Below, one piece after another: positions 1 through 33,460 of a stretch of DNA of 33,460 nucleotides. The DNA lies in IMG/VR virus record IMGVR_UViG_3300011116_000205, positions 1-33,460 of that record; one strand, written 5' to 3'. A program made the translations under genes and the position numbers. The notes beneath the pieces were generated by a model. That model did no database searches. It was not told where the DNA came from and was given only the letters and a program-made list of their open reading frames with translations. Source of the stretch: a virus. The first letter of the stretch is position 1. Each line of letters begins with the position of its first letter.

Positions 1-489
1 GGTACTCTGGCGGCTACGGGTGCTGTGTCAGGAACTACAGGTACGTTTACTGGTGCAGTTACAACGCCATTAAGCTACGTTCGAGTAAACACTGCGAATG
101 GCTACGGCTCAACTAACACTAAGATTAGACGCTTCACAACCACAGTAAATAGCGCAGGGGTTGATATTACCTACGCAGACAGTGCGACACTAGGTGGGAC
201 ATTCACGATTAATACGGCTGGTGTTTATAGTGTAAGTTATTCAGATCAGTTTACCGTTGCTACCGACAGTGGTATATCTATTGACTCTACGCAATTAACA
301 ACCGGTATAGGTGGTATTACTGTGGCTAACATTCTCTCGATTGGCACGTCTACTGGCTCAACCTACGGAGTGGTAGCTTCTGCAACATTTTATTCTGCGG
401 CTGCTTCTGTTATACGCGCCCACACTGGCGGTAACGCAACTGGAACACAGGTAAATGTATGCAATTTCACAATAGCGAGGGTTCAATAA
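1..489 (+). CDS. Tail-fibre-like protein, C-terminal part (gene continues from 33199 across the circle junction)
   Basis: This is the 3' portion of a gene whose ATG lies at 33199. Because bases 1-127 duplicate 33334-33460, the frame runs 33199-33333 and then 1-489, giving about 207 residues. The N-terminal part is Thr/Ala/Gly/Val-rich low complexity typical of phage fibre shafts. The C-terminal part (FTINTAGVYSVSYSDQF onward) looks like a compact beta domain resembling C1q-type trimeric tips, which is an inference from pattern only. It is the last member of a fibre series beginning at 31894. Its stop overlaps the next ATG in a TAATG junction, so translation is probably coupled. A structural fibre role is likely; the receptor is unknown. 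Confidence 0.75.
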   Translation, partial: GTLAATGAVSGTTGTFTGAVTTPLSYVRVNTANGYGSTNTKIRRFTTTVNSAGVDITYADSATLGGTFTINTAGVYSVSYSDQFTVATDSGISIDSTQLTTGIGGITVANILSIGTSTGSTYGVVASATFYSAAASVIRAHTGGNATGTQVNVCNFTIARVQ

Positions 490-746
490 TGATTGCCTTC
501 AAAGATAAAGCCGATGGCTACTACCAGTTCGATTGGGACGGCGTAAGTGAGCTACCTGAGTGGACTAAAGACATGACTCAGACTGATATTGTAGAGCCAA
601 AGGTAGTACCGCCAACCTACTCTGAACTCCGCGCTGCTGCCTATCCATCATTTGCAGACCAGTTCGACACCATCTTTCACGGTGGGCTTGATGCGTGGAA
701 AGCTGAGATACAGGCTGTGAAAACTAAGCATCCAAAGGGAGAGTAG
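489..746 (+). CDS. Small tail-associated protein of unknown function
   Basis: An 85-residue protein starting at the ATG that shares its A with the preceding TAA, with AGGG about 8 nt upstream. An in-frame ATG at 459 would overlap the fibre gene by 31 nt and lacks a better ribosome site. The second half (PPTYSELRAAAYPSFADQFD, then GGLDAWKAEIQAVKTKHPKG) resembles a small domain I recall in many phage tail regions, often beside fibres, with a conserved YPS-ADQ-D core and a Trp-Lys-Ile helix. A role in fibre assembly or as a fibre accessory is inferred from position only. The C-terminal KGE is encoded by the Shine-Dalgarno-like AAAGGGAGAG that serves the next gene. Confidence 0.7.
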   Translation: MIAFKDKADGYYQFDWDGVSELPEWTKDMTQTDIVEPKVVPPTYSELRAAAYPSFADQFDTIFHGGLDAWKAEIQAVKTKHPKGE

Positions 747-747
747 G

Positions 748-1476
748 TTGAATAGTTCTGTATATTGGATACACCGCCCTGAGCATACAGATATGTTCAG
801 TCAAGGCTATATAGGTGTGTCTAACAATACAAAGCTCAGGTGGCATAACCATCATGTAAGAACTGGCAATGTACATCTACAACGCGCCATTAAGAAATAC
901 GGCTGGGATAGTCTTGTAAAAGAGGTTATTGTAATTGCGGATCAGTTATATTGTTTAGCAGTTGAGTTTAAGCTAAGGTCTGCTGATAAGATAGGCTGGA
1001 ATATAGTAGCAGGTGGCGGGATGCCTCCTAGCTCACTGGGCAAAAAGTTTATCTGTTCAGAAGAAACTAAAGTTAAGTTAAGAATTGCCAATACAGGTAA
1101 AAAGCACACTCCAGAAATGCAAGTTAGGCTAAATCTTAATCTAACAGAAGGCGGCAAGGCTACAAGATTTGTTAAGGGGCAAGTACCTTATAATAAAGGA
1201 GTGCCAATATTGCCTCATGTTATGGCAGCAGTAATGAAGGCAAATGTTGGAAGAATTCAGCCTCAAGAAGAAATAGATAAAAGAGCTAAAAGCCTGCTGG
1301 GGCATATTGTTACACAAGAAACTAGGGATAAAATAAGCATTGGAAATACAGGGCGCAAAGCACCTATGGCTGGTAAGCATTTTCCAAAGGTTATATGCCC
1401 ACACTGCAATACAGAGGGCGGACTTACTGGTATGAAGTCTTGGCATTTTGATAATTGTAGAAACAAAGGAGAATAA
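748..1476 (+). CDS. Free-standing GIY-YIG homing endonuclease with NUMOD3-like repeats
   Basis: A 242-residue protein read from a TTG start one base after the preceding TAG, with GGGAGAG upstream. The N-terminus carries a GIY-YIG nuclease fold: VYWI at residues 5-8, GYIG at 20-23, then Arg31-Trp32 with His33, candidate catalytic Glu73 in VEFKLRS, and GWNIVAGGG at 83-91. Downstream are two NUMOD3-like DNA-binding repeats (SEETKVKLRIANTGKKHTPE and TQETRDKISIGNTGRKAP). The C-terminus holds a probable zinc finger, CPHC followed by H-F-D-N-C. This architecture is typical of phage homing endonucleases. It sits between tail-fibre modules and not inside an intron. It may be a selfish insertion and a possible mobilising enzyme for the capsid-gene intron; that link is speculative. 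Confidence 0.9.
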   Translation: MNSSVYWIHRPEHTDMFSQGYIGVSNNTKLRWHNHHVRTGNVHLQRAIKKYGWDSLVKEVIVIADQLYCLAVEFKLRSADKIGWNIVAGGGMPPSSLGKKFICSEETKVKLRIANTGKKHTPEMQVRLNLNLTEGGKATRFVKGQVPYNKGVPILPHVMAAVMKANVGRIQPQEEIDKRAKSLLGHIVTQETRDKISIGNTGRKAPMAGKHFPKVICPHCNTEGGLTGMKSWHFDNCRNKGE

Positions 1477-1477
1477 T

Positions 1478-2149
1478 ATGGCGAGTATTTCTGTCGCAGG
1501 AGATTTGAGCGGTTCCATCACTATCAGTGCGCCATCGGTCGCAGGATCAACTGTATTAACACTTCCAGTAATAGCCACAGACACACTAGCGGGAATAGCT
1601 GCTACTCAGACTCTAACCAACAAGACTCTGACAAGCCCTGTACTAACTACACCAGCACTTGGTACACCTGCAAGTGGAGTGCTGACTAACTGTACTGGAG
1701 TGCCAGCAGCAGCATTGCCAGCGGGTAGTGTGTTGCAGGTGGTGCAGGGGGTTTACTCAGCATCAGTTAGCAATTCAACCACAACATTTGCAGATACTGG
1801 AGTAACTGCAACGATTACACCTAGCAGTGCATCAAACAAAATACTGATTCTTATATCAATGACGGGGCTTGAGAAAAGTGGAGGAAACACATTGAACGCT
1901 ATTAATCTGCAAGTGCTGAGAGGGGTAACTGTTGTCAGATATTACGCGGTAAATGTGGGTTATTCTGGGTCACTATTAAATACAGTTAGCACGAGTGCAT
2001 TTAATTATCTAGACTCTCCTTCTTCAACGGCTGCTTTAGTATATAAAGTTCAGTTCAAAAATCAAAACGCATCAGCTTCTGTTACTTGCCAATCAAACGC
2101 GGCAATAGGAGACACTTCAACCATTACCCTAATGGAGATACAGGGATGA
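1478..2149 (+). CDS. Tail-fibre-like structural protein
   Basis: A 223-residue protein starting at the ATG preceded by AAAGGAGAATAAT. An upstream in-frame ATG at 1448 lies inside the endonuclease gene and is less likely. Residues 1-85 are Thr/Ala/Leu/Gly repeats with the fibre signature TQTLTNKTLTSPVLTTPALG followed by TPASGVLTNCTG, also found in the fibre gene at 31894-33189. The rest (SSASNKILILISMTG and following) looks like a beta-rich terminal domain of the kind found at phage fibre tips. It is one of several parallel fibre modules in this region, which could be assembled together or be alternative receptor-binding proteins. The stop overlaps the next start (ATGA). Confidence 0.75.
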   Translation: MASISVAGDLSGSITISAPSVAGSTVLTLPVIATDTLAGIAATQTLTNKTLTSPVLTTPALGTPASGVLTNCTGVPAAALPAGSVLQVVQGVYSASVSNSTTTFADTGVTATITPSSASNKILILISMTGLEKSGGNTLNAINLQVLRGVTVVRYYAVNVGYSGSLLNTVSTSAFNYLDSPSSTAALVYKVQFKNQNASASVTCQSNAAIGDTSTITLMEIQG

Positions 2150-2487
2150 ACAACTTTCTTAACGCTCTATACAAACTCTATCCTCAGACTGTTCGCACTG
2201 TTGGCGATGATGCCTTTGATGTTGATGGCAATCCAGTTATCTATGATGCAGCAGCAGTACAACTCGAATCTGAGAAGATGACTAATGCACAGACCGCTGT
2301 TGGCATCCTAAACAGCACAGACTGGACAACCATCGCTGACGTTGCTAGTCCTACAAACAATCCATATCTTGGCAACCAAAGTGAATTCATAGCCTACCGT
2401 AACGTCATCAGGTCTATTGCTGTATATCCACCTGCTGGTGAGATAGTCTGGGCTACACCGCCAACAGAAGTGTGGAAAGGAGAATAA
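2146..2487 (+). CDS. Small tail-associated protein (fibre accessory or assembly type)
   Basis: A 113-residue protein coupled to the upstream fibre gene by an ATGA overlap at 2146-2149, with CAGGG just upstream. An in-frame ATG at 2086 would overlap the fibre gene by 64 nt and is not favoured. The motif ILNSTDWTTIADVASPTNNP with EFIAYRNVIRSIAV is a recurring Trp-Asp-Pro-Tyr-Arg pattern I know from small proteins encoded next to phage tail fibres. Function is not established; assembly chaperone or tip accessory is an inference from position. Its last codons (WKGE) double as the Shine-Dalgarno AAAGGAGAATAATATG of the next gene, the same junction as at 1465-1480. Confidence 0.7.
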   Translation: MNNFLNALYKLYPQTVRTVGDDAFDVDGNPVIYDAAAVQLESEKMTNAQTAVGILNSTDWTTIADVASPTNNPYLGNQSEFIAYRNVIRSIAVYPPAGEIVWATPPTEVWKGE

Positions 2488-2488
2488 T

Positions 2489-3061
2489 ATGTCGATGATT
2501 CTGGATGGCTCCGCTGGTTTAACAACTCCGGGCGTAGTAAATACTGCCGGTGAGACTATAGCAACAACACTGAGCGTCACTGGAGTAACAACGCTGACTG
2601 GTGGTTTAAACGCTGCTCTGCCAGTATTGAGTGGAGGCACTGGAGTAACTACTAAGACGGGTACTGGTGCTGTAGTTCTTGGTACTAGCCCTACTCTAAC
2701 CACACCTACATTTGACTCTGCTTCACTTGTCACAATCTCTGGCACAGCACCACTCTATATGTGTCGTGCTTGGGTAAACTTCAATGGTACGGGTACTGTT
2801 GCTATTCGTGCTAGTGGGAATGTGAGTAGTATTACGGATAATGGTACGGGTGATTACACGGTCAACTTTACGACTGCGATGCCTGATGCGAATTATACTA
2901 TTGCAGGGGTTGCATCGGGTGACTTGGCAGGTAGCTATGGATCGGTTACTGCTCCGTACATTACTGCTCCGTCAACCAGCGCGATAAGAGTAAATACTCG
3001 CATTACACTTTCACTTACCTCGGGTGACGATCTATATGCTTTTGTACAGATATTCAGATAA
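2489..3061 (+). CDS. Tail-fibre-like structural protein
   Basis: A 190-residue protein starting one base after the preceding TAA, with AGGAG 8 nt upstream. Residues 1-85 are the low-complexity shaft (LPVLSGGTGVTTKTGTGAVV, then LGTSPTLTTPTF) seen in many phage fibres and shared in part with the 31894 gene. Residues from about 88 (MCRAWVNFNGTGTVAIRASG) to the end form a distinct beta-rich domain similar to fibre-tip domains common in siphovirus and podovirus fibres, with the recurring DNGTGDYTVNFTTAMPDANY pattern. It probably contributes to host recognition. The receptor is unknown. Confidence 0.78.
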   Translation: MSMILDGSAGLTTPGVVNTAGETIATTLSVTGVTTLTGGLNAALPVLSGGTGVTTKTGTGAVVLGTSPTLTTPTFDSASLVTISGTAPLYMCRAWVNFNGTGTVAIRASGNVSSITDNGTGDYTVNFTTAMPDANYTIAGVASGDLAGSYGSVTAPYITAPSTSAIRVNTRITLSLTSGDDLYAFVQIFR

Positions 3062-3071
3062 GGACATCAAA

Positions 3072-3263
3072 ATGAAAAGAATAATATACCCAACACCTGA
3101 TGGCGGCGTAGCAGTTCTAGTCCCATCACCAGAATACCTACAAGACCACACTATTGAAGAACTTGCTGCCAAAGATGTTCCAGAGGGCGCAGTCTACGAA
3201 ATAGTAGACACAGACACAGTTCCATCAGACCGCACATTCAGAGGGGCATGGACATGGGCATAA
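3072..3263 (+). CDS. Small tail-region protein of unknown function
   Basis: A 63-residue protein. The chosen ATG at 3072 has AAGGAC about 8 nt upstream (3060-3065); an in-frame ATG at 3024 overlaps the fibre gene and lacks a site. The sequence MKRIIYPTPDGGVAVLVPSP with TIEELAAKDVPEGAVYEIVD then DRTFRGAWTW matches a small protein pattern recurrent beside phage fibre genes, where the C-terminal R-F-R-x-A-W is usual. The biochemical role is unknown. It overlaps the next gene by 10 nt, consistent with coupled translation in the fibre-accessory cluster. Confidence 0.72.
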   Translation: MKRIIYPTPDGGVAVLVPSPEYLQDHTIEELAAKDVPEGAVYEIVDTDTVPSDRTFRGAWTWA

Positions 3264-3478
3264 CAATAGACTTCACCAAAGCGCAAGGGATTACAAAAGA
3301 ACGTCTACGCCAAGAACGCGCCCCACTGCTAACAGCCTTAGACGTACAGTATCAACGCGCTCAAGAGGATGGCAGAGATACCACCATTATCATCAGTGAG
3401 AAACAAAGACTGCGTGATGTTACTAAGTTAGCAGATACGGCTACAACGCTGGATGAACTCAAGGCGTTATCAGCATGA
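3254..3478 (+). CDS. Small helical tail-region protein of unknown function
   Basis: A 74-residue protein (MGITIDFTKAQGITKERLRQ onward). The ATG at 3254 is preferred over 3248 because GAGGGG at 3241-3246 is then 7 nt away instead of 1 nt. The sequence is mostly helical with charged and Leu residues (ERLRQERAPLLTALDVQYQR, LDELKALS). It resembles small proteins often encoded next to the TFRGAW-type protein in phage fibre clusters, so I infer a linked role. It ends in an ATGA overlap with the first small membrane gene of the lysis cassette. Confidence 0.7.
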   Translation: MGITIDFTKAQGITKERLRQERAPLLTALDVQYQRAQEDGRDTTIIISEKQRLRDVTKLADTATTLDELKALSA

Positions 3479-3636
3479 CCATTAAAGCGAAAGCTAAAAA
3501 AGTGGTGAGCAAAGTGGACGAGGTTATTGTAAAGACCGATTCGGCAACAGACCGATTACTCGATCTGGTCAAGGGTTCAAAGCGCAGTATAATAATTATT
3601 ATCTTAATTGTTGGTCTAATTATTTGGATGGTATAA
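3475..3636 (+). CDS. Small C-tail-anchored membrane protein, possible lysis accessory
   Basis: A 53-residue ORF coupled by ATGA to the preceding gene; the next ATG follows its TAA directly. The first 37 residues are basic and soluble (MTIKAKAKKVVSKVDEVIVK). The last 16 are strongly hydrophobic (SIIIIILIVGLIIWMV), giving a single C-terminal membrane anchor. It opens the lysis cassette, so holin, antiholin or regulator roles are possible. With one transmembrane segment and no recognised family, I leave the function open. The tight junctions on both sides support it as a real gene despite its size. Confidence 0.65.
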   Translation: MTIKAKAKKVVSKVDEVIVKTDSATDRLLDLVKGSKRSIIIIILIVGLIIWMV

Positions 3637-3891
3637 ATGGACGGTCAGATGATAATCAATCTGTTGGTGGGTAGCGGTCTGGGTGTACTAGGCTGGTTCG
3701 CTCGACAACTCTGGGATGCAGTTGAGAGATTACAGCATGACGTTAAGGGTATCGAGATTTGCCTACCATCGAACTATGTCCGAAAACAGGATATGTCCGA
3801 TTTGAAGCATGATATAGAAGCAAGGTTTGACAAGATTGATATGACGCTAGAGAAACTCTTTGAAAAGCTCGACACCAAAGCAGATAAGTGA
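3637..3891 (+). CDS. Membrane-anchored coiled-coil protein of the lysis cassette
   Basis: An 84-residue protein whose ATG abuts the preceding stop. Residues about 5-22 (MIINLLVGSGLGVLGWFARQ) form one transmembrane helix. The remainder is a charged amphipathic coil (AVERLQHDVKGIEICLPSNY, then DIEARFDKIDMTLEKLFEKL) ending DTKADK. Proteins with this layout are common beside phage holins. Whether it acts as a holin, antiholin or virion-associated factor cannot be told. Its stop overlaps a GTG start for the next gene (GTGA), supporting co-translation. Confidence 0.72.
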   Translation: MDGQMIINLLVGSGLGVLGWFARQLWDAVERLQHDVKGIEICLPSNYVRKQDMSDLKHDIEARFDKIDMTLEKLFEKLDTKADK

Positions 3892-4070
3892 AACGAAAGC
3901 GTGACTCTAAGACTCTGTGGCTGAACGGCTTATTGGTCTTAATACTAGGATTAATTGAACTAGCAGCTACTACCTTTCCTGTACCGCCGATTGTCTACTC
4001 AACTATGATATTCATATCTGGTGCTGGCAACATGATTCTCAGGTTTTACACCTCAGAGGCCATTAAATGA
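3888..4070 (+). CDS. Putative holin, two transmembrane segments
   Basis: A 60-residue protein beginning at GTG that overlaps the upstream TGA. After a basic start (MKRKRDSKTLWLNG) come two hydrophobic stretches, LLVLILGLIELAATTF and VYSTMIFISGAGNMIL, separated by a short Pro-containing turn, then RFYTSEAIK. SKTLWLN at the start and LRFYT-x-x-AI at the end match a small phage holin-like protein pattern I recognise. In the inner membrane it would form the lesions that release or trigger the endolysin. It lies directly before the peptidase gene with an ATGA overlap. Holin identity is inferred from topology and context. Confidence 0.75.
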   Translation: MKRKRDSKTLWLNGLLVLILGLIELAATTFPVPPIVYSTMIFISGAGNMILRFYTSEAIK

Positions 4071-4477
4071 TTACGCTACAAGACTACTTTAGCGACAAGC
4101 CGCACCCTAATGAATACAATCTCAACGCTTTAACTTTACTATACAGGGCGAATAACTTACTAGCTGCGTATACGACTGACACTGGCAAGATGCCGGAGAT
4201 CAATCCAATTACAGGTAGTCAAGTCTCAGGCAGTAAAGGTGGTGATGGCGGTTTTAGACTTCCTACAAGTACCACAGGCTCGTCACGGTCTGCACATAAG
4301 CTAGGAATGGCTATAGACCTGTACGATCACGGTGAGCATCTCGATAAATGGCTGGATGCAAAGCCTGACGCACTAATTAAGTATGATTTGTACAGAGAAG
4401 AGCCAGCATCAACTGTAAACTGGTGTCATCTTTCTACCCGTAAGCCATTGTCTGGTAAAAGAACCTTCAAACCATGA
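4067..4477 (+). CDS. M15-type peptidase endolysin
   Basis: A 136-residue protein with the zinc peptidase signature of the M15 family (D-Ala-D-Ala carboxypeptidase and L-Ala-D-Glu endopeptidase type). It shows SSRSAHKLGMAIDLYD with His77 and Asp84 as metal ligands and a C-terminal NWCHLSTRKP with His121 as third ligand. The length fits a single-domain endolysin, and no signal peptide is evident, so export would depend on the holin. It is placed between the putative holin and the spanins, each with ATGA overlaps, forming a compact lysis operon. The exact peptidoglycan bond cannot be read from sequence. A second, unrelated hydrolase lies on the other strand at 5261-5626. Confidence 0.87.
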   Translation: MITLQDYFSDKPHPNEYNLNALTLLYRANNLLAAYTTDTGKMPEINPITGSQVSGSKGGDGGFRLPTSTTGSSRSAHKLGMAIDLYDHGEHLDKWLDAKPDALIKYDLYREEPASTVNWCHLSTRKPLSGKRTFKP

Positions 4478-4965
4478 TATGGGCTGGATTACAGGCACTA
4501 TCTCTAAGTAGTAAAATTGCTATCTGTACAACGCTCTGTGCTGCATTGTTTTCTACTGGTCTATACGTTGGTCACAAATGGGGAGTATCGTCTTGCTATG
4601 AGGCTACAATCGAGGCGCAGAGGCATACCATTGAGACAGGCATCAAACAGGCTGTGGTTTCAGATCAAACGGTCACAGAATATGTGGACAGAGTACAGAT
4701 TGTGCAAGGAAAGAGCAGAGAGATAATTAAAGAGGTAAAAGTTTATGTACAAGATACTTGCACTCTGTCTGGTGGTTTCAGGCTGCTCCACGACAGCGCC
4801 ATCTACAATGAACTTCCCGACCCCGCCAGAATTGCTGATGCGGAAGCCATTGGCGTTGAAGCCGTTGCCCAAACTATTCTTGAAAACTACAAAGCCTGTA
4901 ACGTCAATGCAGAAACTCTCTCCAGTCTACAAGGCTGGGTCAGAGAGCAGTCAGCCATTAGATGA
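4474..4965 (+). CDS. Rz: i-spanin (Rz-like inner-membrane spanin subunit)
   Basis: A 163-residue protein with an N-terminal membrane anchor at about residues 14-35 (SKIAICTTLCAALFSTGLYV), followed by a long helical periplasmic region (HTIETGIKQAVVSDQTVTEY, then QGKSREIIKEVKVYV). This is the usual i-spanin topology. The o-spanin gene is embedded within its 3' half in another frame, the classic Rz/Rz1 arrangement. Together they would span the periplasm and fuse inner and outer membranes in the last step of lysis. The ATG overlaps the peptidase stop. The pair indicates a Gram-negative host. Confidence 0.83.
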   Translation: MIWAGLQALSLSSKIAICTTLCAALFSTGLYVGHKWGVSSCYEATIEAQRHTIETGIKQAVVSDQTVTEYVDRVQIVQGKSREIIKEVKVYVQDTCTLSGGFRLLHDSAIYNELPDPARIADAEAIGVEAVAQTILENYKACNVNAETLSSLQGWVREQSAIR

Positions 4966-4969
4966 GTAA
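4745..4969 (+). CDS. Rz1: o-spanin (Rz1-like outer-membrane lipoprotein)
   Basis: A 74-residue protein read in the +1 frame relative to the i-spanin gene and lying almost wholly inside it. It begins with a lipoprotein signal (MYKILALCLVVSGC) with lipobox VSGC, so signal peptidase II should cleave before Cys14 and leave a lipidated mature protein of about 61 residues. The mature part is Pro-rich (NFPTPPELLMRKPLALKPLP), which is characteristic of Rz1 proteins. It would pair with the i-spanin across the periplasm. It runs 4 nt past the i-spanin stop and is the last rightward gene before the convergent repeat region. Confidence 0.85.
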   Translation: MYKILALCLVVSGCSTTAPSTMNFPTPPELLMRKPLALKPLPKLFLKTTKPVTSMQKLSPVYKAGSESSQPLDE

Positions 4970-5035
4970 GTTAACAATACAGGGCGGTTAGGTTAACAAT
5001 ATAGGACAATTAGGTTAACAATACAGGGCAATTAG
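4970..5035 (+). repeat. Three tandem 22-bp repeats in the convergent gap
   Basis: Units at 4970-4991, 4992-5013 and 5014-5035 each begin GTTAACAATA and end in TTAG, with differences only in the middle (CAGGGCGG, TAGGACAA, CAGGGCAA). Each unit opens with the palindrome GTTAAC. They lie immediately after the o-spanin stop, where rightward lysis genes meet the leftward operon. Possible roles are iteron-type origin, protein-binding array or transcription boundary. Nothing in the sequence decides between them. Confidence 0.9.
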
Positions 5036-5059
5036 TTATACCTGTTTTAGTATATAACT
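5034..5059. terminator. AT-rich inverted repeat, possible bidirectional transcription stop
   Basis: AGTTATA (5034-5040) and TATAACT (5053-5059) are perfect 7-bp complements separated by 12 nt containing GTTTTAG. The element lies between two convergent operons, directly after the 22-bp repeats. The stem has only one G-C pair and no clean T-run follows, so it is weak for an intrinsic terminator. The call rests mainly on location. Confidence 0.3.
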
Positions 5060-5067
5060 TGATATAA

Positions 5068-5238
5068 CTACTGTTTGTACTGACCGCTAGAATCAAACTT
5101 CTTTTTACCAGCAGCACAGGCAGGGCAAATCCTTCTAGTTACTTTACCTAATTTATTGTAGATAGGCTTCCATGCGCTCAAGTCTTTATCTATGACATAG
5201 ACGGGCTTCTGACACTGCATACAAAACTTTGTGGTCAT
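5068..5238 (-). CDS. Small zinc-ribbon-like protein
   Basis: A 56-residue ORF: FCMQCQKPVYVIDKDL, then KVTRRICPACAAGKKKFD. The C-x2-C pairs at residues 6-9 and 38-41 would bind one zinc ion as a treble-clef or ribbon fold, and the rest is basic. It is the last gene of the leftward operon, 22 nt after the SleB-like gene. No good Shine-Dalgarno is seen close to the ATG (GTGAGG is about 20 nt upstream), which lowers confidence. Nucleic-acid or protein contact is possible, but no family was recognised. Confidence 0.6.
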   Translation of the reverse strand: MTTKFCMQCQKPVYVIDKDLSAWKPIYNKLGKVTRRICPACAAGKKKFDSSGQYKQ

Positions 5239-5260
5239 GCAGGTGTAGACATATTAAACC

Positions 5261-5626
5261 TCACAAGTAGAAGTGGTGATTCCCACAGGTCTTATAGAAC
5301 GGTCTACCCCACTTAGGGTTAACTGTTATAGCGTGGAAATGCGTTGCTAAAAATGTACCGTCTGAGTATAGCGCAGTTCTAGCAGACTCTTCTGCTTTTA
5401 ACCATGCTGCCGATTCTTTGTTAGGTCTATGTTCTGGCTTCAATACACCGTTGTTTAGCTTCTCAGGAACCCAAGAAAACTGGTATGGAGCTAAAATAAC
5501 TTTCTTAATATCTCCGTCTGTCATCCTGTTTAATACGACCTGCGCTACCTTTATTTGACAATGCTCAGGCTCTCCACGAGCCTCGAACCATACTGTCATC
5601 GTTAACCACATTAGCATTTCTGTCAT
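5261..5626 (-). CDS. SleB/CwlJ-type cell-wall hydrolase
   Basis: A 121-residue single-domain protein with the Hydrolase_2 (SleB/CwlJ) pattern. It shows TVWFEARGEPEHCQIKVAQV with the family's conserved Glu15 in EARGE, VVLNRM, YQFSWVPEKLN and the later THFHAITVNPKW. Enzymes of this family cleave peptidoglycan glycan strands and are known from spores and phages. Here it lies on the leftward strand, separate from the rightward lysis cassette. It could therefore be an extra lysin expressed with replication genes. The start is supported by GAGG 4 nt before ATG, which overlaps the upstream TGA. Confidence 0.82.
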   Translation of the reverse strand: MTEMLMWLTMTVWFEARGEPEHCQIKVAQVVLNRMTDGDIKKVILAPYQFSWVPEKLNNGVLKPEHRPNKESAAWLKAEESARTALYSDGTFLATHFHAITVNPKWGRPFYKTCGNHHFYL

Positions 5627-5805
5627 TTTACCTCCGGCTTAGGCCAACCCTTTTTGCAAGCTATCATTGCATCAGCTATTCTGTAAGCAGAATTTGCAGT
5701 CAAAGTGCAGTCTGTACTGGTAATAACAGCCCTTCCTATCCCACTTACAATCCCGACCATTGCCATTGCTGCTAATTCATCTCTGTTATCACTGTTGTTT
5801 TTCAT
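5623..5805 (-). CDS. Small hypothetical protein
   Basis: A 60-residue protein starting at the ATG that overlaps the stop of the upstream 34-residue membrane ORF. A longer in-frame reading from 5883 would run through that ORF and is rejected. Residues are largely Ala/Met/Ile-rich (DELAAMAMVGIVSGIGRAVI), then ITSTDCTLTANSAYRIADAM and a basic tail. The ADAMIACKK pattern resembles short phage proteins whose function I do not know. ATGA coupling on both sides supports translation. No membrane segment is convincing. Confidence 0.62.
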   Translation of the reverse strand: MKNNSDNRDELAAMAMVGIVSGIGRAVITSTDCTLTANSAYRIADAMIACKKGWPKPEVK

Positions 5806-5906
5806 AATATTAGTCCTATGAGATAACCAATTATGACTAGAATCACCACTATTGGAGTAACGGCTATGCCGATCATCAGCCACTCGTGGTAGCTAAAACG
5901 CCTCAT
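5802..5906 (-). CDS. 34-residue single-pass membrane peptide
   Basis: A short ORF: MRRFSYHEWLMIGIAVTP, then IVVILVIIGYLIGLIL and stop. The basic start followed by an almost unbroken hydrophobic stretch predicts one inner-membrane helix with its N-terminus inside. Its TGA overlaps the next ATG (ATGA), and it begins 4 nt after the winged-helix gene stop, so it is probably made by translational coupling. Function is unknown; a small lysis regulator or host-membrane modifier is possible. Confidence 0.5.
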   Translation of the reverse strand: MRRFSYHEWLMIGIAVTPIVVILVIIGYLIGLIL

Positions 5907-5910
5907 AAAT

Positions 5911-6327
5911 TTATTTTTTATCATCTGTAACCCCTGTCACATAAAATCGCCGGTTATGGGTAAAGCCGTTTGTCTGAAGCATTCCACGTTGCACGAGTGC
6001 TGCTAGACTAGCCCCAAGACTACTGGGAGAGATTGTATCGCCACCCAAAGGCTTATTGAGCAAGTCGCTGCGCCTTGTGCCGGGCCATTTTTTAATGTAT
6101 TTGATTATGTCCAGCATCGCCATAGTCATACGCTTGACTGGCTTGGCGCGGCTCTCTCGCTTGTAATCACGCATCTCGACCGTTCTCATTGTCCTTGCTA
6201 TAGACTCGCGCTCCTTCCTGTCTCGATGATTCTTGCTGATGTTTAGGATGTCATCAGCTATGCCTACCAGCGATCCCTTGCCGGTAAGGTCGAAATACTG
6301 TCCACCTACTGGGTAATGTTGTTCCAT
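5911..6327 (-). CDS. Putative winged-helix DNA-binding protein
   Basis: A 138-residue protein. The C-terminal half (MAMLDIIKYIKKWPGTRRSD, LLNKPLGGDTISPSSLGASL, AALVQRGMLQTNG, RRFYVTG) reads as a winged helix-turn-helix: recognition helix, then GML turn and beta wing. The N-terminal half is charged, with a basic patch (NHRDRKERESIARTMRTVEM). It starts at ATG with TAGGAG 8 nt upstream and has its own promoter candidate (6343-6370). A transcriptional or replication regulator is likely; the target is unknown. It follows the VRR-NUC gene after an 82-nt gap. Confidence 0.65.
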   Translation of the reverse strand: MEQHYPVGGQYFDLTGKGSLVGIADDILNISKNHRDRKERESIARTMRTVEMRDYKRESRAKPVKRMTMAMLDIIKYIKKWPGTRRSDLLNKPLGGDTISPSSLGASLAALVQRGMLQTNGFTHNRRFYVTGVTDDKK

Positions 6328-6342
6328 TTTAATCTCCTAAAA

Positions 6343-6370
6343 AATATAGCTTGTTCGGATTAAGCATCAA
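6343..6370 (-). promoter_or_regulatory. Sigma70-like leftward promoter
   Basis: On the minus strand TTGATG (complement of 6365-6370) is followed after 16 nt by TATATT (complement of 6343-6348), close to TTGACA and TATAAT. The -10 lies about 16 nt before the start codon of the 5911-6327 gene, so a very short leader with TAGGAG is predicted. It occupies most of the only sizeable gap within the leftward operon. Confidence 0.5.
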
Positions 6371-6409
6371 AACTTTTGTCAGCACTAGGCTATTTCGCGC
6401 CGGACGCAT

Positions 6410-6736
6410 TCATCTGGAGATGAATTTTTGAATCTTACTTATGGCATCCTCCTTGCCATGTCCAATAATAACAGTATGACCAATAACCTGTAGATACTCT
6501 ATCCAGTCCTTTTGTGGCGGGCTTACTACACCACCCTTCTCTCGCTTCATTTCGATCCACAGGCTCCACGCAGGGACAAATAGATCAGGAACTCCAGCAG
6601 TTACACCCTCTACCTTTAACTTCATGGCGGTTACTTTAGACCTTAATCCACCATTGGGTATGGCAAATATCCTAACCGAAAAGCTGCGTCGAAACCACTG
6701 TACCAGCTCCCTCTGTTCTTCATGCTCTGTTCTCAT
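6410..6736 (-). CDS. VRR-NUC domain nuclease
   Basis: A 108-residue protein that is almost entirely a VRR-NUC domain (PD-(D/E)XK superfamily): FAIPNGGLRSKVTAMKLKVE, then GVTAGVPDLFVPAWSLWIEM, then K-x-E-K-G and VSPPQKDWIEYLQVIGHTVI. Catalytic candidates are the Asp of GVPDLF and the Glu and Lys of WIEMK. Known relatives include the nuclease domain of FAN1 and phage Holliday-junction resolvases. The start MRTEHEEQ is chosen over one 39 nt upstream because AGGAG lies 8 nt before it. It overlaps the helicase gene by 17 nt. A role in branched-DNA processing with the helicase is inferred. Confidence 0.85.
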   Translation of the reverse strand: MRTEHEEQRELVQWFRRSFSVRIFAIPNGGLRSKVTAMKLKVEGVTAGVPDLFVPAWSLWIEMKREKGGVVSPPQKDWIEYLQVIGHTVIIGHGKEDAISKIQKFISR

Positions 6737-8342
6737 TTTCCCAGCTCCTTTGTGTAACCCTAAAAAACTTTCCATCTAGCTTGTACTTTATATTTTTAGG
6801 GGCTTTTAATGTGTTCAAAAATATAGAGCTATTCCCCATATCATGCAATATATTAATATCTATGGGGCTTACGTTAGATTTTCGCATCATCATAAACAAT
6901 TCCGACACAGCTTTAGTGCCGACAAATCCCTCATGGTTAATACAAAAGTATTCGCTCACAATCTTATCCGATAGCTTATGCCCGTAATATCTTACAAGTA
7001 GCATATGCTTCCCAGATTGCTGGCTGACATGAGGACTCCACTTCCATGACTCGACCTCCATATCAATCCCATCTAGGCCCATGATGTCGTCATTCCCGAG
7101 CTTTAGCTTTGGCTTGGCCTTTACTGGGAACGGAGTGCCGCAGGCGGGGCATATCATTACTGATATATGCACAATCTCTTGGCAGTTATCACAAACCTTT
7201 ACCGGCGCTTCCCCATCACCATCTCCGCCCTTCTTTGGAGGCTCTACATTGGTAATCGGGCCATGCCTATGAATATTGCCTGCAAAATCCAGCACTAAAC
7301 AATGATCTGTATGGCTCTTAGGACGCATTCCTCGCCCAGCCATCTGTATATAAAGGCCCACGCTCATGGTTGGGCGCAGAAGGACTATTAGGTCTAGGTC
7401 TGGGTGGTCAAATCCAGTTGTTAGTACATTTGCATTCGTAACGGCTTTTATTATCCCGCTACGAAACTCTGTCAAAATTCTAGTGCGCTCCAGTTTTGGC
7501 GTATCTCCAGTGACCGTCTCTGTCACGATCCCGCGCCGATTCAGTTCTGCGGCAACATTCTCTGAGTGCTTTATGCCAGAGCAAAAGAATAACCAAGACC
7601 TTCTATCGCCAGCTAATTTTATAACTTCATCAACAACACGCTGATTTTGATCTGCCGTATTAACCGCAGCCTGTAGCTCACTCTCAATAAACTCTCCCCC
7701 ACGCTTATGGACTGAGGACGTATCGAGTTCTGCCTCTGTCTTTTTAGACCTTAATTTAGCCAAGAATTCTTTATGGACTAGCTCTGGGATGTCGATAGAT
7801 TGGAGTAGCTCATCGAATATAGCGGGCTTGTCGGTGATGACCCCATGCCCCAGACGGTACGGGGTGGCGGTCAATCCTACGACCCTCAGATTGGGATTGA
7901 TTGCAGTTAGGACATCTATCAGCGTCCGATACCCGCCCTCAGTGCTATGACCAACTAGATGGCACTCATCAATAATGATAAGGTCTATATGACCAATCTC
8001 ACGCCCACGCTTTCTAACTGATTGGATACCAGCAAAAGTAATGGGATTTCCAAGCTGCCGCAATCCCATGCCTGATGAATATATCCCCATCGGAGCATCA
8101 GGCCAATGCTCACGCATTCTGGCGGCATTCTGCTCGATAAGCTCCTTGACGTGCGTCAGCATCAGGATTTTAGTGTCGGGCCAGCTCTGTATAGCAGCCT
8201 TACAGAAAGCGGCGATTATGTGGCTCTTCCCCGATCCAGTAGGCAGGACTAGGCATGGGTGCTTGAGCTTGCTAATCCTAAACCAGTTATCTAGGTCGTC
8301 CAGAACTCGCTGCTGGTAGTCCCGTAGAGTTACCTCAATCAT
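6720..8342 (-). CDS. SF2 DEAD/DEAH-like helicase with zinc motif
   Basis: A 540-residue superfamily 2 helicase. Visible motifs in order are RDYQ (7-10), Walker A PTGSGKS (34-40), motif II DECH (125-128), motif III LTATPYR near 157-163, the second RecA lobe with VLTTGFDHPDLDL, and motif VI QMAGRGMRP near 334. A C-x2-C/C-x2-C zinc site (KVCDNCQ, MICPACG) follows near 384-402, then an unrecognised C-terminal domain. It resembles UvrB/RecG/RAD3-related phage helicases used in replication or recombination. It is coupled by ATGA to the Cas4-like exonuclease upstream and overlaps the VRR-NUC gene. Together they suggest DNA-end and branch processing. Confidence 0.93.
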   Translation of the reverse strand: MIEVTLRDYQQRVLDDLDNWFRISKLKHPCLVLPTGSGKSHIIAAFCKAAIQSWPDTKILMLTHVKELIEQNAARMREHWPDAPMGIYSSGMGLRQLGNPITFAGIQSVRKRGREIGHIDLIIIDECHLVGHSTEGGYRTLIDVLTAINPNLRVVGLTATPYRLGHGVITDKPAIFDELLQSIDIPELVHKEFLAKLRSKKTEAELDTSSVHKRGGEFIESELQAAVNTADQNQRVVDEVIKLAGDRRSWLFFCSGIKHSENVAAELNRRGIVTETVTGDTPKLERTRILTEFRSGIIKAVTNANVLTTGFDHPDLDLIVLLRPTMSVGLYIQMAGRGMRPKSHTDHCLVLDFAGNIHRHGPITNVEPPKKGGDGDGEAPVKVCDNCQEIVHISVMICPACGTPFPVKAKPKLKLGNDDIMGLDGIDMEVESWKWSPHVSQQSGKHMLLVRYYGHKLSDKIVSEYFCINHEGFVGTKAVSELFMMMRKSNVSPIDINILHDMGNSSIFLNTLKAPKNIKYKLDGKFFRVTQRSWENENRA

Positions 8343-9370
8343 CCTACAATCCTCGCATCGAACTCCATCCGTGTATCAATAATGGCTTGTGTTGGGTTGG
8401 CGCAGGCACTAGGATTTGCCACCATCTCCTTACTTGAGAAGCAGTTGCAATCAGCAACACCATTATTTACGGACTTGCCATCAATGATGTAGGTAGCATC
8501 ATGCAGACTTTCGCTATCGACCCGCTGCCACGGAACAAGGTCTGGGTGCAATACATGAGCATTGCAGCCGGTGCGCTGATTCTGCACCTCCAGCTCAAGA
8601 TTGTCGTATCTGGCGCACGTCCATTTAGAGTCTAGCGTAGCAGTAGAGTGGGCGCAGGTACGACAGTTGACCTCTTTGGTGAGCTTGGTATCGTGGCAGA
8701 ATGAGTGAGCCGGGCAGAACTTGCACTGATACCAGTCGGGTGCAGCTCCGGCGCAAGGCTCCGGCATCCTATCCAGCATCGTAATTCTTTTTCCGCGACT
8801 CACAGCCTTCTCAGCCACAGCATTATCAAGACGCACTCGCTCTGTATAGATGCGATCATCGTCCTTACAAACTCCAACATACAAAGCCCGGTCAATCTTC
8901 TTACCCATCATATATGCCTGCATCTGGATATAGTGCATGGGCTTACTGGCCTTGACACCAGACTTCACCAAATCATCAAAGGACTTCTTAGAGTGCGTCT
9001 TGAACTCAGCTATATGCTTCTTTGCCGGTGCTTCCGGCACTCCATGTGTAATCACACCGTCCAGACTTCCTGATACATGGCAGCCAAAGTCTACGCGGCT
9101 CTGTGCGCCACCAGTAGACACTATATTGATACCAATAGACCGGAGGTCGCTCACTATTTGAGCCTCCTCATTCTGTCCTCTCCTGAAAAGGCGCAAAACT
9201 CTACCCTGAAACTTCTCAACTACCGCCCACCGGAATGACAGCCACAGCCACCTGTCGCATGGATGTCCAAGTGTTGACGCGCCCAAGTGAGGACGTGGAG
9301 GCTCTTGACGATCCTCGTGAGCCTTGTCAATCAAGGCAGATAATGAATTAATCGGTTCTGGAATTTTCAT
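8339..9370 (-). CDS. Cas4-like PD-(D/E)XK exonuclease
   Basis: A 343-residue nuclease. Catalytic residues of the PD-(D/E)XK fold are Asp104 in GSLDG, Glu122 and Lys124 in IAEFKTH, plus the QMQAYM helix at 149-154. One cysteine in GHPCDRW (Cys38) and three in QCKFCPAHSFC (216, 219, 225) match the layout of the 4Fe-4S cluster in Cas4 and AddB nucleases. A further Cys-rich C-terminal extension (residues about 232-285, NCRTC, WTCARY, TGCNAH) may bind a second metal. It probably resects DNA ends to feed annealing with the neighbouring SSB-like and ATPase proteins. Translation may be controlled by the hairpin at 9378-9399. Confidence 0.86.
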   Translation of the reverse strand: MKIPEPINSLSALIDKAHEDRQEPPRPHLGASTLGHPCDRWLWLSFRWAVVEKFQGRVLRLFRRGQNEEAQIVSDLRSIGINIVSTGGAQSRVDFGCHVSGSLDGVITHGVPEAPAKKHIAEFKTHSKKSFDDLVKSGVKASKPMHYIQMQAYMMGKKIDRALYVGVCKDDDRIYTERVRLDNAVAEKAVSRGKRITMLDRMPEPCAGAAPDWYQCKFCPAHSFCHDTKLTKEVNCRTCAHSTATLDSKWTCARYDNLELEVQNQRTGCNAHVLHPDLVPWQRVDSESLHDATYIIDGKSVNNGVADCNCFSSKEMVANPSACANPTQAIIDTRMEFDARIVG

Positions 9371-9377
9371 ATAATTA

Positions 9378-9399
9378 CCCCCCCCCTTTCGGGAGGGGA
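9378..9399 (-). promoter_or_regulatory. Leader hairpin between Shine-Dalgarno and start codon of the Cas4-like gene
   Basis: On the minus strand an AGGAG (complement of 9400-9404) is followed by CCCCTCCC, a GAAA tetraloop and a run of nine G. The 8-bp stem includes one G.U pair. If it forms, the distance from AGGAG to ATG (9370) falls from 29 nt to 9 nt. Alternatively the G-run itself acts as the ribosome site, or the hairpin is a partial terminator after the SSB-like gene. Confidence 0.6.
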
Positions 9400-9405
9400 C
9401 TCCTA

Positions 9406-9876
9406 TTACTTAGCCGCCCAACTTGGGCCATTAGTTGATTTTGGTGCAGAAGTCTTTAATGCTGAAGGCATCGCACCACCTAAAGCCTTGTAAGATTTGA
9501 TTTTATTCTTATCTCCGTACTCCTCGCTGCGCTCTATCCCTAGATCAATTTTCATACTTGCTCCTATTAATTGATCTGAGTCAGTTGCCGAGCTAATGCC
9601 TCCAGCAAGCATAATTGCTGCAAATTGCTCACGCCCTATCTTTTCAGCGGTTGGATTTGCATTACGAATATTGATATTCGTGAACACAATACGACCCTGA
9701 TGCGTTGGGCCGGTGATATCAAAACGAACTGCAATGTATTGACCAGTGCCAGACTTCGTGGCCTTTACCTCAGACCCGGTTATTGTTGCATCGTACCAAC
9801 CCACTGGAAGAGGATCAAAAGAGTTCGATGGTTGGGACATCTTGCTTAGATCAAATGTTTCACCTAATGAGGCCAT
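9406..9876 (-). CDS. DUF669-type SSB-like protein
   Basis: A 156-residue protein fitting the phage DUF669 family: MASLGETFDLSKMS, LPVGWYDATITGSEVKATKS, GTGQYIAVRFDITGPTHQGR, IVFTNINIRNANPTAEKIGR. The family has an OB-like beta core and is found beside recombination genes. It is generally taken as a single-strand DNA-binding or recombination-mediator protein. The C-terminal tail is flexible (SALKTSAPKSTNGPSWAAK). The ATG has AAGGAG 9 nt upstream. It lies between a DUF of unknown function and the Cas4-like nuclease, supporting a role in coating resected DNA. The DUF669 assignment rests on motif memory. Confidence 0.82.
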   Translation of the reverse strand: MASLGETFDLSKMSQPSNSFDPLPVGWYDATITGSEVKATKSGTGQYIAVRFDITGPTHQGRIVFTNINIRNANPTAEKIGREQFAAIMLAGGISSATDSDQLIGASMKIDLGIERSEEYGDKNKIKSYKALGGAMPSALKTSAPKSTNGPSWAAK

Positions 9877-9881
9877 TTTTA

Positions 9882-10271
9882 TTACTCCTTAATTTGAATT
9901 GAAAAGCTGGGGCGACCCGGCTCGGTTGTCACTGCGCCCAAAAGTGGACGAGTGATTACTTCTGATGCTGACTTCCATGCAGTTACATTAATCTCAGGCT
10001 TCCATCTAAAAAGGCTTTGAAGGTGGTCGGTAAGGCCATTCTCTTCTGCCAATTCGACTAACTTCTCAGAATTTACCTTACGATTAAGACGACCTACGAT
10101 CTTGAGCTTGTAGTTACCAACATCAAAGTTCTCTGTTCCGTCTAAAGACTCTGGAATCTCAAGGGCTTCTACAATCAAATCCTCAAAACGCCTACGCTTT
10201 TGCATAGCATCTGCTTCTGCTAACTTGCTAGACTCCCACAAACGGACTAGATACTCGATGTCGGCACTCAT
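9882..10271 (-). CDS. Phage recombination-cluster protein of unknown function
   Basis: A 129-residue protein. The N-terminal helix (WESSKLAEADAMQKRRRFED) is followed by GNYKLKIVGRLNRKVNSEKL and a C-terminal ITRPLLGAVTTEPGRPSFSI segment. This pattern (helical hairpin, then a K-G-x-L-N-R-K-V strand, ending P-x-R-P-x-F-x-I) recurs in phages next to the Sak4-like ATPase and DUF669 genes. Its biochemical role is not established to my knowledge. It overlaps the ATPase gene by 4 nt. I infer participation in the recombination or replication complex. Confidence 0.68.
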   Translation of the reverse strand: MSADIEYLVRLWESSKLAEADAMQKRRRFEDLIVEALEIPESLDGTENFDVGNYKLKIVGRLNRKVNSEKLVELAEENGLTDHLQSLFRWKPEINVTAWKSASEVITRPLLGAVTTEPGRPSFSIQIKE

Positions 10272-10942
10272 TTTGAGCCACCAATCTTAGAGATAATTGC
10301 ACCAAGATCGGGCGCTTCCCACGCAGATAGTTTTGATGAGCGATCTTTTGCCAACCAAGAACCGTCAGAATCACACAGCAACGCCCTCTGACTAATTCCG
10401 TCCTCACCCTTCTCAACCCTAAGTGCCATTACAAGGTCAAAAAAGTAGGGAAGTGCTTGACCAGTTTTGTTACCCGGCATACTGGGTGAGTACAGAATCT
10501 TTCCGGTTTCATCTTGAGCCTTCTCACATTTTGCTGTGAAGTAGACGTGCTTATTGGTGATATCCCTAAACGCACGAATGATCTCGCTCATCTTGTCTTG
10601 CATTGCACCATATGCAGCACGCGGGTCTTTATTGTTTTTCTTTTCTGATGACAGGATCACTTCAGCTATCTCACTGATAGAGTCCAGTGCAACAGACTCA
10701 AATCCGTTTGCAGCATCAGATACAACCCATTTATAAGCCTCTTCCAAGTCGTTCACGTTGCGGATTTCAATGTAGGGCAGGTCTGCATCTTGCAATGACA
10801 GCAATCCTCCCTCTGCACTTAAAATAACAGGATGTGGCAAGGTCTTAATTAAAGTCGTCTTGCCTGCACCAGCTTGACCGTAAACCAACATCTTTACTCC
10901 GGCGGCAGATATACTGCCCGTACCTTTTAATTGAATTGACAT
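10268..10942 (-). CDS. P-loop ATPase, Sak4/RecA-like recombinase candidate
   Basis: A 224-residue ATPase with Walker A GQAGAGKT (22-29), a Walker B-like strand ESVALDSISEI around 80-90, AYGAMQDKMSEIIRAFRDI and VYFTAKCEKAQDETGKI. The length and layout match the phage AAA_24/Sak4 group, RecA-like ATPases that promote single-strand annealing with phage SSBs. It is the first gene of the leftward operon, directly downstream of the bidirectional promoter region, with TAGGAG 8 nt before ATG. The neighbours (SSB-like, Cas4-like, helicase) fit a recombination module. An ATPase is certain; Sak4 identity is likely. Confidence 0.85.
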   Translation of the reverse strand: MSIQLKGTGSISAAGVKMLVYGQAGAGKTTLIKTLPHPVILSAEGGLLSLQDADLPYIEIRNVNDLEEAYKWVVSDAANGFESVALDSISEIAEVILSSEKKNNKDPRAAYGAMQDKMSEIIRAFRDITNKHVYFTAKCEKAQDETGKILYSPSMPGNKTGQALPYFFDLVMALRVEKGEDGISQRALLCDSDGSWLAKDRSSKLSAWEAPDLGAIISKIGGSK

Positions 10943-10997
10943 TTTAATCTCCTAAGTTTGATCACATCATTTTGGAAAAATTCCGGTCGATGTGTAT

Positions 10998-11026
10998 TTG
11001 CATAATATTCCAGAATGAATTATATT
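10998..11026 (+). promoter_or_regulatory. Rightward sigma70-like promoter for the HTH/primase operon
   Basis: TTGCAT (10998-11003), a 17-nt spacer and TATATT (11021-11026) give a good sigma70 promoter 40 nt upstream of the HTH gene start. A CGATAAA word lies just downstream (11038-11044), near the expected start point. The core overlaps a leftward promoter in the same 33 bp, so the two cannot be occupied together. Confidence 0.65.
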
Positions 11027-11030
11027 GCAA
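11002..11030 (-). promoter_or_regulatory. Leftward sigma70-like promoter for the recombination operon
   Basis: Read on the minus strand, TTGCAA (complement of 11025-11030), 17 nt, then TATTAT (complement of 11002-11007). Its -10 sits on the -35 of the rightward promoter and vice versa. The predicted leader to the ATPase gene is about 50 nt and contains TGATCA (10961-10966) and TAGGAG. Confidence 0.6.
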
Positions 11031-11065
11031 GCGTTACCGATAAATAAATTACGAGGATGCACACA

Positions 11066-11245
11066 ATGTTAACCGCCGAAGATATTAAAGTCCGACTAAC
11101 TAACTCAAATTTAAGACGTGTCGCCCAAGACGCTGGCATACACCCTAGCACTCTTTATAGATTTTCTAAGATGGAATCTAAGCCATCGTATGCGACCATC
11201 AAGCTACTTAGCGACTACTTTGAGAGTCGCTCATGGCTGATCTAA
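11066..11245 (+). CDS. Small helix-turn-helix regulator
   Basis: A 59-residue protein. The segment LRRVAQDAGIHPSTLYRFSK is a clear helix-turn-helix (AQDAG turn, STLYR recognition helix), followed by MESKPSYATIKLLSDYFE, giving a minimal Cro/XRE-like fold. The ATG at 11066 is chosen because GAGG ends 9 nt before it; an in-frame ATG at 11057 directly abuts that site. It is the first gene of the rightward operon and overlaps the primase gene by 13 nt. It may control the twin promoters just upstream, possibly binding CGATAAA words. No larger repressor is seen, so a Cro-like role is the simplest guess. Confidence 0.78.
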   Translation: MLTAEDIKVRLTNSNLRRVAQDAGIHPSTLYRFSKMESKPSYATIKLLSDYFESRSWLI

Positions 11246-13254
11246 CTAAAATTCTAGGTGATTGGTCGCCATCTAGTCCAAAACAAATTGACCCACCAGA
11301 GATACAGCTATTTAACGCCATCCGGTCGGCGGGGCTAGAACCTCCGGCAGATATCAGGTTAGATGGCAGGCTGCATCGTTTTGCGTCCGGCACAAAGGGC
11401 GGTAGTGGACACGGTGATAAGTCGGGCTGGTATGTGTGCTTTGGTGACGGCATCCCAGCAGGCAGGTTCGGCGACTGGCGGTCTGGGGTGGAGATGTCAT
11501 TCCGGGCAGACATTGGAAGGACTCTATCTCCATTCGAGGAGATGTCTCACACCAATAGATTGGTAGAGGCTCGATCACTGCGGGATGCTGAGACAGAGAA
11601 GAAGCAAGAGGTCGCCGCCAACGTGGTCGATACGATCTGGTCGGGCTGCACTCATGCGACCACCGACCATCCGTACCTAAAGCGCAAGGGCATCGACGCT
11701 CATGGCGCTCGTGTTACGGGTGACGGTCGGCTCGTTCTGCCTCTGTATGATGAGAACTCTATCTTATGTTCATTACAGTATATAGATTCCGATGGAGACA
11801 AGAAGTATCACACCGGAGGGGCGACCGGCGGGAAGTTCTGGATGGTAGGCGCATTCGATGAGCCGGGAACTCTGTATATAGCAGAGGGATTTGCTACAGC
11901 GGCAACAATTCATGAGCAAACCGACCGACCATGCGTAGCAGCGTACTCCGCATCTAATCTGGTCAAAATTGCTGGAATCATGCGTAACCGTCACGGAACA
12001 AATCAGGACATTGTTATCGTTGCCGATAATGATGAATCCGGCGTGGGCCAGTCCCATGCAGACCAAGCGTCAGCACTCTATAAGACGCGCACAGTAACCC
12101 CTCCAGAGAGGGGGGATGCAAATGATTATGTGGCGGCTGGGCATGACCTGTCAATCCTGCTTGTACCGCCAAAGCTAGATTGGCTCGTGCAGGCAGACGA
12201 GTTCTGTTCCAAGCCAGAGCCTATTACTTGGCTGGTCAAGAAGTGGATTCAGTCAGAGGCGCTCATCATGGTGCATGGCCCGTCAGCGGGTGGCAAAACC
12301 TTCGTAGTCCTAGATTGGATTCTCAGGATGGCGGCAGATATTCCTGATTGGTGCGGTGAGCAGCACAAGATAAAGCCCGGTGGTAATGTTGTGTATCTGG
12401 CGGGCGAGGGTCATAAGGGCATAAAGTCCAGAGTAGCTGGCTGGAAGCATTACCATCATGTGCCGCGTCTCAGAATGCACATCTCCCGTGATGGCTGCGA
12501 TCTGAATACAAAAGAAGGTCTACAACGTGTGGTCGATAACATCAACAGCCTTAATCAGAAGCCTACTATTATCGTTGTAGATACCCTGCACCGGTTCTTG
12601 CTCGGGGACGAGAACTCGAGCGTTGACACCAAAGGTATGCTGGATGCCTGCTCTATTCTGATGTCTAAATATAAATGTACGGTGCTGCTGGTGCATCACA
12701 CTGGTGTCTCTGAAGAGACTCAGCACCGGGCGCGAGGATCGTCAGCATGGCGTGGGGCGCTCGATATTGAGATCAGTATTGTCCCTAGCAAGCATCGCGG
12801 CGGCCCAATCGAGATCGTCCAGCGCAAGAGTAAAGACTCTGAATTGACGGATTCGGTCTGGGTAGAGCTTGAAAGATTTGCCGTTCCGGGGTGGGAAAAT
12901 GAGGATGGAGAACCTTCGATGGCGGCAGTTGTAAATCAAATTGATGCCCCACAAGAGGTCAAAAAGGACTCAAAATTATCGGTCAATATGAAGGTTTTTG
13001 AGAACGCATGGTGGAGTGCAAATGCGGAAGTTAGGGATGGCAAACCGTACCTAAGTAGGTCTGGTTTGGTCGAAAAATTGCAGGCTGATGGGGTGTCGGA
13101 AACGCTAATTTCGAGAAAATTGAGGCCGGGAAGCTCGGATCAGCTAATTGGGTCACTTAGGATGGGCGAAACCATCGTTGACCATGATAATGGCTGGCTG
13201 GTCAATGATTTGGTATGGTCTAACATACTGATGTTAAACAAGAACTCAAGATAG
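11233..13254 (+). CDS. TOPRIM primase with RepA-like helicase domain
   Basis: A 673-residue replication protein. The first about 115 residues may hold a DNA-binding or primase accessory part (GWYVCFGDGIPAGRFGDWRS). A TOPRIM domain follows with LYIAEGFATAATIH near 214-227 (catalytic Glu) and VIVADNDESG near 261 (D-x-D). The C-terminal half is a RecA-fold helicase: Walker A GPSAGGKT at 349-356, Walker B TIIVVDTLHRF near 445, and LLVHHTG near 484, as in hexameric RepA helicases. It would unwind the origin and prime DNA for the host polymerase, as the genome encodes none. Its start overlaps the HTH gene. The GTACC array begins right at its stop codon. Confidence 0.92.
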   Translation: MADLTKILGDWSPSSPKQIDPPEIQLFNAIRSAGLEPPADIRLDGRLHRFASGTKGGSGHGDKSGWYVCFGDGIPAGRFGDWRSGVEMSFRADIGRTLSPFEEMSHTNRLVEARSLRDAETEKKQEVAANVVDTIWSGCTHATTDHPYLKRKGIDAHGARVTGDGRLVLPLYDENSILCSLQYIDSDGDKKYHTGGATGGKFWMVGAFDEPGTLYIAEGFATAATIHEQTDRPCVAAYSASNLVKIAGIMRNRHGTNQDIVIVADNDESGVGQSHADQASALYKTRTVTPPERGDANDYVAAGHDLSILLVPPKLDWLVQADEFCSKPEPITWLVKKWIQSEALIMVHGPSAGGKTFVVLDWILRMAADIPDWCGEQHKIKPGGNVVYLAGEGHKGIKSRVAGWKHYHHVPRLRMHISRDGCDLNTKEGLQRVVDNINSLNQKPTIIVVDTLHRFLLGDENSSVDTKGMLDACSILMSKYKCTVLLVHHTGVSEETQHRARGSSAWRGALDIEISIVPSKHRGGPIEIVQRKSKDSELTDSVWVELERFAVPGWENEDGEPSMAAVVNQIDAPQEVKKDSKLSVNMKVFENAWWSANAEVRDGKPYLSRSGLVEKLQADGVSETLISRKLRPGSSDQLIGSLRMGETIVDHDNGWLVNDLVWSNILMLNKNSR

Positions 13255-13255
13255 T

Positions 13256-13361
13256 GTACCGCTGTACCGTACTGTACCGGAGCGTACCGGTACGTTTTGG
13301 TACAAAGACGAGAATAGTGTACCGTACCGTACCCCCCTCTTTAGAGGGGGTACAGCGGTAC
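13256..13361. repeat. Dense GTACC/GGTAC word array with 13-bp terminal inverted repeat
   Basis: Eleven GTACC or GGTAC words occur in 106 bp: forward at 13256, 13264, 13274, 13284, 13319, 13324 and 13329, inverted at 13289, 13299, 13349 and 13357. The outer ends are a perfect inverted repeat, GTACCGCTGTACC (13256-13268) and GGTACAGCGGTAC (13349-13361). It lies directly after the primase-helicase gene, before an AT-rich promoter. Candidate functions are replication origin, operator array or structured RNA. The ORF across it is an artefact of the repeats. Confidence 0.85.
13329..13353 (+). terminator. Strong GC-rich hairpin downstream of the primase gene
   Basis: GTACCCCC (13329-13336) plus CTC pairs with GAGGGGGTAC (13344-13353) around a TTTA loop with one bulged C. 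It is a 10-bp stem, thermodynamically strong. No T-run follows, so intrinsic termination is uncertain. It may instead act as a cruciform within the GTACC array. Confidence 0.5.
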
Positions 13362-13395
13362 GCTCGATGTGCGAAATTTCAGTACGATAAAAAAC

Positions 13396-13426
13396 TTGAC
13401 ATATATTATGGAAGGTTTAATATATT
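13396..13426 (+). promoter_or_regulatory. Rightward promoter with perfect TTGACA
   Basis: TTGACA at 13396-13401 is followed by an AT-rich stretch with two possible -10 boxes: TAATAT at 13418 (spacing 16) or TATATT at 13421 (spacing 19). It is flanked by the inverted words CGATAAA (13385-13391) and TTTATCG (13428-13434). A small dyad, GGTC-GCTGT-GACC, follows at 13436-13448. It should drive the small-gene operon from 13475, possibly under repressor control. Confidence 0.7.
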
Positions 13427-13474
13427 ATTTATCGAGGTCGCTGTGACCGAGAGATGACAAATCTGGAGATAAAA

Positions 13475-13651
13475 ATGCAAAACTTTGAAACCTACGAAAT
13501 ACCAAACACATTTACTACCGACCTTTCACTAGATACCCAGATAGAGTTAGGTATATGTGACTGGATCGCCGAAACATTTGATGGTCGCGTAGGATTTGGA
13601 CATACCAAGACAGAGGCAGTTACTAACCTTTTATCGAGCATACAAGCATGA
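13475..13651 (+). CDS. Small hypothetical protein, first gene of the small-gene operon
   Basis: A 58-residue protein (MQNFETYEIPNTFTTDLSLD, TQIELGICDWIAETFDGRVG, then GFGHTKTEAVTNLLSSIQA). The ATG at 13475 is preferred because TGGAGAT lies 6 nt upstream; the in-frame ATG at 13454 has only GAG abutting it. The C-terminal pattern G-x-G-x-T-x-x-E-A-x-x-N-L resembles the HicB-like or partial HicB fold of small phage proteins. There is no toxin partner beside it, so that is only a resemblance. It ends in an ATGA overlap. Being first after the strong promoter suggests early, abundant expression. Confidence 0.65.
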   Translation: MQNFETYEIPNTFTTDLSLDTQIELGICDWIAETFDGRVGFGHTKTEAVTNLLSSIQA

Positions 13652-13776
13652 GTAAATACGACGAGTTCTTCCCACGCCAAAATCGGAGACCTTTTGAGCC
13701 GACACCGTGGTTGATAATTTTAATTGTGGTGATGGCGATTGCCTTCACCTCGTACCTCTCACAATCATCTTGCTAG
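13648..13776 (+). CDS. 42-residue single-pass membrane protein
   Basis: MSKYDEFFPRQNRRPFEPTP is a basic soluble head. WLIILIVVMAIAFTSYL is one membrane helix, and SQSSC closes the protein. The ATG overlaps the preceding TGA (ATGA), and its TAG is part of TAGGAG, the ribosome site of the next gene, so the junctions support translation. Orientation by the positive-inside rule would place the N-terminus in the cytoplasm. Function is unknown; early phage membrane peptides often modify the host envelope, but that is only context. Confidence 0.58.
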   Translation: MSKYDEFFPRQNRRPFEPTPWLIILIVVMAIAFTSYLSQSSC

Positions 13777-13785
13777 GAGCATAAA

Positions 13786-14094
13786 ATGGACTTTATCGAA
13801 ATTACAGCGTTTCAGGTTGGAGCTGCCCGGTTGGTCATCAGCTTTTCCAGAGCAGATAACGAAACTAAACGCAGCCTGCTGGACTCCTACACTGCAATCG
13901 TCAGGGAGTATGAGGACGCTAGAGAGAGCGATAAAAGCGACGAGAGAGACTTGTCGGAGCTGGATGAAGATCAGCTAGACGAAATGTGGGAAAAGGAAAA
14001 TGCTTTAGAGCAAGAGCAGAATCAGGGCTTGGACGAGGTGCTTGACGATCCTAGACACGGACAGGCAGAACCGCTAAACAGAGGTGATTTCTAA
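13786..14094 (+). CDS. Acidic hypothetical protein
   Basis: A 102-residue protein. The first 40 residues are mixed hydrophobic and helical (FIEITAFQVGAARLVISFSR). The middle is very acidic and charged (EYEDARESDKSDERDLSELD, EDQLDEMWEKENALEQEQNQ), probably extended coiled coil. TAGGAG stands 7 nt before the ATG. Its TAA overlaps the next ATG by one base. Highly acidic early phage proteins sometimes mimic DNA or bind host enzymes; no specific motif supports that here, so the function remains unknown. Confidence 0.65.
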   Translation: MDFIEITAFQVGAARLVISFSRADNETKRSLLDSYTAIVREYEDARESDKSDERDLSELDEDQLDEMWEKENALEQEQNQGLDEVLDDPRHGQAEPLNRGDF

Positions 14095-14303
14095 TGAATG
14101 AGGATGAGGTAAAGCAAATGATGCGTGATGCAATTGACCAAAATCCTGATGGTACGGTCTGGCACGTTAACACTAAACATCTAGTGGTGTTTGCACAGAT
14201 GATTGCTGATAAGACCAGACAGGAATTATTAAGCGGCCCAGAAGAGTTTGATAGCTGGTGTAAAGAATCTGATGATGGCGCTGATGAGGAGAAGAACACA
14301 TGA
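14094..14303 (+). CDS. Small acidic hypothetical protein
   Basis: A 69-residue protein (MNEDEVKQMMRDAIDQNPDG, TVWHVNTKHLVVFAQMIADK, then acidic tail ending DEEKNT). It starts at ATG overlapping the previous stop (TAATG) and ends in GAGGAGAAGAACACATGA, where the same bases encode its C-terminus, supply a ribosome site and start the next gene. HLVVFAQMIADKTRQEL resembles the central segment of small phage proteins with unknown function. No enzymatic motif is visible. Confidence 0.65.
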   Translation: MNEDEVKQMMRDAIDQNPDGTVWHVNTKHLVVFAQMIADKTRQELLSGPEEFDSWCKESDDGADEEKNT

Positions 14304-14467
14304 GTACGCGAGAAGAACTGGTGCAGGCGGTTGAGGATGCTATGGATGCTTATGACGCTGCTTTTGATGCTTCCGAGGCTGCCAAAATTGCGTTGGATGC
14401 TTACGATGATGAGGAGAAGGCAGCCCTAGAAGCTTTGAAGGTTTACGACAAGGAGAAGAACACATGA
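14300..14467 (+). CDS. Ala/Asp-rich helical protein, paralogue-like to the next gene
   Basis: A 55-residue ORF starting in the ATGA overlap at 14300. It is composed almost wholly of Ala, Asp, Glu and Lys (EELVQAVEDAMDAYDAAF, DASEAAKIALDAYDDEEKAA), predicting one long amphipathic helix. The segment AVEDAMDAYD matches AVEDAWRDYD in the next gene, and both end in an E-K-N-T-like tail followed by the same CACATGA junction. This suggests a local duplication. Function is unknown. Confidence 0.62.
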   Translation: MSTREELVQAVEDAMDAYDAAFDASEAAKIALDAYDDEEKAALEALKVYDKEKNT

Positions 14468-14706
14468 ACTACAAAGACATTAAAGATTTCAATGAACGCT
14501 GCGAAACGCACCCGGACCATCAAGATGGGATAGTTAGTAACCTGATGCTGGTGCAGAGATTGCATGAGGAAATAGAGGAGTTGAGGGCTTACATTGAGTG
14601 TGTAATGCCAGATCGAGCAGAATTAGAGAAGGCAGTTGAGGACGCTTGGCGCGATTACGATATCGCTGATGCTAAATTGATGAATTACTACAAGGAGAAC
14701 ACATGA
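14464..14706 (+). CDS. Small helical hypothetical protein
   Basis: An 80-residue protein starting in the ATGA overlap. The N-terminal part (MNYKDIKDFNERCETHPDHQ, DGIVSNLMLVQRLHEEIEEL) leads into an acidic helix (AELEKAVEDAWRDYDIAD) shared with the previous gene, ending YYKENT. The last codons are again the AAGGAGAACACATGA junction to the next gene. It reads as an extended helical protein that may dimerise through the LHEEIEEL coil. No known family is recognised. Confidence 0.65.
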   Translation: MNYKDIKDFNERCETHPDHQDGIVSNLMLVQRLHEEIEELRAYIECVMPDRAELEKAVEDAWRDYDIADAKLMNYYKENT

Positions 14707-14933
14707 ACTCTAACTACGATACATCCCCCAGAACGCTCAGAGAGGGCGCAGAACGCAATAAGTCGCACGATGGCTACCTACCCTACCTAAACGCGCAAAG
14801 AGGGCTTGTAGGGGGCTACAGGTCATCTACGTGGCACGATGACGATAGGGCTTTCCTTTTGTGGGTCAAGGTTGCGGTAGTTATCGCCATCGTTGGACTG
14901 GTGGCTCTAATTGTGGCGGTTATAAATGGCTAA
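14703..14933 (+). CDS. Small C-terminally anchored membrane protein
   Basis: A 76-residue protein coupled by ATGA to the previous gene. Residues 1-48 are polar and basic (SPRTLREGAERNKSHDGYLP, GGYRSSTWHDDDRAF). Residues about 52-73 (FLLWVKVAVVIAIVGLVALI) form one membrane helix near the C-terminus. It overlaps the following winged-helix-like gene by 8 nt. This is the second tail-anchored small protein in the operon. Function is unknown. Confidence 0.65.
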   Translation: MNSNYDTSPRTLREGAERNKSHDGYLPYLNAQRGLVGGYRSSTWHDDDRAFLLWVKVAVVIAIVGLVALIVAVING

Positions 14934-15144
14934 GGCGGTCTCTAGTATTCGACTATTAATCTCAGCCACTCAAGGGCTGATCACCCTGTCTCAAATCAAA
15001 AAAAGACTTGACTTAACCTCTGCTGAGATTAGCATGGCAGTCTCATACCTCTATCGGCAGGGGTCTGTAGATCGAATCAAGATAGATAACGAGGGTGCTG
15101 GGCCTCGACAAGTCTGGGCCTATCAGTACAAGAGCAGATCATGA
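14926..15144 (+). CDS. Small winged-helix-like protein
   Basis: A 72-residue protein whose pattern LLISATQGLITLSQIKKRLD, LTSAEISMAVSYLYRQGSVD and a closing GPRQVWAYQYKSRS strand fits a compact winged helix: helix, helix-turn-helix, then wing. The start ATG overlaps the previous gene. It could be a late-gene activator or another regulator, since it lies a few hundred bases before the packaging operon; that is position-based inference. It ends with ATGA overlap to the next gene. Confidence 0.65.
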   Translation: MAKAVSSIRLLISATQGLITLSQIKKRLDLTSAEISMAVSYLYRQGSVDRIKIDNEGAGPRQVWAYQYKSRS

Positions 15145-15338
15145 TAAGAATGGTTCGAACACATAACGGCTACGCAATGCACGAGATTGTGTGCGATGCC
15201 ACAGGAGCGCCAGTAAGCAGCTTCCCGGCAATCATTCAAGGGATGACAAGGCTTGACGCTCTAAAGTATATGGAAGATGTCATAGAAGCAGCTAAGTTAC
15301 CGGCGATACGACTCAATGAAATATACAAGTCTCATTAA
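15141..15338 (+). CDS. Small hypothetical protein
   Basis: A 65-residue protein (MIRMVRTHNGYAMHEIVCDA, TGAPVSSFPAIIQGMTRLDA, LKYMEDVIEAAKLPAIRLNE). The final part is helical with an L-x-Y-M-E-x-V-I-E-A-A pattern. The first part may be a small beta unit. The start is in the ATGA overlap at 15141. It is partly overlapped at its 3' end by a small zinc-ribbon ORF. No family recognised and no clear function from context. Confidence 0.62.
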   Translation: MIRMVRTHNGYAMHEIVCDATGAPVSSFPAIIQGMTRLDALKYMEDVIEAAKLPAIRLNEIYKSH

Positions 15339-15441
15339 TCATCCTGTAAAATCAGGAGATTGCGATCTTTGTGGTCGCTATAGCAGTAAGCTGATTAACG
15401 GAGCTTGTTCTCCATGTCGATTAAAATTTAAGCAGAAGTGA
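15316..15441 (+). CDS. 41-residue zinc-ribbon-like protein
   Basis: MKYTSLINHPVKSGDCDLCG, then RYSSKLINGACSPCRLKFKQ and stop. Two C-x2-C pairs (16-19 and 31-34) would bind one zinc ion. It overlaps the preceding gene by 23 nt and fills an otherwise empty gap before the terminase small-subunit gene. No strong ribosome site is seen before the ATG, so the start is uncertain and coupling from the upstream gene would be needed. Phages often encode such small zinc proteins; the function is unknown. Confidence 0.5.
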   Translation: MKYTSLINHPVKSGDCDLCGRYSSKLINGACSPCRLKFKQK

Positions 15442-15449
15442 GATAAATC

Positions 15450-15740
15450 ATGGCATTAAAAAAACACAAAATATCTGGCGCAGGGCCGGGCAGACCCAAA
15501 GGGGTAGCAAATAAGTCTACAGCCAACGCTCGAGAGGCTATCGCTCGGTTCGTGGACGGTAATGCTCATCGAGTGCAGATATGGCTGGACGCTATCGCTG
15601 AGACAGAGGGGCCACTCAAGGCGTTTCAGTGCTATACCGACATGATCGAGTACCATGTACCAAAATTGAGCCGGACAGAACTAACAGGCAAGAATGATGG
15701 GCCAGTAGATATTAGGATCACATGGAAAGCACCGAAATAG
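15450..15740 (+). CDS. terS: Terminase small subunit
   Basis: A 96-residue protein with a basic start (GRPKGVANKSTANAREAIAR) and a helical body (DGNAHRVQIWLDAIAETEGP, LKAFQCYTDMIEYHVPKLSR), ending TELTGKNDGPVDIRI. This GRPKG-NK-T-x-x-x-R-E pattern with a C-terminal V-P-K-L-x-R-x-E is typical of small terminase subunits of podoviruses and siphoviruses. These subunits bind the packaging site and stimulate the large subunit. It lies immediately before, and overlaps by 19 nt, the large terminase gene. Confidence 0.83.
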   Translation: MALKKHKISGAGPGRPKGVANKSTANAREAIARFVDGNAHRVQIWLDAIAETEGPLKAFQCYTDMIEYHVPKLSRTELTGKNDGPVDIRITWKAPK

Positions 15741-17059
15741 AGATGGACTACCAGCCTCGGCTGGCTTTCATGCCGTTCCACAATCGCACCCAGCGATGGG
15801 CCTGTCTAGTAGCTCATCGACGTGCAGGGAAAACAGTCGCAGCAGCCAACGATTTGATACGAGCAGCGGCAGAATGCCAGAGTCCTTGGCCTCACTTTGC
15901 CTACGTAACGCCCTATCGATCACAGGGTAAATCTGTAGCTTGGCAATACTTAAAGCACTACGCTCGTCCTATTATGAAATCAGCTAACGAGGCTGAATTA
16001 TTTATTACTTTGCTGAATGGAGCAAAGATAAGCATATTTGGCGCTGATAATGCAGATGCAATGCGCGGATTGGGGTTCGATGGCTGTTTCCTAGATGAGT
16101 ACGGTGATTTTCGTTCAAGCGTCTGGGGATCGGTCATACGGCCCGCACTGTCCGACCGTCAAGGCTGGTGTGTATTTGCTGGCACGCCAAAGGGTAAAAA
16201 CCAGTTCTGGGATATCTACAACACGGCTCAGAGAATACCTAGTGAGTGGTTTTGCATGGCACTCAAGGCATCTGACAGTAAGTTATTGCCCGAGGGTGAG
16301 CTGAATGCAGCCAAAGCTCAACTATCAGAAGATCAATATCTACAGGAGATGGAGTGCAGCTTCGAGGCAAGCATTTTAGGAGCTTACTACGGTACAGAGA
16401 TGCGTGAGGCTACAGAGCAAGGTCGCGTCACGCGGGTGCATTACGACAATAACGTGCCTGTTCACACTGCTTGGGACTTGGGATATCGGGATGATACGGC
16501 TGTCTGGTTCTATCAGGTAATCAGAGATGAAGTGCATATCGTAGACTTTTATGCAATTTCTGGTGCAAATATTGACGAAATAGCTGAAAATATCCTAGCA
16601 AGGCCGTATAATTTTGGTAAGCACCACCTACCGCACGATGCTAGAGCCAAGACATTGGCTGCTGCTGGTAAGTCAGTAATCGAGCAACTGGCGGTGCATT
16701 TCGGCATAAATAGTTTGGCTATCGTGCCTGATCTAAGCGTACAGGACGGTATACAGGCTGTTCGTAAAGTCTTGCCGCAGTGCTGGTTTGACACAGAGCG
16801 ATGCAGCGAAGGTATAGAGGCTTTACGGCAGTACCAAAGAGAGTACGATGAGGACAAGAAGGCGTTTCGGCAGACACCACGACACGATTGGTGTAGTCAT
16901 CCGGCAGATGCCTTTAGAATGTTAGCAGTAGCTTGGCGGGCAGAGCCGCGCGTCAGACAGGCTGATGCAGCAAAGCCGCTAATGGTAGGAGAGCAAAACA
17001 CAGCAACACTTAATGATGTGTGGGCGCAAGCAAATCAACCAAAGAGAGGCAGAATATGA
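15722..17059 (+). CDS. terL: Terminase large subunit
   Basis: A 445-residue DNA packaging motor. The ATPase domain has a Walker A-like AHRRAGKT at 31-38 and a Walker B GCFLDEYGDF near 121-130, with a coupling segment FAGTPKGKNQFWDIY after it. The nuclease domain shows AWDLGYRDDTAVWF near 249 (metal-binding Asp) and HDWCSHPADAFRM near 388, which includes the last conserved Asp of the RNase H-like fold. The start at 15722 has AGGA 5 nt upstream; Met8 (15743) is an alternative. It works with the small subunit and the portal encoded next to it. Confidence 0.95.
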   Translation: MESTEIEMDYQPRLAFMPFHNRTQRWACLVAHRRAGKTVAAANDLIRAAAECQSPWPHFAYVTPYRSQGKSVAWQYLKHYARPIMKSANEAELFITLLNGAKISIFGADNADAMRGLGFDGCFLDEYGDFRSSVWGSVIRPALSDRQGWCVFAGTPKGKNQFWDIYNTAQRIPSEWFCMALKASDSKLLPEGELNAAKAQLSEDQYLQEMECSFEASILGAYYGTEMREATEQGRVTRVHYDNNVPVHTAWDLGYRDDTAVWFYQVIRDEVHIVDFYAISGANIDEIAENILARPYNFGKHHLPHDARAKTLAAAGKSVIEQLAVHFGINSLAIVPDLSVQDGIQAVRKVLPQCWFDTERCSEGIEALRQYQREYDEDKKAFRQTPRHDWCSHPADAFRMLAVAWRAEPRVRQADAAKPLMVGEQNTATLNDVWAQANQPKRGRI

Positions 17060-17361
17060 GCATAAATTCACCATACGAGTACCAGTACGAAACAGTAGCA
17101 GTCAGCCAAACAGCACAGGTGTTGGGCGGCACAGGAGCTATTGGTGACTACGTTCACAGACTAATCATCAACACCATAACAGTGGCAACTGCTGGAGTCA
17201 CACTAATAGATGGATCAACATCTATCGTTATCCAGACTGCTGCAAGTGCAGTAATCGGAGTGCAATCTATAGAAGTAAATGTTGGATCAGTAACAGGTGC
17301 ATGGAAGATCACTACAGGCGCAGGTGCTACGGTAATTGGCGTAGGTATATTCTCAGCATAA
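17056..17361 (+). CDS. Head-associated or decoration-like protein
   Basis: A 101-residue protein starting in an ATGA overlap with the terminase gene (an in-frame ATG at 17020 lies inside it). The sequence YQYETVAVSQTAQVLGGTGA, GDYVHRLIINTITVATAGVT and the end GAWKITTGAGATVIGVGIFS is almost all short beta strands. The pattern is familiar from phage proteins encoded beside terminase and portal genes that are annotated as structural or head-decoration proteins. No catalytic motif. It ends in TAATG overlap with the next gene. Confidence 0.65.
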   Translation: MSINSPYEYQYETVAVSQTAQVLGGTGAIGDYVHRLIINTITVATAGVTLIDGSTSIVIQTAASAVIGVQSIEVNVGSVTGAWKITTGAGATVIGVGIFSA

Positions 17362-17711
17362 TGCCTAGTCCTAAAGAACTAGCCGCTGGGCTAACTCAAT
17401 ACGGCAATAGGTATGGAACAAACACGCCTAAGAGTTCGGGTTATTTCGGTGAGATACCATTGCAGAATGGATCAGTTGCAACTGAATACAGCGTTGGTCA
17501 GGATATTGACGGTAAGAATGTAGAGATGCCATCGATTGTGCCTACACTAACTAAAGAGGAGCTTGGTCATGTAATGAGATCGGCTGAAACTGGATCGCCT
17601 CTACCTAACTCGGTCTATGAAAAGTCTCTTGCTCATGCTAAAGATAGAATCTCTAAAGGCCAGTCTCCATTCTGGCAAATACCAGAATCGTACACTCCAA
17701 TGCCTAAATAG
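17361..17711 (+). CDS. Phage structural-region domain protein of unknown function
   Basis: A 116-residue protein beginning at the ATG that shares its A with the previous TAA; the longer reading from 17301 is within that gene. It contains GYFGEIPLQNGSVATEYSVG, GKNVEMPSIVPTLTKEELGH and SVYEKSLAHAKDRISKGQSP-FW. This is a recurrent phage domain (S-T-E-x-S-x-G, P-S-x-V-P-T-L, A-x-x-H-A-x-x-R) near portal genes, sometimes fused to virion proteins. Function unknown. Its first codons share a 17-nt string with the 3' part of the capsid intron. Confidence 0.68.
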   Translation: MPSPKELAAGLTQYGNRYGTNTPKSSGYFGEIPLQNGSVATEYSVGQDIDGKNVEMPSIVPTLTKEELGHVMRSAETGSPLPNSVYEKSLAHAKDRISKGQSPFWQIPESYTPMPK

Positions 17712-17719
17712 GACAGAAA

Positions 17720-19819
17720 ATGACCGAAACTCCAATCGAGAAGTATCTGAACGTAATCGGCGCGTACGACAACGAGTACAAGAAGTGGGAGGCTCGTGCT
17801 GCAAAGATCGTTAAACGCTACAGGGATGACAACCGCAGCCAGAACTCCAACGAGACTGCAAAGTTTAATATTCTCTGGTCAAACGTACAGACCTTGATAC
17901 CAGCGGTCTATTCCAAATTACCTATGGCTGACGTATCGCGCCGCTTTGGAGACAATGACCAAGTAGGTCGTGTTGCCTCACAGATACTACAGAGAGCAAT
18001 TGACTACGAGATTGAGCATTACCCAGACTTCAGAGCGACTATGAAGAACGCGGTACAGGATCGCTTTCTTGGTGGTCGCGGTGTTGCATGGGTGAGATAT
18101 GAGCCGCACCTAATAGAGCGTGATATGCCAGAGGACGGGCTACAGGTCACTGAGGACACGGACGAAGAGGACGCAGCTAACGAGACAGGCCCAGAGACTA
18201 ACCAGACGTATGAAGAGATCGAGTATGAGTGCGCTCCTACAGACTATGTGCATTGGAAAGATTTTGGTCACTCAGTAGCCCGTACATGGGAAGAGGTTAC
18301 GATAGTATGGCGCTGGGCTTACATGACACGAGAGGCACTTGTAGAGCGTTTTGGCGATAAGTCTGCAAAGAAGATACCTCTGGACAGCGGCCCACAGACA
18401 CTAACCTCCTACGGTCAATCTAGCAAAGAGCATACACGCGCTAAGATATGCGAGTTATGGGATAAAGAGACAGGAAAGGTCTACTGGTTTAGCAAGAACA
18501 GCAACTACATCATAGACGAGCGTGATGACCCTATCGAGGTAGAAGGCTTCTTCCCTTGTGGTAAGCCTTTGTACGCTACGTTAACCTCTGATTCTCTCGT
18601 GCCTGTACCTGACTTTGTGCTATATCAAGATCAGGCTACTGAACTGGACATTTTAAGCGACAGAATTGACGGTCTGGTTAAGGCCCTAAGAGTACGAGGA
18701 GTATATGACGCAAGCCAGCCAACGCTACAACGTCTACTGACAGAGGGAGACAATAATACTCTGATACCTGTGGATAAGTGGATGGCATTCAGTGAAAAGG
18801 GTGGCCTAAAAGGTAGTATCGACATCCTACCGCTAGATGTAATAGCTGCTACGCTCATTAACTGCTACCGGGCAAGAGAGGACATAAAGAGTCAAATCTA
18901 CGAGATAACGGGCATATCTGACATCATTCGCGGTCAGACCAGTGCAAGCGAGACTGCAACTGCACAACAGATCAAGGGCCAGTATGCCGGGCTAAGATTA
19001 AGGGCAATGCAAGAAGAGGTGGCATTGTTTGCGTCTAGCCTGATTAAGCTAAAAGCACAGATCATGTGTACCAAGTTCCAGCCACAGACACTATTGCAGT
19101 ACGCTTCTGCACAACAAATGTCTGAGGCAGACCAGCAATTGATACCACAGGCTATTGAGCTTCTTAAAGACTCTCCGCTATCCAACTTTAGAATAGATGT
19201 AGAGGCTGACAGTCTGGTGCAGTTGGATGAAGATCAGAACAAGCGCAACCGTGTAGAGTTCTTAACAGCGTTTGGCGGCTTCTTAGGTCAAGCCTTACCT
19301 GTAGGCCGCGAGTCACCTGAGATGATACCAATGCTGGTAGAGGTGATGAAGTTCGGTATCGGCGCGTTTAAGCAAGCAGAACCTATCGAGGGTACTCTTG
19401 ATACAGCATTAGAACAGATGAAGGCAGCATCACAGCAGCCACAACAGCCGCAGCCTGACCCTGAGCAGATGAAGATGCAAGCGCAGCAGCAGTCTGACCA
19501 GATGAGAATGCAAGCAGATGCCCAAGCCGCACAGATGAAGGCACAGATCGACGTACAGGCTCAACAAGCACGAGTACAGGCAGATATGCAGATCGAGCAA
19601 ATGAAGCTACAAGCAGACGCACAGCTAGAACAGATGCGCCAGCAGATGAAGATGCAAGAGCTACAAGCAGCAGATCAGTTTAATCGATACAAAGCAGAAC
19701 TAGACTCATCTACTCGCATCATGGTCGCAGAGATAGGCGCAAAGGCACAAGTAGATAAGGTGCGTGAGGCAGAAGAGGCCGCAAATACTGAAGTATCTAT
19801 CGTTCTGGGGCAAGCATGA
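17720..19819 (+). CDS. Portal protein, P22-like
   Basis: A 699-residue protein, the dodecameric ring through which DNA enters and leaves the capsid. Typical portal segments are NETAKFNILWSNVQTLIPAV, AVQDRFLGGRGVAWVRYEPH, the crown or clip region SDRIDGLVKALRVRGVYDAS and EITGISDIIRGQTSASETAT with AQQIKGQYAGLRLRAMQEEV. From about residue 555 the chain becomes a long Gln/Met/Ala-rich helical tail (QMKMQAQQQSDQMRMQADAQ and similar), comparable in kind to the coiled barrel of the P22 portal. The ATG has GGACAG upstream. It lies between terminase and scaffold genes, as expected. Confidence 0.88.
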   Translation: MTETPIEKYLNVIGAYDNEYKKWEARAAKIVKRYRDDNRSQNSNETAKFNILWSNVQTLIPAVYSKLPMADVSRRFGDNDQVGRVASQILQRAIDYEIEHYPDFRATMKNAVQDRFLGGRGVAWVRYEPHLIERDMPEDGLQVTEDTDEEDAANETGPETNQTYEEIEYECAPTDYVHWKDFGHSVARTWEEVTIVWRWAYMTREALVERFGDKSAKKIPLDSGPQTLTSYGQSSKEHTRAKICELWDKETGKVYWFSKNSNYIIDERDDPIEVEGFFPCGKPLYATLTSDSLVPVPDFVLYQDQATELDILSDRIDGLVKALRVRGVYDASQPTLQRLLTEGDNNTLIPVDKWMAFSEKGGLKGSIDILPLDVIAATLINCYRAREDIKSQIYEITGISDIIRGQTSASETATAQQIKGQYAGLRLRAMQEEVALFASSLIKLKAQIMCTKFQPQTLLQYASAQQMSEADQQLIPQAIELLKDSPLSNFRIDVEADSLVQLDEDQNKRNRVEFLTAFGGFLGQALPVGRESPEMIPMLVEVMKFGIGAFKQAEPIEGTLDTALEQMKAASQQPQQPQPDPEQMKMQAQQQSDQMRMQADAQAAQMKAQIDVQAQQARVQADMQIEQMKLQADAQLEQMRQQMKMQELQAADQFNRYKAELDSSTRIMVAEIGAKAQVDKVREAEEAANTEVSIVLGQA

Positions 19820-20154
19820 GAAAGTCTTGGATATATATAGACGGAGAAGCTGTAGAGGTAGGTTCGGTGCAGTATGATGCTAAGGTCTACATCATGCCTG
19901 ACATAGCTCCTTACAAGTCTATGGCTGATGGCACAATGATTACTGGCAGGGCTATGCACCGTGAGCATTTAAGGAAGCATAACTGCTTTGAGGTCGGTAA
20001 CGAGACTATGACAAGTCGCGCACCTGTCGTAAAAGATACACGCAGAGAAGTATTAAGCGCACAATTAGCAAATATGTCGCACAGCCAAGCTAACAAGCTC
20101 ATGGATCGGATGCGAGATAACCAACGATTTACTAACCCCCACAGGGAGAAATAA
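19816..20154 (+). CDS. Conserved podophage-type protein of unknown function
   Basis: A 112-residue protein in an ATGA overlap with the portal gene. Its pattern (RKSWIYIDGEAVEV, VYIMPDIAPYKSMADGTMIT, MHREHLRKHNCFEVGNE) is one I recognise as a recurrent protein between portal and scaffold genes. I-M-P-D-I-x-P-Y and H-R-E-H-L-x-x-H are the constant parts. The C-terminal helix is basic (VLSAQLANMSHSQANKLMDR). The role is not known; assembly or minor head component is inferred from placement. Confidence 0.7.
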   Translation: MRKSWIYIDGEAVEVGSVQYDAKVYIMPDIAPYKSMADGTMITGRAMHREHLRKHNCFEVGNETMTSRAPVVKDTRREVLSAQLANMSHSQANKLMDRMRDNQRFTNPHREK

Positions 20155-21126
20155 ATGGACTTGCCAGAAGTAACACCAGATGCAGAAGTAATTGACAGGA
20201 AGGAATTATTAGCACAACAGTTTGAGGAATTAGAAGCAGAACCAAAGGCTGAACGAGTACGGAGTGCTGATGGAAAGTTTGCATCAACCGCCCCTGTAGA
20301 AGCTCCAGTAGAGGCTGTTGAACCGCCGTTGTGGAGCAGACCTCCTAAGTCGTGGATAAAGGAACACCACGAGGATTGGGCAGCAGCATCTCCACGATTA
20401 CAAGAATACGCATGGCAGCGTGAAGAGCAGATGAGGGCTGGTGTTGAGCCGCTTATATCTAAAGCTCAGTACGCTGACGAAATGGAACGGGTAGTTCAGC
20501 CATATCTTAATACGATACACGGACTAGGGATTAAGCCTAGCGAGGCCATCAGCGGGTTATTGCAAGCGGATAACATTCTGCGGAATGGCTCTCCAGAGGA
20601 AAAAGAGTATTACTTTGCTCAACTGCGTGAGCAATATGGTATGGGTGCAGCCAACCAATCTGTTGATGGTGTGCAACAAGCTCCACAGCATGATATAGTG
20701 TACGGACTGCGTAACGAGTTAAACTCAGTGCGCGGCGAGATGCAGCAATGGAAGCAAGAGAAGGAAGCTGAATCTAGCAAGATTATGAACGGCGAAATAG
20801 ACTCATTCTCACAAAAGAAAGAGTATTTCGAAGAGCTTCGACCGGCAATGATCCAACTCCTACAAGGAGGTATGGCTAATACTCTGGACGAGGCGTATGA
20901 CAAGGCATTGCGCCTAGACGCTGACTTATATGATAGACAAACACAGGCCCAACAGGCTAGTGTAAACGTCCAAAAGATAGGTATGGTAGACAAGGCAGCG
21001 AAAGCTGCTAGGGCGGCAGCGGTTAGCGTTAAAAGCTCCACACCCGGAGTAGCGACAACGACCAAAGCGCAAGATAGGCGCTCAATGTTAGTAGAGCAAT
21101 TTGCTAACCTAGATGAGCGTTTTTGA
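20155..21126 (+). CDS. Scaffold protein
   Basis: A 323-residue charged, mostly helical protein immediately before the capsid gene. N-terminal acidic region (DRKELLAQQFEELEAEPKAE), then RSADGKFAST, LWSRPPKSWIKEHHEDWAAA, a long helical middle (YGLRNELNSVRGEMQQWKQE) and basic Ala-rich C-terminus (KAAKAARAAAVSVKSSTPGV). R-x-A-D-G-K-F and P-P-K-S-W with H-x-D-W are common in podophage scaffolds. Scaffolds guide capsid assembly and then leave. The ATG follows the previous stop directly, with AGGGAG 8 nt upstream. Confidence 0.8.
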   Translation: MDLPEVTPDAEVIDRKELLAQQFEELEAEPKAERVRSADGKFASTAPVEAPVEAVEPPLWSRPPKSWIKEHHEDWAAASPRLQEYAWQREEQMRAGVEPLISKAQYADEMERVVQPYLNTIHGLGIKPSEAISGLLQADNILRNGSPEEKEYYFAQLREQYGMGAANQSVDGVQQAPQHDIVYGLRNELNSVRGEMQQWKQEKEAESSKIMNGEIDSFSQKKEYFEELRPAMIQLLQGGMANTLDEAYDKALRLDADLYDRQTQAQQASVNVQKIGMVDKAAKAARAAAVSVKSSTPGVATTTKAQDRRSMLVEQFANLDERF

Positions 21127-21149
21127 TAACCTAAACTGAGGAGTAAATT

Positions 21150-22383
21150 ATGGCCTTCGCCAATAGCTCGGTTAGCGACATCATTGCGACCAACATCCAA
21201 TCGCGTACTGGTGAACTAGCTGATAACGTTACAAACAACAACGCTTTACTGCGCCGCCTTAAAGACCGTGGCAATGTAAAAACCTTTTCTGGTGGGAATG
21301 TTATCCTTCAGGAAATCATGTATTCAGATTCGGGAACTAACAATACCAATAGCTATTCGGGCTATGAGGTATTGAATGTTTCGCAAAACAGCCCTATCAG
21401 TGCTGCTCAATTCTCAATCACCCAATACGCTGCTGCTGTTTCTATCAGCGGTCTTGAGATGATTCAGAACAGCGGTAAAGAAGCAATCATTGACCTGCTT
21501 GATGGTCGTATGAATGTTGCTGAAGCTCAGTTGGCTAACCGTATTGGTGGTGACATTTACCTAGACGGAACTGGCAACGCAGGTAAAAATCTGACCGGCC
21601 TTAATGTTGGGGTCACTCTGCATTAAAACGCAGATGTGAGAATTCTCTCTGATTGACTTGGAACTCCAGAAGTGGACAACAAGGGGCAAGCGAAAGCAGC
21701 CTGAACGACTAAGCGAGAGAACACCTGAAAAGGTGAAGCGATAGTCTGAACTTGGATATAACTTGAAGTAATTTAAGTCTGAGAGTGTGGCAGAAATGAC
21801 CATGCCTAGTCCTAAAGACTAGTAACAAATTTGCGGAGCTGCTGTACCTGATGCACCAAGCACTGGAACATACGGTGGGATTAATCGTGCTACCTATAGC
21901 TTCTGGCGTTCAGTTAAGTACAGCGGAACTACCGATGGTGGATCGGCTACATCAGCATCCAACATTCAAGGTTACATGGACTCACTGGCTGTTCAGTTGA
22001 TTCGGGGTACGGACAAGCCTGATCTGATCGTTGCTGATAATATCTTCTATCGTATGTACCTGCAATCGCTGCAAAGCATTCAGCGTATCAGCGATGGTGG
22101 AAGCAGCACTGCCGGAGCAGGTTTTGCCTCACTCAAGTATTACGGAGCTGGTATGGCATCTGATGTTGTTCTGGACGGTGGTATCGGTTCGGCAGCAACA
22201 GCAAGCCATATGTGGATGTTGAATACGAAATACATTATGTTCCGTCCTCATGTAAATCGTAACTTCGTACCAATTGGTGGCGAACGTCAAGCGGTTAATC
22301 AAGACGCAATCGTTAAATTAATTGGGTTTGCTGGTAACTTAACCTCAAGCGGCCCGCAATTCTGCGGCGTTCTGCTGGCTTAA
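21150..22383 (+). CDS. Major capsid protein, gene split by a group I intron (exons 21150-21607 and 21834-22383)
   Basis: Exon 1 encodes 152 codons plus two bases (MAFANSSVSDIIATNIQSRT to GNAGKNLTGLN). Exon 2 continues with GAAVPDAPSTGTYGGINRAT to QFCGVLLA. Joining T21607 to C21834 gives a GTC codon and a continuous 335-residue protein. The junction reads GLNVGAAVPDAPSTG and aligns by eye with uninterrupted podophage capsid proteins. Unspliced, the frame would stop at TAA 21624-21626 after 158 residues, and exon 2 is in a different frame, so splicing is required. The HK97-like fold is inferred from position after the scaffold and from the N-terminal pattern. GAGGAG precedes the ATG. Exon ends follow the P1 pairing, so they are predicted and unproven. 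Confidence 0.88.
21608..21833 (+). ncRNA. ORF-less group I intron in the capsid gene, 226 nt
   Basis: The core can be folded by hand. P1: exon TTAATGT (21601-21607) pairs with GCATTAA (21620-21626), with a U.G pair at the splice site. P3: TTCTCTC (21643-21649) with GAGAGAA (21715-21721). P7: GACTA (21707-21711) with TAGTC (21742-21746). P8: CACCT-GAAA-AGGTG (21722-21735). P9-type hairpins at 21761-21778 and 21806-21822. The intron ends in G (21833). The order P3, P7, P3', P8, P7' is the group I pseudoknot, and ACGACTAAG with GCGATAGTCTGAAC resembles the R and S elements. At 226 nt with no ORF it is near the small end for the class. The subgroup and the P4-P6 pairing were not resolved. Confidence 0.93.
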
Positions 22384-22398
22384 TAGGGGAGTATAAAA

Positions 22399-22668
22399 AT
22401 GGCTAATTCAACTTTTGGCGTATTAGGATTTGTAACTCCTCAGTTCGCACAGCGCGATACCGCAGCAGTTATGGCTCTTGGAACACCCCAAATTGGCGAT
22501 TTGAACGACACTTGGGTATATGTATTGGCAAGTGGAACAGTAGCTACTGGGACTTGCACCGTAGATTCAGCATTTACGGTGACGGACACAGCTGGTACTT
22601 ACACTGCCGACACTGCCTTTGCATCAGGCGATTACGGTTGGGTTCGTAAAACGACTTCACCGTTGTAA
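22399..22668 (+). CDS. Small head-associated protein
   Basis: An 89-residue protein directly after the capsid gene, with AGGGGAG 9 nt upstream of the ATG. The sequence FVTPQFAQRDTAAVMALGTP, LNDTWVYVLASGTVATGTCT is short-stranded and Thr/Ala-rich, consistent with a beta-sandwich decoration or head-completion protein. No family I can name. A strong hairpin terminator candidate follows its stop, so it is probably the last gene of the capsid transcript at high level. Confidence 0.62.
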   Translation: MANSTFGVLGFVTPQFAQRDTAAVMALGTPQIGDLNDTWVYVLASGTVATGTCTVDSAFTVTDTAGTYTADTAFASGDYGWVRKTTSPL

Positions 22669-22675
22669 TCTAATT

Positions 22676-22704
22676 CTGGGGCGAGGTAACTCGCTCCAGT
22701 CTTT
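22676..22704 (+). terminator. Hairpin after the capsid gene cluster
   Basis: CTGGGGCGAG (22676-22685) pairs fully with CTCGCTCCAG (22690-22699), including one G.U, around a GTAA loop, and TCTTT follows. It is a 10-bp stable stem with a short T-tract. It probably causes partial termination or attenuation between the capsid genes and the downstream structural genes, which have no obvious promoter of their own. Confidence 0.65.
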
Positions 22705-22716
22705 AAGGAGATAAAT

Positions 22717-23079
22717 ATGTCTATTCCATCACGAGTTTTAGGAGCAGGTAACAGTCCTATGTCCACACAAGCAATTAGTGGAACTGGCGCTGTTGGTTTG
22801 GTTGCTCTTGGAACAACGATTGCGGATGCACTATTACTATCTGCCGATTACAATACGCTTACAACCTCATCAGCATCTACTGGCGTTCGTCTCTTGCCGA
22901 CTGAAGCTGGTGCAACAGTTGTAATTCGTAATGATAGCGGCGTGACGGTAGTTGTATATCCGTATTCAGTAGCGAGTACAATAAATGCAGGTGCAACAAG
23001 TCTTTCGCTGGCAACAGCTAAGACAGCAGTATTTTATGCAACATCGGCAACCACGTGGGTTTCGATAACCACAGCGTAA
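22717..23079 (+). CDS. Virion decoration-like protein
   Basis: A 120-residue protein with AAGGAG 7 nt before the ATG. Composition is Ala/Thr/Ser/Val-rich and beta-type: TQAISGTGAVGLVALGTTIA, LLPTEAGATVVIRNDSGVTV, YPYSVASTINAGATSLSLAT, KTAVFYATSATTWVSI. The combination of GATVVIRNDSG, V-Y-P and a closing A-x-x-T-W-x-S/T is a pattern I associate with small phage virion proteins near the capsid gene. Decoration or head-fibre role is inferred. It is bracketed by two hairpins (22676-22699 and 23083-23106). Confidence 0.62.
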   Translation: MSIPSRVLGAGNSPMSTQAISGTGAVGLVALGTTIADALLLSADYNTLTTSSASTGVRLLPTEAGATVVIRNDSGVTVVVYPYSVASTINAGATSLSLATAKTAVFYATSATTWVSITTA

Positions 23080-23082
23080 AAA

Positions 23083-23106
23083 ACTAGGGAGGGAGACTTC
23101 CCTAGT
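23083..23106 (+). terminator. Hairpin between virion genes
   Basis: ACTAGGGA (23083-23090) and TCCCTAGT (23099-23106) are perfect 8-bp complements with an 8-nt loop. It directly follows the stop of the 22717 gene. No T-run follows (CCTCAATG), so it may be an RNA processing or attenuation site more than a full terminator. Confidence 0.45.
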
Positions 23107-23142
23107 CCTCAATGATAAGACCATTTCAAAAAGGACAATAAA

Positions 23143-23664
23143 ATGGATAGCGATATTAATAATGCAGATAACGCTCTGCACGTTGAGTTTTACAAGAGTA
23201 AAGAAGAAGGCTACATGGATGTGCCATTCGTAAGAATACATATCCCGGGTGACAAGACTACAGTAATCGACCAGCCTGTACGGGAAGATCACAAAGAGCG
23301 TTTTGTCAGGCAATGGCTGTACTTTCAGATGAAGAATAATGAAGGTGCAGAGGTTTACGGAACAGCACTTACAAAGTGGAATGCTGAAGAACCTAAAGAG
23401 TTCGACAAGTTCCAGATGGAAGAGCTACAGATTCTAAAATACCAAACGGTTGAGCAGGTAGCAACATCAACGGATTCTCAGCTACAGCGCGTTGGTATGA
23501 GTGGGTTTGCATTAAGAGACAAGGCTAGGGCATATCTGGCGAGACAAAACCAGACTGCTGCTTCAACCGCCCTTGAGGATGCTCAGAAGGAACTAGAGAT
23601 TCTCAAAGCGCAGGTAGCTCTTCTTAGCAAGCCTAAAATGGGAAGGCCAAAAAAAGAGGATTAA
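23143..23664 (+). CDS. Conserved structural-cluster protein of unknown function
   Basis: A 173-residue protein. The N-terminal domain (LHVEFYKSKEEGYMDVPFVR, IHIPGDKTTVIDQPVREDHK, ERFVRQWLYFQMKNN) is a pattern I recall in podophage head regions: P-x-V-x-I-x-I-P-G-D with a following R-F-x-x-Q-W-x-x-F. The middle has a helix-hairpin-helix-like part (ILKYQTVEQVATSTDSQLQR, VGMSGFALRDKARAYL). The C-terminus is a coiled coil (LEDAQKELEILKAQVALL) ending in GRPKKED, similar to an AT-hook core. DNA contact inside the head is possible but inferred. AAGGAC lies 8 nt before ATG. Confidence 0.68.
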   Translation: MDSDINNADNALHVEFYKSKEEGYMDVPFVRIHIPGDKTTVIDQPVREDHKERFVRQWLYFQMKNNEGAEVYGTALTKWNAEEPKEFDKFQMEELQILKYQTVEQVATSTDSQLQRVGMSGFALRDKARAYLARQNQTAASTALEDAQKELEILKAQVALLSKPKMGRPKKED

Positions 23665-23667
23665 AGT

Positions 23668-24579
23668 ATGTCATCCACGATGCTGCAACTGGTCACACAA
23701 GTAACAAACGAACTAGGTGTTAGTACCCCAACATCGGTTGCAGGCAATACAAATCAGGATGTAATCCAGATTCTCGCGCTTATGAATGCTTCGGGGTACG
23801 AGTTACTCCGTAAGCATGACTGGCGTAAACTGACAAAACAGCACCGCTTCTACACTCAATACTTAACCACCACTGGCACATGGGCCGATGGCGGGACTAC
23901 GATTACAGATATACCATCAACCACTGGACTAGACAGCACCTACCAGCTAACTGGCGTAGGTATGGCAAACGACACCCAGATAGAGACAGTTGACTCAGGC
24001 ACAGCAATAACTGCCACCCAACAATTCACAGACTCAGGAACAAACGCTACTGTTACCTTTATGAAGGTAAAGTACACGCTGCCGTCCGATTACGACGCTA
24101 CAGTACCTAGAACTCATTGGGACCGTGATAAACATTGGGAGATGCTTGGCCCAATTGATGCTCAACAATGGGAATGGCTGTTGTCAGGCTACATCTCTAC
24201 TGGCCCACGCATACGCTGGCGCCTGTTAGGTGCATACTTCCAGATATGGCCCGGCGTTTCAAACAATGAGTTCTTAGGCTATGAGTATAGAAGCAATGGA
24301 TGGGCCGAAAGCTCACTAGGAGTGGCTAAGACGAGCTTTACTGTCGACTCTGATACCTGCATATACCCTGACCGTTTGATCGTTCTAATGACGAAACTGA
24401 AGTATTTTGAGGCTAAGGGCTTCGATACTACAGCTATGTATAGAAACTACCTGACAGAGCTTGAAGTGGTTATGGCTCAAGATCAGAGTTCAGCCAATCT
24501 ATCGTTCGCTCCAAGACCGGGTACAGTCCTCATCGGCTATGACAACATACCCGATACTGGCTACGGAAATCCTAACTAA
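23668..24579 (+). CDS. Head-to-tail adaptor-like protein
   Basis: A 303-residue protein. The N-terminal helix region (MLQLVTQVTNELGVSTPTSV, DVIQILALMNASGYELLRKH, DWRKL) and the middle (YTLPSDYDATVPRTHWDRDK, HWEMLGPIDAQQWEWLLSGY) correspond to the type of podovirus connector component placed between portal and tail hub (P22 gp4 or T7 tail tubular A-like role). I know this W-R-x-L, L-P-x-D-Y, E-W pattern from such adaptors. Its stop overlaps the next gene by one base. Assignment rests on order and motifs. Confidence 0.68.
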   Translation: MSSTMLQLVTQVTNELGVSTPTSVAGNTNQDVIQILALMNASGYELLRKHDWRKLTKQHRFYTQYLTTTGTWADGGTTITDIPSTTGLDSTYQLTGVGMANDTQIETVDSGTAITATQQFTDSGTNATVTFMKVKYTLPSDYDATVPRTHWDRDKHWEMLGPIDAQQWEWLLSGYISTGPRIRWRLLGAYFQIWPGVSNNEFLGYEYRSNGWAESSLGVAKTSFTVDSDTCIYPDRLIVLMTKLKYFEAKGFDTTAMYRNYLTELEVVMAQDQSSANLSFAPRPGTVLIGYDNIPDTGYGNPN

Positions 24580-26123
24580 TGTTCCCAGCACAGAGAACCG
24601 CTGCACAAGTAGCTTCTGTACCTGCTCCAGTAGGTGGCTGGAATGCTCGTGATTCTATTGCGAACATGGAACCGACCGATGCTGTAGAGTTAATTAACTT
24701 CTTTCCATCCTATTCAAACGTAGTTCTACGCGGCGGGTACTCTAACCACGCTACAGGAATAACTGGTCAGGTTGAGACTTTAATGAACTACTCAACTGGT
24801 ACGGGTGAGGAGCTGTACGCAATTGCCGGAACACAGATATATGACGTTACTTCTGCTGGGCCAGTAGGCGCTGCTGTAAAGACGGGTCTGACAAACGCTA
24901 GATGGGAATTCATCAATGTAACTACTGGCGGCGGTAGCTATCTATACCTAGTCAATGGTGTAGACGCACCTTTGCTATACGATGGCACTACATGGGCCTC
25001 TATTACTGCTGTATCGCCTATCGCTATAACAGGCGTTACAAGTACAACACTAGATAATATTACTCTGTTCAAGAACAGGGTATGGTTTACGCAAAAGGAA
25101 TCATTAAAGGCTTGGTACTTGCCTACTAATGCAGTCGGTGGTGCAGCTAATGTTCTTGATCTAAGTACCATTGCCAAGTTTGGCGGTCACATTACAGACG
25201 TAGCTACATGGACGATTGACGCTGGCTACGGGGTTGATGACAATCTAGTATTTATTACAAGCAATGGCGAGGTCATCGTGTACTCAGGCACAGACCCAGC
25301 AATCTCCGCTACTTGGGCATTGATCGGTGTATGGAAGCTAGGCGCTCCGATTGGTGATCGCTGCTTTATGAAGTACGGCGGTGACATTCTAATCATTACA
25401 TACGATGGATTAATACCCCTCGCAGCCTCACTACAAAGCTCTAGGCTCGATCCTCGTGTGGCTTTGAGTAACAAGATACAGGGAGCAATTACAACGGCCT
25501 CTACGCTCTATGCAGACAACTTTGGCTGGCAGATACATTACTCAGCCAAGAATAACGCTGTATGGGTAAATGTACCTGTAGATGAGGGGAACAATCAAGA
25601 GCAGTATGTAATGAATACGATTACAAAGTCTTGGTGCAAGTTTCAAGGCTGGGAAGCCAACTGCTGGGAATCGTTCGGAGATAATCCCTACTTCGGTGGC
25701 AATGGCGTTGTCGGCAGGGCTTGGGACTCGACCTATGCAGACAACGGTACAGACATTAATACTAACGTGCTGCAAGCGTTTAACTACTTTGAGCAGCGTG
25801 GTGTAAAGAAATACTTTACTAGAGCTAGACCATCTATTTTTACAGACGGGCTACCTTCTGTCCTAGTCTCAATGAATATTGATTACGACGTATCTGACCC
25901 TACTTCTGCCTTGTCTTATTCTCCTAGCTCGTACGGGTTGTGGGACATAGGCACATGGGATGCGTCATCATGGGGGCAAGGACTGATGATTACTAATAAC
26001 TTTCAAGGGATTACAGGGATAGGGTATTGCGGTGGTATACACCTTAAAAGCGCATCACAGACTCTACAACTTGAATGGGCGGCAACTGACGTAGTTTATC
26101 AAACTGGATGGGCTGGCATATAG
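24579..26123 (+). CDS. Tail hub or nozzle-like protein
   Basis: A 514-residue beta-rich protein starting at TAATG. It begins PVGGWNARDSIANMEPTDAV, E-L-I-N-F-F-P, then VVLRGGYSNHATGITGQVET. Repeated strand patterns with G-x-x-Y-L-Y-L-V-N-G, LFKNRVWFTQKES and NLVFITSNGEVIVYSGTDP look propeller-like. G-W-N-x-x-D-x-x-x-x-M-x-x-x-D-A-x-x-L-x-N-x-F-P is the usual start of podovirus tail hub or packaged-DNA-stabilising proteins. It probably forms the short tail nozzle below the adaptor. It is followed by a GNAT-like gene overlapping by 16 nt. Confidence 0.75.
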   Translation: MFPAQRTAAQVASVPAPVGGWNARDSIANMEPTDAVELINFFPSYSNVVLRGGYSNHATGITGQVETLMNYSTGTGEELYAIAGTQIYDVTSAGPVGAAVKTGLTNARWEFINVTTGGGSYLYLVNGVDAPLLYDGTTWASITAVSPIAITGVTSTTLDNITLFKNRVWFTQKESLKAWYLPTNAVGGAANVLDLSTIAKFGGHITDVATWTIDAGYGVDDNLVFITSNGEVIVYSGTDPAISATWALIGVWKLGAPIGDRCFMKYGGDILIITYDGLIPLAASLQSSRLDPRVALSNKIQGAITTASTLYADNFGWQIHYSAKNNAVWVNVPVDEGNNQEQYVMNTITKSWCKFQGWEANCWESFGDNPYFGGNGVVGRAWDSTYADNGTDINTNVLQAFNYFEQRGVKKYFTRARPSIFTDGLPSVLVSMNIDYDVSDPTSALSYSPSSYGLWDIGTWDASSWGQGLMITNNFQGITGIGYCGGIHLKSASQTLQLEWAATDVVYQTGWAGI

Positions 26124-26512
26124 TACAAGGCGATTCTGTTGGTGCATGGGTAGCGCAACAGACCACAGGATCGTACCATTATAATGCTACAGCTATAGGG
26201 CTAGAACGAGAAGGACAAGTAGTTGCAGGGGTGATCTACGAGAGCTTCATGGACACCACGATCACCTGCCATATAGCAATTGCTGGCAGAGTTAATAAGA
26301 CGTTTCTACGGGCGATATTTGATTACCCGTTTAGAGTGTGTAATGTAGATAAGATAATAGCTCCAGTCATTGCAGATAATGATAAAAGCATTAATCTGGT
26401 AAAGAACATGGGGTTTACTGAAGAGGCTAGAATTACGAGAAGTAACGGTGATATGATATTTTTTACGCTGTTGAAAGATAAATGTAAATTTTTAGGAGGC
26501 AAGTATGACTAA
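26108..26512 (+). CDS. GNAT-like N-acetyltransferase
   Basis: A 134-residue protein resembling GNAT acetyltransferases of the RimJ type: AIGLEREGQVVAGVIYESFM (strands with the usual G-x-x-V-A-G), HIAIAGRVNKTFLRAIFDYP, FRVCNVDKIIAPVIADNDKS, INLVKNMGFTEEARITRSNG. The N-D-K-S-x-N-L-x-x-x-M-G-F segment is the standard end of the fold, where acetyl-CoA contacts occur, although the Q/R-x-x-G-x-G/A P-loop is poorly preserved. A protein target or cofactor is unknown. It overlaps the hub gene and is expressed with virion genes, which suggests modification of a virion or host protein late in infection. Confidence 0.75.
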   Translation: MGWHIVQGDSVGAWVAQQTTGSYHYNATAIGLEREGQVVAGVIYESFMDTTITCHIAIAGRVNKTFLRAIFDYPFRVCNVDKIIAPVIADNDKSINLVKNMGFTEEARITRSNGDMIFFTLLKDKCKFLGGKYD

Positions 26513-27644
26513 GAAATCAACGCCACCACCAGTGCCAGACTATGCCGCTGCTGCTCAACAACAAGGCGCGGCTAATATAGAGGCAGCTAGGGCTACGGCA
26601 AAGTTAGGCAATCCTAACATCTACGGGCCTTTAGGTAGCCAGACTATTAGCTATGAGGGTGACATTCCTACTATTCGTCAGAGTCTTACTCCTGATGCTC
26701 AGGCTACCTTAAATGCTCAACAGGGCGTAGAGAGATCACTTGCAGAACTTGGTCAGCAAGGTGTTGGACAAGCTAAAACCATACTAGGTACTCCGTTTAA
26801 TCCTAATCTGCCGGGCATTCAGACAAGTATTTCTGGCACTCCAGCTAATCAGACCGCATACACCGCTGGCACTGCTCAAGGTGCTGTTTCCGGCCCTACC
26901 TTTCAGCAAGGCATAGACACATCAGGAATAGCCAAAATGCCTGTAAACGCAGGTATGACGGCACAGCAAGCGATTATGTCTAGGTTACAACCTCAGTTAA
27001 CGCAGAGCGAGGGAATGACCAGACAGAGACTTGCTAATCAAGGTCTAGTCGCTGGCGGCGAGGCTTACGAGAATGAAATGCGTACTATGGGCCAGAACAG
27101 AAATGACTTAGAGTTACAGGCTGCTGCACAAGGTATTAATCTTGATGCGTTGATGAATCAACAAGGATTTGAACAAGCTGCTGCTCAAGGTCAATTTGGT
27201 AACGAGGCGCAAACATCACAGTTTAACGCTGCATTGCAGAATGCTGGACTTACTAACTCTGCGCTACAACAGAACTACCAAAACCAGCTATCAGGACAGT
27301 CTGCACAAAACGCAGCTATAGCACAAAACTACAATCAGCAGCTAGGTCAGGCTCAGTTTGGCAATACGGCACAAGATCAGAGCCTTGCTCAACAGCTTGC
27401 AATACGCAATCAGCCATTAAACCAGATCACGGGCTTAATGAGTGGATCACAGATACAGATGCCACAGTTTCAAGGCTATCAAGGCGCTAATATTGCTGCT
27501 GCTCCAATCTATCAGGGCGTACAAGATACGTTTCAAGGTCAGATGGATCAGTACGGTATTAGACAAGCTGCTAAAAATGCTACAACTCAAGGCTTAATGA
27601 GTATGGGCGGTTCTCTTGGTAGTGCTGGAATGGGGATGATGTAA
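26505..27644 (+). CDS. Gln-rich internal or ejection-type virion protein
   Basis: A 379-residue protein beginning KKSTPPPVPDYAAAAQQQGA, ANIEAARATAKLGNPNIYGP, followed by QSLTPDAQATLNAQQGVERS. The central and C-terminal parts are Gln/Ala/Asn-rich helices (NYQNQLSGQSAQNAAIAQNY, NQQLGQAQFGNTAQDQ). The start with P-D-Y-x-x-A-A-x-x-Q-G-x-A-N-x-x-A is frequent in podophage proteins downstream of the tail hub, taken as ejection or internal proteins. DNA ejection role is inferred. It has GGAGG 7 nt before the ATG and overlaps the previous gene by 8 nt. Confidence 0.68.
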   Translation: MTKKSTPPPVPDYAAAAQQQGAANIEAARATAKLGNPNIYGPLGSQTISYEGDIPTIRQSLTPDAQATLNAQQGVERSLAELGQQGVGQAKTILGTPFNPNLPGIQTSISGTPANQTAYTAGTAQGAVSGPTFQQGIDTSGIAKMPVNAGMTAQQAIMSRLQPQLTQSEGMTRQRLANQGLVAGGEAYENEMRTMGQNRNDLELQAAAQGINLDALMNQQGFEQAAAQGQFGNEAQTSQFNAALQNAGLTNSALQQNYQNQLSGQSAQNAAIAQNYNQQLGQAQFGNTAQDQSLAQQLAIRNQPLNQITGLMSGSQIQMPQFQGYQGANIAAAPIYQGVQDTFQGQMDQYGIRQAAKNATTQGLMSMGGSLGSAGMGMM

Positions 27645-28327
27645 TGCTAGGACTAGCTTTCTCAGGCGGTAAAGATTCTCTGGCTTGCTGGTATCTATAC
27701 AAAGCTAAGAATCCTATCGTTTTCTTTGTTAACACCGGGAAGGCTTACCCTGAGACATTGGCTCTTGTAGAAGAGATTAGAGCAGAAGCAGTTGAGTTCA
27801 TTGAGATTAATGTAGATCAACAAGCTCAGATTGACGCTAATGGCATACCTAGCGACATCGTGCCAATTGCTAATACTTTAGATGCAATTAGTGTATCTGG
27901 TAAGAAAGATGTTCTGATTCAGAGTTACTTAAACTGCTGCACTGAGAATATAGCATTCCCACTACTGAACGCAGTAAAAGAAAGAGGCATTACTCAGCTA
28001 ATTAAAGGGCAGCGTAATGATGACTCGTTTAAGAGCGATTCTAGGAATGGCGTGATTGTTGACGGTATTGAGTACATACAGCCAGTTGAGAATTGGACTG
28101 GCAAACAAGTATTAGACTTTGTAGCAACGCAGCGCGGTCAACTGCCAGATCACTTCAAATTGAATCACACCAGTCTTGATTGTTATGACTGCACAGGCTT
28201 TATGAAGGACTCAGCAGATAGGATTGAGTGGACTAAAGTAAACCATCCAGAACTATATGATAAGTATGCGTTAAACATGAGCAAATTAAAGGGTACAATC
28301 ATTCCAATCGTTGAACTAATGAGGTAG
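27644..28327 (+). CDS. PAPS reductase/ATP pyrophosphatase family protein
   Basis: A 227-residue adenine-nucleotide alpha-hydrolase-type protein. The PP-loop is AFSGGKDSLACWY (residues 5-17), followed by NPIVFFVNTGKAYPETLALV. Later features are LNCCTENIAFPLLNAVKERG, IKGQRNDDSFKSDSRNGVIV, PVENWTGKQVLDFVATQRGQ and a Cys pair in SLDCYDCTGFM. This set matches phage PAPS-reductase-like proteins whose substrate is generally unknown; sulfur metabolism, nucleobase modification or host takeover have been suggested. It sits between two internal virion protein genes, an unusual place for a metabolic enzyme. The stop of the previous gene overlaps its ATG by one base. Confidence 0.87.
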   Translation: MLGLAFSGGKDSLACWYLYKAKNPIVFFVNTGKAYPETLALVEEIRAEAVEFIEINVDQQAQIDANGIPSDIVPIANTLDAISVSGKKDVLIQSYLNCCTENIAFPLLNAVKERGITQLIKGQRNDDSFKSDSRNGVIVDGIEYIQPVENWTGKQVLDFVATQRGQLPDHFKLNHTSLDCYDCTGFMKDSADRIEWTKVNHPELYDKYALNMSKLKGTIIPIVELMR

Positions 28328-28329
28328 TT

Positions 28330-28791
28330 ATGCCTAACAACAGAATAGTAAATTTCCAGATGCAGCAACCGGGCGATATGGCTAATCCACAAGTAGTTGG
28401 AGTTCAGCAGCAAAACCGTCTATCTTTGGCTGAGAGGCTTAGGAAGTATGGTCTTGATCAAGATCAGTCTGGCGCTCAGTCTTTTTCTGATTCATTTAAT
28501 CAGCAAATGATGTATGGCAGACGGCCGCAAGATGAAGCCGCTCAGGCTACACCAGAATCAAATCAATCTATATTAGATAAATACTACAGCAGTCCTGATT
28601 CTAGTGCTGGCTACACTCCTGATGATGGAGCGCAGCAAAGACGTTCCATTATGAACAGAGCTGCAAAAAAACCTGCCGGAATGTTTGCTGGTGCTGGCGA
28701 TGCTATTAGCAGGGGCGCAAGCGGTGCTGGCAGCGCCATTAGTAAAGGTTTTGGATCGGCTGCCGCTGGATTTGGTAGATTATTCGCATAA
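28330..28791 (+). CDS. Internal virion protein of unknown function
   Basis: A 153-residue protein (MPNNRIVNFQMQQPGDMANP, VVGVQQQNRLSLAERLRKYG). The middle is low-complexity Gln/Ser/Asp. The C-terminus is a Gly/Ala-rich, amphipathic stretch (MFAGAGDAISRGASGAGSAI, SKGFGSAAAGFGRLFA) that looks membrane-active or flexible. It lies between the PAPS-reductase-like gene and two larger ejection-type proteins. By position I infer a virion-internal or injected protein; no family is recognised. The ATG has AGGTAG 5 nt upstream. Confidence 0.62.
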   Translation: MPNNRIVNFQMQQPGDMANPQVVGVQQQNRLSLAERLRKYGLDQDQSGAQSFSDSFNQQMMYGRRPQDEAAQATPESNQSILDKYYSSPDSSAGYTPDDGAQQRRSIMNRAAKKPAGMFAGAGDAISRGASGAGSAISKGFGSAAAGFGRLFA

Positions 28792-28802
28792 GGGAGATAG
28801 TC

Positions 28803-29909
28803 ATGGCAGATAACCAATTCATTAACTTTAACTCTCAAGATGTTGCTGATATGTATCGGCGTAATCAGTACGCCAGAATGCTACAGGAACAGGCTGCTGC
28901 TCCAACTGAACCCTATAGCTATAAAGGTATACAAGCTCCTATACAACCTACACAAATTGCCGCAAAGATGGCTGCTGCTCTACTAGCTGGACATCAACAG
29001 AATCAGATGGATGAAAGATATGCTAATGAGAAGGCTGCTGCTGAACAGAAGATGGTGGATGAACGTGAACGTAGTAACCAAGCGTATACAGACTTCCAAG
29101 CTGGGATAGCTCCGAAACCGGGCTTTGGATCATCTGGCAGTGTTGGAGATTACGGTGGTCAGGAAATGCCATCACAGGCGCGGTCAGATGCGGAGCGTCT
29201 TGCACACTTAATGAGTTCTATGGGAAGTCCTGATGAGAGAATTCGTAGTTCTGCAAAAAATTACTTAGATTATGACGCTGCTCAAGCTCAAGAGAAAACA
29301 AGGTTAGAAGAGAGAGCGCAAACAAGAGAAGATATGCTCTCTGGTAGAGCGCAAGCACAGCAAAACTACGAAGGTACGCAAGCACAAGCTCAACGTATTG
29401 GAGACAGAGCATACGGACTTCAGCTAGAGAAGCTGAGACAAGGCAGGTTGCCAACAGCGGCAGCGCAAGAGAAAGCGACAGAGAAGCAGCAAGGAGCTAC
29501 AAACGCGGCAACCACAATAAATCAATTGGCATCTGATTACGAATCTTTAAATAAGATAGGTGGACTTAGGAATTTAAATCAAGATGTAGTTGGTAGGTCT
29601 GCCGCTAGTCTTGGAAATGCTCTTCCTTACGCATTGCAAACTAAAGATGCTGCTATGCTGCGCGAAAGAATTGATGCAAATATTCAATCATTACTAGGCC
29701 CGTTAATGAAGGCTTCTGGTATGACTTCGCAGCAACTAAACTCAAACGCAGAAAGAGAGGCGTTTATGAAATCTCTTGGTGGGCCGGGGACATCATACGA
29801 AACAAATATGTCGATACTACAGAGAGTAAGTGACACACTGAATCCGGGTTCTAACAAGGAATCACAAAGAAATGCTGATATGGATAAGTACGCACCAAAG
29901 GGGAAATAA
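28803..29909 (+). CDS. Internal or ejection-type virion protein, coiled coil
   Basis: A 368-residue protein with GGGAG 7 nt before the ATG. The N-terminal part (FINFNSQDVADMYRRNQYAR, MLQEQAAAPTEPYSYKGIQA) leads to IAAKMAAALLAGHQQNQMDE, then long Gln/Ala/Glu/Arg-rich helices (RLEERAQTREDMLSGRAQAQ, QNYEGTQAQAQRIGDRAYGL). The C-terminal globular part includes LGPLMKASGMTSQQLNSNAE and FMKSLGGPGTSYETNMSILQ. The layout suits an internal head protein that is ejected with DNA. No enzyme motif. Its TAA overlaps the next start. Confidence 0.68.
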   Translation: MADNQFINFNSQDVADMYRRNQYARMLQEQAAAPTEPYSYKGIQAPIQPTQIAAKMAAALLAGHQQNQMDERYANEKAAAEQKMVDERERSNQAYTDFQAGIAPKPGFGSSGSVGDYGGQEMPSQARSDAERLAHLMSSMGSPDERIRSSAKNYLDYDAAQAQEKTRLEERAQTREDMLSGRAQAQQNYEGTQAQAQRIGDRAYGLQLEKLRQGRLPTAAAQEKATEKQQGATNAATTINQLASDYESLNKIGGLRNLNQDVVGRSAASLGNALPYALQTKDAAMLRERIDANIQSLLGPLMKASGMTSQQLNSNAEREAFMKSLGGPGTSYETNMSILQRVSDTLNPGSNKESQRNADMDKYAPKGK

Positions 29910-31894
29910 TGGCAGACATAGAGAGAGCAAAAGCTGCTTTTCGTGCTGCACACGCAGCAGGGGATACTGATGCAGCGCAGAGATTAGCAGATTACATTCG
30001 TGCAGATGAAGCAATTTCTACCCCTACTCAAAAACCAACAGAATCTAGCTCTATGACACGCGGTAGAGGGGCTGGAGGCTTCACTGGTGGCGCTTTAAGC
30101 GCATTGCAAGGCCCAACACTAGGCTTCTTGGATGAGGCTGCTGGAGTGGGTTCTGGTGCGTTATCTGCTCTACAAGGAAAGGGATACACTCCTGGCTACG
30201 AGTCTGGTCGTGACTACATTCGTGGCGCTGTTAAGCAGCATGAAGAGGACTATCCTATTGGCTCACAAGTAGCTAGAGGCGTTTCATCGTTACCATTGGC
30301 TTTAATACCCGGTGGTCAGGCTCGTACAGCTACAACACTAGCTAAAGCTCTGCAAGCAGCAAAAGTAGGCGCTGGATATGGCGCTGCTCAAGGAGTCGGC
30401 GAGTCTACTGCTCAAGATGTAGAAGGCTTAGGTCGTGATGCTCTATCTGGTGGCGCTTTAAGTGCTGTAACTGGTGGAGCATTAAGCGGTGTAGGGTCAG
30501 GAATAGGCGGCATAGCAAGCAACGTAGCGCAAAGAATGTCGCAGGGTAGTGCAGGTCAGGTAGCTCGTGAGAAGCTGGCAGAGGCTCTTGGCAGAGATGC
30601 TAGAGGCACATTAGCGCAGACTCCGGGCGCTTTAACGAATGCTACAGACATGGCTGCTCGTAGAATGCAGAAACTAGGCCCAGAAGCTACGATAGCTGAT
30701 GCTGGTGGTGCTAGTTCAAGACAATTACTCGATACGCTGGCTACATTGCCGGGTAGATCAAAACAGCTTGCAGAAGGGCTAATTAGAGAGCGTCAGTCTG
30801 GTCGTGCTGGTAGATTGACTGCTGCTGCTAACGAATCTCTAGGTACTAAGGGTGCTGGATACCAAGACACCATGCAGAGCTTGATTGATAGAAAGGTTAC
30901 AGAAGCCGCGCCATTGTACAAACAGCTCGAAGGTATGAGCGTTCGTGTAGACCCAGAACTAAGCGGTTTACTGAAGGCTGCTGATAGCGCACATGGTGGA
31001 GCAGAGTTACTTTCTAAGCTCAGACAAGAAGTGCCAATTAACATATCTGCTCTAAAGGCTGGAGATGATATACCTTTTGCTGCACTAGATAAGATCAAAC
31101 AAAGTCTGTATGACTTAGGCGAGACTTCTAAACGTGCTGGCAACAAGGAAGTAGGTGCTGCTTATAACAAACTAAGAATCTCTCTTACTAATAAGATGGA
31201 TGACCTATCTCCACAAAACGAGGCTGGCTCTATTTACAAACAGGCTAGAAATGCTTTCTCAGGCCCAGCACAGCTACAGGATGCAGTAGAATCAGGGCGT
31301 GGTGCGATGAAAGCAGACGCTATCGGCGTATCTGATATGATGAAGGGAATGACTAAAGACCAAGTAGAAGCCTTCAAGGTCGGAGCATTGCAGTCTCTTA
31401 GAGACAAGGTAGGTACTGAGTCTGGTCAGACATCTCTCCTTAAAATGTGGAAAGAACCTGCTACTAGCGGAAAACTCAAAGAGATATTTGGCAACGACTA
31501 CAAGAAATTTGCAGCAGATGTAGCTAGAGAGGCTAGGTTAAAAGAGCTAGAGTCTGTAGGCAGAGGTAGCCAGACAGCATCAAGACTATATGCCGCTGGT
31601 GACTTAGACGCGCAACCAATATCTAATGCTGCACAAGTAGCTACAAGTATAGGCTCAGGTCAGGCTCTACCTGCAATAGCTGGGAGCGCACGAGGAGTAG
31701 CTGGGATGTGGAACAAGGTACGCACTCCAGAAGCCACTAGAGATGAGATGGCTAGACTGCTTATGATGCGTGGTCAAGGCGGTCAGCAAGAGTTACAGAA
31801 CCTAAAGCCTATGATGGATAGATTAGCGGCAGAGCGTTTGCGTAGAGCAAGCCTTACTGGTATTGGAGCTGGACAAATTCAAGGAGGTGAGTAA
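29909..31894 (+). CDS. Large Ala/Gly-rich internal or DNA-transfer protein
   Basis: A 661-residue protein. The N-terminus is DIERAKAAFRAAHAAGDTDA, AQRLADYIRA, a helical motif common at the start of phage internal virion proteins. Next comes a Gly/Ala-rich segment with membrane-like amphipathic stretches (GGFTGGALSALQGPTLGFLD, LSGGALSAVTGGALSGVGSG). The remainder is helical and charged, with MQSLIDRKVTEAAPLYKQLE and ALDKIKQSLYDLGETSKRAG. It is the largest internal protein of the cluster, likely ejected to form a conduit for DNA. Assignment is from layout. GGGG lies just before the TAATG start. Confidence 0.7.
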   Translation: MADIERAKAAFRAAHAAGDTDAAQRLADYIRADEAISTPTQKPTESSSMTRGRGAGGFTGGALSALQGPTLGFLDEAAGVGSGALSALQGKGYTPGYESGRDYIRGAVKQHEEDYPIGSQVARGVSSLPLALIPGGQARTATTLAKALQAAKVGAGYGAAQGVGESTAQDVEGLGRDALSGGALSAVTGGALSGVGSGIGGIASNVAQRMSQGSAGQVAREKLAEALGRDARGTLAQTPGALTNATDMAARRMQKLGPEATIADAGGASSRQLLDTLATLPGRSKQLAEGLIRERQSGRAGRLTAAANESLGTKGAGYQDTMQSLIDRKVTEAAPLYKQLEGMSVRVDPELSGLLKAADSAHGGAELLSKLRQEVPINISALKAGDDIPFAALDKIKQSLYDLGETSKRAGNKEVGAAYNKLRISLTNKMDDLSPQNEAGSIYKQARNAFSGPAQLQDAVESGRGAMKADAIGVSDMMKGMTKDQVEAFKVGALQSLRDKVGTESGQTSLLKMWKEPATSGKLKEIFGNDYKKFAADVAREARLKELESVGRGSQTASRLYAAGDLDAQPISNAAQVATSIGSGQALPAIAGSARGVAGMWNKVRTPEATRDEMARLLMMRGQGGQQELQNLKPMMDRLAAERLRRASLTGIGAGQIQGGE

Positions 31895-33189
31895 TGTCTT
31901 ACAACGGGAGTGGGGTATTCACAATAAATACGGCTGGACAACCAGTCATTACTGGTACAACCATCTCCAGTACAACATTTAACAGTCTTACGGCAGATCT
32001 AGCGACTGGTCTGACTACAGCACTGACTAGGGATGGTCAGTCTACTCCTACCGCTAATATCGGTATGGGCGCGTTTAAGATCACGAATCTTGGCGCTGGT
32101 ACTGTTGCCTCTGATGCTGCTAGGCTCGATCAGGTACAGGGTGGTGCTGCTACATTCATCACAGTAACTGGGACTGACACTCTTACGGGTACAGTCTCCC
32201 CTGCGCTATCAGCTTATGCTACAGGCAATCAATTTAGCTTCTTAGTTGCTAATACAAATACTGGCTCTGTAACGCTCAATGTAGACGGTATTGGCGTTAA
32301 GTCGATTACGAGGACTGGTACTACTGCTCTAGTTGCTGGAGACATGGTTGCAGGTCAGGCAGTCGAGATTATCTATGACGGTACGCGCTTCCAATTGGTT
32401 AACGGCAACTCATTTACCAATCTTAAAGTCTCAGGAACTCTAGGTGTTACTGGTGTAGCTACTTTCACAGCACAGCCAATAGTATCGAGTCTGACTGCTT
32501 CACTACCTGTATTTACAGACGCTTCTAAGGGTCTAGTAAGCAACACAATGACGGGTACTGGTAACGTAGTTATGTCTACAAGCCCTACTCTGGTAACACC
32601 AGCACTAGGTACACCTGCAAGCGGAGTAGCCACTAACCTCACGGGGCTACCGTTAACCACTGGTGTAACTGGCACACTGCCAATAGCCAATGGTGGCACT
32701 AATGCGGTAACGGCTGCTGCTGCTAAGATCAGTTTAGAGGTAATTAGTGCTGCTACAGGCTCAGAGATTCTGCCTACTGGAACGACAGGACAGAGAGATG
32801 CAGTCCCATCAGCAGGGTTCTTACGGTTTAATACAACCAGCTCAGAGTTTGAAGGATATAATGGCGCAGCATGGTCAAGCGTTGGCGGTTCAGCAATAAC
32901 GAACGATACGACCACAGCGACTAACCTATACCCAGCATTCTTAGGCGCTACAACTGGTACTGCTACAGCAATATACACAGGCAACGCTAACTACCTCTAC
33001 AAACCTTCTACTGGTGAATTGAGTGTTAGAGCGCCAATAGCAAGCAATGGATTAGTGCTTAATTCGTCTACTGTATCGTCAAGCTATACGATAGCTACTG
33101 GATTCAATGCTACTAGCTGTGGGCCTATAACGGTATCTGGTGGCGTTGTGGTAACGATTAGCGCAGGTCAACGATGGTGCGTTCTCTAG
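31894..33189 (+). CDS. Tail fibre, main module
   Basis: A 431-residue fibre. Its N-terminus (MSYNGSGVFTINTAGQPVIT, TTISSTTFNSLTADLATGLT, TALTRDGQSTPTANIGMGAF, KITNLGAGTVASDAARLDQV) is the conserved start of many podophage fibres and probably the part that binds the tail. A beta-rich shaft follows. The low-complexity fibre repeats are here (MSTSPTLVTPALG, TPASGVATNLTG, LPIANGGTNAVTAAAAK). The C-terminal part (residues about 290-431) contains TGQRDAVPSAGFLRFNTTSS, EFEGYNGAAWSSVGG, an attachment or tip element seen in other fibres. GGAGG 8 nt before the TAATG start. Confidence 0.83.
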   Translation: MSYNGSGVFTINTAGQPVITGTTISSTTFNSLTADLATGLTTALTRDGQSTPTANIGMGAFKITNLGAGTVASDAARLDQVQGGAATFITVTGTDTLTGTVSPALSAYATGNQFSFLVANTNTGSVTLNVDGIGVKSITRTGTTALVAGDMVAGQAVEIIYDGTRFQLVNGNSFTNLKVSGTLGVTGVATFTAQPIVSSLTASLPVFTDASKGLVSNTMTGTGNVVMSTSPTLVTPALGTPASGVATNLTGLPLTTGVTGTLPIANGGTNAVTAAAAKISLEVISAATGSEILPTGTTGQRDAVPSAGFLRFNTTSSEFEGYNGAAWSSVGGSAITNDTTTATNLYPAFLGATTGTATAIYTGNANYLYKPSTGELSVRAPIASNGLVLNSSTVSSSYTIATGFNATSCGPITVSGGVVVTISAGQRWCVL

Positions 33190-33198
33190 GAGATATAA

Positions 33199-33460
33199 AT
33201 GGCTTCAACTATTGCGGCAATAACAACTGGTACTGGCGGGGTAGTAACCACAGCAGACGCTTCAGGTAATCTCTCATTACTCTCAGGTGTAAATACAGTT
33301 GTCGCTGTGACCTCTGCGGGTGCTACTGTAACTGGTACTCTGGCGGCTACGGGTGCTGTGTCAGGAACTACAGGTACGTTTACTGGTGCAGTTACAACGC
33401 CATTAAGCTACGTTCGAGTAAACACTGCGAATGGCTACGGCTCAACTAACACTAAGATTA
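33199..33460 (+). CDS. Tail-fibre-like protein, N-terminal part (continues at base 1)
   Basis: The 5' end of the gene whose 3' end is at 1-489. The ATG has AGGAG 7 nt upstream and follows the 31894 gene by 9 nt. It encodes MASTIAAITTGTGGVVTTAD, ASGNLSLLSGVNTVVAVTSA, then GTLAATGAVSGTTGTFTGAV, a low-complexity shaft typical of fibres. The last 127 bases duplicate 1-127, so the window holds these codons twice. Joined over the circle, the protein is about 207 residues. Confidence 0.78.
   Translation, partial: MASTIAAITTGTGGVVTTADASGNLSLLSGVNTVVAVTSAGATVTGTLAATGAVSGTTGTFTGAVTTPLSYVRVNTANGYGSTNTKI
33334..33460 (+). repeat. 127-bp direct terminal overlap with bases 1-127
   Basis: Bases 33334-33460 are identical to bases 1-127. 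The length of exactly 127 is a common maximum k-mer size in short-read assembly, so the overlap most likely marks a circular or circularly permuted assembly. A physical terminal repeat is less likely, because the overlap lies inside a fibre gene. The unique genome length is 33,333 bp. Confidence 0.92.

Follow-up and report, generated by a model that had tools for sequence, protein, structure and literature searches.

How does a ribosome reach the start codon of a phage exonuclease gene when an SD (Shine-Dalgarno) motif stands 29 nt upstream and a stable hairpin lies in between? The question arises in the window, the whole 33,460-base stretch analyzed here (positions 1 to 33,460 of the virus record IMGVR_UViG_3300011116_000205). 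Its minus strand carries a recombination operon encoding, in order, a Sak4-like protein, a DUF7173 protein, a DUF669 protein resembling phage single-strand-binding proteins (ssb-like), a Cas4-domain exonuclease, a helicase and a VRR-NUC protein (Table 1). The ssb-like protein also matched phrog_6015 and phrog_378 ('single strand DNA binding protein'); a Pfam search with the exonuclease at 1e-3 was without match, as were Rfam (gathering cut-offs) and ARAGORN over the window.

Table 1. Operon genes and leader elements of the exonuclease gene in the window
Feature	Position	Strand	Remarks
Sak4-like gene	10268-10942	minus	
DUF7173 protein gene	9882-10271	minus	
DUF669 / phage single-strand-binding-like gene	9406..9876	minus	PF05037, E 4.4e-11; stop TAA 9408-9406
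AGGAG, distant SD	9400..9404	minus	GGA in 8/8 and GGAG in 7/8 distinct clade leaders; anti-SD -6.8 kcal/mol
Hairpin 5' arm, CCCCTCCC	9391..9398	minus	
GAAA tetraloop	9387..9390	minus	
Hairpin 3' arm, GGGGGGGG	9379..9386	minus	Eight of nine G; ninth G at 9378
G-run including ninth G, GGGGGGGGG	9386-9378	minus	
TAATTAT spacer, hairpin to start codon	9371..9377	minus	
Cas4-domain exonuclease gene, 343 aa	8339..9370	minus	phrog_1990, E 1.3e-92; ATG 9370-9368
Helicase gene	6720-8342	minus	
VRR-NUC protein gene	6410-6775	minus	

A hairpin separates the Shine-Dalgarno motif from the start codon

On the minus strand, the ssb-like gene ends in TAA (9408-9406), after which come T, AGGAG, T, CCCCTCCC, GAAA, GGGGGGGGG, TAATTAT and the ATG of the exonuclease. 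The N-terminus read from this ATG, MKIPEP, is identical across 10 aligned proteins of the clade described below, and there is no further in-frame start upstream of position 9370. The distance from AGGAG (9404-9400) to the ATG (9370) is 29 nt, exceeding the normal initiation distance, and none of the four-mers AAGG, AGGA, GGAG or GAGG occurs 3-12 nt before the ATG, although the G-run has anti-SD affinity (-10.6 kcal/mol). Between the two, the segment 9398-9379 forms an 8-bp hairpin with a GAAA loop and about -17 to -18 kcal/mol, which is present in both the MFE and the centroid fold of a 91-nt region. Excising these 20 nt leaves T, G and TAATTAT, or 9 nt; the initial annotation had proposed this shortening from 29 to 9 nt, and its coordinates and counts are exact. 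The G-run comprises nine residues in the window and eight in two close relatives (L005 and L019), a difference that could be a sequencing error; a change in homopolymer length shifts the spacing by 1 nt.

From the sequence comparisons that follow, we consider it fairly probable (about 0.7) that this leader forms a split ribosome-binding site like those of T4 genes 25 and 38, placed at the ssb-exonuclease junction. The 30S subunit would pair with AGGAG right behind the end of the ssb-like gene, while the GAAA hairpin would remain folded and be taken up as a bulge within the spacer. The ATG would thereby come to lie some 8-9 nt from the SD on the shortened path, allowing translation of the exonuclease. 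We infer that ribosomes take this split path and initiate more often thanks to the hairpin.

The layout and the pairing are conserved in close relatives

Scans of IMG/VR returned 20 further clade members with 85-100% protein identity to the window (n=21: the window, L002-L019, L082 and L112). All 21 phages keep the split layout, in eight distinct 45-nt leaders with three stems, namely CCCCTCCC/G8, CCCTGCCC/GGGTGGGG and, with a longer loop, CCCTCCCTA/TAGGGAGGG. The initial annotation had looked to conservation of the pairing in related phages, and the pairing held: in a register set by hand, 0 of 64 core pair cells were broken across the eight leaders, and two of the eight stem pairs had changed on both sides. 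One pair goes from C-G to A-U, another from U-G to G-U and to U-A, and a third, on one side, from C-G to U-G. Because pairing is conserved while the sequence changes, the stem is real. When the number of substitutions that separates the first two stem versions was placed at random, all pairs survived in 3.9% of cases, and in 0.5% for the L015 type.

The upstream motif is kept as well, with GGA(G) 0-2 nt before the stem throughout the clade, though the stop codon lies at varying distances from it. One leader (L013) joins the upstream half of one version to the stem of another with unchanged spacing. A tree of 70 proteins places the split leaders on one side of a branch with an SH-aLRT support of 99, and the eight clade leaders stand for few evolutionary events.

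Specificity of the layout

The total folding energy of the 91-nt region was ordinary compared with dinucleotide shuffles (z -1.09, with 26 of 200 shuffles folding at least as stably), because the C and G runs persist through shuffling. The full arrangement was rarer: when the 50-nt leader was shuffled 2000 times, an SD, a hairpin of at least this energy and a start codon, in this order and with 4-12 nt in all, arose five times. A detector for this layout, which recovered both positive controls (T4 genes 25 and 38), found it at one of the 51 genes of the window, the exonuclease. Applied to 2460 distinct ORF starts from the collected loci, the search gave 11 matches, comprising the eight clade leaders, T4 gene 38, L108 and L115, the last of which is likely spurious; here T4 gene 25 fell under the energy cut-off, and L015 was omitted because its 3' arm contains GGAG. 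A pattern scan with GGAG returned 25 stretches, 17 from this clade and 8 others; a CTCC control also gave 8, so there is no excess beyond the exonuclease family. The eight others include a truncated gene for which no other relative was found (L117) and the beginning of a gene for a DNA polymerase (L108).

The latter lies on a 190-kb viral contig and has apparent intein-like insertions. At positions 3747-3784 it reads GGAG-TG-22-nt hairpin-7 nt-ATG; its 49-58% relatives do not clearly retain the layout.

Split leaders occur in two distant relatives, one with swapped arms

A wider search reported 577 viral relatives, of which 80 were taken. In all, 167 loci with readable leaders were classified by rule. 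Three loci whose leader is missing or short (L062, L167 and L192), the low-identity or partial loci L087-L090, L093 and L094, and duplicate contig copies were excluded. In 124 leaders a conventional SD comes after the hairpin, 23 are split, 19 are without a hairpin at the cut-off and the remaining one (L079) is terminator-like. From hairpin end to start codon we counted 6-7 nt in 23/23 split loci, and 11-38 nt (median 30) in the 124 hairpin-then-SD loci.

Two split loci fall outside the clade, each represented by one MAG contig: L143 from Proteobacteria (60% identity) and L146 from Methylophaga (54%). An ssb-like gene lies upstream in both. The L143 leader reads TAAGGAG C-GGGGGG-GAAA-CCCCCC-G ACTTTCT ATG, with the G-run in the 5' arm and the C-run in the 3' arm. 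Since the arms are swapped, its 3' arm cannot serve as an SD. The L146 leader consists of TAGGAGG, a CTCCCC/GGGGAG stem, TATTTTAT and ATG. Loci like these two were sought in sets of 369 and 199 bacterial genomes, which yielded, besides themselves, only relatives of 37-46% identity. Plasmid and phage records queried with the exonuclease gave no additional close relative, the leaders of five phage records having been inspected. Some isolated phages (Salicola phage CGphi29, L119, and L120-L122) carry an extra gene between the ssb-like and Cas4 genes, a methyltransferase in CGphi29, and the hairpin junction is absent from them.

Energetics and alternative explanations

The stems of the split loci range from -9.8 to -18.1 kcal/mol, and pairing with the upstream SD gains -5.3 to -10.2 kcal/mol. 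A hairpin that stays folded spares about 10-18 kcal/mol of unfolding. The split route is the least costly, as the stem is kept, whereas use of the 3' arm costs the stem for a gain of -7.1 to -11.5 kcal/mol (+0.4 in L143).

The chief alternative is that the G-run of the 3' arm is the true SD, hidden by the hairpin, so that the exonuclease is repressed until the stem opens, as might happen when a ribosome completes translation of the gene before it. Inhibitory structures of this type are known at T4 genes e, soc, 49 and I-TevI, as the relevant passages of PMC3014915 describe. The 3' arm is indeed the better partner for the anti-SD in the window (-10.6 vs -6.8 kcal/mol for AGGAG) and in L015 (-11.5 vs -5.3 kcal/mol), and its spacing to the ATG is usable, so that in these two leaders a hidden SD opened by some factor is possible. 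L015 and L146 have GGAG inside the 3' arm at usable spacing; the 3' arm of L146 is SD-like (-7.8), with the upstream SD the better partner (-10.2). The arms of the CCCTGCCC/GGGTGGGG group, however, pair about as well as the upstream SD does (-7.1 vs -6.6 or -7.3), and L143 has the same layout with a 3' arm of no affinity (+0.4 vs -8.2 kcal/mol upstream) and no usable SD elsewhere at normal distance. A hidden SD also leaves the conservation of the upstream GGA unaccounted for.

The clade hairpin begins 7-11 nt past the stop, at or beyond the edge of the footprint of a terminating ribosome, and upstream translation should therefore melt little of the stem. We considered translational coupling through stem melting and regard it as unlikely for the clade on this distance; the L143 stem begins just 4 nt past the stop. 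Taken over all these leaders, a hidden SD is an unlikely explanation.

The split-site reading, by comparison, accounts for the pairing, the upstream GGA, the constant stem-start distance and the swapped arms together. The suggestion of the initial annotation that the hairpin brings the SD near the Cas4-like start thus gains comparative support from the two-sided changes, the kept distances and the L143 swap, with the G-run a possible competitor in the window. Its alternative of the G-run as the ribosome site is possible in the window, where the G-run has the higher anti-SD affinity, and cannot apply to the L143 3' arm. The notion of a translational switch either way gained no support: no alternative conformer or ligand signal was found, and the hairpin is very stable.

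Initiation without any SD, for which the AU-rich, unstructured TAATTATATG would suffice and of which GGAG and the hairpin would be relics, is improbable to a greater degree. Among the listed ORF starts of the window, 24 of 51 are without an SD four-mer at 3-12 nt, some of these starts surely being misassigned. Yet the pairing, the GGA and both short distances persist despite sequence change, and the conventional SD after the hairpin in 124 of the 167 loci implies that the exonuclease family normally uses one. Least probable of all is that the hairpin tunes downstream transcript levels, either by weak intrinsic termination or by acting on mRNA processing or stability: a GC-rich stem immediately past the upstream stop codon, AT-rich tails (TTTATTCTT in L016, TATTTTAT in L146) and a hairpin at the same junction in relatives irrespective of SD position speak for it, but the TAATTAT tail of the window has no T-run, a terminator scan of 5000-13300 did not report the hairpin, strict termination would shut off exonuclease and helicase, and the constant stem-start distance of 6-7 nt is left unexplained.

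Evolutionary origin of the split leaders

A hairpin at the ssb-exonuclease junction is present in most relatives. The split loci lack a conventional SD downstream of the hairpin and carry GGA(G) ahead of it. An older intercistronic hairpin was probably co-opted once the downstream conventional SD had been lost, a direction of change that we infer; the leaders would also fit the insertion of a new hairpin. Maximum-likelihood trees (139 rows) separate the three split lineages, which requires 3 changes. A single origin was not rejected (p-AU 0.126) in a test of 37 rows, from which L145, L147, L079, L084 and rows over 84% alike had been removed. Tentatively, and with the odds somewhat against it, the old junction hairpin may have become a rigid bridge in a split ribosome-binding site three independent times, in the window clade, L143 and L146, with unrelated arms and a shared geometry (SD, 0-2 nt, stem, 6-7 nt, ATG). 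If true, split sites would be a solution that phages reach repeatedly, under a geometric rule open to measurement, and not a T4 oddity.

The hairpins of the hairpin-then-SD relatives (L023-L092, L118 and L140-L225) have features of their own. At least 5 A occur in the 10 nt 5' of the hairpin in 118 of 124, and at least 5 T 3' of it in only 16 of 124. On the opposite strand they resemble intrinsic terminators, inside an operon whose direction of reading is the reverse.

Ten of the 167 loci (L047, L051, L054, L055, L057, L064, L069, L163, L194 and L225) carry an additional RNA-like element, roughly 70-100 nt long, before the hairpin or start; in L054 it is at about 2840-2940. Most copies share the ends GGGGG-AAAG and GCAGCGAGTACCCC, or close variants, around a variable middle; L194 has only the GAGTACCCC end in common. 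The middle of the L054 element scored 27.7 with the Rfam tRNA model, slightly below the cut-off of 29. ARAGORN, run on seven of the ten loci and on L048, found no tRNA, and the L225 element had no Rfam match. The element looks like a scaffold able to carry a tRNA-like insert.

Comparison with known systems

The precedent for a hairpin-bridged ribosome-binding site in the open-licence literature is T4 genes 25 and 38 (PMC3014915), which the initial annotation had cited correctly. As the sections of that source on the two genes report, the hairpin shortens the SD-ATG distance from 22 to 5 nt in gene 38 and from 27 to 11 nt in gene 25, whose site is confined to one group of related phages and absent in remoter ones (PMC3014915). 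The window leader shares with gene 25, at the gene 26-25 junction, the distant SD, the bridging hairpin (29 to 9 nt here), the intercistronic position and the restriction to one group of related phages; with gene 38 it shares the order SD-hairpin-ATG and recovery by the same detector. The window gene and phage are unrelated to those of gene 25, and the window stem is GC-rich and much more stable (-16.8 vs -3.5 kcal/mol for gene 25 with the same detector). Gene 38 is likewise unrelated and has the shorter residual spacing.

The E. coli thrS leader is autoregulated. At its split site the ribosome tolerates a folded hairpin within the ribosome-binding region (PMC3936740); unlike the window hairpin, which parts SD and start codon, that of thrS parts two single-stranded ribosome contacts.

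Measured against these types, the window shares three features with a split ribosome-binding site: a distant SD, a hairpin leaving 5-11 nt, and layout and pairing conserved in close relatives. The SD-sequestering type of T4 e, soc, 49 and I-TevI is possible in the window and L015, and the 3' arm of L143 is incapable of it; the stem followed by a U-run of an intrinsic terminator is absent from the window. Searches of open-licence full texts brought up no comparable case in these phages. Gene finders and translation-rate models that require an SD within about 12 nt would overlook such sites. The natural series, in which three clade stems and one with swapped arms share a constant stem-start distance, offers a direct test of folded-spacer geometry for the 30S subunit. 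As an instance the site is new, in another phage family and at another gene than the T4 sites, with a GC-rich stem that exists with alternative and with swapped arms.

Follow-up and report, generated by a model that had tools for sequence, protein, structure and literature searches.

Judged from sequence, the closest known system to the locus described here is alpha/crr of the satellite phage P4, in which primase, helicase and a C-terminal DNA-binding domain share one polypeptide and, immediately 3′ of the gene, short words (8-bp TGTTCACC) occur in both orientations. In the plasmid RSF1010, oriV carries iterons together with hairpin priming sites. SaPI Rep and SCCmec Cch2 are initiator helicases reported to read, through their C-terminal domain, short iterons directly 3′ of the gene, the Cch2 word being AAGTG (PMC7581432). 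A stem-loop origin conserved in structure, not in sequence, lies 3′ of the primase-helicase-winged-helix gene of pRN1 and phage BIP-1 (PMC4234260), and in the PLE satellites of Vibrio cholerae the DNA-binding domain of RepA_N changes together with the iterons of ori, and the two are exchanged as one module (PMC8263062). Literature searches gave no description of an origin for the phage group studied here.

The window analysed is the virus record IMGVR_UViG_3300011116_000205 at its full length of 33.46 kb. Its primase-helicase gene ends in a stop codon at 13252–13254, and a word array starts directly 3′ of it. The features of the locus are:

11057–11245, + strand: 62-aa HTH_3/Cro-like protein, its gene overlapping the start of the primase gene
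11233–13254, + strand: primase-helicase, 673 aa
Residues 214–302 of the primase-helicase: Toprim_3 primase domain with EGFATA motif (Pfam match)
Residues 319–493: RepA-like AAA_25 helicase domain (Pfam match)
Residues about 581–672: C-terminal winged helix (predicted structure)
13093–13140, + strand: codons 621–636, predicted recognition helix and following loop, co-varying with the word
13256–13361, no strand assigned: word array, proposed origin with putative initiator sites, 11 GTACC/GGTAC in both orientations
13256–13268, + strand: left arm of the perfect 13-bp inverted repeat
13349–13361, − strand: right arm of the same repeat
13333–13350, no strand assigned: palindromic hairpin CCCCCTCTTTAGAGGGGG with CTTTAG tip and without T-tract, proposed strand-opening/priming element
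About 13386–13434, + strand: AT-rich segment with promoter-like sequence and ATATATTA/TAATATAT inverted repeat

The initial annotation had described eleven copies of a 5-bp word in 106 bp, a perfect 13-bp inverted repeat, a hairpin and the adjacent primase-helicase gene, and all of them were confirmed. The array holds 7 GTACC and 4 GGTAC; among 20,000 sequences of 106 bp from a first-order Markov model, no 5-mer occurred more than 9 times (the maximum reached), against 11 in the array, and the other 106-bp windows of the record contained at most 6 copies. The bounding inverted repeat (GTACCGCTGTACC) is matched at 13 of 13 bp, the hairpin CCCCCTCTTTAGAGGGGG sits inside it, and the array region folds far better than shuffled sequences both as RNA (z −5.2) and as DNA (z −4.7). 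An Rfam search gave no match, and no DnaA box was found near the array of the studied phage. The cumulative GC skew of the record is dominated by gene strand and was uninformative on the origin.

Within the 673-aa protein, the EGFATA motif lies at residue 218, and the helicase domain, of RecA fold, matched RSF1010 RepA (1g8y) over residues 323–503 (profile E 1.8e-6). The AF2 model of the whole protein has middling confidence (pLDDT 74), whereas the C-terminal domain was modelled as a winged helix with high confidence (pLDDT 93), the model placing a helix at 623–629 plus a loop within 621–636. The C-terminal profile had no significant match among PDB sequences, and a Foldseek search with the domain gave none with E < 0.001; VIA-align gave only generic winged helices (Z up to 6.9) among the matches listed, from which P4 1ka8 was absent.

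The primase of P4 alpha is homologous to that of the studied phage (EGYATA/Toprim_3; hhalign E 1.4e-22), and here too primase, helicase and a putative C-terminal DNA-binding domain occur in one polypeptide whose gene is directly followed by short words in both orientations. In contrast, the P4 helicase is of the D5/SF3 type (D5_N/Pox_D5) and that of the studied phage is a RepA-like AAA_25, the P4 C-terminal domain (1ka8) gave no profile alignment with the studied C-terminus (hhalign prob 0.2), and the hairpin with a CT-W-AG tip described below was not seen in P4 crr. The edge of P4 crr (L287:4280–4300) adjoins a DnaA-box-like TGTGGATAA, as do many arrays of the relatives. Like SaPI Rep, the candidate initiator gene is immediately followed by its array, but SaPI and SCCmec are staphylococcal elements with D5- or DUF927-type helicases, not AAA_25, and with AEP or separate primases. 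The helicase half belongs to the RepA family, as in RSF1010; unlike RSF1010 with its RepA, RepB′ and RepC, a primase (TOPRIM, not RepB′-like), a helicase and a putative word reader are united in one protein. The systems of pRN1 and BIP-1 differ in having an AEP primase, an SF3 helicase and one long stem-loop with no word array, and PLE in having an N-terminal RepA_N domain and iterons of about 30 bp, without a primase-helicase fusion. These comparisons suggest that the system works like P4 alpha/crr and SaPI Rep/ori, with a helicase of another type. The initial annotation knew of no phage origin that uses this motif, which was fair for the motif, but the layout resembles P4 crr and the SaPI origins.

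Relatives of the primase were gathered from phage records, viral contigs and genome contigs, which gave 190 with a complete gene and downstream sequence and 90 that were non-redundant at 90% identity. Repeats were scanned in steps of 150 nt between −6000 and +3000 relative to the primase stop, and the threshold was set at six or more occurrences of a single 6-mer. Windows that overlap the first 300 nt 3′ of the stop reached this threshold in 67–74% of the 90 loci, whereas all other offsets reached it in 0–5%; the presence of the array at the same place in relatives, which the initial annotation had proposed as a check, was thus borne out by equivalent arrays. The layout is common to about 80 related phage lineages, and the words, obtained by a simple EM search, are different: GTACC in close relatives of the studied phage, GGTACA in Idiomarinaceae phage 1N2-2, GGTTCA in Alteromonas phages PB15 and XX1924, GGGACA in Salicola phage CGphi29, GGTCCG, GGTAAC, GGAAC, AGGGTCA, AGGGGG and others in metagenomic phages, and GGTACG also among the relatives.

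Several loci had at first been scored as array-less. In L233, L236, L237 and L108 the repeats overlap the gene end; in L086 the frame is shortened and a GGGTCA array lies further on (0–400 after the in-frame stop); and the primase stop of L065 is separated from a GGTAAC array by about 1 kb of other DNA. The intervening DNA of L065 (L065:6183–7300) is bacterial-looking, and beyond it words, hairpin and flanking DnaA boxes (TTATCCACA) stay grouped. The clade that truly has no array also differs in its recognition segment, which carries an insertion. The array-less loci (within L186–L199, L204–L207, L210 and L213–L225) have no array, no hairpin and no intergenic gap after the primase. The C-terminal domain of L086 is apparently truncated by the changed frame, and its GGGTCA array is nevertheless kept.

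A hairpin of at least 8 bp was present in 80% of array loci, compared with 3% of shuffles. Stems and words vary between loci while the tip stays near-constant, following CT-W(1–5)-AG in 52 of 80 array loci versus 2 of 2109 control windows. Perfect DnaA boxes (TTATNCACA) were found at 1.14/kb within 400 nt of the primase stop and at 0.065/kb elsewhere, a 17-fold enrichment. Boxes near the array occur in 18 lineages, whose words are of several kinds, and often two of them precede the array and one follows it.

The word was then compared pairwise with the protein sequences, using identity of the core, of the C-terminal domain and of the upstream HTH protein. Word similarity was correlated with C-terminal identity given the core (partial r 0.29, 0 of 2000 permutations), and no residual correlation was found with core identity given the C-terminus (−0.09) or with the HTH protein (−0.03). 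When all 633 variable columns were scanned, each of the top 14 fell in residues 613–671, with a peak at 621–636. Among 37 disjoint sister pairs, the recognition segment followed the word with a Spearman coefficient of 0.77 (p 5e-8) and a partial coefficient of 0.60 once the core and the remaining C-terminus were controlled for, the lineages in these tests being still partly related; the core gave a partial of −0.16, and the HTH protein 0.21, which was not significant. Individual segments go with individual words. KPGSA, RPGSA or RPGSS occurred with GGTACG in 6 of 6 lineages and KPGYP with GGTCCG in 4 of 4, and further pairs are AERTVRNMVNPSY with AGGGTCA, KPRTIENDLSPSY with AGGGGG, SEASAKVYIKPSAT with GGAAC and SEASAKQYxKPSV with GGTAAC. 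Since the shifts of the word track the predicted DNA-reading tip of the primase-helicase, the replication protein and its address are seen to co-evolve. The co-change of amino acids and word is a covariation, which makes the C-terminal domain a putative reader.

The word is most likely read by the C-terminal winged helix of the primase-helicase itself. Of the two binders named in the initial annotation, the 673-residue protein is thus favoured by the covariation, which does not support a role of the 62-aa HTH protein as array reader. L272 and L277, whose cores are 93% identical, share neither C-terminus nor word, the whole module having been replaced. A contrary pair, L201 and L181, combines a word similarity of 0.72 with a recognition identity of 0.18. 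Directly after the primase stop of L257 lies a GGTACA-like array, and its C-terminus is unrelated to the usual winged helix, possibly a convergent reading of the same word.

The array, its position, the conserved layout, the clustering of DnaA boxes in relatives and the covariation of word and winged helix are results of computation. With equivalent arrays at the same place in relatives, DnaA boxes in 18 lineages and a word that follows the C-terminus, they strongly support the proposal of an origin with initiator sites, and the array is very probably the replication origin or its essential core, bound by the winged helix of the primase-helicase, with the hairpin as a candidate site of opening or priming. 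We infer word binding, oligomer loading, melting and hairpin priming. Copies of the primase-helicase would bind the word in both orientations through the C-terminal winged helix and, the words lying after the gene, the helicase would assemble and load on the DNA just 3′ of its own gene. The duplex would open at the hairpin and array, the primase half of the same protein would probably lay the first primers on both strands at the hairpin, whose tip would be the priming site, and in many relatives host DnaA would probably assist from the flanking boxes.

A broader picture is possible, although we put it forward only tentatively. One protein would read the address word, open the DNA and prime at the constant-tip hairpin, and address and reader would fit each other as a lock and key that can be exchanged. 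They would have been re-keyed many times, either through minor changes of the recognition helix and loop or through replacement of the whole domain, perhaps because competitors that target origins, or co-infecting relatives, exert pressure, and the code from amino acids to words could then be read for a winged helix. For most aquatic tailed phages the origin has not been mapped, and the array rule locates candidate origins across a large phage group while naming the likely reader and its reading residues. Natural matched and mismatched pairs, such as the readers of GGTACG and GGTCCG, whose main difference is PGSA versus PGYP, bear on how initiator specificity changes, and the constant-tip hairpin is a candidate priming site.

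Other roles of the array were weighed against the origin. In P4, the alpha gene is directly followed by crr and its ten type I words, which occur in both orientations, and the annotated ori is more than 4 kb away; by analogy the array could be a site required in cis by the primase-helicase, with synthesis beginning at a second site elsewhere. We consider this unlikely: no second array was found in the studied record, the clustering in relatives occurs only after the primase, and DnaA boxes and hairpin accompany the array there. An element that folds strongly directly after the last codon could also terminate transcription of the primase operon or affect the stability of its mRNA. However, a T-rich tail follows the hairpin in only 2 of 64 relatives, and the tail in the studied phage, TACAGCGG, has no T-tract, which argues that the hairpin is not a terminator; with L065 keeping words and hairpin 1 kb from the gene, and the covariation of word and winged helix left without explanation, this role is scarcely credible.

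The AT-rich segment after the array had been proposed as a melting region. The segment is present and could melt, but this role is less sure, for it contains a good sigma-70-like promoter match (TTGACA-16-TAATAT, 13396–13423) and an inverted repeat, ATATATTA/TAATATAT, looking like an operator; because of these it may instead serve the downstream early genes. The promoter match overlaps the inverted repeat (13396–13425), which is kept in the close relatives L010 and L013. With such a promoter directly 3′ of the array and the HTH gene just upstream of the primase gene, the array itself might be an operator through which the HTH protein or the primase-helicase controls this promoter and the early genes after it. 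That is highly improbable, since the word does not follow the HTH protein, at least ten sites with a hairpin and, in relatives, DnaA boxes are more than an operator requires, and the strict promoter pattern was found in only 8 of 80 array loci.

The GTAC palindrome was also considered as a restriction or methylation site, a reading that was rejected because the words differ between phages and many are not palindromic. GGTAC is over-represented across the whole record (78 versus 44 expected). Its clusters at 2660–2847 and 31954–33377 lie on one strand inside coding sequence, with spacings that are mostly multiples of three, and probably encode Gly-Thr.
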